DNA from: Hyphomicrobium sp.
GTDB taxonomy: Bacteria; Pseudomonadota; Alphaproteobacteria; Rhizobiales; Hyphomicrobiaceae
Direction: 5' to 3'
Length of the DNA: 64,000 bases
Assembly (NCBI RefSeq): GCF_009026145.1
Contig: NZ_WBUE01000014.1
Coordinates: forward strand, 1-64,000
Shown here: piece by piece, positions 1 to 64,000 of the stretch
Layout of the letters: each line of letters starts with the position of its first letter
How positions within the stretch are numbered: the first letter of the stretch is position 1
Translations under genes and position numbers: made by a program
The notes under the pieces: model-generated
The model's input: the letters and a program-made list of their open reading frames with translations, nothing else
Told to the model about the DNA's origin: nothing
Databases searched by the model: none

Positions 1-179
1 GAGCTGCTCCGGGGGGTGGAGGAGCTTGGCAGGCTCACACTAGCGGCCTACTCAAAATGGGGAATTGACTCCGATCAAGCGCGATTGTCGCATCTCATCG
101 GCTACGCGCAGCAACCGTGCTCTGCTTCAATGCCGCTCGCGCAAACTGCGACATCTTAGGTTGGCACATATTGCGTGGA

Positions 180-620
180 TTAACGGCGGCTCAACTTAAG
201 CGACGCCGAACCGCTATCACCCGACAGCGTCACGGACTGGCTGTTGCCATGCACCACGACGCGGATGCTTCCCGACACGTTGTATTCGGTATTGTGGAAG
301 CTGCCCCGATACCGATTGGGGCTGACCTCGTACACGGTTGCCGTTTGCGATGCTTTGCCCGACGCCGTCGCACACGTCGCGCTGAGCACATAGCTGTCAC
401 CGCCGGCGCGACTGTACCGTGCACGGCACCGCGCCCGCTCCTTGGTGCCCGACGCGAAGGACACCCAACCCCCACCGCTCCACGAGCCGGCAAGGCTGCC
501 AGCCTTGCTGAAGGCCGGCGGCGTTGCCATCGCCAATGCGGCCAGTATCACGATGGGGCCGAGGGCAGGCTTCGTCCCGATGGCGAAGACCCGCCAACCA
601 CCACGCACTTGATTCATCAT
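180..620 (-). CDS. hypothetical secreted protein (N-terminal hydrophobic segment)
   Basis: ORF track 180..827; start moved to MMNQVRGGWR, giving a signal-like segment followed by GSLAGSWSGGGWVSF. Opposite-strand ORF 117..1028 is Arg-rich and not protein-like. Confidence 0.6.
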   Translation of the reverse strand: MMNQVRGGWRVFAIGTKPALGPIVILAALAMATPPAFSKAGSLAGSWSGGGWVSFASGTKERARCRARYSRAGGDSYVLSATCATASGKASQTATVYEVSPNRYRGSFHNTEYNVSGSIRVVVHGNSQSVTLSGDSGSASLKLSRR

Positions 621-1448
621 CCCCCGATTTGGTTCAGACTTGGGCGTCTTCATGATCGGACCAATTGGACTTGCTTCGAGCTCATCGCCGAGAACGAACA
701 TCGGCAGCTCCCGAGGATACTTGCCAGGTTCAACGACAAACGCAAAGAGAGATTGAAGAGCGGAACACAAAACCATGCTCACTTTTACGATGTCGTGCCC
801 ACAGATTGCCAAGCGTGGCCAAGCCATCGCAACCGGCGAGGAGAGGTTTTCACCTGGCCGTTATTGGCCACACCTGCCGCGCAGATATCCCCGCCCCTCG
901 CGCGGCGCGTATCCTCCCCTCATCCCTGCCCGTCATGGGACGCATCAGCTGAGCGGCCGACGCGGGGCAAGGTCGGTGCCCGGTTGAGGCGGCGTTGCTT
1001 TCCGTTCGCAGCGTCGACGCGAGATTAGCTCTCTCACATGCCGGGGCAACGAACCGAGGCCGGGCGCCCCCAGCAATGGGACGCACGGACGCCCTTCGGC
1101 AGCGGCGCTCCCGCATTCAACTTCGGAGCGCAGCCGCTTTAGGTCCTGAGCGATGATAGCCCGGCCCGCGAAGCGCCGGGTGGGACCTGAAGCCCGTTGC
1201 CGTCGTGAAGAGCACCCTCGGCTTTGCAGCCACCGCACGCGGGCGCCGAAAGGCTGCCGGATTGTTACTAGGATGGCGGTCGTTTGGCGCCCGCGCTCCC
1301 TCGCTCTTTCTCATGCCTCGGGGCCAACGGCTCGCGAGACTAAGACCAGTTGCCTGCAAACGCCATCGGCCACGGAAATGCCGACGGTTGCGCACCGGGC
1401 CCCCGATAGGGAGAATACCGCAGGGGTTTGACTTAGGGTGCGTGGTCA

Positions 1449-2144
1449 ATGGCCGTATCATGGACGCTTGAGAAGGAGCTGTGCGGGCTCGCCGAGGCGA
1501 ACTCCGTCGGCGCAGCGCTGTGGCGGCTCGGATTGACCGAGCATGCCGAGAGTGCCGTCAGGCTGGAGGAGAGGCACGGCTGGCGGCGCGGCGGCGCGGA
1601 AACATACGTTTATCGCTTCAAGGTCATAAGCGCAGAGACGACACGCGATGTCCTCTTGAAGGCCGTCACCGCTTTCTCGACCTCGCGGACGCTCAATGAG
1701 ATCGCCGACGAGTGGGTGCACCGGCGGCAACTGCTGGCGCAAGGCGGCATCTCTACGCCAACGCTCTATTTCGCCGGCCGCGCGCTTTTGGTGGAGCAGG
1801 ACGTGGGGGAAAAGCTCGCCTCCTGGCTGCGGCGCAGCCCGAGCAACAGCATACAATTAACCGATCAGGTGTTTCGCTTGGCCGCCGTCATGGACAGGCA
1901 TGGCTTCGCCCCTATGTGCGTGTTCAACGGGCTGCGGACCGATGGAGAGGCCGTCTATGTCGTCGACTTTGGCCAGGACCTTGGCCCGCCGGGTGTTAGA
2001 CGGCGGCGCGGCAAGGGCCTCCTGCCGGAAGCCAAGCGCTGGCTGGCGAGCGTCGGCCAGCAGAGGATCGACCCGTGCCGGGCAGAGGCCGTGTATGCGT
2101 TTCACTTGGGCGGCGAGGCCAAGGATGAGCAAGGACCATCTTAA
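1449..2144 (+). CDS. kinase-like (APH/protein-kinase fold-like) protein with DFG motif
   Basis: Translation contains YRFKV...DVLLKAV (beta3-Lys-like), GISTPTLYFAGRALLVEQDVGEKL (hinge-like) and VYVVDFGQDLG (DFG). Confidence 0.6.
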   Translation: MAVSWTLEKELCGLAEANSVGAALWRLGLTEHAESAVRLEERHGWRRGGAETYVYRFKVISAETTRDVLLKAVTAFSTSRTLNEIADEWVHRRQLLAQGGISTPTLYFAGRALLVEQDVGEKLASWLRRSPSNSIQLTDQVFRLAAVMDRHGFAPMCVFNGLRTDGEAVYVVDFGQDLGPPGVRRRRGKGLLPEAKRWLASVGQQRIDPCRAEAVYAFHLGGEAKDEQGPS

Positions 2145-3150
2145 GCGCGACATCATCAGGGCCGTGACCGACGTGAGCGCGGCGGAGCAGCCCGCCGACC
2201 AATGGCTTGTCCCGCTCGGCGAGCGCCAGCCCGACAAACGCAATCACTTCGTCCTCTTCTTGAAGCCCGAGCTGCTGGCCGTGCGCGAGGGCGTGAAGCT
2301 CGGCGCCATCCTCGACCTCATCGCCGCCGCCCTACGCAAGCACGGAGTCGAGACCGGCGCCGTACGCGTGCTCAACGGGGCCTACCTCGCGCAGCACAAA
2401 ATCATGGAAGAGCACTACGGCGTGATCAATCGCGCCTCCCGTTTGGGACGCGCTGCCCTCTCCCCGCCGACGCTGCAGAAGCTCGAGGCCGAGTGCCCGG
2501 GGATAAAGGGCATTCTCGGAGCGCACGAGTTCCTGCAGCGCTATCCGGAGGTGTCCGCGTTCGCCCTCAACGTCATCGTCGACAGCCTCGGATCGAAGAA
2601 GATCGCCAGCGGCAAATATTACAGCGTCCTCAACGTAGCGGGCGAGCGGATGGTCGTTCTCAACGCCTTCCACCCGCAGCAGCTGCTCCACTACACGCGT
2701 CCCGGCAAAGCGCTCGTGGTGTTCGAATGCTGGTCCGATACCGACTGGGCGGTGCTGAGGCAGGAGATGACTGGCGCGACCGACCCCGCCCGCGCCGCCG
2801 AGGGATCGATCCGGCAAACGTTGCGGGCGAGGAGCCACGAGCTTGGCCTGCCGGAGGTCACGACGGCAACCAATGGCGTGCACTGCTCCGCCGGGCCGTT
2901 CGAAGCGATGCTCGAATACTGCCGCTTCTTCTCCGATCACGCCGGCAGCGCAGTCATCCGCCCGAGCGCGACGCCGTTCGGGCACATGCTGCTCGAGCGC
3001 GGCCTGCGGCAGAAGGACATTGCCGCCCTGGCCAAGAACCCGCTGCTGGGCGAGGGCAGCGCGGCGGCCTACGTTTTCAATCAGACGGAGGATAAGAACT
3101 CGGGCTTTGCCGCCGACCTGCTTGCCGAGGCGATGCGCAACGCTGCCTAG
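2125..3150 (+). CDS. nucleoside-diphosphate-kinase-like protein with large insertion
   Basis: In-frame ATG at 2125 inside ORF 1900..3150. FVLFLKPELL, GATDPARAAEGSIRQTL and NGVHCSAGPFEAMLEYCRFF match the NDPK KP, GAT(N/D)PxxAxxGTxR and N-x-x-H-x-S-x-x-x-x-E signatures. Confidence 0.7.
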   Translation: MSKDHLKRDIIRAVTDVSAAEQPADQWLVPLGERQPDKRNHFVLFLKPELLAVREGVKLGAILDLIAAALRKHGVETGAVRVLNGAYLAQHKIMEEHYGVINRASRLGRAALSPPTLQKLEAECPGIKGILGAHEFLQRYPEVSAFALNVIVDSLGSKKIASGKYYSVLNVAGERMVVLNAFHPQQLLHYTRPGKALVVFECWSDTDWAVLRQEMTGATDPARAAEGSIRQTLRARSHELGLPEVTTATNGVHCSAGPFEAMLEYCRFFSDHAGSAVIRPSATPFGHMLLERGLRQKDIAALAKNPLLGEGSAAAYVFNQTEDKNSGFAADLLAEAMRNAA

Positions 3151-3160
3151 AACCTGCGCT

Positions 3161-3219
3161 GGCAGGTCTGCTCCAACCGCCACCCGGTGACGCGGCCGCT
3201 CGCGCCCGCACGCCATCGT
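3161..3219 (-). pseudogene. remnant of the C-terminus of a paralogue of the 3786..4061 gene
   Basis: Near-identical to 3791..3849; minus-strand translation GRVTGWRLEQTCQ matches the C-terminus CRVTGWRLEQTCQ of the downstream gene. Confidence 0.55.
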
Positions 3220-3225
3220 CACGTC

Positions 3226-3253
3226 CACTATTCGCAAGGCACTATTCGCAAGG
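3226..3253. repeat. 14-bp tandem duplication CACTATTCGCAAGG x2
   Basis: Exact tandem copies at 3226-3239 and 3240-3253. Confidence 0.9.
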
Positions 3254-3685
3254 GACTTGGAGCGTCTTTCCGATCTCCGCAAAGTACCTCGAGCAAAGCT
3301 CGCGCGCCGCTGGCTTGGGTGGAGTCTTGGTGCCGCGGCTCGCCGGCGCGGTCGCTGGCGACGCCGGTTTGGGCAGCTCCGCTGGTTTGGCCTCTACTGT
3401 CGGCTCCTCCGCAGGTGCTTGAGCCTCTCCGCCATTGCACGGGCCGAGGAGAGTCTGCTCCGTGAGCTTGCCGTAGAAGTCGACGTGCAGGTGATAGCGC
3501 TGACCGTCGCGGCAAGCATCGAGCTTGAACGGGGGCTTGGTCCTCTGGAACTCGAGCTGCTCGTAACCCTGCTCGGTCAGCTCGCGGCGCACACGCTCGA
3601 CGCCGTGGGCATAGGCAGGGGCACTCCCACCCAGCGCAAAGACGACCAGAGCTCCGGCAGCCAGCTTTGCACGTACATCAGCCAT
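3242..3685 (-). CDS. hypothetical secreted protein
   Basis: ORF with signal peptide MADVRAKLAAGALVVFALGGSAPAYA, then YEQLEFQRTKPPFKLDACRDGQRYHLHVDFYGKL. Confidence 0.65.
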   Translation of the reverse strand: MADVRAKLAAGALVVFALGGSAPAYAHGVERVRRELTEQGYEQLEFQRTKPPFKLDACRDGQRYHLHVDFYGKLTEQTLLGPCNGGEAQAPAEEPTVEAKPAELPKPASPATAPASRGTKTPPKPAARELCSRYFAEIGKTLQVPCE

Positions 3686-3785
3686 GAGCGACATCCACTA
3701 AAGCGAATATAATAGCACCGCCCGGGACATGTAACTGTACCGAGGGGAACCGGCCGGAAGCGATGTCATCAGCCCCGGCCGCCCG

Positions 3786-4061
3786 TCACTGACAGGTCTG
3801 CTCCAGCCGCCAACCCGTGACGCGGCACCGCTCGCGCCCGCGCGCATCGACACTGCAATCGCGGTTGGGGTAGCGCTTGTAGGAGCAGTAGTAGTCGGGG
3901 AACAGGAAGCCTTCGTAGCCGCGCACCGGACCTTTGGTCTCGTACGTCTCCGAGTAATAGGGCTTCACGCCGCGGCGGGCTTCGGTCTCGCTGGCGGCGA
4001 GCAAAGGCACGGCCAGCGCGGCCGCAGCGACCGCCATTGCCCGCATGTTCGACGAACTCAT
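3786..4061 (-). CDS. small hypothetical secreted protein (91 aa)
   Basis: Start MSSSNMRAMAVAAAALAVPLLAASETEA; Cys-containing C-terminus. Confidence 0.6.
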   Translation of the reverse strand: MSSSNMRAMAVAAAALAVPLLAASETEARRGVKPYYSETYETKGPVRGYEGFLFPDYYCSYKRYPNRDCSVDARGRERCRVTGWRLEQTCQ

Positions 4062-4141
4062 CTCGGCTCCTCCTTGTCGCAGGAAGAAATGTAGGTCGCC
4101 GACGCCGGCAGAGTAGTCTGCAGGCGGGATCCTACGGGCCG

Positions 4142-4163
4142 CTGTCCCCCATTCAGGGGACAG
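4142..4163. promoter_or_regulatory. palindrome CTGTCCCC-CATTCA-GGGGACAG
   Basis: Perfect 8-bp arms with 6-nt spacer, between divergent genes; the core recurs at 7909-7925. Confidence 0.5.
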
Positions 4164-4247
4164 ACAATACCGCGCCCAGAGGCTATTTTTCTCGAGTGGC
4201 GGCGAAATTCCGCGCCGCCCCCTCAGTTTTGCGTTCGGGGAAGCCAA

Positions 4248-5015
4248 ATGGCTTGGCTGTCTTTAGTCGGCGTCAGTGGGAAAGGTGGGCACCCGTCCCC
4301 CATCGAGCCTGCGTTTTCCAACTCCCCCGTCGCGGCTCCCCCCGCCGAGACGACTGCTGCGCCGCAACAGATCGCCGCCAATGCCTTCATTTTCAGGGCG
4401 GGCGATCCTCGAACGCATCTTTATCGGGTGGAGAGCGGCGCCATCTGTCTCTATGAGACCGGCCGCTCCGACCGCCAGTCGATCATCGAGTTCCTGTTTC
4501 CGGGCGACTATGCCGGCCTCGGCTTCCTGCAGAAGCATCACCTGAGTGCCCGCGCCCTGCTCGACTCGAGCGTCACCTGTCATCCCCTCGACGCGCTGCC
4601 GGATCTGGTGAAGAACGACCCGCGCGCGCAGGCGATGCTGGCGCATTCGGTCGAGCGCGAGTTCGAGGCACGGCGCGACGAGCTGTGCAGCGCTGGCCGG
4701 CGGCGGCCGATCGAGCGCGTTGCGGCGCTACTCGTCACCTCGGCGCGCACCAACGTGCAGCAGGGACGCCCGGCAGCGATCATCAAGGACTCCTGGAAGT
4801 GCGGCTTCATCGCCGATCTGTTGCAGCTCACGCTGGACGACCTCGCGGCGCTGCTCGTCGAGCTGGAGCGCCGCGGCCTTATCGCGGCGGCGGGAAAGGA
4901 TCTGCGCCTCCTGGACATCCCGGCGCTGGAGGCGATGGCGGACGGCATCTGGCCGAACAACGACCATGGCGCCGCGCGTTCGCCACAGCTCCTGCCGGCT
5001 CATAGAGCCGCCTGA
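4248..5015 (+). CDS. Crp/Fnr family transcriptional regulator
   Basis: cNMP-binding-like RVESGAICLYETGRSDRQSIIEFLFPGDYAGLGFLQ plus C-terminal HTH region. Confidence 0.85.
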   Translation: MAWLSLVGVSGKGGHPSPIEPAFSNSPVAAPPAETTAAPQQIAANAFIFRAGDPRTHLYRVESGAICLYETGRSDRQSIIEFLFPGDYAGLGFLQKHHLSARALLDSSVTCHPLDALPDLVKNDPRAQAMLAHSVEREFEARRDELCSAGRRRPIERVAALLVTSARTNVQQGRPAAIIKDSWKCGFIADLLQLTLDDLAALLVELERRGLIAAAGKDLRLLDIPALEAMADGIWPNNDHGAARSPQLLPAHRAA

Positions 5016-7783
5016 GCAGCGCCCGTCTTGAGCATGCCGAGGCTTTGCGCTCGGACGACGGCCTGCGCGCGGGATTCGGCCGAAAGCTTCTGGAAGATGC
5101 GCTTCAGGTGAGTTTTGATCGTCTCTGGTGCGACACCGAGTTCGCGGGCGATCTCTTTGTTCGACCTGCCGCGCGCGATGAACTCGACGATCGTTCGCTC
5201 ACGCGCCGTCAGCTCATCGGGTGGCCGCGCCGCCGCCGACTTGCGCATCGCCTGCAGCCGCTCGCGCAGCTGAAGCAGCAGCCCGTTGACGAACCTGATG
5301 GCCAGATCGTCGCCGTCGAAGACGGCGGCGTCTCGCGCCTTCAGGAGAATCGGCACAATCCGCCGTTCGTGATCGAGCACGAAGCTCGGCATATTGGCCT
5401 CGGCGCCCCAAGCCATCAGCTTCTTGAGAAGGGCATGCGATTTCGCCAAGAAGCCCAGGCGGTCATAGAGGACGGCGAGGTCAATTCCGACACGCAGCGC
5501 GATAAAGCGGTCGTCGGTAGAAAGCAGGCCGCTGAATGCCTCACTCAGCGCGGCAGCGGCATCCTCCAGATTCTCCGAGGCCGCGTCGATCAGCCCTTTC
5601 GCAACCAGGCGCCAGGTGCGGATGGAGGCGCCGAGGTCCGCTGCGTGCTTGGCGTGCAGCTCATCGAATGCAGGCATTAGGGCGAGTGCCTCGCTTACGT
5701 TGCCGTTGGCCAGGAGCAGGCGCGTGCGCTCGACCAGCAGCATGGCGACGACCACGCCCCAACCGCGCTCCCAGCTCAACCGTTCGGCGCGGTTGAGAAG
5801 GCTCATGGCTCGCGTATAGTCGCCGCGCACCGCGGCCGCGCGCACGAGCACGAAGAACGCATTGCGGAAGCCTTCGTGGAACGCCGTCGTCTCGATGAGC
5901 TCGAGGGCGTCGAGCACCCGCACCTCGGCACCCGTAACGTCGCCGCGCTCATACTCCAGGCGCGCGATAAGGGCGGTGAGCATCGAGGCCGATACCGACT
6001 TTGCGCCCGCGTACTTTTCCGCCAGCGACTGTGCCACCGCATAGAAATCGAACGCCTCGTCGAACCTCAGCTGTTTGACGGCTGCAAGGCCGTAGAGGCA
6101 GAGGCGGTAGTTTTCGGGAAGCACGTACGATGCCTCGCCGGCAGAAGGATCGGGATTGGGGACGGCATAGAACGCCTTCCAATCGCCGGACTTCAAGTAG
6201 GCGTAGCGCACCACGTTGCATAGCGCATTGAAGTTGAAGGCGTCGAATTTGTAGCCGGCGAGACATTCCAGCGCGATGTCGCGCCCGCGTGCGCTGTCCT
6301 CGGTGAGCGCACAGAACACCGCGCGCGCCGCCCGGCATCGCCACCACAAGTCGCTGCCCAGGGCGGCGTGCGTTCCCGCCTCCACCTGCGTCAGCAGCAC
6401 CTCCGCCTCCTTGAAGCGCGTGACGAGGCTCATGCCCCAGGCAAGTGCCAGCTTGACTTCGAGCTGGCCGCTCATCAGCTCCTTGGGTAGCTGCTGCTCC
6501 CAGCTGAGCAGCGTGAGCAGATCCCCTCTCGCCACCATAGACATGGCGCAGTTCTCGATGAACTCGAGCGCCAGCGGGTAGTCGCCGGCGGCGATGGCGT
6601 AGTGGACCGCTTCGCTCCACATCTGGCGCGCGGCATACCAGCGGCAGGCACGGCGATGCAGGTCTTGAAGCTGATCGCCCATCCTGGTGCGCAGCCGGTC
6701 GAGAAGAAATTCGCGCAACAGATTGTGGTAGCGGTACCAGTTCCCCGACTCGTCGAGCGGCACCAGCAAGAACTGCTCCCGCTCCAGGGCTTCGAGAATT
6801 GCCGCTTCTTCCGAAGTACCGGCTACGGCGCTGCACAGCGAGCCGTTCATCTGCTCGAGGATGGACGTCTTCAGGAGGAAGTCGACGACCTCCTCCGGCT
6901 CCGTGGCCAGCGTGTCTTCGAAGTATTCGGAAATCGTGCGTGACGTACCCGAGATGGTGCGGACATGCGCCACCGGATCGGCGGAGTTCGTCAGCGCAAT
7001 GCGCGACAACTGCAGGGCCGCGGGCCATCCTTCCGTTGTCGCGTGCAACTTGGCGATGCCCGCCTTGCCTAGCCGGTGGCACAGGGCATCGCCGAGGAAG
7101 TCGCATATCTCCTGCGGCTTGAACTTCAAGAGCGGCACATCGATCTCGACAAGCTCGTCCTCCAAGCGCAGGCGCGACAGTGAAAAGCGCGGCTCGGTGC
7201 GCGAGATGAGCACCAGATGCAGGGTCGAGGGGGCATAACGGACGAGCATCTTCATCAGCTCGTGGCAGCGCGCATCCGAGACGACGTGGAAATCGTCGAG
7301 GAACAGGTAGGTCTCACAATCGGTCTCCGCTACCGCGTTGAGCAGCGACGAGATGACGTTGCGCGCGGGAATGAGGTTAGACGCCTGCAACAGCTCGATG
7401 GCTTCGCGCCCGAGGTTGGTCGCCGCGCTCTCGAAAGCGCGCGCGAGATGGTAAGCGAACGCTCCCGGCTCGTTGTCGTCGCTGTCGAGGCTGAGCCAGG
7501 CGACGAGCGATCCCGCCTCCCGCAAGCGCTGGCTCCATTCAGCGGCGATGATGGTCTTTCCGTACCCGGCCGGGGCTCTAAACAGGATGACCCGGCGCGC
7601 AGCGGCGCCGTCGAGGAACTTCATCAGCTCCGGGCGTTGAACCGCAAACTTGCGAACCGCAGGAGGGACTGTCTTGGTCAGCGCGATACGCGGCAAGTCG
7701 ACCAAGACGGGGTGACCAAAATCCTGCGTCAATCCCATCACACTCATCTGCGCGCGCTCCCCACGCACAGAATACGCGCCCAT
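5000..7783 (-). CDS. MalT-like LuxR family ATP-dependent transcriptional regulator
   Basis: Walker A FRAPAGYGKT, TPR-like middle, C-terminal LuxR HTH ELTARERTIVEFIARGRSNKEIARELGVAPETIKTHLKRIFQKL. Confidence 0.92.
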   Translation of the reverse strand: MGAYSVRGERAQMSVMGLTQDFGHPVLVDLPRIALTKTVPPAVRKFAVQRPELMKFLDGAAARRVILFRAPAGYGKTIIAAEWSQRLREAGSLVAWLSLDSDDNEPGAFAYHLARAFESAATNLGREAIELLQASNLIPARNVISSLLNAVAETDCETYLFLDDFHVVSDARCHELMKMLVRYAPSTLHLVLISRTEPRFSLSRLRLEDELVEIDVPLLKFKPQEICDFLGDALCHRLGKAGIAKLHATTEGWPAALQLSRIALTNSADPVAHVRTISGTSRTISEYFEDTLATEPEEVVDFLLKTSILEQMNGSLCSAVAGTSEEAAILEALEREQFLLVPLDESGNWYRYHNLLREFLLDRLRTRMGDQLQDLHRRACRWYAARQMWSEAVHYAIAAGDYPLALEFIENCAMSMVARGDLLTLLSWEQQLPKELMSGQLEVKLALAWGMSLVTRFKEAEVLLTQVEAGTHAALGSDLWWRCRAARAVFCALTEDSARGRDIALECLAGYKFDAFNFNALCNVVRYAYLKSGDWKAFYAVPNPDPSAGEASYVLPENYRLCLYGLAAVKQLRFDEAFDFYAVAQSLAEKYAGAKSVSASMLTALIARLEYERGDVTGAEVRVLDALELIETTAFHEGFRNAFFVLVRAAAVRGDYTRAMSLLNRAERLSWERGWGVVVAMLLVERTRLLLANGNVSEALALMPAFDELHAKHAADLGASIRTWRLVAKGLIDAASENLEDAAAALSEAFSGLLSTDDRFIALRVGIDLAVLYDRLGFLAKSHALLKKLMAWGAEANMPSFVLDHERRIVPILLKARDAAVFDGDDLAIRFVNGLLLQLRERLQAMRKSAAARPPDELTARERTIVEFIARGRSNKEIARELGVAPETIKTHLKRIFQKLSAESRAQAVVRAQSLGMLKTGAAQAAL

Positions 7784-7908
7784 TGAAATGCCATGTTAGG
7801 CCATGCTGGGAGGGGCTTCAATTTAAAATGAGAATGAGAGGTATTAGCCGATTGGAGCGCGTGCAGCGCCGGCCAATGCGCCCGATCCCCCGGCGCCAAT
7901 CGTGACAT

Positions 7909-7925
7909 TCCCCCAATCAGGGGAC
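7909..7925. promoter_or_regulatory. palindrome TCCCC-CAATCA-GGGGA(C)
   Basis: Same core as 4145-4161 with one internal difference, between divergent LuxR and lipoprotein genes. Confidence 0.5.
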
Positions 7926-7998
7926 TGCTCAACGGGCAGCGGCGCCGCAATCTTGGACCGCAATTGTTCGGATCTGAGCCCGCGTTGGAACTGAAACA

Positions 7999-8289
7999 AT
8001 GTTCGCTTTGAATGGTATTGCGTCGGAGCGCGACCCCGCACGCCGCCTCACTCTCTTCCTCGTCAGCGCGATGTCACTTTCCCTCGGCGCTTGTGCGCAC
8101 AATGTGACAGACGCCCCTGCACTTCAGTGGCAGGTCAATACGGTCGATACATCGATCGACAGCGAAGCGGCTGGCACCTCCGCCGGTGCGCCGTCGTCAT
8201 GGAGCTGCGGTTCCGACAACCCGGACGCATGCTACGTCTATCGCGGCGGCAGGGACCCCAAGACCGGATTGGCCTTTACGCTGCTTTAG
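7999..8289 (+). CDS. hypothetical lipoprotein
   Basis: Signal peptide ending in lipobox-like LSLGAC. Confidence 0.6.
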   Translation: MFALNGIASERDPARRLTLFLVSAMSLSLGACAHNVTDAPALQWQVNTVDTSIDSEAAGTSAGAPSSWSCGSDNPDACYVYRGGRDPKTGLAFTLL

Positions 8290-8382
8290 TCGCTCGACCG
8301 CTGCTGACTGGCTCTGCTTGCCGGCGGGGCGGTGATATGGCACTCGGTTAGACGCTCGATAAGTCGCGGTAGGAGCGCATCC

Positions 8383-8511
8383 ATGGACGCCAAGACTGTT
8401 GTCATCGCCGTGCTGGTCATTGCCGTCGCCGTGCTCGGCTACCTCTATTACGAGCAGTCGCGCCACGGAATCAGCATCGACGCGCCAGGCGTGAAGATCG
8501 ACGCGAGGTAG
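8383..8511 (+). CDS. small single-pass membrane protein (42 aa)
   Basis: MDAKTVVIAVLVIAVAVLGYLYYEQSRHGISIDAPGVKIDAR; AGGAG about 8 bp upstream of ATG; below the ORF-track cutoff. Confidence 0.6.
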   Translation: MDAKTVVIAVLVIAVAVLGYLYYEQSRHGISIDAPGVKIDAR

Positions 8512-8538
8512 GCTGCGTCGGCAGCTGTGTAGGCGTCC

Positions 8539-9174
8539 TCAGGCGCTGCCATCCGTTTGCGGCCCGATGCGTCGCCCGACGGCGACGAGTGCCGCCACCA
8601 GCGCGAGATAGATCGCGATCAGCCCGGCGACGTTCACCAGCGCGCGCGGGTAGCCAAGCTCGGCGACGTCGATGAAGGGATAGGGATACCAGCCACTCAT
8701 GGCGCCGTGGATGAGCGTCCAGCCGACGTAGGCGAGTGGAAATTCGAGCGAAGCAAAGCCGACGCTCCAGTGGACCTCGCGCTTAGTCACGAACAGCGCC
8801 CAGTCGAGTACGAACAACGGTGGCGTCACGTAGTGCAGCGTGCGCTCGAAGTAGAGCGGCCAGCCCTGACGCTGGCTGAGATCGCGCAACAGCAGATAGT
8901 AGATCGTCGCCACCATGATGATGTAGCCGGCAATCGCCGTGCGCACCGACGGGCGCGCCAGGAACTGCCCGAGCGAAGAGCGCGGCGCGATCAGCGGCAC
9001 GAGCAAGGCGGCCGCCGCAAGGAGGTTGGCGAGGATGGTGAAGAAGCTGAAGAACTTGATCGACGAGACGCCAAGACCGTTCAGCGTCTCATAGCGCACC
9101 AGCAGCCCGTACTGCATGGCGACGGCGAACACGGTGAAGGCCCCCGCAGCGGCGCGGTAGATCGTGCATAGCAT
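8539..9174 (-). CDS. Pr6Pr family membrane protein
   Basis: Multi-pass hydrophobic protein with LNGLGVSSIKFFSFFTILANLL and HGAMSGWYPYPFIDV motifs. Confidence 0.75.
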   Translation of the reverse strand: MLCTIYRAAAGAFTVFAVAMQYGLLVRYETLNGLGVSSIKFFSFFTILANLLAAAALLVPLIAPRSSLGQFLARPSVRTAIAGYIIMVATIYYLLLRDLSQRQGWPLYFERTLHYVTPPLFVLDWALFVTKREVHWSVGFASLEFPLAYVGWTLIHGAMSGWYPYPFIDVAELGYPRALVNVAGLIAIYLALVAALVAVGRRIGPQTDGSA

Positions 9175-9521
9175 CTGCGGCGTGACCCTCGGCTGCTCGC
9201 TGCCGACTATAGTTCATAGCCGCATCGGCTCGCCAGAATCGGCGCCGGCGTTCAGGTGCCTTCGGGATTGCGCGCGTCGCGGTGGCGCTCGATGAGACGG
9301 GGTCCGCGAGCTCGTTGCCGCGCTGCGGGTCCGCCCGCTGCCCGACGGCCTTCCCGGCCCCGCGCTGGCGCTGCGGTACGCCCTCCCCCGGCGTCTCGCG
9401 TGCCAGCCGCCTTTTCGGCGGTGCTTTGCGCTCTTGCATGCCGTCGCCGCGAGTTCTCCTTGGCATTCCCGCTGACAAAACGTAATGACACCCGCCTCAG
9501 TTCTTCCCGAGAGCACGCCCT

Positions 9522-10400
9522 ATGCCGCGTCCGACCTCGCCGCCTCCCGTTCTCGCCCATGCCGGCGAGCTCCTGTCGCGCTATGACGTCATGTTCTGCG
9601 ACGTCTGGGGCGTGCTGCACGACGGCCATCGCGGCTTTGCGGCGGCGTGCGATGCGCTGCTGCAGTTTCGTGCCGGCGGCGGCACGGTGATCCTCGTCTC
9701 CAACGCGCCCGTGCCCGGCGAGCGCGTCGCTGCGATGCTCGATCTTCGCGCCGTGCCGCGCGCGGCCTACGACGACATCATCGCTTCCGGCGAGATAGCG
9801 CTGCGCCATATCGCCGACAAAGGCTATGCGCATCTGTTCTGTATCGGTCCAGGCGAGCGCGATGCCGCCACCTTCTCGCGCCTTGGCGGCAAACGCGTCG
9901 GGATAGACGCGGCCGATGCCATTCTGTGCACCGGGCTCAACGACGACGTCAACGAGACGGCCGACGACTATCGCCCACTGTTAGAGCAGGCGCGGGCACG
10001 ACATCTACCGTTGGTGTGCGCCAACCCCGATCTCGTCGTCGACGTCGGCGGCCGACAGTTCCTCTGCGCCGGGGCCATTGCCAATCTCTACGAGCGGATG
10101 GACGGGGAGGTGTTCTGGGCCGGCAAGCCGCACGCCAACGCCTATGAGGCCGCCCGCGCCGCCGCCGAAGGACTGCGCGGCAGAGAGGTGCCGCGCCAGC
10201 GCATCATCGCCATCGGCGACAGCCTGCGCACCGACCTCAAGGGTGCCGAGGCGTTCGGAATTGACGCCATTTTCGTGGCTTCCGGCATTCACCGCGAGGA
10301 GACGATGGGCTCCGGCAGCCTTTGCCCGGAGCAGCTGGCGCGCCTATTCGCGCCGCCGGCACCCTGCCCCATCGCGGTGATGGAGCGGCTCGTCTGGTAG
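9522..10400 (+). CDS. TIGR01459-type HAD-superfamily hydrolase
   Basis: MFCDVWGVLHDG, VILVSNAP, AGKPHANAYEAA and AIGDSLRTDLKGA motifs. Confidence 0.85.
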   Translation: MPRPTSPPPVLAHAGELLSRYDVMFCDVWGVLHDGHRGFAAACDALLQFRAGGGTVILVSNAPVPGERVAAMLDLRAVPRAAYDDIIASGEIALRHIADKGYAHLFCIGPGERDAATFSRLGGKRVGIDAADAILCTGLNDDVNETADDYRPLLEQARARHLPLVCANPDLVVDVGGRQFLCAGAIANLYERMDGEVFWAGKPHANAYEAARAAAEGLRGREVPRQRIIAIGDSLRTDLKGAEAFGIDAIFVASGIHREETMGSGSLCPEQLARLFAPPAPCPIAVMERLVW

Positions 10401-10470
10401 CCCTGTGCGCCGTTGCGGAGGCCAAGGCGCGGGTCTAGACTTTCGGCGGTCCAGCATAGGGGGGACGGTC

Positions 10471-10803
10471 ATGCGCTGCGCTCGCTTTGCCATCATCGCC
10501 ATCGGCTCGCTGGCAGTTTCCGCCGGGGCTCTCGCGGACGACACGGGCCTTGCCTACTCGCACGATCTGCGCAAGGAAGGCGGCCGCCTGTGCATGTCGG
10601 ATCACTATCACTCGGGATCAGGCTCGGGCCGCACCAAGGCCGCTGCCCAGGCCGCCGCCGCGCGCTCGTGGGCCGACTTCACCAACTTCGAGTATGGCAG
10701 CGTCTGGGCGCGCTGGTCGCTCGCGCGCAGCAAATCGGTGCGCTACACGAAGGCCGAGAGCGGCTGGAGCGCCGACGTCGACGGCCGCCCGTGCCGCGGC
10801 TAG
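10471..10803 (+). CDS. hypothetical secreted protein
   Basis: MRCARFAIIAIGSLAVSAGALADD signal peptide. Confidence 0.6.
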   Translation: MRCARFAIIAIGSLAVSAGALADDTGLAYSHDLRKEGGRLCMSDHYHSGSGSGRTKAAAQAAAARSWADFTNFEYGSVWARWSLARSKSVRYTKAESGWSADVDGRPCRG

Positions 10804-11033
10804 CAGCCCCGCTAAGCGCGCCTCATAGCTCGGCAATTCCCGCCCATTTACCGGCCAGTTACCTTAACGGTCCATGCTCTCCGGCAGACGCTTAACCCCC
10901 GTCTGTCGTCACCCAACCGTCCAAACCTTTGTCTCGCTCGAAGGCCGCGAGCGATCCCGTAACCGCGGGGACAGTCACGCGTGCGCCTTGCTGGTACTTC
11001 CGGGATCCAGGGTATTGAGGACCTCGTAAAGGA

Positions 11034-11348
11034 ATGAAGGCAATGACCGCAACGTCCCCCGGCTTCCAGTTACATGCGTACCGCGCTGCGTTCGTCGCCG
11101 CGGTTGCGCTCATCGCGGCCATCGCCGCGGTCCCACAGGCAAACGCTGTCAGCCCGCAGGTGCGCAACGCCTGTGCCAACGACTATCTCAGCAACTGCAG
11201 CGCCTACGATCCGGAAAGCGCCCAGACGCGCAAATGCATGCGCGCCGTCGGCTATAAGCTGTCCAAGGGTTGCATCGCCGCCCTGGTCGCCGCCGGCGAG
11301 GTCTCCAAGGCCGAGATCGCCCGCCGCTCCGCCAGCAACCGCCGCTGA
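11034..11348 (+). CDS. small secreted Cys-containing protein
   Basis: Signal peptide, then CANDYLSNCSAYDPESAQTRKCMRAVGYKLSKGCIAALV (spacing resembles one cysteine-rich repeat unit). Confidence 0.6.
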   Translation: MKAMTATSPGFQLHAYRAAFVAAVALIAAIAAVPQANAVSPQVRNACANDYLSNCSAYDPESAQTRKCMRAVGYKLSKGCIAALVAAGEVSKAEIARRSASNRR

Positions 11349-11372
11349 TCTGAACATCCGCACCGCAGACTG

Positions 11373-11409
11373 GGGCCGCGCGCCATCGAAGCGCCCGGCC
11401 CTTTTTTTT
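11373..11409 (+). terminator. Rho-independent terminator
   Basis: GGGCCGCGCGC-CATCGAA-GCGCCCGGCCC (10/11 pairing) followed by T8. Confidence 0.85.
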
Positions 11410-11515
11410 GCGCGCGCCGGCGGTTAACCAACCGGTAAGCGACTCACCGCTGACTGGGGGCTGCAATGCCGGGGTGCGCCAACGCCACCACCTCTCGAAG
11501 CCATGCGGGTGGTTC

Positions 11516-11668
11516 ATGACCAGATTGCTGTACGACCTTGAGGATTACCTAGAGGACGCCGTGCACGCCGAGCGTCTCCCCCGCTGGATGCGCCGCATCG
11601 TGCGCGCCATCGGCCGCACCGTCGGCGAGACCGGCGACCTCATCGCCTGGCATCGCGCCCGGTTCTGA
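11516..11668 (+). CDS. small hypothetical protein (50 aa)
   Basis: MTRLLYDLEDYLEDAVHAERLPRWMRRIVRAIGRTVGETGDLIAWHRARF, within ORF 11408..11668. Confidence 0.45.
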   Translation: MTRLLYDLEDYLEDAVHAERLPRWMRRIVRAIGRTVGETGDLIAWHRARF

Positions 11669-11779
11669 ATAGCGGCGAGATCCGCGGTCCGTGAGCGCCC
11701 TATGTCGCGACCGCGGGCGGTAGCAGGGCGCTCGACGACCTGCTAAGGAGCGCTCCGAACCGCAGTATCTGGAGCCACC

Positions 11780-12208
11780 ATGAGCGACGCCGAAAGCAAG
11801 GTGCGGAGCGAGACCGCCGCCCTCATCCGCCGCTACTACGACGCCTTCAACGCCGGCGACAGCGCCGGCATGATCGCCTGCCTCACCGATGACGTCATCC
11901 ACGACGTCAATCAGGGTGAGCGGCGCCAGGGCCTCGACAAGTTCAAGGCCTTCAACGCGCGCATGGACCACCACTACAAAGAGAAGCTCGAGAACATCGT
12001 GGTGATGGTGAGCAAGGACGGGCAGCGCGCGGCCGCCGAGTTCAACGTCCACGGCGTCTACAAGGCCACCGACAGCGGGCTTCCCGAAGCCAAGGGCCAG
12101 ACATATATTTTGCCGGCGGGGACCTTCTTCGCCATCCGCGACGGCAAGATCGCTCGCGTCACCACCTACTACAACCTGACCGACTGGATCGCGCAGGTTT
12201 CCGGCTAA
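11780..12208 (+). CDS. NTF2-like / ketosteroid isomerase-related protein
   Basis: IRRYYDAFNAGDSAGMIACLTDDVIHDVNQGE motif. Confidence 0.8.
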   Translation: MSDAESKVRSETAALIRRYYDAFNAGDSAGMIACLTDDVIHDVNQGERRQGLDKFKAFNARMDHHYKEKLENIVVMVSKDGQRAAAEFNVHGVYKATDSGLPEAKGQTYILPAGTFFAIRDGKIARVTTYYNLTDWIAQVSG

Positions 12209-12235
12209 GCCGGCTCCCAACAAGGTTCAAGCGCA

Positions 12236-12610
12236 ATGCTCGTCACCATGCTGAGGTGCAAGCTGCACCGGGCCACCGTTACCGAATGCGACCTGCATTA
12301 TCAGGGCTCGCTGAAGATCGACGCCGACCTCATCAAAGCCGCCGGCTTCCTGCCGAACGAGCACATCGAGGTCTACAACATCGACAACGGCGAACGCTTC
12401 ACCACCTACGTGATCGAGGGCCGCGCGGGCAGCGGCGTCATCGGCCTCAACGGCGCGGCAGCGCGTAAGGCCTGCGTCGGTGATCGCATCATCATCTGCT
12501 CCTACGCGGCGGTGGACCTCACCGAAGCTAAGACACACAAGCCGAAGATCGTCGTGCTGGGCCCGGCCAACGAGATCGAGCGCATCACCGACAAGCCGAC
12601 CGTCGAATAG
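12236..12610 (+). CDS. panD: aspartate 1-decarboxylase
   Basis: MLRCKLHRATVTECDLHYQGSLKID (Gly-Ser processing site) and GLNGAAARKACVGDRIIICSYA. Confidence 0.93.
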   Translation: MLVTMLRCKLHRATVTECDLHYQGSLKIDADLIKAAGFLPNEHIEVYNIDNGERFTTYVIEGRAGSGVIGLNGAAARKACVGDRIIICSYAAVDLTEAKTHKPKIVVLGPANEIERITDKPTVE

Positions 12611-12627
12611 CCGCCCCGAGGAAATCC

Positions 12628-13218
12628 ATGGCGCTGGAGGTGAAGTCTCTAACGGGCGAGGAGATCCGCTCGGTGCTGCCGGCGCTGGCGCGGCTGCGCA
12701 TTGTCGTGTTCCGCGACTGGCCATATCTCTACGATGGCACGCTGGAGTACGAGGAGAAGTACCTCGCCAGGCTGGCGGCGGCGCCGGGCGCCGTGTGCAT
12801 CGTCGCCAAGGACGGCGAGGAGATCGTCGGCGCCTCGACGGCAGCGCCGATGATCGAGCACGCGGACGAGTTCGCCGAGCCGTTCGAGAAGGCAGGCTTC
12901 GACCTCAACAAGATCTTCTACTGCGGCGAATCCGTACTGCTTAAATCGCACCGCGGCCACGGGCTCGGACACGCGTTCTTCGATGGGCGCGAGGCGCACG
13001 CGCGAAAGCTCGGCGGCTTCACGCATTCGACCTTCTGCCGCGTCGTGCGCCCCGACGATCACCCATTAAAACCGAAGGATTACGTTCCCCTCGATGCCTT
13101 CTGGCGAAAGCGCGGCTACGCTCCCGTCGAGGGGCTCATCGCCACCTACGCGTGGAAGGACATCGACCAGGACCACGAGACCGACCACGCCATGCAGTTC
13201 TGGATGAAGCCGCTCTGA
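12628..13218 (+). CDS. GNAT family N-acetyltransferase
   Basis: ESVLLKSHRGHGLGHAFFDGREAHARKLG acetyl-CoA binding region. Confidence 0.75.
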   Translation: MALEVKSLTGEEIRSVLPALARLRIVVFRDWPYLYDGTLEYEEKYLARLAAAPGAVCIVAKDGEEIVGASTAAPMIEHADEFAEPFEKAGFDLNKIFYCGESVLLKSHRGHGLGHAFFDGREAHARKLGGFTHSTFCRVVRPDDHPLKPKDYVPLDAFWRKRGYAPVEGLIATYAWKDIDQDHETDHAMQFWMKPL

Positions 13219-13236
13219 GCGGCCGAAAGCGCCGTC

Positions 13237-14145
13237 ATGAGCCACCGCCAGACCCTCAAGGTCGCCGCCGCCCAGTATCCGATTGATCAGCCGGCCACGC
13301 TCGAAGCTTGGCGGGACAAGATCGCGCGTTGGGTCGCGGACGGCGCGCAGACTGGCGCCGAAGTGCTGGTATTCCCCGAATATGCGGCGATCGAGCAGGC
13401 CGCAGCGCTCGGCGAGAAGGTCTACGGCGATCTCGACGCGACGCTGCAGGCGGTGGCCGAGCTGGAGGTCGACCGCGTTGGCCTCCACCAGGAGCTGGCG
13501 GCCAAGCACCGCGTGCACATCCTCGTTGGCAGCGGCCCGGCGCGCAAGGGCGAAGGCCGCTACGTCAACGCCGCCCAGCTCGTCACGCCGAAGGGCAGCG
13601 TCGGCGTGCAGGAGAAATTGATCATGACGCCGTTCGAGACCGACTGGGGCATCTCGGCCGGCACCCAAGTGCGCGTCTTCGACACCGTGCTGGGACTGAT
13701 CGGCGTCACCATCTGCTACGACAGCGAGTTCCCGCTGCTTGCCCGCGCCATGGCGGAAGCCGGTGCCGAGATGTTGCTGGTGCCCTCGTGCACCGAGCGG
13801 CTCTCGGGCTATCACCGCGTGCGCACCGGGTCGCGGGCGCGCGCGCTGGAGAACCAGATCGCCGCCATCGTCAGCCCGACGGTCGGGGACGCGCTGTGGT
13901 CGCCGGCCGTCGACCGCAACACCGGCGCCGCCGGCATCTACGTGCCGGCCGAGCAGACGGTGTCGGACACCGGCGTCCTGGCGCAGGGTGAGCTGAACGC
14001 GGCGCAGTGGGTGGCGGCGACGGTCGACCTGGCGCGCCTGCGCCATCTGCGCTCCTCCGGCGAGATGCGCAACTACGTCGACTGGCCGAACCAGCCGGGC
14101 GCCGTCAGGCTCGCCGACAAGGTCGAGATCGTCATGCTGGAATGA
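13237..14145 (+). CDS. carbon-nitrogen hydrolase (nitrilase superfamily)
   Basis: VFPEYAAIE (Glu), EKLIMTPFE (Lys), GVTICYDSEFP (Cys) triad. Confidence 0.88.
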   Translation: MSHRQTLKVAAAQYPIDQPATLEAWRDKIARWVADGAQTGAEVLVFPEYAAIEQAAALGEKVYGDLDATLQAVAELEVDRVGLHQELAAKHRVHILVGSGPARKGEGRYVNAAQLVTPKGSVGVQEKLIMTPFETDWGISAGTQVRVFDTVLGLIGVTICYDSEFPLLARAMAEAGAEMLLVPSCTERLSGYHRVRTGSRARALENQIAAIVSPTVGDALWSPAVDRNTGAAGIYVPAEQTVSDTGVLAQGELNAAQWVAATVDLARLRHLRSSGEMRNYVDWPNQPGAVRLADKVEIVMLE

Positions 14146-14147
14146 CA

Positions 14148-14199
14148 GTGAAATGGTGAGATGGTGAAATCGTGAGGTCATGAGCACTCACCATTTCAC
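14148..14199. repeat. inverted repeat GTGAAATGGTGAG / CTCACCATTTCAC between convergent genes
   Basis: Perfect 13-bp arms at 14148-14160 and 14187-14199, embedded in TGGTGAAAT microrepeats. Confidence 0.8.
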
Positions 14200-14217
14200 C
14201 ACTTCACTACTTCACGA

Positions 14218-14922
14218 CTACTGCAGCGCCCAGGTTATGGTGACGCTGGCCTCCAGCGTCTCCGTTCCGCGCTCGATCGGCACCGCCTCCGCCTTCATCG
14301 CCCGCGCAAAGACTGGGCGCGGGGGCGCCATCGCCTCGCCCTCCGTGATCGTCAGCACCTCGCCGACCTCGGCCCCGGCCGCCGCCGCGTAAAGCTCGGC
14401 GCGACGGCGCGCGTTCACTACTGCCTCCTTGCGCGCCTCATCGAGCAGCATCTCGGCCTTGCTGACCTCGAAGTTCAGTCCCGCGGTCTGGTTGGCGCCG
14501 GCGGTGACCAGCCGGTCGAGAATGTCGCCCAGCTTGTCGAGATCGCGCACCAGCACCTGCACCTCGTTGGTGACGCTATAGCCGTCGATCTTCGCCGCCT
14601 GCCCCTCGACGGGGCGGGTGTAGCGCGGCTCGACGCGGAACGAGGCGGTCTGGATGTCCTTGGCGTCGATGCCGGACGCCTTCATCTCGGCGATCACCTT
14701 CTGCATCGCCTCGGTGTTCTTCGACAGCGCCTCGCGCGCGGTTGAGCCGTCGGCCATTACGCCCGAGGTGATGCGCGCCTGATCGGGCTCGACCGTCACG
14801 CTGCCGCTGGCCGTGACGGTGATGGTGCGGCGCGGCTTATCCTCCTCGGCATGCGCCGGGATGGCGCCGATGAGGGCGAGCCCCACGATGGCGGGGCGTA
14901 CATATTTTCTGAGGGAGCGCAT
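14218..14922 (-). CDS. SIMPL domain-containing protein
   Basis: Signal peptide; ITVTASGSVTVEPDQARITSGVMADG and Lys/Glu-rich SIMPL-like repeats. Confidence 0.85.
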   Translation of the reverse strand: MRSLRKYVRPAIVGLALIGAIPAHAEEDKPRRTITVTASGSVTVEPDQARITSGVMADGSTAREALSKNTEAMQKVIAEMKASGIDAKDIQTASFRVEPRYTRPVEGQAAKIDGYSVTNEVQVLVRDLDKLGDILDRLVTAGANQTAGLNFEVSKAEMLLDEARKEAVVNARRRAELYAAAAGAEVGEVLTITEGEAMAPPRPVFARAMKAEAVPIERGTETLEASVTITWALQ

Positions 14923-15069
14923 TCTTCTACCTTGAGGAGGTTGCTGCTGGCACCAACATATAGCCGCGCTTCGCGGAGGATTCGCGGCGAAATCAGTGGG
15001 TTTCAGCGACAGCACTAAGTCTGGTATGAGGGGCCCCCTGCCCGCTACGCGCTGAGTCTCGCGGGGTGC

Positions 15070-15145
15070 GGGCCCGTAGCTCAATGGTTAGAGCTGGCGG
15101 CTCATAACCGTCTGGTTCCAGGTTCGAATCCTGGCGGGCCCACCA
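15070..15145 (+). tRNA. tRNA with CAT anticodon (arm most like tRNA-Ile2(CAU); Met not excluded)
   Basis: GGGCCCG...CGGGCCCACCA acceptor stem with encoded CCA, GGCGGCTCATAACCGTC anticodon arm, GGTTCGAATCC T-loop, 76 nt. Confidence 0.92.
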
Positions 15146-16526
15146 CTTCCCCGCTCGCTCGGCCGGCCGCGCTGAGGCCGCCTGCCGCCGCCTGAGCCGA
15201 GATCTCGCTTCGGCGCGCGAGCAGATAGACGGGAACCCCGCTCGCCAGTATGGCGAGGCCCGCCAGCGCCCCGACGCCCGTGTAAGCGATGCTGGCGTGC
15301 ACCAGGTAGAGCGCGGTGGCGCAAAACACGATCGGGGTAAGCGGATAGAGCGGTACAGGAAACGGAAGATCCCGCTGGGGCTCGCGCCAACGGAAGACGA
15401 TTAAAGACAAGCCGATCAGCGCCATGAACATCCAGAAGACCGGCGCCGTGTATTCGACCATGGCGGTGAAGCCGTCGCGCGTGGTGGCGCCGAAGGCTAC
15501 GAGGCTCAGCGCAATGGCTGCCTGCAGCACGATGGCGGTCGAGGGTGCGCCGTTGCCAGCGTTTCTGTCGCCGAGCCGGCCAAACAGTGGGTAGCTGCGC
15601 CCCAGCGCAAACATCGAACGCGCCCCTGTGAAGATCGTCCCGTTCAGCGTGCTCAGCGCGGCAACGCAAACAATCAGAGCCACGGCGAGCACGCCTCCCG
15701 TACCGAGCACCTTCTCGACGGGCTCGGTGACGAGCTTCTCCTGCCGCAACCCGTCAAGCCCAACGCTCAGCACCAGGGCGACGTTGATGAGCAGATAGAG
15801 CGCCGTCACGATGCCCGTGCCGATGAGCAGCACGCGCACCATGTTGCGCCGGACATCGCGTATCTCGCCCGACAAATATGCTGCCTCGTTCCAGCCGCCG
15901 TAGGTGAGAAGTATGAACACCAGTGCCAGTCCAGCGGCACCGCTGTCGCTCGTGACATTGGCGTGGCCTTGCGGCCCCAGATCGGGCGCCGCCATAAAGC
16001 CGGCGATGGCCACGATGAGGATCGCCGTCACCCCTGCCACGGTCAGCGCTAGCTGCAATTTCCCGCTCGATGTCGTGCCGGCGAGCTGCAGGGCGGAGAG
16101 CACGAGAATGGCCGCCGCTGCGTGCAGGGCGGCGCCCGACGAGCCGAACGGAACGACGGCCGCGGCGTAGTCGCCATAGGCGAAGGCGACAGCGGCGATG
16201 GCGCCCGTCTGGATCACGGTCATGCGCCCCCATGCAAACAGGAAACTTAGACCATCCCCATAGGCTTCTTTCAGGTAGTGGTACTCGCCGCCCGCATGGG
16301 GACGCGACGTGCCGAGCTCCGCATAACAGAGAGCGCCGACCAGCGTCAGCAGGCCACCGGCCGCCCATAGCCCTATAAACGCCAGCGCGCTGTCAACGTT
16401 GGCGGCGACGACGGGCGGGGTCTTGAATATGCCGATACCGACCACGATGCCGATCAGCATCGCGCTCGCCTGCGTCACGCCGAGCAGTGGAAGCTGATTG
16501 GAACTAGGACTGGGCCGATCGCTCAC
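15102..16526 (-). CDS. APC family amino-acid permease
   Basis: Multi-TM; GIVVGIGIFKTPPVV, AWAAGGLLTLVGALCYAELGT-like N-terminus. Stop codon lies inside the antisense of the tRNA. Confidence 0.87.
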   Translation of the reverse strand: MSDRPSPSSNQLPLLGVTQASAMLIGIVVGIGIFKTPPVVAANVDSALAFIGLWAAGGLLTLVGALCYAELGTSRPHAGGEYHYLKEAYGDGLSFLFAWGRMTVIQTGAIAAVAFAYGDYAAAVVPFGSSGAALHAAAAILVLSALQLAGTTSSGKLQLALTVAGVTAILIVAIAGFMAAPDLGPQGHANVTSDSGAAGLALVFILLTYGGWNEAAYLSGEIRDVRRNMVRVLLIGTGIVTALYLLINVALVLSVGLDGLRQEKLVTEPVEKVLGTGGVLAVALIVCVAALSTLNGTIFTGARSMFALGRSYPLFGRLGDRNAGNGAPSTAIVLQAAIALSLVAFGATTRDGFTAMVEYTAPVFWMFMALIGLSLIVFRWREPQRDLPFPVPLYPLTPIVFCATALYLVHASIAYTGVGALAGLAILASGVPVYLLARRSEISAQAAAGGLSAAGRASGEVVGPPGFEPGTRRL

Positions 16527-16548
16527 TTCGCCGCTCCTGCAGACTGCA

Positions 16549-17142
16549 TCAGCCGCCTTTGTTCGACTGCCGCTGGCTCTTCTCGGGGACGACCCACATG
16601 TAGATCGTGCGGCCCTCCACGATGACCTTCCTGTCGGGCTTCCAGTCGCCCATGTCGAAAGCGTGCGAGACGACGCGCGTACCGGGCTTCAGCTCGGCGA
16701 GGATGCGCGGGCGCAGCTCCATGTTGACGCGTGGCATGAGATACAGCGTCAGCACGGTAGCTTTGCTGATGTCGGTCTCGAACAGGTTCTGCTGCTTGAA
16801 CTCGACCTTGTCCTGAACCCTAGCATTGACGGCGTTGGCTTTGGCCTCTTGCACGCGCACGGGATTGATATCGACGCCCATTCCCTTCGTGCCATAGCGC
16901 TTCGCTGCCGTGATCGGAATGCGCCCGTCGCCGGAGCCGAGATCGATGACGTAGTCGCCTTCTTTTACCTCGGCGATGTCGAGCATCTTGTCGACGATGG
17001 CTTGCGGCGTCGGGTAGTAGGGCGCATCGAGCTTGACCTCCTCGGCGTGGGGAACCGGACCGCCCGGGGCCAGAAGGAACAGCGCCAGAAGCAGCACCAA
17101 GGCCGCTGCGGCAGGGTGTGAGAATGCGCGTGGACTTTCCAT
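16549..17142 (-). CDS. exported class I SAM-dependent methyltransferase
   Basis: Signal-like N-terminus; DYVIDLGSGDGRIPITAAKRYG motif I and VTLYLMPRVN. Confidence 0.82.
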   Translation of the reverse strand: MESPRAFSHPAAAALVLLLALFLLAPGGPVPHAEEVKLDAPYYPTPQAIVDKMLDIAEVKEGDYVIDLGSGDGRIPITAAKRYGTKGMGVDINPVRVQEAKANAVNARVQDKVEFKQQNLFETDISKATVLTLYLMPRVNMELRPRILAELKPGTRVVSHAFDMGDWKPDRKVIVEGRTIYMWVVPEKSQRQSNKGG

Positions 17143-17234
17143 AGGACACCTCGGCTGGCTGCACGCAGCGGCGCGAGTGGAACGGCGCGCCGTGCGCAAG
17201 GTTCCGCGCGAGCCCTCAGCACCGCCACGCGCAG

Positions 17235-17378
17235 TCAGCGCGCGAGCTGTAACCGGCAGCGCTCGTCAGTACAGTGCTTCTCGTAGCCTGAAGGATGGCC
17301 TTGCTGCGGCACCGGATCCGGCGTGATCCACGCCGCCGCGACCCCGACGAGAAGCTGTAACAGCAGATCCATCTGCAT
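17235..17378 (-). CDS. small hypothetical protein
   Basis: MQMDLLLQLLVGVAAAWITPDPVPQQGHPSGYEKHCTDERCRLQLAR. Confidence 0.4.
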   Translation of the reverse strand: MQMDLLLQLLVGVAAAWITPDPVPQQGHPSGYEKHCTDERCRLQLAR

Positions 17379-17591
17379 TGCCTCCCTTTTCGGATATGCA
17401 TTTTCAAGAAAGATGCAAGAACGTCGCCAGTTGGAATTTGGATCCAAGGCTTCTGACGCACGGCGCGGCGCTTGCACCGACCCCCATTGTGCTTGCGCGC
17501 GCCCTTGGCCTGCCGCACCAGGTAGAGAGTGGGTCAGTGTTCAGTCCCGCGTGCCTGAGCCGCTGACAACGCTGCATTCGCCAACTGGGGC

Positions 17592-17978
17592 TCAGGCGTC
17601 GTGGCCGTTGGCATCCACGATGGAGATGCCCTCGCCGGCATGCACCGACTTCAGGCGGCTGACGTCGTCGAGCGCCATCGCCCAGATATTGCACGGGCTC
17701 GCCATGCGAATTTCGCCGCGGCGTGACACCGGCGTCGGGCCGAAGCCGATGGCAATGGCGTCGCCATCCGGCCAGAAGGCGATCTCGCCGGCGTTGATCA
17801 CGTCGCGGGCCCCGGGCTCGGGATCGGAGCTCACGGGCGCATTGAAGTAGACCTCGCGCCCCCACATCTTCGCTTCGGCGTGGATCGGCAGGGCCGCCCA
17901 GATCCGTTCGGCGGTCGGCGTCTCCAATAGCCGAGCGCGAATGGCCACCTTGCCAGCACGGATCACAATCTCGCGCAT
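17592..17978 (-). CDS. cyclophilin-like fold protein
   Basis: ARLLETPTAERIWAALPIHAEAKMWGREVYFNAP...GEIAFWPDGDAIAIGFGPTP; GGGAGG SD upstream of ATG. Confidence 0.75.
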   Translation of the reverse strand: MREIVIRAGKVAIRARLLETPTAERIWAALPIHAEAKMWGREVYFNAPVSSDPEPGARDVINAGEIAFWPDGDAIAIGFGPTPVSRRGEIRMASPCNIWAMALDDVSRLKSVHAGEGISIVDANGHDA

Positions 17979-18264
17979 CATGCGCCTCCCAAGCCGGTCA
18001 GTCTCGCGCCGCCGTTGCCGCCACTCTCTCATTGAGACGAGGCGGCAGCAATACCCCGGGAGGCGGGCCGCTGCTGCCACACCCTGTTGCAGAGGCAAAT
18101 TTGGGCGGCGGGGGTGCGCGTGGGCGCGCTCTATCCCGTTCGCTTGGCTCGAAAATGTGGGAGCGACGGGCACCTGCGCTGGCTCGGATGCAAGACTGGA
18201 TCGTATGCAATTGCGCCACGCCTGGACGGGCGTGGCGCGCATGGTGCTTGAAGGCGTGTGGCTT

Positions 18265-19509
18265 TTAGGCCGGCGCGGGACCGAAGATCAGCACCGCGTT
18301 GAGGCCGCCGAAGGCGAAGGAGTTCGACATCGCATAGGTGACATCGAGCTTGCGGCCGACGTTCGGGACGTAGTCGAGATCGCACTCCGGATCGGGCTCG
18401 TCGAGGCCGATGGTCGGTGGCACCCAGCTCTCGTTTATGGCGTTGATGCAGGCCGCTGCCTCGATGCCGCCGCCGGCGCCCAGCGGGTGGCCGTGCATCG
18501 ACTTCGTCGATGAGATGGCGAGGTTCTTGGCGTGGTTGCCGAACACCGTTTTGATCGCCCGGGTCTCGTTGGCGTCGTTGATCGTCGTCGCCGTACCATG
18601 AGCATTGAGGTACTGGACGTCGGACGGCGAAAGCTGCGCGTCCTTGAGAGCCGCCCGCATCGCCTCGTTCGGTCCCTCGATGTCGGGGTTGACCATGTCC
18701 TTGGCATCCGAGGACATGCCGTAGCCGACGATCTCGGCGAGAATCTTGGCCCCGCGCGCCTGCGCGTGTTCTAGCGACTCCATCACCAGAATGCCGGCTC
18801 CCTCGGCGAGCACCGTGCCGTTGCGTCTCTTGGCGAACGGGAAGCAGCCCTCCGGAGACAAGACGTGCAGCGCCTGCCAGGCCTTCATTGTCCCGTAGTT
18901 GATGACCGACTCCGACGCGCCCGCGATGGCCACATCGACCATATTGTTGCGGATGTAATCACGCGCGATGCCAATGGCGTGCGTCGCCGTCGAGCAGGCG
19001 CTGCAGGTGGCGAAGGTCGGTCCCTTGATGCCGAACTCGATGCCGACGTGGGCGCTGGCCGAGGAGCCGATGATGCGCAAAAGGGTCAGTGGGTGCGTGG
19101 CGCGCTTGCCCTCGAGGAACAGGGCACGATAGGACTGCTCGTAGGTGACGAGACCGCCGGCCCCGGAGCCGACGATACAGGCGGCGCGGTAGGGGTTGGC
19201 GATCGGAAACTCGAGGCCCGACTGCTTCACCGCCTCGTCGGCCGCCGCGGCGGCAAACCAGGAGTAGCGATCGGCGTGCATCACGAGCTTGTCGCGCTGG
19301 AAATGCTTCAGCCGCTGCTTGGGATCGAAATCCTTGATCTGCGCGGCGATGAGGATTTTGAGATCCTCGAGCGGGAAGCCGCCGAGCTCGCTGACCCCGC
19401 ACTTACCGGCCTTCATCGAGGCCCAGAAGTCGGGCACGTTGAGACCGATCGGCGTGATGACGCCCATCCCTGTCACCACGACGCGGCGAGCGCCGTTCGC
19501 GTTTGCCAT
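18265..19509 (-). CDS. beta-ketoacyl-ACP synthase (KAS II-like)
   Basis: VVVTGMGVITPIG, TCSACSTATHAIG (Cys), NAHGTAT and STKSMHGHPLGAGG (His, His). Confidence 0.9.
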   Translation of the reverse strand: MANANGARRVVVTGMGVITPIGLNVPDFWASMKAGKCGVSELGGFPLEDLKILIAAQIKDFDPKQRLKHFQRDKLVMHADRYSWFAAAAADEAVKQSGLEFPIANPYRAACIVGSGAGGLVTYEQSYRALFLEGKRATHPLTLLRIIGSSASAHVGIEFGIKGPTFATCSACSTATHAIGIARDYIRNNMVDVAIAGASESVINYGTMKAWQALHVLSPEGCFPFAKRRNGTVLAEGAGILVMESLEHAQARGAKILAEIVGYGMSSDAKDMVNPDIEGPNEAMRAALKDAQLSPSDVQYLNAHGTATTINDANETRAIKTVFGNHAKNLAISSTKSMHGHPLGAGGGIEAAACINAINESWVPPTIGLDEPDPECDLDYVPNVGRKLDVTYAMSNSFAFGGLNAVLIFGPAPA

Positions 19510-19649
19510 CTAGTAATACCTGCCGGTTGTGAGCGGCGCAGCGGCACCGCGACATAAGCTAACGTGCGAGCCGGCAACTGCCTTGTCGGAGGGAGCTCGC
19601 CAGATCGGCCCAGGTGCGCATCGAGTGCGCCCCCCGGTGCCGTTCGTTG

Positions 19650-19922
19650 TCAGGCCTTGGCGCCGGCTGCCGCAGGCCCCTTAGCCATCAGTTCCTTGAC
19701 GCGGTCGACAACCGAGCCGACGGTCTTGAAGTCCTCGACGTCCTCGTTCGCGTTGTAGGGAATCTCGATGCCGAAGGTGTCTTCAATATCAAAAACGATC
19801 ATTGCAAGATCGAGGGACTCAATCTTGAGATCCGTGAGCGGCGTCGACAGCGAGATGTCGTCGCGCGGCTCCTTCATGTGCTTCTTCAGGATCTCGACGA
19901 TCTTGGTGCCAACTTCGTCCAT
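19650..19922 (-). CDS. acyl carrier protein
   Basis: LTDLKIESLDLAMIVFDIEDTFGIEIP phosphopantetheine-Ser context. Confidence 0.88.
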   Translation of the reverse strand: MDEVGTKIVEILKKHMKEPRDDISLSTPLTDLKIESLDLAMIVFDIEDTFGIEIPYNANEDVEDFKTVGSVVDRVKELMAKGPAAAGAKA

Positions 19923-20108
19923 ATCAGTCTCCCACCCCCGCTCCACTGAAGCCTGGGGCCCGTATCACTTCGTTCCTACCTAGGGCAAGCCCAGTAGCAC
20001 AACAAGCTGAGGCGTCACATATCCTTAAACGCCTAGCAAGTCTAGCCGCGAGGGCCCCAGCCGACCTGTACGATCGGCCGGCACCACGCATAGAATGGCT
20101 CCCATGCG

Positions 20109-20134
20109 TTTGCTGTCTTGTACGGTACAGCAAA
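20109..20134. promoter_or_regulatory. inverted repeat TTTGCTGT-N10-ACAGCAAA with nested TGTACGGTACA
   Basis: Perfect 8-bp arms between divergent ACP and fadD-like genes. Confidence 0.4.
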
Positions 20135-20321
20135 ACCTCTTCACAACCGTTGCGCCGGCCGCCGCTGCAACCGCCCCGCTCTTGGCCGGCGCCCCGGAAA
20201 CGTGTTCAATAACAAGGCGGATTTCAAGGTCCTGTTATAGGATATGCGCCAGGGGCCCGGCAACGGTCCGGCAAGGGGCTCGCCCCTATAATAGGAGCCT
20301 CGCCTGGGGAGACGCTCGAGG

Positions 20322-22049
20322 ATGACGACGACAGTCCGCCCTCCGGCTCCGGCCAACGCGTCGCAGCCAAGAATGCCCTGGCTCGATCACTACCCGCCCG
20401 GCGTCGATTGGCATATGCCTCTTAAGGTCGCGCCGCTCTATACGCTGCTCGATGACGCAGTCGAACGGTTCGGCGAACTGACCTGCAGCAATTTCCTCGG
20501 CAAGACCCTCAGCTACGCCGAGATCGGCGAGCAGGTCGAGCGGGCCACGCTCGGGCTGCAGCGGCTCGGCGTCAAGAAGGGTACCAAAGTCGGTTTGTTC
20601 CTGCCCAACTCTCCGACCTTCATCGTCTACTTTTTTGCCGTGCTGAAAGCCGGCGGCACGGTTGTCAATTTCAACCCGCTTTATACGGTGGCCGAGCTCA
20701 GCCAGCAGGTGAAGGACAGCGACACCGAGCTGATGGTCACGCTCGACTTGAAGGTGCTGTTCGACAAGGTCGAGGCCCTGCTCGAGGCGAACTGCCTGAA
20801 GCGCGCCATCGTCGCCTCGTTCCCCGCGCTGCTGCCCGTCACCAAGGCGGCGCTGTTCAGGCTGTTCCGCTCCAAGGAGCTCGCGCGCCCCCTCGCCTCG
20901 CCGCAGCGCGAGAAGATCGTTCTCGAGGCCGAGGTGATGGCCGGCGCTGGACGCCCCGAGCCGGTGCCCATCGATCCGTTGAAGGACGTCGCCGTGCTGC
21001 AGTACACGGGCGGCACCACGGGCACGCCCAAGGGCGCCATGCTCACTCATGCCAACGTCTACGTGAACGTGCAGCAGGTTGCGGCCGCCGCCCCCGACGT
21101 TCAGGATGGCGTCGAGCGCGTGTTCGGCGTGCTGCCGTTCTTTCATGTCTTCGCCCTGACCGTGGTGATGAACCTTGGCATCGCGCACGCGGCCGAGATC
21201 ATCATCATGCCGCGGTTCGCGCTCGGCGACGCGCTGAAGCTGATCGACAAGACCAAGCCAACGATCATGCCGGGCGTGCCGACGCTGTTCAACGCCATCA
21301 TGAATCACCCGAAGATCGACAGCTTTGACCTCTCCTCGCTGAAGTTCTGCCTGTCGGGCGGTGCGGCGCTCCCCATCGAGGTGAAGCAGCGCTTCGAGGC
21401 CATCACCGGCTCCAAGGTGGTGGAAGGCTACGGCCTGTCGGAGACTTCCCCCGTCGTCACCTTCAATCCGCTGGAAGGTCCGGTGAAGATCGGCTCGATC
21501 GGCATGCCGCTCGTCGGCACGGTAATCTCGCTGCGCGATCTCGCCGACCCAACCAAGGAGGTGGCGTTGGGCGAGAAGGGCGAGATTTGCGTCAAGGGCC
21601 CGCAGGTGATGAGCGGCTACTACAAGCGCCCGCAGGAGACGGCCGAGCAGACGGTCGGCGAGTTCCTGCGCACGGGCGACGTCGCGCGCATGGACGAGCA
21701 CGGCTACTTCTACATCGAGGACCGCATCAAGGACCTCATCATCTCCTCCGGCTTCAACGTTTATCCGCGGCGCATCGAGGAAGCGATCTACGAGCACCCG
21801 GCGGTGGCAGAGGTGACGGTGATCGGCATCAAGGACAAGAAGCGGGGCGAGGCGCCGAAGGCATTTGTTCGCCTAAAGCCTGGCGTCAGCGTTACGGTGG
21901 AGGAGATGTTCATCCACCTTGAGCCGCGCATCTCCAAGATCGAGATGCCGTCGGCGATCGAGTTCCGCGACGAGCTGCCCAAAACGATGATCGGCAAGCT
22001 GTCGAAAAAGGAGCTGAAAGCCGAGGAAGCCGCCAAGGGCAACCTCTGA
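20322..22049 (+). CDS. fadD: long-chain fatty acid--CoA ligase
   Basis: AMP-binding motif YTGGTTGTPKGAMLTH, GYGLSETSPV, FLRTGDVARMDEHGYFYIEDRIKDLIISSGFNVYPRRIEE. Confidence 0.9.
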   Translation: MTTTVRPPAPANASQPRMPWLDHYPPGVDWHMPLKVAPLYTLLDDAVERFGELTCSNFLGKTLSYAEIGEQVERATLGLQRLGVKKGTKVGLFLPNSPTFIVYFFAVLKAGGTVVNFNPLYTVAELSQQVKDSDTELMVTLDLKVLFDKVEALLEANCLKRAIVASFPALLPVTKAALFRLFRSKELARPLASPQREKIVLEAEVMAGAGRPEPVPIDPLKDVAVLQYTGGTTGTPKGAMLTHANVYVNVQQVAAAAPDVQDGVERVFGVLPFFHVFALTVVMNLGIAHAAEIIIMPRFALGDALKLIDKTKPTIMPGVPTLFNAIMNHPKIDSFDLSSLKFCLSGGAALPIEVKQRFEAITGSKVVEGYGLSETSPVVTFNPLEGPVKIGSIGMPLVGTVISLRDLADPTKEVALGEKGEICVKGPQVMSGYYKRPQETAEQTVGEFLRTGDVARMDEHGYFYIEDRIKDLIISSGFNVYPRRIEEAIYEHPAVAEVTVIGIKDKKRGEAPKAFVRLKPGVSVTVEEMFIHLEPRISKIEMPSAIEFRDELPKTMIGKLSKKELKAEEAAKGNL

Positions 22050-22120
22050 GCGCCTTCACTGTCATCCTCGGGCTCGGGCTGTAACCCTCACCCGCCGCTC
22101 ATGCTCGCGCACTCGCGTCG

Positions 22121-22141
22121 ACCTCTCCCATTGGGAGAGGT
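22121..22141. repeat. palindrome ACCTCTCCCA-T-TGGGAGAGGT; possible bidirectional terminator
   Basis: Perfect 10-bp arms between convergent fadD and CFA-family genes. Confidence 0.7.
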
Positions 22142-22285
22142 TAGATCCCGGAACTGGAGTGCAACCAAACCTCTCCCGTCCATGCGGGGTTCATGCGAAG
22201 CATGGCTACGCCATGACGCTTCGCCGTGACGGGAGGGGTCGGCTGGGCGCGCTGCAAACGCGCCAGCCAGGTGACGGGTGACGCC

Positions 22286-23605
22286 CTAGCGGTAGAGGTC
22301 GGCGCGCGTGGGCGGCAGCGCCGGCGGGCGCTTCGCCGTTTTGGAGACGAGCGTCTGGAAGATGCGCAGGGTGCCGCGCGAGAAGGCCAGCGAGACGCCG
22401 GCGAGATAGGCCACCCAGATGCGGTACTTCTCTTCGCCGACGTAGCGAATAGCCTCCTCACGCCGCGCCGTCAGCCGCTCGCACCACAGCTTGCAGGTGC
22501 GCGCGTAGTGCAGGCGCCACGCTTCGACGTCCTGCACCTCGAAGCCGGCGCGCTCCATGGCGAAGAGCGAATGGCCGATGTCATCGAGCTCGCCGCCAGG
22601 GAAGATGTACTTGGCGATGGCGCGCTGCTCGGGGCGCAGGCGGCGCTTGAACCAGCCCTGCTTGGGCGCGCGCCGGGAAATGGCGTGGTTGAGGAACAGC
22701 CCGTCCTGGTTCAAGAGCTGGTTCATCTTCGACATGTACCCGGGGATGTTCTTGAGTCCGATGTGCTCGTACATGCCGATGGATGCGATCTTGTCGAACT
22801 CCCCGGTCATCATCGAATAATCCTTGAGCTCGACCTTCACCTTGTCCTCGAGGCCGAGGCGCTTGATCTTGTCCCTGGCGAAGGCGAGCTGCTCCTCCGA
22901 CAGGGTAATGCCGTGGGCAGTGACGCCGTAGCTCTTGGCCGCGTGGCAGATGAGGCCGCCCCAGCCGCACCCGATGTCGAGGAAACGATCGCCCGGCTTC
23001 AGCCGCAGCTTGCGGCAGATCATCTCCAGCTTGTCGGCTTGCGCCTGCGCGATGTCGTTGCTCCAGTCCGTGTAATAGGCGCAGGAGTAGACCATCTCCG
23101 GGTCGAGGAAGAGAGCATAGAAGTCGTTCGACAGGTCGTAGTGGAACTGGATGTAATCCTTGTTGTCGGCGGTCTTGCGCCGGCGCCCGGAGATCTCGCC
23201 GGCAAAGCCCTGGTCGTCGGCGGCGTCGACGGAGCGAGCGAAGAGGAACGGCGAGAGCTGGCGCGCGAGCCTCAAGGCGTCGCGCCCTTTGAGCTTCACC
23301 GAGCGGCCGCCCTTGTTGAGCTGAGCGCCGATGTCGATCAGCGTGCCGCCGGAGAAGTCGAGGCCCTTGTCGACGTAGTGGCGGATGAAGTTGTCGAGCG
23401 TCGGCCAGCGCAACAGCGAGCCGATGACACCGGCGTCGGCGATGGCGATCTCGAACGGGCCGGTGACGTTCTTGCCAAGCGGCGTAACGGAGCCGTCCCA
23501 CAGGCGCAACGAGGCGTTGAGGTCGAGCTTGTCGGCGAGCTCACGCGCCAGCGCGCGTGCGGCCTCGAGTTGCCGCGCCGCCCTGTCGCTCTTGCTCTTG
23601 CCCAT
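22286..23605 (-). CDS. cyclopropane-fatty-acyl-phospholipid synthase family protein
   Basis: IQFHYDLSNDFYALFLDPEMVYSCAYY, FLDIGCGWGGLICHAA, SIGMYEHIG. Confidence 0.9.
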   Translation of the reverse strand: MGKSKSDRAARQLEAARALARELADKLDLNASLRLWDGSVTPLGKNVTGPFEIAIADAGVIGSLLRWPTLDNFIRHYVDKGLDFSGGTLIDIGAQLNKGGRSVKLKGRDALRLARQLSPFLFARSVDAADDQGFAGEISGRRRKTADNKDYIQFHYDLSNDFYALFLDPEMVYSCAYYTDWSNDIAQAQADKLEMICRKLRLKPGDRFLDIGCGWGGLICHAAKSYGVTAHGITLSEEQLAFARDKIKRLGLEDKVKVELKDYSMMTGEFDKIASIGMYEHIGLKNIPGYMSKMNQLLNQDGLFLNHAISRRAPKQGWFKRRLRPEQRAIAKYIFPGGELDDIGHSLFAMERAGFEVQDVEAWRLHYARTCKLWCERLTARREEAIRYVGEEKYRIWVAYLAGVSLAFSRGTLRIFQTLVSKTAKRPPALPPTRADLYR

Positions 23606-23705
23606 ATGGATGCGCGCCCCGCTTTGCCGATAGTTGCCGGGCGTGCCTCGCACACCTTCCCGCCGCTGTCGAGTGGCTGTGCCAATCGGGGAGCCCTCCC
23701 CACTT

Positions 23706-23837
23706 GTCATCCTCGGGCTTGTCCCGAGGATCAATCCGATGCATTTGACGTGAGGGACCGCATTGGGCGCGCAGCACCAAGCCACTAAGCACATCATTTC
23801 CTGAGCCGTGGGTCCTCGGCACAAGGCCGAGGATGAC
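23706..23837. repeat. paired palindromic repeat element (copy 1)
   Basis: Left unit GTCATCCTCGGGCTTGTCCCGAGGATC and inverted right unit GGTCCTCGGCACAAGGCCGAGGATGAC. Confidence 0.75.
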
Positions 23838-23849
23838 AGCAGTACCGGC

Positions 23850-25154
23850 TCAGGCGGCCTGGTGGAGCTCGGCGGCGTCCTTCGATTCCATGATGGCGGC
23901 GACGCCCATGCCGCCGGCGGTGCAGATGGAGATAAGCCCGCGCCCGTGCTGCTGGGACAACAGCTTGGCGAGGTTGCCGACGATGCGCGCGCCGGTCGCC
24001 GCGAACGGATGCCCCATGGCGATGGAGGAGCCGCGCACGTTGAGCTTGGCGCGATCGATGGAACCGAGCGGCTCGGCGCGGCCGAGCACCTCCTTGCAGT
24101 AGACCGGGTCCTCCCAAGCTTTCAGCGTGGCCAGCACCTGGGCGGCGAACGCTTCGTGGATCTCGTAGAAGTCGAAGTCCTGCAGCTTGAGGCCGGCACG
24201 CTCAAGCATCTTCGAGACGGCGATGGTCGGCGCCATGAGCAAGCCATCGCCGCCGACGAAGTCGTTGGCCGCGGTCTGCGAGTAGGAGAGGTAGGCCTGC
24301 ACGGGCAGCCCGTGCTTCTTCGCCCAGTCCTCGGAGGCGAGCAGCACCGCGGCGGCGCCATCGGTGAGCGGCGTCGAGTTGGCGGCGGTCAGCGTGCCGC
24401 GCTCGCCCTTCTCGAAGGCGGTCTTGAGCGTCGCCAGCTTTTCGGGGGTCGCGTCGAGGCGGATGTTGTTGTCGCGATAGACGCCGGCGAAGGGCGTGAC
24501 GAGATCGTCCATATAGCCGGAGCGGTAGGCCTCGGCCGTCTTGCGGTGGCTCTCGAGCGCAAAGGCATCCTGCTCGGCGCGCGTGATGCCCCACTCCTGC
24601 GCCATGAGCTCGGCGTGCTCGCCCATCGACAGCCCAGTGCGCGGCTCGGCGTTGGCAGGCGCCGCCGGCACCAACTCACCTGGTGCGAAGCCCTTGAACA
24701 CCTTCAGCTTGTCCATGAAGGTCTTCTGCTGCGCCGCCTTGGTGAGGCGCTGCGCCAGCTTCTTCGACACGACGATGGGCGCATCCGACGTGGTATCGGA
24801 GCCGACGGCGATGGCGCACTCGATCTCACCGGTGGCGATCTTGGCTGCGCTGCCAATGCCACCCTGCAGGCTGGTGCCGCACGCCTGCATCATGGTGATG
24901 CCGGGCGTCGAGGGCTTGAGGCGCGTGCCGAGCACCGCCTCGCGCGTCAGGTTGAAATCCTTCGAATGGGTGATGACGGCGCCGCCGACCACCTCGTCGA
25001 TGTGCTGGCCCTTGAGGTTGTAGCGGTCGATCAGCGCATTCAGCGCGCCGGTCATGAGGTCGAGGTTGGAGAGGTCGGCATAGAAACTATTGGAGCGGCA
25101 GAAGGGAATGCGCGCCCCGCCGATCACCGCCACGCGTCTCAGGAAACGTTGCAT
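23850..25154 (-). CDS. acetyl-CoA C-acyltransferase (thiolase)
   Basis: TMMQACGTSLQGG active Cys, NEAF-like NIHEAFAAQ region (DFYEIHEAFAAQ), CTAGGMGVA. Confidence 0.9.
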   Translation of the reverse strand: MQRFLRRVAVIGGARIPFCRSNSFYADLSNLDLMTGALNALIDRYNLKGQHIDEVVGGAVITHSKDFNLTREAVLGTRLKPSTPGITMMQACGTSLQGGIGSAAKIATGEIECAIAVGSDTTSDAPIVVSKKLAQRLTKAAQQKTFMDKLKVFKGFAPGELVPAAPANAEPRTGLSMGEHAELMAQEWGITRAEQDAFALESHRKTAEAYRSGYMDDLVTPFAGVYRDNNIRLDATPEKLATLKTAFEKGERGTLTAANSTPLTDGAAAVLLASEDWAKKHGLPVQAYLSYSQTAANDFVGGDGLLMAPTIAVSKMLERAGLKLQDFDFYEIHEAFAAQVLATLKAWEDPVYCKEVLGRAEPLGSIDRAKLNVRGSSIAMGHPFAATGARIVGNLAKLLSQQHGRGLISICTAGGMGVAAIMESKDAAELHQAA

Positions 25155-25178
25155 CTCGAGCTGCCTTTTCCTTCGCTG

Positions 25179-27185
25179 TTACTCTGCGGCGGCGGCCTGG
25201 GCGGCCGGCTTCGGCGCCTGCGCCGCCTTGTAGTGCAACGGTCCGCCGCGGAACGGCGCAAAGCCGGTCCCGAAGATCACGCCGGCATCGACGAGGTCGG
25301 CGTTCTCGACGATTCCTGCGTCGACGCACTTCTGCGCCTCGGCGATCAGCGGCTCGACGAGGTCGCGGCCGAGCTTCTCCATCTCAGCCTTGTCGAAGGT
25401 GCGGCCCGTCTTCTCCGGCTTGCCGTCCTTCCACACGTAGAAGCCCTCGCCCGTCTTCTTGCCGAGCTTGCCTTCGGCCACGAGGCGATCGAGCTTGGAG
25501 CCCTCCGATGAATATTTGAGGATGTGCGCGACGTGCGCGCAGACGTCGAGCCCGACGGTGTCGGCGAGCTCGATGGGACCCATCGGCATGCCGAAGCTGC
25601 GCGCCGCCTCGTCGATGCGCTCCTTGTCCTCCCCATGCTCCAGGCGCAGCATGGCGCCGAACATGTAGGGCGTTAGCACGCGGTTGACGAGGAAGCCCGG
25701 CACGCTCTTGGTGATGAGCGGGAACTTGTCTATAGCGGCGACGAAGGCTGCCCCGCGCTTGACGTCATCCTCGCGCGTCTGCGCCCCACGCACCACCTCG
25801 ACCAGCGGCATCAACGCCACCGGATTGAAGAAGTGCAGGCCGATGAGCCGCCCGGGATCTGGCAGGCCCGAGGCGATATCCTCGATCAAGAGCGAGGAGG
25901 TGTTGGTGGCGAGCACGGCGCCGGGCTTCATCTTGCCCTCGACCTCGCCCAGCACCTTCTGCTTAACGTCGAGCTTCTCGACAATCGCCTCGATGACGAC
26001 GTCGGCGCGCGGGATCCCTTCTCCGCTCGGATCGGCGATGAGCCGCGCCTTGGCCGCGTCGCGCTGCGCCTTGGTCTTGAACTTGCGCGCGAACAGCTTG
26101 CCTTGCGCGGCGATGCCCTTGGCGATCTGATCCGCCGATACGTCCTGCAGCGTCACCTCCATGCCGCGGGCGACGCACCAACCAGCGATGTCGGCGCCCA
26201 TGGTGCCGGCGCCAATGACGTGGATGCGGGAAGGACGCCAGTTGAGCTTCTTCGGCGCCTGGCCTTTGAGCAGCTCCGACAGCCAGAACACGCGGCGCAG
26301 GTTGCGCGACTGGTCCGACACCATCAGCGGCGCGAAGGCGCGCGTCTCGGCCGCCTTCATCGCCTCGTCGTTGCCGCCGTAGCGCTCGAACAGGTCGATC
26401 AGACGGTAGGGCGCCGGGTAGTGGTCCTCGCGCGCCTTCTTGGCGACCTCGGCGCGCATGCGCTTGGCGAGGAGATCGCGCGCCGGCCACTTGGTCAGGA
26501 GCTGCTTGGCGAAGCTCGCCGGCTTGGACTTGCGGTTACGCAGAACAGCCTTGCGCGCCGCCCAGGGCAGTGCGCCGCGGCTGTCGACGAGTTGATCGAG
26601 GAGGCCGCTGCCGCGCGCCGCCGAAGCCGACAGCATCTTGCCGGTGAGCATCGCCTGCATGGCGGCCGGCGCGCCGGCCTGGCGGATCGACCGCGCCGTG
26701 CCGTTGAAGCCAGGGAAGATGCCGAGCTTCACCTCGGGGAAGCCGAGCTTGGTGCTCGGGTCGCGCGTGGCGATGCGGTAGTGGCAGGCCAGCGCCAGCT
26801 CGAGGCCACCGCCGAGACAGAAGCCGTTGATGGCACACACGACCGGTACGGGCAGGCGCTCGATGCGGTCGAACAGCGCGGTCACCGGGCGCAGGATTTC
26901 GATGACGTCGCTCTCGGTGGTGAGGCCGGCGAACTCGCGGATGTCGGCGCCGACGACGAAGCCGCGCTCTTTCGCCGAGGTGATGACGAGCCCGCGGATG
27001 GACTTATCCCGCGCCCCCTTCTCGACCTCGGCGACGATCTCAGCCAATTCCTCCAGCGGACGGCGGCCGAGCGAGTTCTGGCTCTCGCCCTCGCGGTCGA
27101 ACTCGGCCCAGGCGATGCCCCACTGATCGATAAAGAAGCGCCAATCCTTGAGGTTGGGCAACGGACGAGATACGGCCTTGAACAT
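25179..27185 (-). CDS. fused enoyl-CoA hydratase / 3-hydroxyacyl-CoA dehydrogenase (FadB/FadJ-like)
   Basis: N-terminal crotonase NGFCLGGGLELALACHYRIA; central HVIGAGTMGADIAGWC Rossmann motif; HFFNPV. Confidence 0.92.
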   Translation of the reverse strand: MFKAVSRPLPNLKDWRFFIDQWGIAWAEFDREGESQNSLGRRPLEELAEIVAEVEKGARDKSIRGLVITSAKERGFVVGADIREFAGLTTESDVIEILRPVTALFDRIERLPVPVVCAINGFCLGGGLELALACHYRIATRDPSTKLGFPEVKLGIFPGFNGTARSIRQAGAPAAMQAMLTGKMLSASAARGSGLLDQLVDSRGALPWAARKAVLRNRKSKPASFAKQLLTKWPARDLLAKRMRAEVAKKAREDHYPAPYRLIDLFERYGGNDEAMKAAETRAFAPLMVSDQSRNLRRVFWLSELLKGQAPKKLNWRPSRIHVIGAGTMGADIAGWCVARGMEVTLQDVSADQIAKGIAAQGKLFARKFKTKAQRDAAKARLIADPSGEGIPRADVVIEAIVEKLDVKQKVLGEVEGKMKPGAVLATNTSSLLIEDIASGLPDPGRLIGLHFFNPVALMPLVEVVRGAQTREDDVKRGAAFVAAIDKFPLITKSVPGFLVNRVLTPYMFGAMLRLEHGEDKERIDEAARSFGMPMGPIELADTVGLDVCAHVAHILKYSSEGSKLDRLVAEGKLGKKTGEGFYVWKDGKPEKTGRTFDKAEMEKLGRDLVEPLIAEAQKCVDAGIVENADLVDAGVIFGTGFAPFRGGPLHYKAAQAPKPAAQAAAAE

Positions 27186-27250
27186 CGCAACTCCTCTCAC
27201 GCAGCTTACGCAACGCCTGCGGGAGGCGCGGTGCAGCCTTGCGATCAATC

Positions 27251-29737
27251 CTACTCTGCGGCGGCGCTTTCGACGCCGCGCGAATTATGCCCCAGCGCGC
27301 TCGTCCGATAGTTGGGCTTGAGCGAGTCCGGATCGAAATGATCGACGGCGATGACACGCGCGGTGAGCGCTTCCAGCTCGCGCAATTGCTGGCCTTCGCT
27401 CTCGGTCACGACGCCCTTGTCGATCGCTTCGCCGATCCAGTCGTTGCTGTGATAACGGCGGATTGTGCCCGCGCGGATGGCGCGTTCAAGCTTCTTCTCA
27501 GCTTCCTCGGCGGCGACGGTCTTCTTCAGTGTCACCTCGAGTAGGCCAGTCGGGTCGTCGGGGTCGTTGGAGACGTAGATGTAGCGTGTCAGGCGGTCGC
27601 GCACTTCGGGCGCGTCGAGCGCCAGCTTGACGGCACGATGGCCGAGCGCGTCAGACGCCGGGCGATAGGGGTTGCCGAGCGGGAAGGCGACGATACGCAT
27701 CGCCCAGCGCGCCGGTGCGACCGGGAAGTTGTCGACGACGCCGCGCAGCGCTTCCTGAAAGCGGTAGAGACCATTTTGGGCGGCGAGATCGACGAACGTG
27801 CGATCACTGGAAAGGCGTCCGTCGTCTTCGTAGCGCTTCAGCACGCAGCCCAGGATGTAGAGCTCGGCGAGCGCGTCGGCGAGCCGCCCGGAGAGCTTCT
27901 GCTTCGTCTTCAGGCTGCCGCCGAGCGCGCCGACTGTGAGGTCGGCGACGAAGGCGAAGCTGCGCGAGCAGCGCGCCAGTTGACGGTACCAATTGGCCGT
28001 GTCGAAGGACTTCTCGGGTGCAGGCGCGAACAGCCCGCCGGTGACATTGTGGAAGAAGGCGCCGCAGGCATTGGAGAAGGAGAAAGCGACGTGGTCGCCG
28101 AGCGCGCGGTCGAAAGCATCGAGGCCGCGCTCCTGATCAGGGTCCTGCGCCGCCTGCACCTCGCGGTAGAGGTAAGGGTGCGAGCGTAGGGCGCCCTGCG
28201 CGAAGGTGATGAGGGTGCGCGTCAGGATGTTGGCCCCTTCGACGGTGATGCCCACGGGGACCATCTGGTAGGCGGACTGCAGGTAGTTCGTCGGGCCATC
28301 GCAGATGGCGCGGCCACCGTGAATGTCGAAGGCGTCGTTGACGGCGCGGCGCATGCGCTCGGTCGTCTGGTATTTCATCAACGCCGAGATGACCGACGGG
28401 CGCTCGCCGCGCGACACCATGGCGGCGGTGACGGCGCGCGCCGCTTCGCTGGCATAGGCCGTCTCGATCATGCGCGCCAATGGCTCCTCGATGCCTTCCA
28501 TGCGCGCAATGGGCAGGCCGAACTGGCGGCGGATGCGCGCGTAGGCGGTGGTGAAGCGCAGCATGGCCTTGGCGCCGGCCGTGGCCGACGAGGGTAGCGA
28601 AATGGCGCGTCCCGCCGCGAGGCACTCCATGAGCATGCGCCAGCCCTGCCCGGCCATGGCTTCGCCGCCGATGATCCAATCCATCGGGATGACAACGTCG
28701 CGCCCCCAGTTGGGACCATTGGGGAACGCATTGCCGGCCGGCAGATGCCGCCGCCCGATCTGCACGCCCGCATGCACGGTGGGGATCATGGCGACGGTGA
28801 TGCCGAGATTTTCCCCTTTGCCGAGGATGTTGTCCGGATCGAACAGGCGGAAGGCGAGGCCGAGCAGCGTAGCCCGAGGGCCCAGCGTGATGTAACGCTT
28901 GTCCCACGACAGGCGGATGGCCGGCTTGCCATCGGGGCCGTGGATCACGGTGCCGATGTCGCGCATGGTGGCAGCGTCGGAGCCCGAGGTCGGTCCCGTA
29001 AGTGCAAAGCATGGGATCTCCTCGCCCTTGGCGAGGCGCGGCAGATAGTGGTGCTTCTGCTGCTCGGTGCCGTACTTCTCGATCAGCTCGCCAGGCCCCA
29101 ACGAGTTCGGCACCATAACGATTGTCACGACGTCCGGCGAGCGCGAGGCGATCTTGCCGATGATCAGCGACTGCGCCTGCGCCGAGAAACCCAGACCTCC
29201 GTGCTCCTTGGAGATGAGCATGCCGAGGAAGCCGTGCGACTTGACGAAATCCCAGATCTTGTCGGGGATCTCTCGCTGCTGATGGCGTACCTGCCAGTCG
29301 TCGATGAGGCGACATAGCTCCTCGGTTGGCCCATCGAGGAAGGCCTGCTCCTCGGGGGTCAGGACGACGGGGGCGATAGCGCGCAGCTTGTCCCAATCCG
29401 GCGTGCCGGAGAACAGCTCGGCGTCGAAGCCGACAGTGCCGGCCTCCAGCGCCTGCTGCTCGGTGTCGGAAACCTTGGGCAACGTGCCCTTGACGAACTT
29501 GAAGATGGGCGCCGCGACCCCGGCGCGGCGAACCGCGGGGATGGCGAGCACGGCGAAACCGACAACGAACAGCCACATCAGGAAGCCGAACAGCCCCGTC
29601 TGGCCGTGCACGGCGTCGCTGCTCCAGATCAAGGCCGCGATGGCAAGGGCGCCAGCCCACGCCCACAGGGGCGCCTTGTACATACCGAGGGCGAGGACGC
29701 CGGCCAGCAGCGCGACGCAAAACAGAAGCTCGACCAT
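27251..29737 (-). CDS. fadE: acyl-CoA dehydrogenase, FadE-type
   Basis: N-terminal TM segments, LTGPTSGSDA, long FadE-type C-terminal domain; adjacent to fadB- and fadA-like genes. Confidence 0.9.
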   Translation of the reverse strand: MVELLFCVALLAGVLALGMYKAPLWAWAGALAIAALIWSSDAVHGQTGLFGFLMWLFVVGFAVLAIPAVRRAGVAAPIFKFVKGTLPKVSDTEQQALEAGTVGFDAELFSGTPDWDKLRAIAPVVLTPEEQAFLDGPTEELCRLIDDWQVRHQQREIPDKIWDFVKSHGFLGMLISKEHGGLGFSAQAQSLIIGKIASRSPDVVTIVMVPNSLGPGELIEKYGTEQQKHHYLPRLAKGEEIPCFALTGPTSGSDAATMRDIGTVIHGPDGKPAIRLSWDKRYITLGPRATLLGLAFRLFDPDNILGKGENLGITVAMIPTVHAGVQIGRRHLPAGNAFPNGPNWGRDVVIPMDWIIGGEAMAGQGWRMLMECLAAGRAISLPSSATAGAKAMLRFTTAYARIRRQFGLPIARMEGIEEPLARMIETAYASEAARAVTAAMVSRGERPSVISALMKYQTTERMRRAVNDAFDIHGGRAICDGPTNYLQSAYQMVPVGITVEGANILTRTLITFAQGALRSHPYLYREVQAAQDPDQERGLDAFDRALGDHVAFSFSNACGAFFHNVTGGLFAPAPEKSFDTANWYRQLARCSRSFAFVADLTVGALGGSLKTKQKLSGRLADALAELYILGCVLKRYEDDGRLSSDRTFVDLAAQNGLYRFQEALRGVVDNFPVAPARWAMRIVAFPLGNPYRPASDALGHRAVKLALDAPEVRDRLTRYIYVSNDPDDPTGLLEVTLKKTVAAEEAEKKLERAIRAGTIRRYHSNDWIGEAIDKGVVTESEGQQLRELEALTARVIAVDHFDPDSLKPNYRTSALGHNSRGVESAAAE

Positions 29738-29978
29738 GCCTTTGTGCCTCCGCCGTCGTACCTTGGCCTCGTCCGGTTCAGACGCCAACCTAACGTGCGG
29801 CTCATTGCGTTGGCGTTAAGCTCAATGCGAGCTTTCCGAGCGTGCCAATTGCACCTGACCGGACAGCGCGAGGCGCCGGTTCCGGCTCGTGAAAGCGGGC
29901 AGTATAGCCCCTTTCGGACGGGAAGATGAACCTGCAAGTCGGTAACGAGGCCGGGCGGCTGACGGCGCTAATCGGGCT

Positions 29979-31433
29979 TCAGTCCTTGTTGAGAGCCTTC
30001 AGCTTCTGCAGCTGCTTCTTGATGCTCTTCAGCTGCTTGCTCGGGCTGTCGAGGGTCACCTTGGTGCAGTTCGGCGGCCGGCCTGTGTAGCCCTTCGGGC
30101 ACTTGATCGGCGGCAACTTGCGGCAATTCGGCGGGCTGCCGATGAACCCCTTCGGGCACTTGATCGGCAGCAGCTTGCGGCACTTGGGCGGCTTGCCGAC
30201 ATAGCCGTTCGGGCAGCTCAGCGACGGCAGCTTCAGGCAATTGGGCGGCGTGCCGATGTAGCCCTTCGGGCAGTGGCTGTCCGGCTTGACGCAGCCCTTG
30301 CGTGTCCACTTCCAGCCTTTGGCCAGGCATTCGGACTTCGGATCGGATTGCGGGCTGTCCGGAGAGGCTTCGCACGCGTACGCATTCCTGCCGGTGCGCA
30401 CGCGCGTCGTGCCGTCCGGGCAGACGCAGCGCCAGCGCGGCGGCATCGTCTTCAGCAGGATCAGGTTGCCGCCCGAGCACCGCGGCTTTGTGGGGACGAC
30501 AAGATCGTCCGATGGCAGCGTCACGCGGTGCGCGCAATAGACGGCCTGATCACCGCGCCGGCGCGCCTTCACCCGCCAGCCTGCCTCGCTCCAGCCCCTG
30601 GGAACCTCTTTCCAGCCGGTCCAGCAATTGAGCGGCAGTGGCGTCGAGGGCGGCGTGGTCGACGGTGGAGGGGCGGTCCCGCCACCCTCGTTGGCTTCCT
30701 CGACGTCGTCGTCCTTGCCGCCATCGGTGGGCGCATCGGGAACGGTGCCGTCGACGATGTCTTCAGGCGTGAATATGGGGTCCTTGTCGAACGACGGCGG
30801 ACTGACGACGAACGGGAACGCCGCCTCGAACGGCTCGCCGTCCTTCTCAAGGCTGGCCCACTTGACGGGATTGCCAACCTCACCTTCCGGCGTGATGCGA
30901 ATGAGCTTGCCGGGCTCGTCGTGCAGCCCGCACTCACCCCTTTCGTTGCACACCTCGATGGCGCCTTCGATGAGCAACAGCCACGACAGGCCGCTCGACT
31001 GAACGTAGACGTCGAAGATCGTGCCGCGCACGGTGATGGACGCCGACGGGGTGCGAATGACGTACGCCGGCTTGGCGGCTATGCCGGTGACGAAGCGGAA
31101 GGCGCCCTTCGCGAGATTGAGGACAATGGCGCCGCCAGAAATGTCAGGGTTATAGACAAACTCGTCGAGCAGCAACCTCGACCCTGGCCCCAGCGCCAAC
31201 TGCGTGTCGTCGCGCAAGCGGATTTCGCCGGTGCCGTCGCTGCTGACCACGATCAGCTCGTCCTGGCGCACTCTGTCTCCCATGGCCAGGGGGCGCTCGT
31301 CGGTCTCATAGGCAGCGGTGACGAGGTTGACGATCCTTACCGCCGCGCCAATGTCATCACCTGGCGCGGCAATAGCCGGCATCCCGCTGCAGAGCAGCGC
31401 CATGCCGATCAGTGCTCGTAGTCCGAGGCGCAT
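29979..31433 (-). CDS. FecR domain-containing protein with C-terminal Cys-rich repeats
   Basis: DDTQLALGPGSRLLLDEFVYNPD...GAFRFVTGIAAKPAYVIRTPSASITVRGTIFDVYV; C-terminal CPKGYxGxPPNC repeats. Confidence 0.85.
   Translation of the reverse strand: MRLGLRALIGMALLCSGMPAIAAPGDDIGAAVRIVNLVTAAYETDERPLAMGDRVRQDELIVVSSDGTGEIRLRDDTQLALGPGSRLLLDEFVYNPDISGGAIVLNLAKGAFRFVTGIAAKPAYVIRTPSASITVRGTIFDVYVQSSGLSWLLLIEGAIEVCNERGECGLHDEPGKLIRITPEGEVGNPVKWASLEKDGEPFEAAFPFVVSPPSFDKDPIFTPEDIVDGTVPDAPTDGGKDDDVEEANEGGGTAPPPSTTPPSTPLPLNCWTGWKEVPRGWSEAGWRVKARRRGDQAVYCAHRVTLPSDDLVVPTKPRCSGGNLILLKTMPPRWRCVCPDGTTRVRTGRNAYACEASPDSPQSDPKSECLAKGWKWTRKGCVKPDSHCPKGYIGTPPNCLKLPSLSCPNGYVGKPPKCRKLLPIKCPKGFIGSPPNCRKLPPIKCPKGYTGRPPNCTKVTLDSPSKQLKSIKKQLQKLKALNKD
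30064..30272 (-). repeat. four tandem 57-nt (19-aa) CPKG(Y/F)xGxPPxC units (last partial) inside the FecR-domain gene
   Basis: 57-nt spacing of gcccttcgggca-type segments; protein CPKGYIGTPPNCLKLPSLS/CPNGYVGKPPKCRKLLPIK/CPKGFIGSPPNCRKLPPIK/CPKGYTGRPPNC. Confidence 0.88.
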
Positions 31434-31490
31434 GACGAGTTAGCCGTCCGCTATCGCGCCCCATCCATAGCCGACCTGCAAGTGGAGAGG

Positions 31491-31506
31491 TGTTCCCTAG
31501 GGAACA
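31491..31506. promoter_or_regulatory. perfect 16-bp palindrome TGTTCCCTAGGGAACA
   Basis: About 58 bp upstream of the FecR-domain gene start. Confidence 0.5.
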
Positions 31507-31606
31507 GGATCGCCTTCACAGACCCTTGATACGCCTTGCCGATTAACTCCCTGTTTGGATTGCGGCGAGGCTTTTGCCTTTCACCATCAGGGCGCCCAGC
31601 CGCAGC

Positions 31607-31825
31607 TCAGGGCGCGTGCCAGTCGCAGGGAACCTCCCGCTCGACGTCCCTGGCGAAAGTCTCCCGCGTCGTGTGGCGCCGCGACTCCTCGTCCCACGTC
31701 GGAAAGGCCAGCTTACCACGCGCCACGTAGGTGAGCTTCTGGCCGTCGAGCTCCACGACCTTCCACACCTCGCGGTTGGGCGTCACGTAGCACCGACCCA
31801 CGCCTATCGAGTTGGCTCCGATCAT
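31607..31825 (-). CDS. small hypothetical protein (72 aa)
   Basis: MIGANSIGVGRCYVTPNREVWKVVELDGQKLTYVARGKLAFPTWDEES; plausible composition. Confidence 0.55.
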   Translation of the reverse strand: MIGANSIGVGRCYVTPNREVWKVVELDGQKLTYVARGKLAFPTWDEESRRHTTRETFARDVEREVPCDWHAP

Positions 31826-32045
31826 CGTCAGCTCCCTGATGCGACTGCAACCTCCGTTCCACTACCTTAACGCCCCGCGCCGCTGTTGCGTCGCAGAAAC
31901 GCCCGGCCTCACGTTGCGGCGCACCGCAAGCGACGTTTCTTACCTTGCCGCCGGTGCTGGGTCTGCCCTACTACTTTCGTCGGAAATCGCCTTGCGGCCA
32001 GGACAGAAGTCGAACGACCCCGCGCGCGAGCAATCGGAGGATGCA

Positions 32046-33275
32046 ATGAAGATTTATCCAACTCTAGAGATCCCTGAGACTCTCGCCGCCGGCCCGGGAC
32101 CGGGCAACACCGACCCGCGCGTGCTCGAGCGCTTCGCCAAGACGGGCGTTGCCGACCACATGCAGAAAGACGTCGTGCGCGGCATGCTCGAAGCCAAGGA
32201 GATGCTGCGCGATCTGTGGGGCACCAAGAACGTCTATACCTATGGCGTCGCCGGCACGGGCTTCTCCGGCCTCGACTGCGTGCTGTCCCTGATCCTGCCG
32301 GGCGACAAGGTCGTCGCCTTCCCCAACGGCACGTTCTCGGGCATCGACAGCCTCACGATCCGCATGAAGGCGGCGACGGCCGAGGAACTGGCTGCCGATT
32401 CTCTCAACCCCAAGCCGGCCAGCGTGACGATCGTCGAGACGCCGCATGGCCAGTCGGTCACCGGCGAGACGGTCGATAAGGCGCTGGCCGAGAAGAAGCC
32501 CATGTGGGCGTTCATGGCCCACTGGGAGACGGGCTCGGGCCGCATCAATGACCTGAAGGGCTTCTCTGATGCCTGCCTGAAGCACGGCGTGATGGGCATT
32601 GTCGATGCCGTATCGAGCCTCGGCGTCGCCGATTTCAGCATCGACGACTACCCCGGCGTCGTCGCGTGGGCGTCCTGCCCGCAGAAGGGCGTGCTGTCGC
32701 TGCCGCTCACTTACGCGCCGGTCAGCTTCACCGACAAGGCCATCGAGATGGTCAAGAAGCGGGGCTGCCGCACGTACGTGCATCACCCGATTCTCGACGC
32801 CCGCCACTGGGGCATCGTCGACGGCAAGGACGTACCGAACGCGGTCTACCACCAGACGCATTCGTGTTACGCGGTGGCCGCTTTCCACGAGGCGCTGCGC
32901 ATCATCCTCGGCTACGGCCGCCGCCGCAAAGCGTCCGACTACGCCTATCACGAGCGCGCGCTGAGGCAAGCGGTCGAGGCCATGGGCTGCGACGTCACGT
33001 CGAATATGACGAGCCTTGTCGTGCTCAATCTGCCGGGCAAGCTCAAGGGCAAGGAGAAGGACCTCGTGGCCGGCGCCCGCGCCAAGGGCTTCGGCATCTG
33101 GCCCACGCTGTCCGAGCCGGTGCAGATCCGCATCGGCATCCTCAATCAGCTGTCGCCGGAGCAGATCTCCGAGATCGTCAGCCGCTTTGCCGACGCCATG
33201 CTGGAGATGGGCGCCGAATTTGACAAGCAGAAGGTGATGAGCGGGCTGAAGAGCTACTACGCCCAGGCCGCGTAG
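32046..33275 (+). CDS. class V PLP-dependent aminotransferase (alanine/serine-glyoxylate type)
   Basis: ATG after GGAGG; GPGPGNTDPRVL, HWETGSGRIND, VDAVSSLG, SCPQKGVLSLP (PLP Lys). Confidence 0.88.
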   Translation: MKIYPTLEIPETLAAGPGPGNTDPRVLERFAKTGVADHMQKDVVRGMLEAKEMLRDLWGTKNVYTYGVAGTGFSGLDCVLSLILPGDKVVAFPNGTFSGIDSLTIRMKAATAEELAADSLNPKPASVTIVETPHGQSVTGETVDKALAEKKPMWAFMAHWETGSGRINDLKGFSDACLKHGVMGIVDAVSSLGVADFSIDDYPGVVAWASCPQKGVLSLPLTYAPVSFTDKAIEMVKKRGCRTYVHHPILDARHWGIVDGKDVPNAVYHQTHSCYAVAAFHEALRIILGYGRRRKASDYAYHERALRQAVEAMGCDVTSNMTSLVVLNLPGKLKGKEKDLVAGARAKGFGIWPTLSEPVQIRIGILNQLSPEQISEIVSRFADAMLEMGAEFDKQKVMSGLKSYYAQAA

Positions 33276-33299
33276 CCACCGTCGACGTTAAGCATGGAG

Positions 33300-33339
33300 C
33301 GCCGGTCAGAGCATATTGGCTGTGACCGGCGTTTCTGTT
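33300..33339 (+). terminator. Rho-independent terminator
   Basis: CGCCGGTCA ... TGACCGGCG stem followed by TTTCTGTT after the aminotransferase. Confidence 0.65.
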
Positions 33340-33409
33340 GCGGCACGGCAATCGCCACGTGGCGTTGCATATTTCAGCTTGCGAACCCCCCAGCCCTCTG
33401 CGTATCGAC

Positions 33410-33955
33410 TGACGTACGGAGTTCCGGCTTCTTTCACGGGGTGGGGTGCGAGTCTTCGCTTATTGGTCGGCGCCGGTCACGTAGATGGAGCTTGCTACGG
33501 GGCCACGATCTGACAATCTGCTCCTATGAGCCCGCGCAGTTGAGGCAACAGCGCCTCGATGCCCGCATCGAGGATGCGCGCGAAGTGCTTTACGACGCTT
33601 CTCTCGGTCCTTTGCAGCAGAAGAAGCCCGACCACTTTAGCGATCACTTCCGCATCGGGGGCTGGAACAAAGACTGGGCGTGTGGGTCGATCTCGATCTG
33701 ATCTTCATGCGCAGGCTGCCCGACCAGCCCCCGCATCTTCGGCTGGGAAAGTGGCAACTCGATCAACGGCGCGGTGCTGGGGCAGCGCCGTGCTCGCCGA
33801 CTACCTTGCCCTATGCCGCCAGCGGCCCGTGCAGCAGGTCGCTCCCTGGTGGCCGCTTCACCGACCGCAACTTTCCGAGCGGCTTGCATCGCTGCCGTAC
33901 GGGCGCATATTCGGCGGAAGCGCCAACGACTGGCGTAGAAGCTCGCGCGCAAAGG
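33410..33955 (+). pseudogene. decayed glycosyltransferase (GT32-like, DXD) remnant
   Basis: Fragments in changing frames: GHDLTICSYEPAQLR...DAREVLYDA...HFSDHFRI..GGW, then VWVDLDLIFMRRLP, then IFGWESGNSINGAVL, then AVLADYLALCRQRP...LPYGRIFGG. Confidence 0.6.
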
Positions 33956-33963
33956 AGGACCTC

Positions 33964-34593
33964 ATGACACCTTGGGAGATCAAAGGCCGCGAGTTCGGCA
34001 ACTGCAACTGCGCCTATGGCTGTCCCTGCCAGTTCAACGCGCTTCCCACGCATGGAGACTGCCGCGGGCTTGCGGTGTTCGACATCGAGAAGGGTCATCA
34101 CGGAACGACCCGGCTCGACGGCCTCAAGGCAGCGGGCATCTTCCGCTGGCCCGGACCCATTCACGAAGGCAAAGGTGAGGGCGTGCACGTCATCGATAAG
34201 CGCGCCACGGCTGAGCAGCACGAAGCGTTGCGACGCATCCTGCGCGGCGAGGACACCGAGCCTGGGGCGACGGTGTTCCAGATCTTCGCCTCCACTTGCG
34301 ATACGCTGCACGAGCCGATCATCGCCGACATCGATTTAGAGCTCGACATCGAGGCACGCACGGCGCGCGCCCGCATCGACGGCGTCCTCGAGATGCGCGG
34401 GGCGCCCATCGTGAACCCCATCACCGGGGCCGAGCACCGGGTGCGCATCGAGCAGCCCAATGGCTTCGAGTTCGCCGCTGCAGAGATCGGGCGCGGCTGG
34501 TCGACGACGCAGGGTCCGGTCAGCTACGAGCTCGCCGATACCTACGGACAGTTCGCGCACATCCATCTCTGCCACACCGGTATGGTGCGCTGA
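33964..34593 (+). CDS. DUF1326 domain-containing protein
   Basis: FGNCNCAYGCPCQFNALPTHGDC Cys motif; VFDIEKGHHG. Confidence 0.85.
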   Translation: MTPWEIKGREFGNCNCAYGCPCQFNALPTHGDCRGLAVFDIEKGHHGTTRLDGLKAAGIFRWPGPIHEGKGEGVHVIDKRATAEQHEALRRILRGEDTEPGATVFQIFASTCDTLHEPIIADIDLELDIEARTARARIDGVLEMRGAPIVNPITGAEHRVRIEQPNGFEFAAAEIGRGWSTTQGPVSYELADTYGQFAHIHLCHTGMVR

Positions 34594-34596
34594 GGT

Positions 34597-35403
34597 ATGG
34601 CCGAGCGCGCGCTTGAATTGCTACTGCGGCGCGAGCGGGCCATCATCTGGGGCGCGCTCGCCGTCTTGACGGGCCTCGCGTGGCTCTGGGTGCTTGTCGG
34701 CTCTGGCACCGGCATGAGCACCCTCGCCATGACGACGTGGCAGTTTCCACCCCCGCGCCCGGCGTTGATGATGCAAGGGGATTGGTCGCCTGCGTACTGG
34801 CTCACCATGCTCGCCATGTGGTGGGTGATGATGATCGCCATGATGGTTCCGAGTGCGGCGCCCACGATCCTGCTGTACGCCCGCGTCGTCCGCCACGGAA
34901 ACAGCATGGACGAAGGCGCGTTAGTCCCCACCGCCGATTTCGGCGCAGGCTACCTCGTTGCGTGGCTCGGCTTCAGTGCCCTCGCCACGGCCCTGCAGTT
35001 CGCCCTCGAGCGATCGGGACTCATCGACGGCATGATGATGTGGTCGACGGAGCGTTGGCTCACGGCGGGGCTGCTGATTGCCGCCGGCCTCTACCAGCTA
35101 TCACCGCTCAAGATGGCCTGCCTAGCGCAATGTCGCTCGCCCGCAGAATTCTTGTCGCGGCACTGGCGCCGCGGACGCAGCGGTGCGTTCCGTCTGGGGG
35201 TCCTGCATGGCGCTTACTGTCTCGGCTGCTGCTGGGCGCTGATGCTACTGCTGTTTGCCGCCGGCATCATGAATCTCGTGTGGATTGCGGGGCTCGCGGT
35301 GCTGGTCCTGCTCGAAAAGCTCGCCCCCTTCGGCGCCAACCTGGCGAACCCGTCGGCGGCGCTGCTGCTCCTCGCCGGTGCTGCCCTGCTCGTGCCGGCA
35401 TAG
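34597..35403 (+). CDS. DUF2182 domain-containing integral membrane protein
   Basis: WLTMLAMWWVMMIAMMVPSAAP, QLSPLKMACLAQCRSP, HGAYCLGCCWALM; directly follows the DUF1326 gene. Confidence 0.87.
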   Translation: MAERALELLLRRERAIIWGALAVLTGLAWLWVLVGSGTGMSTLAMTTWQFPPPRPALMMQGDWSPAYWLTMLAMWWVMMIAMMVPSAAPTILLYARVVRHGNSMDEGALVPTADFGAGYLVAWLGFSALATALQFALERSGLIDGMMMWSTERWLTAGLLIAAGLYQLSPLKMACLAQCRSPAEFLSRHWRRGRSGAFRLGVLHGAYCLGCCWALMLLLFAAGIMNLVWIAGLAVLVLLEKLAPFGANLANPSAALLLLAGAALLVPA

Positions 35404-35406
35404 CCC

Positions 35407-35424
35407 GGGCGCCGCTGGCGCCCT
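35407..35424. terminator. hairpin GGGCGCC-GCT-GGCGCCC between convergent genes
   Basis: Perfect 7-bp stem; weak T-tract. Confidence 0.4.
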
Positions 35425-35430
35425 TGCGCA

Positions 35431-36750
35431 TCAGCCCTTGTGAGACAGAGCGGTGTTGTCGTTGAGGGCATCGGCGATGATGGCGTGGTACCAAGCGAGG
35501 CCCTCGGCGTAATTCTTCCGCCGCACCTCGGCGCTTTCCCCCTTCTGCGACACGAACGGCCCGTTCGGAACCAGGATCGGCTTGCCGTCCTTTTCGCCCG
35601 GCGTGTAGTCGGCGCCGATCTTGATCGAATCATCCGCGGCGAGCAGCGACCAGCAGGTGTTGCGGTAGCGCGCGACAGCCGGCTCGCCGCCGGCCAGCGC
35701 GGCGAGGATATCGGCGGCGACGACCTTGCCGTGGCTGTTGGCGGTGTACGCCGACTTCGGCATCTCGACGGCGATGGCGGCATCGCCGATGACGTAGATG
35801 CCATCGACCTTGGCGGAGGAGAAGTTCTCCGGCCTGATCGGACACCAGCCGCCGGGGTCGGCGCAGCCGGCCTGGATGGCGATGTTGCCCGCCGTTTGCA
35901 CCGGGATGACGTTGACGACCGCGCCCTTCAGCTTCGTACCCGAGGCAGTCTGCACCTCCATCGTCTTGGGATCGACGCGCACGACGCGGAAATCGTCGAT
36001 CTCGTTGGTCAGGTTCAGATCGATGATGCCGGCATAGTACCTCTCGAACGCCTCCTCGAACGCCCCCTGCTTGGAGAAGGTCGGCTTGGCATCGAGGATC
36101 ACTAGTTTCGACTTGGGCTTATGCGTCTTGAGGAAATGCGCGATCATGCAGGCGCGCTCGTAGGGCCCCGGTGGGCAGCGGTATGGATTAGCCGGCACGG
36201 TCATGATCACGACCCCGCCGTCGTCCATGGCCTCGAGCTGCCTCATCAACAGCAGCGTCTGCGGACCTGCCTTCCAGGCGTGCGGCATGATCTCGGCGGC
36301 CGCCGCCGAATAGCCTTCGATGGCGTCGTATTTGAAGTCGATGCCGGGCGAGAGCACGAGCCGGTCGTAGGGAAGCGTCGCGCCGCCGGCCAGGCTGACG
36401 CTTCTCTTGCCGGTGTCGATTGCCGCGGCCGTGTCGGTTACGACGTTAATGCCGAGCTTCCTGAGCCCGTCGTAGCTGTGCTGCAGCGAGGCGAAGGTGC
36501 GGAACCCGCCGAAGAAGTGGTTGGAGTTGAAGCAGGACGTGTAGATGGGCCGCTGCTCGATGACGGTGACGTCGAGTTGCGGTTCCTCGGTCTTGAGGAT
36601 GCGGGCAACGGTGCCACCCCCAGCCCCGCCGCCGACGATGACGACCCTGGCCCCTCCCTTGGCGAGCGCTGGAGCACCGATGAGCGCCGGACTTGCCGCT
36701 GCCAGCGCCGCTCCTCCGAACAGCCGCCCGAACTCCCTGCGATCGATCAT
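35431..36750 (-). CDS. FAD-dependent sulfide dehydrogenase-type flavoprotein (FccB/SoxF-like)
   Basis: Tat-like RREFGRLFGG signal; VVIVGGGAGGGTVARIL; RPIYTSCFNSNHFFGG; FCSD-like C-terminus. Confidence 0.85.
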   Translation of the reverse strand: MIDRREFGRLFGGAALAAASPALIGAPALAKGGARVVIVGGGAGGGTVARILKTEEPQLDVTVIEQRPIYTSCFNSNHFFGGFRTFASLQHSYDGLRKLGINVVTDTAAAIDTGKRSVSLAGGATLPYDRLVLSPGIDFKYDAIEGYSAAAAEIMPHAWKAGPQTLLLMRQLEAMDDGGVVIMTVPANPYRCPPGPYERACMIAHFLKTHKPKSKLVILDAKPTFSKQGAFEEAFERYYAGIIDLNLTNEIDDFRVVRVDPKTMEVQTASGTKLKGAVVNVIPVQTAGNIAIQAGCADPGGWCPIRPENFSSAKVDGIYVIGDAAIAVEMPKSAYTANSHGKVVAADILAALAGGEPAVARYRNTCWSLLAADDSIKIGADYTPGEKDGKPILVPNGPFVSQKGESAEVRRKNYAEGLAWYHAIIADALNDNTALSHKG

Positions 36751-36863
36751 GTCGTGGTGCCTTGTTCCCGGCCCGTCGTTACCGATATCGTATGCCGGGC
36801 CGGGAAGCCCCGGCAACATACCCGTTGTCGATATGCATGGCGCCGCGGGACGATAAACGTAAG

Positions 36864-37322
36864 ATGCTCGACCGACGAACTTTTCTGCTTCACGCCAGCG
36901 CGGCCGCGGCGCTCATGGTACTCCTCGATGGCGTACGCGCCGAGGCGGCGGCCGAGGAAAGCGCCGAGTTCAAGGCCTCACTCGAGGCTTTGCTTGGCAA
37001 AGCGACCCCACAAGAGGCCGGCCTGATGCTCGATCTGCCGGAGAGCGTCGACAACGGCGACTACGTGCCAGTGGCGCTGGCGGTAGACAGCTCCATGACG
37101 CCGGAGAGCTACGTCGAGGCGGTGCACCTTCTATCGACCGCCAACCCCCGCGCCGCCGTGGCCACCTTCCGCTTCACGCTGTTGTCGGGCAAGGCGCGCG
37201 TGACCAGCCGCATGCGCCTCGCCAAGACGCAGGACGTCGTCGCCATCGCCGAGCTGAGCGACGGCCGCATCCTGATGACGCGGCGCAAGGTCGACGTGAA
37301 GGTCGGCGGCTGCGGGATCTGA
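36864..37322 (+). CDS. soxY: thiosulfate oxidation carrier protein SoxY
   Basis: RRTFLLHASAAAAL signal; C-terminal VDVKVGGCGI; adjacent soxZ. Confidence 0.85.
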   Translation: MLDRRTFLLHASAAAALMVLLDGVRAEAAAEESAEFKASLEALLGKATPQEAGLMLDLPESVDNGDYVPVALAVDSSMTPESYVEAVHLLSTANPRAAVATFRFTLLSGKARVTSRMRLAKTQDVVAIAELSDGRILMTRRKVDVKVGGCGI

Positions 37323-37332
37323 GGATGGAGCG

Positions 37333-37659
37333 ATGATGAAGAAGCCGCCGCGCATCAAGCTGCCAGAGGCCATCAACCCCGGCGAGATCGTCGAGATCAA
37401 GACGCTGGCGACGCACGTCATGGAGACGGGCAACCGCAAGGACGCTGCGGGCAACATCATCCCGCGCGACATCATCCATACGTTCACGGCGAGCTTCGAG
37501 GGTGAGGAGGTGTTTTCCGCCACCCTCGGCTCCGGCATCGCCGCCAATCCCTACATCGCTTTCTTCTTGAAGGTGCCAGGGCCAGGCACGTTGACGCTGA
37601 CCTGGCTCGACGACGGCGGCACCACTACGGTCGAGAAGGTGCCGCTCAGCGTCGCCTAG
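37333..37659 (+). CDS. soxZ: thiosulfate oxidation protein SoxZ
   Basis: IKLPEAINPGEIVEIKTLATHVMETGNRKDAAGNIIPRDIIHTFTASFEGEEVF. Confidence 0.9.
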   Translation: MMKKPPRIKLPEAINPGEIVEIKTLATHVMETGNRKDAAGNIIPRDIIHTFTASFEGEEVFSATLGSGIAANPYIAFFLKVPGPGTLTLTWLDDGGTTTVEKVPLSVA

Positions 37660-38420
37660 CGGTTTCGCCCGGGCGGCGGCAGCTGGCGCGGCGCGCCGCG
37701 GCGTGCGCTGGCGAGGCGCATCCACACATCGCGTGCTCCAGCACGCAGACGCTGGCCGAGATCGGCAATTCGCGGCTGCATTTCGCGCCATGCCGCCTCG
37801 AGCCGCGGGCGCCATCGCCGCCATGCGTCGCGCAGGTAGTTGCCCATGCGCCATTTGACGATGCGGCCGTAGCGCCAAACCCACGACGCGCGGATGCGCG
37901 CGAACAGCGCCTCCTGCCAAGGCACGAAGGTTTCATAAGTGCGCGCGAACCACCCCATTTGCATCAGTGCCGGCTTGGTCAACAGGAAGATGCGGGCGAT
38001 GAGCGCCGTCGAGGCGAGCTTGGCGGCGACGATGACCATCGTCGCGGTGATGAGATGGCCGGTGGCGAGCAGATAGACGCCGAGCAGCTTGGCCGGAATG
38101 AGGATAGCGCTCGGCACACCCAGCGCCATGAGTGCGCCGTACGGCGGCAGACCGGCGATCCACAGCTCGGTCTTCGCCCACAGCGGAAAGCGGGCCAGCC
38201 GGGCAACGAGGTTCGATAGGGGTCGCCAGCCCCATTCCTCGAACAGGAGGATGAGCGCGGCGACAACGTTGAGCGTCAGCACCACTGCCGGTCGCACCAA
38301 CGTCCAGGTAGAGAGCAACGCGCGGCCCAAGAGCCGCGCCGCTAGGGCCGCTGCATGCACCGCCTCGCGCCCGCGCGCCTCGAGCCAAGGCCTGAGTTGC
38401 TCCCACATTGCATATCCCAT
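37656..38420 (-). CDS. hypothetical membrane protein
   Basis: TM segments around LARFPLWAKTELWIAGLPPYGALMALGVPSAILIPAKLLGVYLLATGH; basic C-terminus. Confidence 0.7.
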   Translation of the reverse strand: MGYAMWEQLRPWLEARGREAVHAAALAARLLGRALLSTWTLVRPAVVLTLNVVAALILLFEEWGWRPLSNLVARLARFPLWAKTELWIAGLPPYGALMALGVPSAILIPAKLLGVYLLATGHLITATMVIVAAKLASTALIARIFLLTKPALMQMGWFARTYETFVPWQEALFARIRASWVWRYGRIVKWRMGNYLRDAWRRWRPRLEAAWREMQPRIADLGQRLRAGARDVWMRLASARRGAPRQLPPPGRNR

Positions 38421-38535
38421 CTGCGAGCGCCCAAACCTCGCTCCTGGCGCAAGCCTAGCTCAGAACGGCTGCCGGTGCGCTGACGCGTCTCAGGCGCAGC
38501 CCGACAAATTGACTCGCTCCGCAACGGCCGACGCA

Positions 38536-38576
38536 TTGACAGCTGCGGCCCTCTTTCTATACTTTTTTGGTATAGA
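38536..38576 (+). promoter_or_regulatory. sigma70-like promoter TTGACA-N16-TATACT with overlapping inverted repeat TCTATAC-N7-GTATAGA
   Basis: -35 at 38536-38541, -10 at 3858-38563 offset (38558-38563), arms 38556-38562 and 38570-38576, just upstream of pseudoazurin. Confidence 0.65.
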
Positions 38577-38594
38577 TACTTCGGGGGACGGTAC

Positions 38595-39044
38595 ATGAGG
38601 TTCGCAAGGCTCGCGACTATGGCTGCACTTTCGCTCGCTTGGGCCGGCTCTGCCGCGCTCGCTGCCGAGCACGAGATCAAGATCAAGAACACCAATGGCA
38701 AGGGCAAGTTCATGGTGTTCGAGCCCGAATTCCTGAAGGTGGCGCCGGGCGACACGGTGAAATTCGTCATTGTCGACAAGAGCCACAATGCCGAGGCGAT
38801 CACGGAGGTGTGGCCGGAGGGCGTCGAGCCGCTCAAGGGCGAGATGAACCAGGACGCCGAGTTCGTGGCCGAGAAGCCGGGCATCTACGGCATCAAGTGT
38901 CGCCCCCACTACACCATGGGGATGGTGGCGCTGATCGTAGCCGGCGAGCCGACCAACACCAACAAGGACCAGCTTGATGCCTTCAAGGCGCCTGGGGGCG
39001 CCAAGAAGCGTTGGGACGAGCTCCTCAAGCAGCTCAATCCCTGA
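38595..39044 (+). CDS. pseudoazurin
   Basis: Signal peptide; type-1 Cu ligands SHNAE, GIKCRPHYTMGM. Confidence 0.92.
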   Translation: MRFARLATMAALSLAWAGSAALAAEHEIKIKNTNGKGKFMVFEPEFLKVAPGDTVKFVIVDKSHNAEAITEVWPEGVEPLKGEMNQDAEFVAEKPGIYGIKCRPHYTMGMVALIVAGEPTNTNKDQLDAFKAPGGAKKRWDELLKQLNP

Positions 39045-39100
39045 CGCAACCGATCGGGTCGACGACGATCCCTGGATGGCACCCGTTCGCCGTCTGCCCG

Positions 39101-39136
39101 CGCCGGCCGCTCCCCAGGCGGCCGGCGTCTTGTTTT
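39101..39136 (+). terminator. Rho-independent terminator of pseudoazurin
   Basis: Perfect 10-bp stem CGCCGGCCGC-TCCCCAG-GCGGCCGGCG then TCTTGTTTT. Confidence 0.8.
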
Positions 39137-39137
39137 C

Positions 39138-41084
39138 CTACTTCGCCGTCATCAGACGGATGTCCTCGGCGCGCAGCGCGCCTTCGCGCTCGGCATCCTC
39201 GAGCACGTGCGCCAGCTCCTCGCGCGCCTTCTCCGCCTGCCGTTGACGCGTCCACAGGCTGGCGTAGAGGCCGCGTTTCGCGATCAGCTCGCCGTGCGTG
39301 CCCTGCTCGACGAGTCGCCCTTTGTCGAGCACCAGGATGTTGTCGGCGTGCACGATGGTCGACAGCCGGTGGGCGATAACGAGCGAGGTGCGATCGCGCG
39401 CCACTTGGTCGAGGGCATCCTGGATCTCCTTCTCGGTGTGGCTGTCGAGCGCGCTCGTTGCCTCGTCGAGGATGAGGATGGGTGGGCCCTTGAGGATGGT
39501 GCGGGCGATGGCGACGCGCTGCTTCTCGCCGCCCGACAGCTTCAATCCGCGCTCGCCGACCATGGTCTTGTAGCCCTGCGGCAGCGTACGGATGAAGGCG
39601 TCGACCTGTGCCAGCCTCGCCGCCGCATAGACCTCCGCATCGGTGGCGTCCGGGCGGCCGTACTTGATGTTGTAGAAGATGGTGTCGTTGAACAGCACGC
39701 TGTCCTGCGGCACCACGCCGATGGCGGCGCGCAGGCTCTTTTGCGTCACGTCGCGAATGTCCTGCCCGTCGATCGTCACGCGCCCGCGCTCTATGTCGTA
39801 GAAGCGGAACAGGATGCGGCTGATGGTCGATTTGCCGGCACCCGACGGCCCGACGATGGCCACCATCTTGCCCGCCGGCACGGTGAAGGCGACGTTGCCG
39901 AGCACCTGGCGACCGCCCGCATCGTAAGCGAAGGTGACGTCGTCAAAGCGGATTTCGCCCTTGGTGACGAGGAGCGGCTTGGCGCCGGGGCGGTCCTTGA
40001 TCTCGGGGCGCTCACCGAGCAGCGCGAACATAGCCTCGAGGTCGACGAGCCCCTGCTTGATCTCGCGATAGACCATGCCCATGAAGTTGAGGGGCATGTA
40101 GAGCTGGATGAGCAGCGCGTTGATCATCACGAACTCGCCGACCGAGTGCGTGCCGGCAACGATACCGCGTGCGGCGAGCAGCATGCAGGCCGTCATGCCG
40201 ACGGTGAAGATGAGCATCTGGCCGGTGTTGAGCACGCCGAGCGAGCGGAAGGTCTTGATCGCCGCCCGCTCGTAGCGCGCCATCGAGGCATCGAAGCGGC
40301 GCGCCTCCAGCTCCTCGTTGCCGAAGTATTTCACCGTTTCGAAGTTCAGCAAGCTGTCGATCGCCTTGGTGTTGGCCTCGGTGTCGCTCTCGTTCATCTC
40401 GCGGCGGATGGCGATGCGCCGCTCGCTGGCGGCGAACGTGAACCACATGTAAGCGGCAACCGTGGCGAACATGATCACCACGTAGCGCCAATCGAAGTAG
40501 TAGAGCAGCATCCCCGAGACGAGCAGCAGCTCGAGCGCCGTCGGCACCACGTTCAAGATGCCCATGCGGATGATGAGCTCGACGCCGCGCGTCGCCCGCT
40601 CGATGACGCGCGACAGCCCACCGGTGCGCCGTTCGAGGTGAAAGCGCAGCGACAATCGATGCAGGTGCTCGAAGGTGCGGTTGTTGAGCTGGCGGACGGC
40701 GTTCTGCCCTACCTCGGTGAAGATGACATCGCGCACCTGGGTCAGCGCCATCATGAGGACGCGGCCCGTGCCATAGGCGAGGATCAGCATGACGATGCCG
40801 ATCATGACGCTGCTACCGACGTCGAGCGCGGCGCCTTTGCCGGCCGCCGCCGTCAGCATGTCGGTGGCGTCCTTGTAGAAGACGGGCACCGCGACGGTGA
40901 CCAGCTTGGCGATGAGCAGCACGCCGAAGGCGAGCACAACGCGCGCGCGCAGATCGGCGCGGTTCGCCGGCCACACCAGCGGTAGCAGCCCGAGCAGGGC
41001 GTCCCAATGGCTGGCACGCGCGGCCGAATAGTCCTCTTCGCGCTCGTCGCTGGGAGCGGCCGGGATCGCGGGCGGAAACGACAT
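39138..41084 (-). CDS. Atm1-type ABC transporter (fused permease/ATPase)
   Basis: VGPSGAGKSTISRILFR, LSGGEKQRVAIARTILKGPPILILDEATSALD; ATM1-like TM domain. Confidence 0.9.
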   Translation of the reverse strand: MSFPPAIPAAPSDEREEDYSAARASHWDALLGLLPLVWPANRADLRARVVLAFGVLLIAKLVTVAVPVFYKDATDMLTAAAGKGAALDVGSSVMIGIVMLILAYGTGRVLMMALTQVRDVIFTEVGQNAVRQLNNRTFEHLHRLSLRFHLERRTGGLSRVIERATRGVELIIRMGILNVVPTALELLLVSGMLLYYFDWRYVVIMFATVAAYMWFTFAASERRIAIRREMNESDTEANTKAIDSLLNFETVKYFGNEELEARRFDASMARYERAAIKTFRSLGVLNTGQMLIFTVGMTACMLLAARGIVAGTHSVGEFVMINALLIQLYMPLNFMGMVYREIKQGLVDLEAMFALLGERPEIKDRPGAKPLLVTKGEIRFDDVTFAYDAGGRQVLGNVAFTVPAGKMVAIVGPSGAGKSTISRILFRFYDIERGRVTIDGQDIRDVTQKSLRAAIGVVPQDSVLFNDTIFYNIKYGRPDATDAEVYAAARLAQVDAFIRTLPQGYKTMVGERGLKLSGGEKQRVAIARTILKGPPILILDEATSALDSHTEKEIQDALDQVARDRTSLVIAHRLSTIVHADNILVLDKGRLVEQGTHGELIAKRGLYASLWTRQRQAEKAREELAHVLEDAEREGALRAEDIRLMTAK

Positions 41085-41184
41085 GAGACCTGCTTGGCTG
41101 GACGGTTGGTTATTGCGCGCGGCAACACCGACGCGCGCAAGCGGCATCGGCAGACTTTTGATCTAAGCGGCGTCTGGGACGGCC

Positions 41185-42852
41185 TCAGTCAATATAGTGG
41201 CGGTGGCGCCGATAGGTAAGCCGCCCGGGATGGTGCTTGTGCGGGCGCACGCGATAAGGGCGCCCGGCATAGACGCGCACGGGTGCATAGACGTGCCGGA
41301 CGCGGTGGGTCCTGTGCGGCTTGGCGAATACGCGACCGCAGCGGCACGCACAGTGGCGCTCCACGTACAGGAGGTCGACCGGCTGGAGGAAGCGCTTGCG
41401 GACGTGCGCGTAGCCCCGGCGCGGTTTGCGATGCTTGTGGGCGTGGCGGCTCTTGTGCCGGTAGGCGTACGCCTTCTTCTTGCTGGCGCGTGACTTGGCG
41501 ACCGAGCGTTTCGCCACCTTCTTCTTTGCGGTCGGCGGCGGCGGTGCCTCGGCCACCACCGTTTCCTCGCGCGCCTTGGGCGTGGCGTCACGCGACGCCG
41601 ACGGTGCCGCGGGCCTCTCTCCCTCGGAGGTTGCGGGCGCCACCGCTACGGCGGAGTTCTCCTTGGCGATCGGCAGCGGAGGCTGCGCGGCCGCGCTCGG
41701 GGTTCCAGCTTCCCTCGCGCTCGGCGTGGGCGGCGGTGAGGGCTGCGACGCAGTGGGAGCCGGCGCCGTTGGCGCCTTGGCGATCTCGGCGCGCGCTGCT
41801 TCCTTAGCCCGCGCAGCCGCTTGCGAGCGGCGCGTTGCCTCGGCATCGATCTCGGCCTTGCGCTTGGCTTCGGCCTCGGCCTCCGCCACGGCCCTGCGCT
41901 CGGCGACATCGGCCTCCGCGGCCTGCCGCTTGGCCTCCTCGGCCTTGCGACTGGCTTCCGCCTCGGCGGCTCGCCGCTTTTCTTCTGCATCTGCCTTGCG
42001 GCGCGCCTCCGCGGCCTCCGCGATGAGCTTGGCACGTGCCTCGGCTTTGGCCTTGCGCTCGGCTTCGGCGACCGCCGCGCGGCGCTTCTCCTCATTCGCC
42101 CGACGCTGAGCGTCGGAAGCCTGCTCCTGCATGCGCCGCTTTGACTCCGCCTCCTCGGCTGCCCGCTTTGCCGCGGCGGCCGCGACTTCACGCTCGGCCG
42201 CGGCATCAGCCTCGCGCTTGGCCTCGGCTTCCTCGGCTGCGCGCTTGGCGGCGGCGGACCGGCGGCGTGCCTCCGCCTCGGCTTCTGCTTCGCGCTTGAT
42301 CTGCTCTTCGGCCGCGACCGGTGCGGTCTCGCTCGGCGCCGTTCCTGCCGCCGGCTCGCGCAGCGGTGTGACGATCTGGGTGCGGTAGGAGCGATTGGCA
42401 CGCGCCAGCCAATCGCGCGCCATCTCCATCAGGCCGCTCCAGCCACGGAGCTGCGGCGGCTCCGGTTCGGCGGCCGGGGGCGGCGATGACGGCACCGGTG
42501 TCGTCTCACCCGCGCGCTGCACGATGACCGTCCAGCCATCGGAGTTCTTGAGCTGCGCGATCACCACGTCGTCATAGGATTTTGCCGAGCGCGCCAACCA
42601 ATCCCAGACCGGCGCAAAGGTGCCTGCTTCGCCGTCGCGCCTATCCGTCGGTGCCTGCGGTGCCGCGCCTTGTGCCGTCTGCGGTTGCGTCTCGCCGGCG
42701 AGAATGTCGGTGAAGCGCTGCGAGGCGGCGCGCGCCAGATCCTCGGCCCGCTGGCGCAGTGCTGGCGCATCATGCGGCGGCTCATTGTCGGCCGCGACGG
42801 CGCCCTGCGCGCCGAGCATCGCCAGCACGAAGAGGGAACGCATACCCGTCAT
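41185..42852 (-). CDS. long Ala/Glu/Lys/Arg coiled-coil protein with His/Arg-rich C-terminus
   Basis: Extended EAEAKRKAE-type low-complexity coil; C-terminus HKSRHAHKHRKP...CACRCGRVFAKPHRTHRVRH...RRHRHYID. Confidence 0.65.
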   Translation of the reverse strand: MTGMRSLFVLAMLGAQGAVAADNEPPHDAPALRQRAEDLARAASQRFTDILAGETQPQTAQGAAPQAPTDRRDGEAGTFAPVWDWLARSAKSYDDVVIAQLKNSDGWTVIVQRAGETTPVPSSPPPAAEPEPPQLRGWSGLMEMARDWLARANRSYRTQIVTPLREPAAGTAPSETAPVAAEEQIKREAEAEAEARRRSAAAKRAAEEAEAKREADAAAEREVAAAAAKRAAEEAESKRRMQEQASDAQRRANEEKRRAAVAEAERKAKAEARAKLIAEAAEARRKADAEEKRRAAEAEASRKAEEAKRQAAEADVAERRAVAEAEAEAKRKAEIDAEATRRSQAAARAKEAARAEIAKAPTAPAPTASQPSPPPTPSAREAGTPSAAAQPPLPIAKENSAVAVAPATSEGERPAAPSASRDATPKAREETVVAEAPPPPTAKKKVAKRSVAKSRASKKKAYAYRHKSRHAHKHRKPRRGYAHVRKRFLQPVDLLYVERHCACRCGRVFAKPHRTHRVRHVYAPVRVYAGRPYRVRPHKHHPGRLTYRRHRHYID

Positions 42853-43108
42853 CAGCGTTTTCCGCTCCCGTTGATCCTCGCCGGCATACGGCGGGATACC
42901 CGTTGTTTATGGCGGTTCTCTGAGACTGCCGCCTGCTACGGCACCCCATTAAGCACAACTCCGGCAGCGCGCCAAACCGACATCAAAAAATCGGATAACG
43001 GAGCGACCCTAGCCGCTGGCGTCCTTGGGCGGCGCTGTCACACGCCGCTGCCGATACCCATATTAGACATCCCCCATGGGGCAATTTGTTGAAACGACGG
43101 AAGTTTGA

Positions 43109-43741
43109 ATGAGCAAGAAGCGGTTGAACGGAAAGAAGAAGATCGCGGACGGCGCGCGCAACGTGTGCGTCTACTGCGGCTCGGGGCTGGGTCTCAACTC
43201 AACCTACAGGGAGGCGGCCCGAACGCTGGGTGAGGCGCTGGCGCGCAACGACATCGGCCTCGTCTACGGCGGCGGCAGCCTCGGCCTGATGGGTGAGGTG
43301 GCGCGCGCAACGCTCGAGCACGGTGGTCGCGTGACCGGGATCATCCCCGGCTTCCTCGTCGAGAAGGAAGCGATGATGCGCGACGTCGACGAGATCATCG
43401 TCACCGAGGACATGCACGAGCGCAAGCGGCTGATGTTCGACCGCTCGGACGCATTCGTGGCGCTGCCGGGTGGCGTCGGCACGCTCGAGGAGCTCGTCGA
43501 GCAGCTCACCTGGGTGCAGCTCGGCCGCCACACCAAGCCGGTCGTCGTCGCCAACATCGATCGCTTCTGGACACCTTTCCTCAGCCTGCTGACGCACATG
43601 AAGGCGGATACCTTCATCCGCCCTGGCCTCGACGTGCGTTTCACGGTGGTCGATGACGCCGGCAAGATCGTGCCGACGATCGTCGGCGCCTGGGAAAAGC
43701 GCCCGGCCCCGTCGGACGAGACGGTGCTGGCGAAGTTCTGA
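43109..43741 (+). CDS. LOG family (TIGR00730) nucleotide 5-monophosphate phosphoribohydrolase-like protein
   Basis: VCVYCGSGLG, LVYGGGSLGLMG, ALPGGVGTLEELVEQLTWVQLG. Confidence 0.9.
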   Translation: MSKKRLNGKKKIADGARNVCVYCGSGLGLNSTYREAARTLGEALARNDIGLVYGGGSLGLMGEVARATLEHGGRVTGIIPGFLVEKEAMMRDVDEIIVTEDMHERKRLMFDRSDAFVALPGGVGTLEELVEQLTWVQLGRHTKPVVVANIDRFWTPFLSLLTHMKADTFIRPGLDVRFTVVDDAGKIVPTIVGAWEKRPAPSDETVLAKF

Positions 43742-43756
43742 CGCCAGCCGGCCGCC

Positions 43757-44299
43757 TCAGTTGAGCAACTGGTAGCGAACCGGGTTCGCCGGGCAGCCCG
43801 AAAGACCGCACTCGGCCAGCGCGCTTGCCGCATTGAGCGCCGTGAGGGCAATGATCAGCCATACCGCCGCGTTCTCGAACGGGCCGCGCATGGAGGCGGT
43901 CTGCGACGGCGCAAACTGGCGGGCGAACATCAGCATCACACTGGCGGCGAGGATCGCTGCCACAAAGCCGAGGAACGCCCAGGTATAGAAGTGGTAGCCG
44001 AGCAAGGCGGAGCCGTAGCCGACATCTCCCGGCATGATGTGCAAGAGGATTTGCCGGGCGGCGATGGCGCCCCCCATCAGCGCCGCGATGACGACGAGCC
44101 CGTAGTATTGCGGCCTCGGGCCGTGGCGGATGTTGAGGATCGGGCCGACGGCGAGGGCCGTAAAAGCCACCCTCTGCAACAGACACAGGGGGCAGGGCAG
44201 CTCGTCGTAGGCGAGCTGCCAATAGAAGGCGACGAGTAGTACCACCGAGATGGCGTACAGCGCCAAAGCATTGAGGGTGATCGCCAGTTTCGGGCTCAT
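43757..44299 (-). CDS. dsbB: disulfide bond formation protein B
   Basis: Four TM; LPCPLCLLQRVAF CXXC motif. Confidence 0.83.
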   Translation of the reverse strand: MSPKLAITLNALALYAISVVLLVAFYWQLAYDELPCPLCLLQRVAFTALAVGPILNIRHGPRPQYYGLVVIAALMGGAIAARQILLHIMPGDVGYGSALLGYHFYTWAFLGFVAAILAASVMLMFARQFAPSQTASMRGPFENAAVWLIIALTALNAASALAECGLSGCPANPVRYQLLN

Positions 44300-44317
44300 A
44301 TCCACCACTACAGCTCC

Positions 44318-44476
44318 CTAGAACGACAGGGGCAGCGCATCGGTCGCGTGACGCAGATAGAGTGCGGCGGTAAACACCAGGCCGGCAAAGAACACGTAGG
44401 TCGCCGAGGGGGCCTCATGGCGCCATGCGAGCCACATGGCGAGGGCAAAATTGAAGAAGGCGATGAAGAATTCCAT
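44318..44476 (-). CDS. small membrane protein (52 aa)
   Basis: MEFFIAFFNFALAMWLAWRHEAPSATYVFFAGLVFTAALYLRHATDALPLSF; upstream of dsbB on the same strand; below the ORF-track cutoff. Confidence 0.6.
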   Translation of the reverse strand: MEFFIAFFNFALAMWLAWRHEAPSATYVFFAGLVFTAALYLRHATDALPLSF

Positions 44477-44501
44477 GCTACGGCTCGCGGGTTAGGCTCT
44501 G

Positions 44502-45497
44502 ATGCCCGGCATGACAATGGAAGCGGAGCATAATCCGAGTCGGCCTATCGAGCGTGGTGCAGCTCTCGCCAACTACGCGCAGGCTGCCGTGCTGCTCGGC
44601 GGCTTCGGCGCGCTCACTGCCGGCGTCCTGTGGCCGGAGTTCGGGCGCGGCGCCCTGGCCATCGCCGTGCTGGCGGCCGCCGGCATCGTCGTGCTGGCGA
44701 CACGCATCGCCCCAAGCATGATGATGCTGATCTACGGCGCGCGCCCCTACCAGGCCGGGGACCTCGCTCAGTTCGACCACATCACGGCGGAGCTGGCGCG
44801 CCGTGCCGGCCTGCGCTATGCGCCGCGGCTCTACGTCGTACCGAGCATGCTGCTCAGCGCTTTCTCCGTCGGCTCCTCCCAGCGCTTCGCCACGGCCCTC
44901 ACCGAAGGACTGCTGCGCCGTCTGACCATGCGCGAGGTTGCGGCCGTGTTGGCGCGTGAGGTGGCGCACGCGCAACGCGGCGATCTCCTCGTGCTCGGCA
45001 TTGCCGACGTCGTCACACGCTGTGCGCAAGGCCTCTACTACATCGGCTTGGCGCTGGCTGCTCTCAACCTTCTGCGCGGCATCGGCGGCGGGGAGCCAGT
45101 GCCGTGGCTCAGCGTCGTGCTGTTGATCCTCGCACCGGCCTTGATGACGCTTCTGCAGCTCGCCCTGTCGCGCGCGCGCGAAATCGAAGTCGATCGGGCG
45201 GCGGCGCTGCTGACCGGCGATCCGCTCGGCGTCGCTTCCGCCATCTCGCGCCTCGACGCTTCGCCGGGCTCGCCACTCGAGGACCTCATCCCGCCGGTGC
45301 CGGCGCGCAAGGTGCCGCTGCCGTCGATGCTGCGCTTTGCCCCACCGCCGTCCGAGCGGCGCATCGCCCGACTCAACACCTTCCAGGCGCCGCCCATGCC
45401 GCCGCTCGACATCGCCGAAGGACCGCGCATCTCGCTCATCGGCGTCGGCCCCATCGAAATGCGGCCGCGCTATCGCTGGCCGGGCGTATGGTTCTAG
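44502..45497 (+). CDS. M48-family peptidase-like membrane protein with degenerate HEXXH
   Basis: VLAREVAHAQRGDLLVLG and LSRAREIEVDRAAALLTGDP align to M48 HEXXH and EXXXD regions. Confidence 0.75.
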   Translation: MPGMTMEAEHNPSRPIERGAALANYAQAAVLLGGFGALTAGVLWPEFGRGALAIAVLAAAGIVVLATRIAPSMMMLIYGARPYQAGDLAQFDHITAELARRAGLRYAPRLYVVPSMLLSAFSVGSSQRFATALTEGLLRRLTMREVAAVLAREVAHAQRGDLLVLGIADVVTRCAQGLYYIGLALAALNLLRGIGGGEPVPWLSVVLLILAPALMTLLQLALSRAREIEVDRAAALLTGDPLGVASAISRLDASPGSPLEDLIPPVPARKVPLPSMLRFAPPPSERRIARLNTFQAPPMPPLDIAEGPRISLIGVGPIEMRPRYRWPGVWF

Positions 45498-45579
45498 CGA
45501 CGGCAGTAGCTGTGGTTCCAGGGGACGAGGCAGCAGGCCGCGCTTGCGCGCCCTGGCCGTTTACGCGTATCAGCCGGTG

Positions 45580-46554
45580 ATGGCTGAGACGACGACCTCT
45601 GGGGCCAGGGAGCGCATCGAGACCGATGCTCAGGCCACGGCCCTCGTGCACAAGATGCGCGCCGGCGAGCGGCGCGCCACCGCGTTGGTAATTACCGAGC
45701 TGGAGCGGCTTTCGACGGCGGCGCCGATCCTGTTGCGCGCCATGCAGCCCTACCTCGGGCACGCGTTGGTCGTCGGCTTCACTGGGCCGCCCGGCGCCGG
45801 CAAGTCGACGCTCGTCAACGCCGTGATCGCCGAGCTGCGCGGCACGGGCAAGAGCGTCGGCGTCATCGCCGTCGATCCCTCGAGCCCGGTCTCGGGTGGC
45901 GCCATCCTCGGCGACCGCATCCGCATGACGGCGGCGCTCGACGACGACGGCGTTTTCGTGCGCTCGCTGGCGAGCCGCGGCTACCTGGGTGGACTGTCGC
46001 CGGCCGCCGTCCGCGTCATCGACGCGCTCGACGCGGCAGGCCGCGACGTCATTCTTCTCGAGACGGTCGGCACTGGACAGAGCGAGATCGACGTCGCCGA
46101 GGTGGCCGATGTGCGCGTCGTCATTTCCGCGCCCGGACTGGGCGACGACATCCAGGCGATGAAGTCGGGCTTGCTCGAGATCGCCGACATCATGGTGGTC
46201 AACAAAGGCGACCGCCCCGGGGCCGAACAGACGCTGCAGCAGCTCGTCGGGGCGCTGTCGATCCGCGCCATGCGGCGTCATTCCGTGCCCGTCCTCAAGA
46301 CGACGGCGACGACCGGCGAAGGCGTGCAGCAGCTCGTCGCGGCCGTCTCCACGATGGGGCGCGAGCTTGAGACTGCCGGCCCGCTGGCGCGACGGCGGCG
46401 GCGGGCGCGCTACCTCATTGCCCGTGCCGCCTCCGACCTCGTTGCAGAGCGCGTGCGCGCCGGTGGCCCCACAGCGCTCGACACCCTCGCCGACCAGGTG
46501 CTCGCCGGCGCCATCGGCCCGGAGGAAGCGGCGCGGCGCCTGCTGGACAAGTGA
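45580..46554 (+). CDS. meaB: methylmalonyl-CoA mutase-associated GTPase MeaB
   Basis: GFTGPPGAGKSTLVNAVIAELR, VIAVDPSSPVSGGAILGDRIRM, ETVGTGQSEIDVAE. Confidence 0.92.
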   Translation: MAETTTSGARERIETDAQATALVHKMRAGERRATALVITELERLSTAAPILLRAMQPYLGHALVVGFTGPPGAGKSTLVNAVIAELRGTGKSVGVIAVDPSSPVSGGAILGDRIRMTAALDDDGVFVRSLASRGYLGGLSPAAVRVIDALDAAGRDVILLETVGTGQSEIDVAEVADVRVVISAPGLGDDIQAMKSGLLEIADIMVVNKGDRPGAEQTLQQLVGALSIRAMRRHSVPVLKTTATTGEGVQQLVAAVSTMGRELETAGPLARRRRRARYLIARAASDLVAERVRAGGPTALDTLADQVLAGAIGPEEAARRLLDK

Positions 46555-46568
46555 GGGCCGAGATAGAA

Positions 46569-46591
46569 AGGGCGCCCGTCGGGGGCGCCCT
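46569..46591 (+). terminator. hairpin AGGGCGCCC-GTCGG-GGGCGCCCT downstream of meaB
   Basis: Perfect 9-bp stem; weak T-tract. Confidence 0.45.
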
Positions 46592-46624
46592 CCTGACCAC
46601 GCACCGCCAAGTTGAGTGCAGCAA

Positions 46625-46900
46625 TCAATCGTCCGGCGTATCGGTGTCAGCGTCGCCGAAACCCGAGGGGCTGAGCACATAGTATCCGTCGCGGACGTCG
46701 TAGATGCCGTCAGGGCGATAGATCCGCACCTGAGCACGCGAGCCATAGTTGATCGAGGAATCTTTCGGCATCGACATGCCCGAAGCGGTCGCCGGCGCCG
46801 CGCCAGGCTCGTTTGTGGGCAAATTGCGCGCGACGGACGTGGTCGCAGAACCGCCGAGTGCGAGAACAGTCGCGATCGCAAAGATGGCGTTGGTGTTCAT
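46625..46900 (-). CDS. small hypothetical secreted protein
   Basis: MNTNAIFAIATVLALGGSATTSVARN signal peptide. Confidence 0.55.
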   Translation of the reverse strand: MNTNAIFAIATVLALGGSATTSVARNLPTNEPGAAPATASGMSMPKDSSINYGSRAQVRIYRPDGIYDVRDGYYVLSPSGFGDADTDTPDD

Positions 46901-47088
46901 CCTGGGTGACCTTCCTTCAGATGCGCCGTAGGGAATCGCACCTGTTCCATCGGAGGAGTTGGTGGCGAGATTGCCGCGTATTGCGCTCAGCCTGCGCCCG
47001 ATCCGTTGGTGTCCAGTAAAAGAACTTGTAGCTATTGTGCCCATTGCGGAACGTTGCTGAACCAAGCAGGCGGGGCAAACGACAAAGA

Positions 47089-48582
<1,494 letters not shown>

Positions 48583-48590
48583 GAGGCCGC

Positions 48591-49861
48591 CTAGGCTGCG
48601 CCGCGGTCCATCCCGTGCGAGCGCGCAATCTGCCAGCGCGCGAGGCCGATGAATGCCGCCAGCGCAACGCCCGCGAAGACCGCCCCGGCGATAAAGGTCA
48701 TCGCCGGCCCACCGACATCCCACAGCACGCCGGCGATAACGCTCGATAGCAGCGTGGCGATGCCCGCCGCGAGGTTGAAGAGGCCAAAAGCGGTTCCGCG
48801 CAGGTCTGCCGGCGCCGTATCGGCGATGAGCGTCGCGATCAGCCCCTGCGTGAAGCCCATGTGCAGCCCCCAGACGATAGTGCCGATGAAAACGAGAGGC
48901 AGCGACGTCGCCGCCGCGAGCAGGAGATCGGCAATCATGAGCAGCGCGATACCTGCCACCATCACGCCGTTGCGGCCGATGCGGTCGGAGGCGGCGCCGG
49001 CGGGATAGGCGGAGAAGGCGTAGGCGATGTTCATGACGACAAGGATCGACGGGATCAGTGCCGCCCCGAGACCGACATTTTGCGCCCTGAGCAGAAGGAA
49101 TGCCTCGCTGAACCGGGCCAACGTCAGCAGCGTTCCCGCCGCCACTACTGCCCAGAAAGCGGCGGAGAGGTTCTTTGCGTCGCGCCAGTGCAGGCGCTTG
49201 GCCCCGTTCTCCACCTGCGTGCGCGGTGCATCGCCGACGCCGAAGACGATGAGGCCGAGCGAGGCGAAGGCAGGAATGACTGCGACCCAGAAGACGAGCG
49301 TGAAGTTGTCGCCCGTCAGCATCATGAGGGCGATGGCGATCAGCGGTCCAAGAAAAGCGCCGACGGTGTCGAGCGCCTGGCGCAGGCCAAAGCTAGCGCC
49401 GCGCAGCGGCGCCGGGGTGAGGTCGGCGACGAGCGCGTCGCGCGGCGCGCCGCGGATGCCCTTGCCGACGCGATCGATGAACCGGGCCGCGACGAGCCAG
49501 CCGACGCTGTTGGCGAGCGGAAAGATCGGCTTGGTGAAGGCCGCCAAGCCATAACCGATCGCCGCCAGCAGCTTGCGCCGCCCGAGCCAGTCGGAAAGCG
49601 CCCCGGAGAAGATCCTGGTGATCAGCGCCGCCGCCTCGGCGATGCCCTCGATGAACCCGACGGTGAGCGCCGAGGTGCCGAGCACGACGACGAGATAGAT
49701 CGGCAACAATGCATGGATCATCTCCGAGGAGACGTCCATGAGCAGGCTGACGAGGCCCAGGACCCACACGCCGCGCGGGATCGCCCGCAGACCGCTCTGC
49801 GCCGGTTCGATGGCAAACCTCCTGGCGCTCCCCGTCAGAAGCCCGGGCGGCGCTCTCTTCC

Positions 49862-49865
<4 letters not shown>
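48591..49865 (-). CDS. MFS transporter
   Basis: LMDVSSEMIHALLPIYLVVVLG, GALSDWLGRRKLLAAIGYG; 12-TM pattern. Confidence 0.85.
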
Positions 49866-51475
<1,610 letters not shown>

Positions 51476-51479
51476 TGAC

Positions 51480-51602
51480 TCACACGTATCCGAAGCTGCG
51501 CGCCGCCACCCAGATGGCGAAGGCGGCGATGCCGATCTTCACCAGCACGTAGAACAGCCAGTGGCGCGGTTCCGGTGTGTCCTTGTGCCAATCCTCGCTC
51601 AT
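51480..51602 (-). CDS. small membrane protein (40 aa)
   Basis: [44 protein letters not shown] overlap with upstream GFA gene, 4 nt before cimA. Confidence 0.65.
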   Translation of the reverse strand: MSEDWHKDTPEPRHWLFYVLVKIGIAAFAIWVAARSFGYV

Positions 51603-52095
51603 GCCTTGCGTCCTTCCGGGGGCCAGACCTCGGTGTCGTGGTCGGGGTGCTGATAGGAGACCACCGAGGCGAGATAAGTTGCATACTCCGGATCGGACGC
51701 AGGCTCGCGCACCGCGATGGCGTCGAGCCGCCACAGCCAAGGGTATTGCTCGTCCATCGCCATCTGCACCACGGGTTCGATCTTGGCCGCCTCGTCGAAC
51801 GAAGCGACGGTCACATCCAGCCAGTCCTTGAACTCCCATGTCAGCGGCGTGCCGCACTTCTCGCAGAAGCCGCGGCGCGCGACGTTGGAGGAGACAAAGT
51901 GCATGGGCGCTCCGCGCGTCCACTTCAGCTTGGCGTAGTCGACGCGCACGTAAAGCCCGAAGGCGCCGCCGGTCGCCTTCTGGCACATGCGGCAGTAGCA
52001 GACGCTCGGCTCGCCCAAGGGTCCTTCCACCTTGAAACGCACGGCGCCGCACTGGCAGCCGCCGCTCCACTCGCGTGCCTCAGCCTGCTCTGCTG

Positions 52096-52099
<4 letters not shown>
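51599..52099 (-). CDS. GFA family protein (Cys-rich Zn-binding)
   Basis: [38 protein letters not shown] and [13 protein letters not shown]. Confidence 0.88.
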
Positions 52100-53514
<1,415 letters not shown>

Positions 53515-53686
53515 GACGGTCCCTAGGTCCCCGGGAGCCGCTGGCGGGGCGTTTTCTCTGTCTCAGGATTTGGGCAAAGAAGCGCGCCGCGCGCCAGCGG
53601 TGATTGCTAGCTCGAAATAATGATAATGCCGCACAGATTGACGGCGTGTGTGGGCAGCTTGCGCTTCATGGCCGCCGTTATGCGCA

Positions 53687-53720
53687 AACTCGGCTTCACT
53701 CGTCAAGCGAGCACCGAGTT
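53687..53720. other. hairpin AACTCGG...CCGAGTT with nested CTCG/CGAG
   Basis: Perfect 7-bp outer arms upstream of the DUF2865 gene. Confidence 0.4.
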
Positions 53721-53877
53721 AACTTGGCCCTTGGCTTTGGTTTTCCGCGGGATAGCGCGACCAGTCGCCCCAATTGCTCCGCATTGACCCCCTAGCCCAT
53801 GGTGTCCATAGTTGCACCGCACCAGCCAAGCAAAGGGTCCGGTGGTGGCAGGGGCCCACGGCAGGACAGAATTGACA

Positions 53878-54975
53878 ATGCGTAAAGCACGTGTCCGGCG
53901 GCAGGCTCTTGGCGCTGCGATCCTCGCCGCGGCAATCTCCGCTGCCTGCCCGGCACTGGCACAGGGCTGGTGGCCGTGGAGCAATTCCGAGCCCGAGCGT
54001 CCGCCCATTCCCGACGAGCCGGTTTACCGCGAGCCGCCGCCCGCGCAAGGCGAGTCCCCGACCATGCAGCCACGCCCCGAGCCTGCCCCCGGCGCGCAGA
54101 TGCCGCCGCCACAGTCCGCCCCGGCGGTCAACTGGTCGACGAAGAACCCGATATGTCTGCAACTCGAGCAGCGCCTCGTCCAGGACGGCCAGCGCTCGAG
54201 CGGCATGCGCGACCGACTGCCGGCCATCGAAGCTCAGATGCAGCAGGCGGAGCAGGCCTACGAGCAGAGCCGGTCGGACCTCGAGCGCTTCGACTGCTAC
54301 GAGTACTTCATCTTCTCCAAGACGCTGCGGCGCTCGCGGCGCTGCGTCGACCTCGCGCAGCAGGGCGAGGATGCCCGGCGGCGCCTTTCCGAGCTCGAGG
54401 CGCAGCGCCAGCAGATCGTCAGCTCCGGCGAGCGCTCGTATCGCGACGACATCGTGCGCGAGCTGGCCCGCAACAACTGCGGCGCCAACTACGTGCAGGA
54501 GGCACGCCGCTACGATCGCGACCGCGAATCGTCGATCTGGCAGGACGAGGGCGAGAGTAGCTTCTCCAGCCCGTGGAATCCGTTCAGCGGCACGCATTCA
54601 TCGGCCACCTACCGCACCGTGTGCGTGCGCCTGTGCGACGGCTATTACTTCCCGGTGAGCTTCTCGACGCTGCCCAGCCACTTCGAGCAGGACGCCGAGG
54701 CGTGCCAGTCGAAGTGCGCCGCACCGGCGGAGCTTTACTACTACCAGAACCCCGGCGCGGCGATGGATCAGTCGATCGCCTTCCGCACGCAGGAGCCCTA
54801 CACCAGCCTCAAGACGGCATTCCGCTATCGCAAGGAGCTGGTGAAGGGCTGCTCGTGCAAGGAGGCGGAGTACGTCCCAGCGGATGCACCGGCCGGGGAC
54901 GGCAAGCGCGCCGACACCGGCGCGACGACCGGATGGGAGGCCCGTTCGGAGATCGAGGCGCAGAACCAACGCTAA
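53878..54975 (+). CDS. DUF2865 domain-containing secreted protein
   Basis: Signal peptide; CVRLCDGYYFPVSFSTLPSHFEQDAEACQSKCAAPAELYYY. Confidence 0.83.
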   Translation: MRKARVRRQALGAAILAAAISAACPALAQGWWPWSNSEPERPPIPDEPVYREPPPAQGESPTMQPRPEPAPGAQMPPPQSAPAVNWSTKNPICLQLEQRLVQDGQRSSGMRDRLPAIEAQMQQAEQAYEQSRSDLERFDCYEYFIFSKTLRRSRRCVDLAQQGEDARRRLSELEAQRQQIVSSGERSYRDDIVRELARNNCGANYVQEARRYDRDRESSIWQDEGESSFSSPWNPFSGTHSSATYRTVCVRLCDGYYFPVSFSTLPSHFEQDAEACQSKCAAPAELYYYQNPGAAMDQSIAFRTQEPYTSLKTAFRYRKELVKGCSCKEAEYVPADAPAGDGKRADTGATTGWEARSEIEAQNQR

Positions 54976-55044
54976 GGGCACGCGGGCGCCTGTCACTCGT
55001 TTAGCGTACACCCGCTACGGATAAGAGCATCGCGAAAGCCAAAG

Positions 55045-55587
55045 ATGTACGTCTCCGACAACGCCGACAGCCTCCTCGATATGCTCGAGATCCGCCCCTT
55101 GAGCGTCGATGATCTGTCGACCGCGCGCTACGTCGTCGGCGCCGCGTTCGCCCGCGGCGCGGCAGAGCACTACTCGGGGCCGCAGATCGAGGCGTTCGCC
55201 GAGTTCGTGCGCAGCCCCCACTACAGCGACGTATTGCTCGGCAACCGCGCCTACGGCGCCTTCATCGGCGCGGAGATGGTGGGTGTGGCAGCCTGGAGCC
55301 TCGGCGAGGCGAAGAGCCCGACGGCGCGTATTCTAGCCGTGTTCGTGCATCCGCTGTTCGGCGGCGACGGCATCGGCTCACGGCTCGTCGAGTACCTCGA
55401 GGACGAGGCGCGCGCCGCCGGCTACAGCGCGGTGGAAGCGAGCGTGACCCTCAATGCCGCTCCGCTTTTCGAGCGCCTCGGCTATCTCGAGACGCGGCGC
55501 GGCGCCTGGGGGCTGCCTTCGGGGCGCGAGATGCCGATCGCGTTCATGCGCAAGATCGATGCCCGCCGCCCGGACATCATGCACTGA
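55045..55587 (+). CDS. GNAT family N-acetyltransferase
   Basis: VFVHPLFGGDGIGSRLVEYLEDEARAAGY. Confidence 0.82.
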   Translation: MYVSDNADSLLDMLEIRPLSVDDLSTARYVVGAAFARGAAEHYSGPQIEAFAEFVRSPHYSDVLLGNRAYGAFIGAEMVGVAAWSLGEAKSPTARILAVFVHPLFGGDGIGSRLVEYLEDEARAAGYSAVEASVTLNAAPLFERLGYLETRRGAWGLPSGREMPIAFMRKIDARRPDIMH

Positions 55588-55596
55588 GGCGCGTCA

Positions 55597-56961
55597 TCAC
55601 GCGCTGCGCCCGAGCAGCCGCGCCTGTGCCTTGGCGCGCCCGATCAGCGGCAGCAGCAGCTTCAGCTCGGGACCGTCCTCACAACCCGTAAGCGCCAGTC
55701 GGAGCGGGTGAAACAGGGCCCGGCCCTTGCGCCCGCTGGCGGACTTGAGCGCCGCGACCCATGCATCCCAGGTTGCCTCGCCCCACGGCTCTGCCGGCAA
55801 CAGCGCCGCCGCCTTCTCGGTCAGCTCGCGATCCTCGATGACCGGCTGCACCTCGCCGCTGACGATGCGCCACCAATCGGCGGCATCGCCCAGCACCGCG
55901 AGGTTGCCGCGCGCGGCGGTCCAGAATTCAGCACCACCGCCGATGCCGAGTTGCTGCAGCCGCGATGAGACCTGCTCGTAGGGGGTCGTATGCAGAAGCC
56001 GCGCGTTGAGCGCCTTCAGCTCCTCGGGGTCGAAGCGGGCCGGTCCGGTGGAGATCTTCTCGAAGGCGAAGTGGCGCGCGAGGTCATCGAGGCTGTGCTG
56101 CGGCTCGATGGCGTCGGAGGTGCCGATCAGCGCCGTGTAGCTGGCCAGCGCCAAGGGCTCGATACCGGCCTCGCGCAGGCTTTTGATCGACAGTGCCCCT
56201 AGGCGCTTCGACAGCGCCTGACCGTCGGCGCCGATCAGCAGGCTGTGATGCCCGAAGGCCGGCGGCTCCTTGTCCAAGGCTTCGAACAGCTGCACCTGCA
56301 CGCCGGTGTTGGTGACGTGATCCTCGCCGCGGATCACGTGCGTGATGCCGAAATCCGCGTCGTCGACCACGCTCGTGAACGTGTAGAGAAACGTGCCGTC
56401 GGCGCGGATGACGACAGGATCCGACAGCGAGCCGACATCGACCGTCTGGTCGCCGCGGATGAGATCGTTCCACGACACGATGGTCGGCAGCGGGACGAGA
56501 TCGTCCTCGGCATTGGCGAGGCGGAAGCGCCAGTGCGGCTTGCGGCCCTCGGCCTCCAGCGCCGCCCGCTCGGCGGCGCTGAGCTTGAGGCCGGTGCGGT
56601 CGTAGATGGGCGGCAGCCCGCGCGCGAGCTGGCGCTTGCGCTTACGGTCGAGCTCGTCCTCCGTCTCGTAGCAGGCGTAGAGCCGGCCGCGCTCTTTCAG
56701 CAGCTCGGCCGCTTCGGCATAGCGAGCGGTGCGCGCCGACTGGCGCTCCTCGCGCGTCCAGGCGAGGCCCAGCCACTCGAGATCACGGCGAATGCCGGCG
56801 GCGAATTCTTCGCTCGAGCGCTGCACGTCGGTGTCGTCGAGGCGCAAGAGGAAGGCACCGCCCGCCTGGCGTGCGAACAGCCAGTTGAGCAGTGCGGTCC
56901 GCACGTTGCCTACGTGAAGACGCCCCGTGGGGCTCGGCGCGAAGCGGACGGTGACGGCCAT
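55597..56961 (-). CDS. gltX: glutamyl-tRNA synthetase
   Basis: [30 protein letters not shown]-type lysine motif LSKRLG. Confidence 0.94.
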
Positions 56962-57031
56962 GGGGAGAGACGACGATCAGGAATGAGAAAGGCTGCAACC
57001 CTATAAGGCCGGCGCGCGAGGCCGTCAAAAC

Positions 57032-58702
57032 TCAGAGCGGCTCGCGGAACTTGTTGACGATGGGATAGCGGCGGTCGCGCCCGAAGTTGCGGGACGAGAT
57101 CTTGACGCCGGGGGGCGCCTGGCGGCGCTTGTACTCGGCAAGATACAGCAGCCGCTCGATGCGCTTCACCGTTTCCACCGGGTGCCCGCGCGCCACGATA
57201 TCGGCGAGCGGCATCTCCTTCTCGACCAGGCAGGCGAGGATGTCGTCGAGCACCGCGTACGGCGGGAGCGAATCCTGATCCGTCTGGTTGGGACGCAGCT
57301 CCGCCGTCGGCACCTTGGTGATGATCGCTTCCGGGATCACCTCCCCTGCCGGCCCCTTGCCGCCCTTCGGCACGTGCGCGTTGCGCCAGCGCGCCAGACG
57401 ATAGACCTCCATCTTGTAGAGGTCCTTCACGGGATTGAAGCCGCCGTTCATGTCGCCATAGAGGGTGGCGTAGCCGACCGACATCTCCGACTTGTTGCCG
57501 GTGGTGATCACCATGCCGCCGAACTTGTTCGACAGCGCCATGAGGATGACGCCGCGGGCCCGCGCCTGGATGTTCTCTTCCGTGGTATCTGGCTGCGTGC
57601 CGACAAGCGCCGACGCGAGGCTTCTGGTAATGCCGGCCACCGCCTCCTCGATAGGCAGCGTCTGAAAATTCAGCCCCAGCGCCTTGGCGCACGCGCTCGC
57701 ATCGCGCACGCTTGCTTCGGATGTGTAGCGGTAGGGCATCATCACGGCGCGCACCCGCGCCGGCCCCAGCGCGTCGACGGAAATGGCCGCCACCAGCGCG
57801 CTGTCGACGCCGCCGGAAAGCCCTAAGATGACTCCCGGAAAGCCGTTCTTGTCGACGTAGTCGCGCACGCCCAGCATGCACGCCTGGTAGGCTGCCGCGT
57901 CCCCGTGCTCGATAGCGGCGCGCTCGCCGGTTGCACACAGCCACCCGTTGTTGCCCCGCCGCCACTCGGTGAGAGCGAGCTTTTCCTCCCAGGCGGGCAG
58001 CTGCACGACGGGGCTCTTGTCGGCGTTGAGCACGAAGGAGGCGCCGTCGAATACCAGCTCGTCCTGGCCGCCCACCTGATTGACGTAGACGAGCGGCAGT
58101 CCGCTTTCGACCACGCGCGCGACGGCGATGTTCATGCGCACGTCGGGCTTCGTCCAGTCGAAAGGCGAGCCGTTGGGCGTGATGAGAATCTCGGCCCCAC
58201 ACTCGGCCAGGCACTCGACGACATCGGAGCCCCAGATGTCCTCGCAGATCGGCACGCCGAGGCGCACGCCGCGGCAATTGACCGGTCCCGGCAGCGGGCC
58301 GGACATGAACACGCGCTTTTCGTCGAACACCCCGTAGTTCGGCAAATCGACCTTGAAGCGCACCGCCTCGACGGCGCCGTTATCGAGCAGCACGACCGCA
58401 TTGTAGACGTGGCCGTCCTGTGGCCACACGGTGCCGGTGAGCACCGCCGGACCCGGACCGAGATCGGCCGCCAGCGCCTCGACGCTTGCCCGTGCCGCCG
58501 CGGGAAACGCCGGCTTCAAGACGAGATCCTCGGGCGGATAGCCGGTGACGAACAGCTCGGGAAACACCACGACGTCGGCGCCGAGCGAGGCCGCCCGCGC
58601 ACGCATCTGACGCAGCTTCGCTATGTTGCCGTCGATGTCGCCCACGGTGGGGTTCGCCTGGGCGAGCGCGATCTTGAGCTGCGAGGGGGCGGGTTGCGAC
58701 AT
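57032..58702 (-). CDS. nadE: glutamine-dependent NAD+ synthetase
   Basis: N-terminal nitrilase domain (VFPELFVTGYPPEDL, GVPICEDIWG) and GLSGGVDSALVAAI PP-loop. Confidence 0.94.
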   Translation of the reverse strand: MSQPAPSQLKIALAQANPTVGDIDGNIAKLRQMRARAASLGADVVVFPELFVTGYPPEDLVLKPAFPAAARASVEALAADLGPGPAVLTGTVWPQDGHVYNAVVLLDNGAVEAVRFKVDLPNYGVFDEKRVFMSGPLPGPVNCRGVRLGVPICEDIWGSDVVECLAECGAEILITPNGSPFDWTKPDVRMNIAVARVVESGLPLVYVNQVGGQDELVFDGASFVLNADKSPVVQLPAWEEKLALTEWRRGNNGWLCATGERAAIEHGDAAAYQACMLGVRDYVDKNGFPGVILGLSGGVDSALVAAISVDALGPARVRAVMMPYRYTSEASVRDASACAKALGLNFQTLPIEEAVAGITRSLASALVGTQPDTTEENIQARARGVILMALSNKFGGMVITTGNKSEMSVGYATLYGDMNGGFNPVKDLYKMEVYRLARWRNAHVPKGGKGPAGEVIPEAIITKVPTAELRPNQTDQDSLPPYAVLDDILACLVEKEMPLADIVARGHPVETVKRIERLLYLAEYKRRQAPPGVKISSRNFGRDRRYPIVNKFREPL

Positions 58703-58768
58703 GGGCTGCTGTGCGGGGCTCCTGCGAGGGGCTCCAGTATTGGCGCGACGCGAAGCGGCCTTGGCCGA

Positions 58769-60178
58769 TCAGCCGAAGGCGGTAATCGGCGCCGGCGCGC
58801 GTGCGGCCTCCTCGCGCTCCTGCTTCAGGCGCTCAGCGATCAGGAAAGCCAGCTCCAGGGCCTGATCGGCGTTGAGACGCGGATCGCATAGCGTGTCGTA
58901 GCGATCCTTCAATTGCGCCTCGGAGATGTTGGCCGCTACCCCGCCCGTGCACTCGGTGACGGGCGAGCCCGTCATCTCGACGTGGATGCCGCCCGCATGC
59001 GTGCCCTCGGCGCGGTGGATGTCGAAGAACGACTCCGCCTCCTTGAGGATGCGCTCGAAGGGGCGCGTCTTGAAGCCGTTCGCCGCGCTGATGGTGTTGC
59101 CGTGCATGGGATCGCACGACCACACGACGACGCGCCCATCGCGCGTGACGGCTCTGATAAGCCCCGGCAGGTCCTTCTCCACCTTGTCGGAGCCGAAGCG
59201 GCAGATCAGCGTCAGGCGCCCCGGCTCGTCGGTGGGGTTCAAGATGTCGATCAGGCGCAAGAGCCCGTCCGCATCGAGCGAAGGCCCAACCTTAATGCCG
59301 ATGGGATTGCGGATGCCGCGAAGGAACTCGACGTGCGCATGATCGGGTTGGCGCGTGCGGTCGCCAATCCACAGCATGTGGCCGGAGGTGGCGTACGGCG
59401 CCTGCGTGCCGCCCGCCTCGTCGCGCCGCACCAGCGCCTGCTCGTAGCCGAGCAGCAGCGCCTCGTGGCTCGTATAGAAGGTGGTGCGGCCGAGCGCCGG
59501 CACGGTATCCGCCGTCACGCCGCACGAGCGCATGAAGCGCAGCGCCGTCTGAATCTGCTCGCCCATCTCGCGGTACTTCTTGCCGAACGGGCTCTTGTGC
59601 TCGAAGTCGAGGAGCCAGCGCAGCACGTTGTCGAGGCTGGCATAGCCGCCCTCGGAGAAGGCGCGCAAAAGGTTCAGCGTCGCCGCCGACTGGCGGTAGG
59701 CCTCGAGCTGGCGCTGCGGATCGGGAATGCGCTCAGCTTGCGAGAAGCCGCCGCCGTTAATGATGTCGCCGCGGTAGCTGGGCAGCTCGACGCCGTCCCG
59801 CTTCTCGGTGGGCGAGGAGCGCGGCTTGGCGAACTGGCCCGCGATGCGCCCGACCTTCACCACCGGCACGCCGCCGGCATAGGTGAGGACGACGGCCATC
59901 TGCAGGAAGACGCGGAACAGCTCGCGGATGTGGTTGGCGCCGTGCTCGGCGAAGCTCTCGGCGCAGTCGCCACCTTGCAACAGGAAGGCATTGCCGGCAG
60001 CGACGTCGGCCAGCGAGCGCTTCAGCTTGTCGGCCTCGCCGGCGAAGACGAGCGGCGGGAAGGAAGCGATCTTGGCCTCCACCTCGCTCAGTGCTGCCTT
60101 GTCTGGATAATCCGGGACCTGGACGATCGGTTTCGACCGCCAGCTGTCCGGGGACCACGCTACCGCCATCTCGAACAC
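58769..60178 (-). CDS. class II 3-deoxy-7-phosphoheptulonate synthase
   Basis: [39 protein letters not shown]. Confidence 0.93.
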
Positions 60179-60338
60179 TCCATCGGCGCGCCGTGCGGGG
60201 CCGAAAGCCGTCCGGCGCGGTAACGCAAGCGCATCGTTTTCAGGGCATTATGCCATTTGTCGCAGCATATAAGCTACCTCGGCCGGCATGGCCAGCGCTC
60301 CCGGCGCCGGAAGGTTGCATAGGCCAGAGGCGAAGCCA

Positions 60339-61472
60339 ATGGGCACCAGGGCACCGTCCTTCACCTTCGGTATCGAGGAGGAATACCACCTCGTCGACCT
60401 GGAAAGCCGGGGGTTCGCGTCCGCCCCGGCCGAGCTGATGAAGGAATGCGAGTCGGCCCTCGGCAAGCAGGTGGCGCCCGAGTTCTTCCGCTCGCAGATC
60501 GAGGTCGGCACCAGCCCACACAAGGACTTCAAGGCGGCCCGGCGGGAGCTCGCCGGGTTGCGGCGGACCATTGCCGAAATAACGGGCAAATACGGTATGG
60601 CCCCAATCGCCGCCTCGACGCATCCCTTCGCCGACCGCTCGACGCTCGAGACGACCCCGAAAGCCCGTTACCAGGCCCTGGCCAAGGACTTTGCCGGCAT
60701 CGGTCGCCGCCTCGCCATCTGCGGCATGCACGTGCACGTCGCCATCGACGACGACGAGCTGCGTATCGATCTGATGAACCAGGCGCGCTATTTCCTGCCG
60801 CACCTCCTCATTCTGTCGACTTCCTCGCCCTTCTGGCAGGGCGAGGATACCGGGCTCAAGAGCTACCGGCTCGCCGTGTTCCACGAGCTGCCGCGCACCG
60901 GCCTGCCGCAGCGTTTCGAGAGCTTCGGTGAATATCAGCGCACGGTCGACGTCCTGGTGCGCAACAAGGTCATCGAGGACGCCACCAAGATCTGGTGGGA
61001 TCTGCGCCCGTCGGCGCGCTTCCCGACCCTGGAGATGCGCGTCACCGACGTATGCACGCGCATTGACGACGCGGTCTCCATCGCGGCGATCTTCGCCTGC
61101 ACCCTGCGCATGCTCTACCGGCTGCGCACCTCCAACCAGAAGTGGCGCTCCTACCCGGCGTTCCTCATCGAGGAGAACCGCTGGCGCGCGCAGCGCTACG
61201 GCGTGCGCGACACGCTGTTCGACTTCGGCAAGGGCAAGCTCGTTCCGTTCCCGTCGCTGATCGACGAGCTCATCGACCTCGTCGCCGAGGATGCGGCCGT
61301 GCTCGGCTGCGAGCGCGAGGTCAAGCACGCGCTCAACATCGCCACCGGCGGCACCAGCGCCGACCGGCAGGTGGCGCGCTATGCGAAGCTCATTGCCGGC
61401 GGCGCGAGCGTCGATGAGGCCCTCATCGGCGTCGTCGACCAGCTCATCGCCGAGACCGTCGCCGGCACTTGA
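60339..61472 (+). CDS. YbdK-type carboxylate-amine ligase (GCS2 family)
   Basis: TFGIEEEYHLVD, GMHVHVAIDDDE, ARFPTLEMRVTDVC. Confidence 0.88.
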   Translation: MGTRAPSFTFGIEEEYHLVDLESRGFASAPAELMKECESALGKQVAPEFFRSQIEVGTSPHKDFKAARRELAGLRRTIAEITGKYGMAPIAASTHPFADRSTLETTPKARYQALAKDFAGIGRRLAICGMHVHVAIDDDELRIDLMNQARYFLPHLLILSTSSPFWQGEDTGLKSYRLAVFHELPRTGLPQRFESFGEYQRTVDVLVRNKVIEDATKIWWDLRPSARFPTLEMRVTDVCTRIDDAVSIAAIFACTLRMLYRLRTSNQKWRSYPAFLIEENRWRAQRYGVRDTLFDFGKGKLVPFPSLIDELIDLVAEDAAVLGCEREVKHALNIATGGTSADRQVARYAKLIAGGASVDEALIGVVDQLIAETVAGT

Positions 61473-61495
61473 CCGTCAACGACGGCTCATCTTTG

Positions 61496-61593
61496 TGATC
61501 CGCGGCTTTATGCCGAGGATCCATCGTGAAGCACGTGCCGGAGCGATGGAGCCAGGCGAGAACTGGGTCCTCGGGACAAGCCCGAGGATGACA
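61496..61593. repeat. paired palindromic repeat element (copy 2)
   Basis: Left degenerate unit TGATCCGCGGCTTTATGCCGAGGATCCATC and right unit GGTCCTCGGGACAAGCCCGAGGATGACA. Confidence 0.65.
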
Positions 61594-61603
61594 CATGAGT
61601 GCC

Positions 61604-62359
61604 CTAGAGTGTGGCTTGCATGCCGCCGTCGACGGCCAGCTCGGCGCCGGTAATGAAGGCGGATTCGTCGGAGGCAAAGAATAGCGCCGCCTGCGCCACA
61701 TCCTCGGAGGTGCCGAAGCGCCCCAGCGGCGTCTGGCTCAGAAGCGCATCGGAGAACGCCTTGACGCGCAGAACACGCTCGGTCAGCGCCGTCTCTATGA
61801 AGCCCGGCGCCAGCGCGTTCACCCTTATGTTGTAGGGTGCATACTCGACCGCGAGCCCGCGCGTCAGCGCCGAGATCGCACCCTTGGTGGCGCCATAGGC
61901 GGCGAGCGTGCGCATGCCGCGATGCCCCATAATCGAGGCGAGGTTGATCAGCGAAGCACGCCCCGAGGCCTTCATCAGCGGGAAGGCGTCACGCGCGACG
62001 CGGATGATGCCATCAAGGTTCACCTCGCGCAGCTTCGTCCAATCCGCGTCCGACATGTTGCGGAAGTCGGTGCGGATGTTGATGCCGGCATTGTTGACCA
62101 CGACGTCGAGCCGGCGGTGCTGCTGTTCGATGGCGCGCATCAGCGCGTTGACGTCCTGGCCGCGCGAGACATCGACCGTCATCGCCGTCGCCTTAAGGCC
62201 TTTGGCGGCCAGCTCTGCCGCCGCCTTTTCGGCACCCGCCCCGTCGACATCGGTGATGTAGACATGAGCGCCTTCTGCCGCGAAAAGCTGCGCCGTAGCC
62301 AGTCCGATGCCGGCGGCCGAGCCGGTGATGAGCGCGATCTTGTCATGCAACCGAGGCAT
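61604..62359 (-). CDS. SDR family oxidoreductase
   Basis: ALITGSAAGIGLATAQLF, NNAGIN, YGATKGAISALTRGLAVE. Confidence 0.93.
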   Translation of the reverse strand: MPRLHDKIALITGSAAGIGLATAQLFAAEGAHVYITDVDGAGAEKAAAELAAKGLKATAMTVDVSRGQDVNALMRAIEQQHRRLDVVVNNAGINIRTDFRNMSDADWTKLREVNLDGIIRVARDAFPLMKASGRASLINLASIMGHRGMRTLAAYGATKGAISALTRGLAVEYAPYNIRVNALAPGFIETALTERVLRVKAFSDALLSQTPLGRFGTSEDVAQAALFFASDESAFITGAELAVDGGMQATL

Positions 62360-62385
62360 TCAACTCTCCAGTCAACTTCCTACGT

Positions 62386-63768
62386 TCAACCGGCCGCTTC
62401 CGTCGGCATGATCCATTTCTCGCGCATGGTGACGAATTCCTCGGCCGCGGTCGGATGCAATGCCATAGTGGCATCGAAGTCCGCCTTGGTGGCGCCGAGG
62501 CGCAGCGCCACGGCCGCCATCTGGATGATCTCGGCGGCATCCTCGCCGAGCACGTGGCACCCGACGACCTTGCCGCTCTCGCCGTCGACCAGCAGCTTCA
62601 TGAACATGCGCTCGTCGCGCCCCGACAGCGTCGCCTTCATCGGCCGGAAATCGGCTTTGTAGACGTCGAGCTTGGTGCAGCGCTCGCGTGCCAGGTGCTC
62701 GGGCAGGCCAATGCTGGCGATCTCCGGCGTCGCGAACACCGCGGTCGGGATCAGCGTGTGCTCGATCATGCGCGGCTTGCCGCCGAACTCGGTGTCGGCA
62801 AAGGCGTGGGCCTCGCGGATGGCGACCGGCGTCAGGGCGGCGCGGTCGGTGACGTCGCCGACGGCGAAGATGCTGTCAACCGACGACTTCGAGTACGCGT
62901 TGACAACGACATGGCCGTTCCAACCCAGCTCAACGCCGACCTTGTCGAGCCCGAGCCCCGCCGTATTCGGCGTGCGGCCGATCGCGAACATGATCGCATC
63001 GGCTTGCAGCGTCGTCCCGTTCGACAGGTGGCCGACGAGACCGGCGCTGGCTTTCTCGATGCGGGTGAAGACGTGGCCGAGGACGAAGCGAATGCCCTGC
63101 TTCGCATAGGCTGCCGTGATGCGGTTGCGCAGGTCCTCGTCGAAACCGCGCAGCACCTTGTCGCCGCGGTAGACGATGGTGGTCTCGACGCCGAGGTGCG
63201 AGAAGATGCCGGCGAACTCCATGGCGATGTAGCCGCCGCCGGCGACGATGATGCTTTTCGGCAGGCGCTTTAGCTCGAACGCCTCGTTGGACGTGATGAG
63301 GTGCTCGCGGCCCGGGATCTCCGGCCCGAGTGACGGGCTGCCACCGGTGGCGATGAGAATCTTGTCGGCCGTCAGCGTGCGCCCCGACCGCGTGAGCTGC
63401 ACGGCGTTAGGCCCGACGACAATGGCTCGCTCCTCGAGCAACTCGACGCCGGCCTTGCCGAGTGTCGTGCGATAGGCAGCCTCGAGCCGGGAGAGCTCCT
63501 TGTCCTTGGCGGCGATGAGCGTTCCCCAATCGAAACGCGTCTCGCCCACCGTCCAGCCGAAGCCGCGCGCGTCCTCGAAGTCGTCGGCAAAACGACTAGC
63601 ATAGACGAGTAGCTTTTTGGGCACGCAGCCGCGGATCACGCACGTGCCGCCGACGCGGTACTCCTCGGCGATGGCGACCCTGGCACCATAACCGGCGGCG
63701 ATGCGCCCCGCCCGCACGCCGCCCGAGCCAGCGCCGATCACGAACAGATCGTAGTCGTATTTTGCCAT
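62386..63768 (-). CDS. gor: glutathione-disulfide reductase
   Basis: YDLFVIGAGSGGVRAGRIAAGYGARVAIAEEYRVGGTCVIRGCVPKKLLVY (CVIRGC redox motif) and C-terminal LHPTAAEEFVTM. Confidence 0.92.
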   Translation of the reverse strand: MAKYDYDLFVIGAGSGGVRAGRIAAGYGARVAIAEEYRVGGTCVIRGCVPKKLLVYASRFADDFEDARGFGWTVGETRFDWGTLIAAKDKELSRLEAAYRTTLGKAGVELLEERAIVVGPNAVQLTRSGRTLTADKILIATGGSPSLGPEIPGREHLITSNEAFELKRLPKSIIVAGGGYIAMEFAGIFSHLGVETTIVYRGDKVLRGFDEDLRNRITAAYAKQGIRFVLGHVFTRIEKASAGLVGHLSNGTTLQADAIMFAIGRTPNTAGLGLDKVGVELGWNGHVVVNAYSKSSVDSIFAVGDVTDRAALTPVAIREAHAFADTEFGGKPRMIEHTLIPTAVFATPEIASIGLPEHLARERCTKLDVYKADFRPMKATLSGRDERMFMKLLVDGESGKVVGCHVLGEDAAEIIQMAAVALRLGATKADFDATMALHPTAAEEFVTMREKWIMPTEAAG

Positions 63769-63784
63769 GCTCGGGTCTTGAGCC

Positions 63785-64000
63785 TCAGCGCACGATGGCG
63801 CCCTCGCTGTCCTCGACGCCGAGCAGGGTAATGCCACCCTCGCCGGCGATGATGGCAAGATCGGCGATGCCGATGAACAAGCCGTTCTCGACCACGCCGG
63901 GGATGAGCTTCAGCGCCTCGTCCAACTCCTCCGGCGCCTCGATGCGTCCGAAGTGACAATCCAGAAGGAGGTTGCCGCCGTCCGTGAGAAAGGGCTTGCC
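63785..64000 (-). CDS. rpiA: ribose-5-phosphate isomerase A, C-terminal part (truncated by window edge)
   Basis: Minus-strand [57 protein letters not shown]. Confidence 0.88.

Follow-up and report, generated by a model that had tools for sequence, protein, structure and literature searches.

Nucleoside-diphosphate kinases (NDPKs) are housekeeping enzymes that replenish nucleoside triphosphates, and they ignore the base of their substrate. The 64,000-nucleotide stretch of Hyphomicrobium sp. DNA analysed here (the window) encodes on its + strand, at 2125-3150, a protein of 341 aa (P0001) that resembles these enzymes, while canonical NDPKs (PF00334; NF001908) are about 140 aa long. The same genome carries a canonical NDPK elsewhere, which scores 179.8 bits, so P0001 is not the housekeeping enzyme. 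This raises the question of what an additional, oversized NDPK-like protein is for. Here, we describe its relationship to NDPKs, the placement of its extra sequence, and the genes that surround it and its relatives.

The P0001 gene and its relationship to NDPKs

The first-pass annotation described a 341-aa product with KP, GAT and NxxHxS-type motifs; the ORF and all of the motifs quoted are present. The ATG at 2125 is supported as the start codon because the open frame extends only a few codons upstream of it, and because an orthologue in a sister species of the same genus (G003; 80% identity) opens at the same Met. Substitutions between the two orthologues number 48, 31 and 133 at codon positions one, two and three, and dN/dS is ~0.16, indicating purifying selection and thus a real, constrained gene on the + strand. 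We rejected an antisense ORF (2332-3282) as a shadow, with substitutions that track the + strand frame.

Several comparisons place P0001 among the NDPKs. The Pfam NDK model (PF00334) matches residues 198-271 at E = 5.1e-5 and 23.6 bits, which is below its curated cut-off of 27 bits, and the NDPK models of NCBIfam find this region as well (E 3.3e-5), also under their curated cut-offs. When a profile of five homologues is compared with the PDB, all 21 matches at E <= 10 are NDPKs, the best being 1xqi (5.5e-5) followed by 4di6 (0.0023); we take these to be the NDPKs of Pyrobaculum aerophilum (195 aa) and Borrelia (190 aa), respectively. Profile-profile alignment of the whole protein with NDPKs gives E ~2e-7. 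Split in two, the C-terminal half scores 51.9 against NDPKs in hhalign (column shuffles 10.4 +/- 2.1, maximum 17.7) and, as judged from these alignments, is unmistakably NDPK-like. The N-terminal half, which includes the KP motif and the helix of Tyr52, reaches 18.3 (shuffles 9.5 +/- 2.1); its likeness appears supported, but more weakly, as 1 in 200 shuffles scores as high. The motifs also follow one another along P0001 in the order of a canonical NDPK. An AlphaFold model with the single sequence as input was uninformative on a ferredoxin-like (beta4-beta1-beta3-beta2) fold, with a pLDDT of 37.6 and a pTM of 0.27. By sequence, P0001 belongs to the NDPK superfamily, and the kinship first proposed from its motifs is borne out by Pfam, PDB-profile and hhalign scores above chance.

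The family is rare. It occurs in two of the eight genomes of the genus (the window genome and G003) and beyond these in one of 385 sampled genomes of the class (G464, 1.1 Mb), with no further members in the genome samples of the order and phylum. Two more relatives are plasmid-borne, one in Parageobacillus caldoxylosilyticus and one in Paraburkholderia sp. PGU19. This brings the family to five sequences, in which P0001 has one close relative (80%) and three distant ones (26–31% identity). Genome-wide and viral pattern scans with P0001 and its alignment returned no relatives, in phages or otherwise, and weak matches of 18–22 bits in four genomes (G122, G336, G330 and G879) proved to be canonical NDPKs. 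PADLOC gave no match and PHROGs none for P0001 or its neighbor P0002, so neither shows signs of being a defence or phage gene.

Active site and inserted segments

Residues and inserts were positioned on an alignment of the five family proteins, in which identity falls to 26% (Table 1; human NME numbering). P0001 shares with canonical NDPKs, in the same order, the KP motif, Tyr52, Phe60, GATDP..GSIR, NxxHxS and the FF helix. Seven active-site residues (K47, Y98, F182, R230, N250, H253 and S255) are invariant in all five proteins, and they include the counterparts of Lys12, Tyr52 and Arg105, which bind ribose and phosphate in NDPKs. Retention of the catalytic His, Asn and Lys, as claimed at first, thus extends to every known relative, together with the Arg and the insertion. 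P0001 and its G003 orthologue retain the Thr94 and Glu129 equivalents, which the three distant homologues have lost. The Arg88 equivalent is ambiguous: R212 is offset from the aligned column by one residue, and the Parageobacillus protein has no Arg there. It is highly improbable that P0001 is a catalytically dead or decaying relic of an NDPK, a view that would fit its sparse presence in the genus and its sub-threshold Pfam score; the dN/dS, a frame that is intact in two species and the seven invariant positions all speak against it.

Table 1. Positions of features in the window and of gene clusters around distant homologues
Feature	Position	Strand	Remarks
P0002, 231 aa, family unassigned	1449..2144	+	same two genomes only as P0001
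P0001/P0002 gene overlap, 20 bp	2125..2144	+	direct reading; conserved in G003
P0001 N-terminal extension, ~36 aa (residues 1-40)	2125..2244	+	absent in Paraburkholderia member
Beta-1 KP motif FVLFLKPE, residues 42-49	2248..2271	+	K47 = Lys12; K47, P48 invariant in five; hhalign
Y98 (= Tyr52)	2416..2418	+	invariant in five; hhalign N-half
Insert, ~76 aa (about residues 102-178), turn between two nucleotide-cleft helices	2428..2658	+	spacing in alignment
F182-H-P184; F182 = Phe60 (base clamp)	2668..2676	+	F182, P184 invariant; hhalign
GATDPARAAEGSIR, residues 217-230	2773..2814	+	T219 = Thr94, R230 = Arg105
Lengthened Kpn loop, residues 231-249	2815..2871	+	R-N spacing 20 vs 10 canonical
NGVHCS, residues 250-255	2872..2889	+	N250 = Asn115, H253 = catalytic His118, S255 = Ser120; N, H, S invariant
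E264 (= Glu129; His + 11)	2914..2916	+	read from alignment
C-terminal extension, residues 276-341 (~66 aa)	2950..3147	+	G286, L289, L302, F318, E322 invariant
MIPS-MAT-SDR cluster	L006, NZ_CP040554.1 about 9.3-20.2 kb
MIPS-MAT-SDR cluster	L026:13755-20266 (NZ_AP023181.1)
MIPS-MAT-SDR cluster	L013:8041-17819 (G464)

P0001 differs from a canonical NDPK in its 76-aa insert in the cleft hairpin, some 10 additional residues in the Kpn loop, and its N- and C-terminal extensions. The first-pass annotation saw an NDPK split by extra sequence, with an insertion of about 100 aa and a C-terminal extension. The large insertion and the extension (~66 aa) stand, but a mere split understates what has changed: the added sequence resolves into four separate additions of ~36, ~76, ~10 and ~66 aa. 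Y98 and F182 are 84 residues apart in P0001 and 80–85 in all homologues, compared with 8 in the genome's own NDPK. The hairpin insert measures 72–77 residues across the family and the Kpn loop addition 9–10. P0001 therefore has neither the compact cleft hairpin (84 vs 8) nor the standard Kpn loop (20 vs 10) of a canonical NDPK.

In NDPKs, helices 44-52 and 60-70 border the nucleotide cleft, and the base is clamped by Phe60 and by Val112 of the Kpn loop (PMC7461546, PMC10253429). Because the insert occupies the turn between the two cleft helices and the Kpn loop is longer, the base clamp is, judging from the alignment, rebuilt on both of its sides, with the phosphotransfer site kept.

Enlargement as such also occurs in other NDPKs. 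In the Pyrobaculum and Borrelia enzymes, the Arg105 and Asn115 equivalents are 20 residues apart, just as in the P0001 family, and 1xqi is longer by ~33 residues in the stretch from the KP motif to the second cleft helix. P0001 could accordingly be a second NDPK that acts on ordinary NDPs, in which the insert and tails serve oligomerization, stability or regulation, and almost the whole set of active-site residues is indeed retained in the window protein, the Thr94, Phe60 and Glu129 equivalents among them. We nevertheless consider this unlikely. A canonical NDPK is already encoded in the host genome, the family is very sparsely distributed, and its distant members sit in apparently pathway-specific clusters (see below). 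Both 1xqi and 4di6 are annotated as NDPKs, but their insert is much smaller and they lack a C-terminal extension of domain size; the insert of P0001 exceeds the extra residues of 1xqi in the same interval more than twofold, and lies in the base-binding hairpin.

The partner gene P0002 and the window locus

P0002 is found solely beside P0001, in the window genome and G003, and is likewise constrained (dN/dS ~0.12). The overlap between the two genes probably reflects translational coupling. P0002 has no significant family match; its orthologue matches RIO1 at E = 0.088, below the cut-off. It contains VLLK, Glu and VDFG(-like) motifs, and no HxD catalytic loop was seen, which together hint, very faintly, at a possible atypical or pseudo-kinase-like fold. 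P0002 was also considered as a homologue of the APH-like kinases found in the clusters of the distant relatives, an idea that gained no support, with no similarity detected.

The P0002-P0001 pair lies upstream of a HAD hydrolase gene that occurs in all eight genomes of the genus. In G003, the pair adjoins the counterpart of the gene at 8539-9174, which in the window is ~5.4 kb away with regulators in between, and in four other species the pair is absent from the stretch examined. These differences in placement and presence indicate that the two genes form a unit in a genus-variable locus, in which their pairing is kept although the flanking genes differ.

Such a close association might suggest a signalling or regulatory role, with P0001 as a phosphohistidine protein that forms a phosphorelay or protein-histidine-kinase pair with P0002, and with the insert and tail binding the partner. 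Protein-histidine kinase activity has been reported for NME proteins (PMC7461546). Together with the hint of a kinase-like fold in P0002 and a gene overlap that persists in the same two genomes despite differing flanks, this gives the idea some footing. It remains quite unlikely in our judgement, as the insert is also present in distant members that have no P0002, and P0002 itself shows neither a significant family match nor detected similarity to the kinases encoded near the distant members.

Distant relatives and the predicted substrate

All three distant homologues are encoded in clusters with a MIPS (inositol-phosphate-synthase) homologue, a divergent archaeal-type methionine adenosyltransferase (MAT, or SAM synthetase), one or two short-chain dehydrogenases (SDRs) and a NUDIX protein (Table 1). 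Among the three loci, which come from Bacillota, beta- and alphaproteobacterial records, the MIPS proteins share 41–46% identity, the MATs 41–43% and the SDRs 39–47%. The clusters also encode phosphatases, of the SurE or histidine-phosphatase type, and in two of the three a P-loop kinase. Their MATs keep the GHPD, DK and GRGN motifs and have in common HHWFDK at a site that reads HHN-x-DK in canonical and Streptomyces forms. Literature searches in an open-access library found no description of such a MIPS-MAT-SDR-NDPK-like cluster or of this NDPK variant, and the recurring cluster is thus apparently undescribed.

Some of these loci have neighbors of interest in their own right. The Parageobacillus plasmid is conjugative and, per annotation, carries a Pycsar-type defence pair of effector and nucleotide cyclase (L025:26638-28160, NZ_CP040554.1). 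Near its cluster (L006:4930-6367 and L025:6254-7338) are a gene for an HPr-kinase-like protein (by reading, with no Pfam match) and a PqqD-family gene; these are reminiscent of RiPP tailoring, and may belong to the same locus as the cluster or to a neighboring one. Archaeal-type MATs also occur in apparent biosynthetic clusters on three Streptomyces plasmids, NBC_00015, NBC_01334 and NBC_01304 (L022, L023 and L024), together with a Gfo/Idh/MocA oxidoreductase and a sugar-phosphate isomerase, and in two of them also a glycosyltransferase, a carbamoyltransferase and a NUDIX protein.

An analogy for the MIPS-containing clusters is found in aristeromycin biosynthesis, where the MIPS orthologue Ari2 converts fructose 6-phosphate into a five-membered cyclitol phosphate (PMC11188666). 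Like that pathway, the distant clusters carry a MIPS homologue, dehydrogenases and kinases. By this likeness, which is one of analogy only, their product may be a nucleotide or SAM analogue derived from a cyclitol, and the enlarged NDPK may act on a diphosphate specific to the cluster. No Inos-1-P_synth matches were found in the window genome or in G003, neither of which has a MIPS-MAT-SDR cluster; the substrate logic for P0001 is thus borrowed from relatives of 26–31% identity. The window genome has two MATs away from P0001, both of the canonical archaeal type, and G003 has none. We rejected the two as parts of a split cluster, as they are of canonical type and next to PPK2 in duplicated regions. 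These regions (C10:159000-170000 and C29:30500-41500) are closely similar, each with PPK2, archaeal-type MAT, ABC ATPase, permease and thiolase genes, which suggests either a duplication or that the assembly (5.3% contamination) contains two related strains.

Taken together, we lean, with some reservation, towards P0001 being a catalytically competent phosphohistidine phosphotransferase of the NDPK superfamily that, instead of the ordinary NDPs, accepts the diphosphate of a non-canonical nucleotide or a nucleotide-like (e.g. cyclitol/carbocycle-type) compound. Following the ping-pong route of NDPKs, a donor NTP would phosphorylate His253, and phospho-His253 would pass the phosphate on to the acceptor diphosphate. 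In place of the base clamp, the 76-aa hairpin insert together with the lengthened Kpn loop would determine the new specificity. The first-pass annotation had suggested a different substrate, and this is now better founded: with the insert at the base-binding site and distant relatives in biosynthetic-type clusters, P0001 probably acts on an unusual nucleotide-like compound. The substrate itself we infer, as we do the activity of P0001 and the idea that it works with P0002 in a pathway particular to the window. Against this stand a family of five known sequences with a single close relative of P0001, the lack of the MIPS cluster in the window genome and G003, the loss of the Thr94 and Glu129 equivalents in the distant members and the ambiguous Arg88 equivalent.

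More speculatively, the P0001 family could comprise dedicated last-step kinases for unnatural nucleotides. In the clusters of the distant members, a MIPS-derived carbocycle would be built into a nucleotide analogue, raised to the triphosphate by the P-loop kinase and the enlarged NDPK, and then turned into a SAM analogue by the modified MAT, with the window pair as a reduced, re-purposed offshoot. We give this scheme only a slim chance of being right as a whole. A family with a rebuilt base clamp and an untouched phosphotransfer site would offer a natural case for testing how selectivity arises in an unselective enzyme. The distant members, in turn, mark a recurring, apparently undescribed metabolite cluster with a modified SAM synthetase, a starting point in the search for new analogues of nucleotides or SAM.
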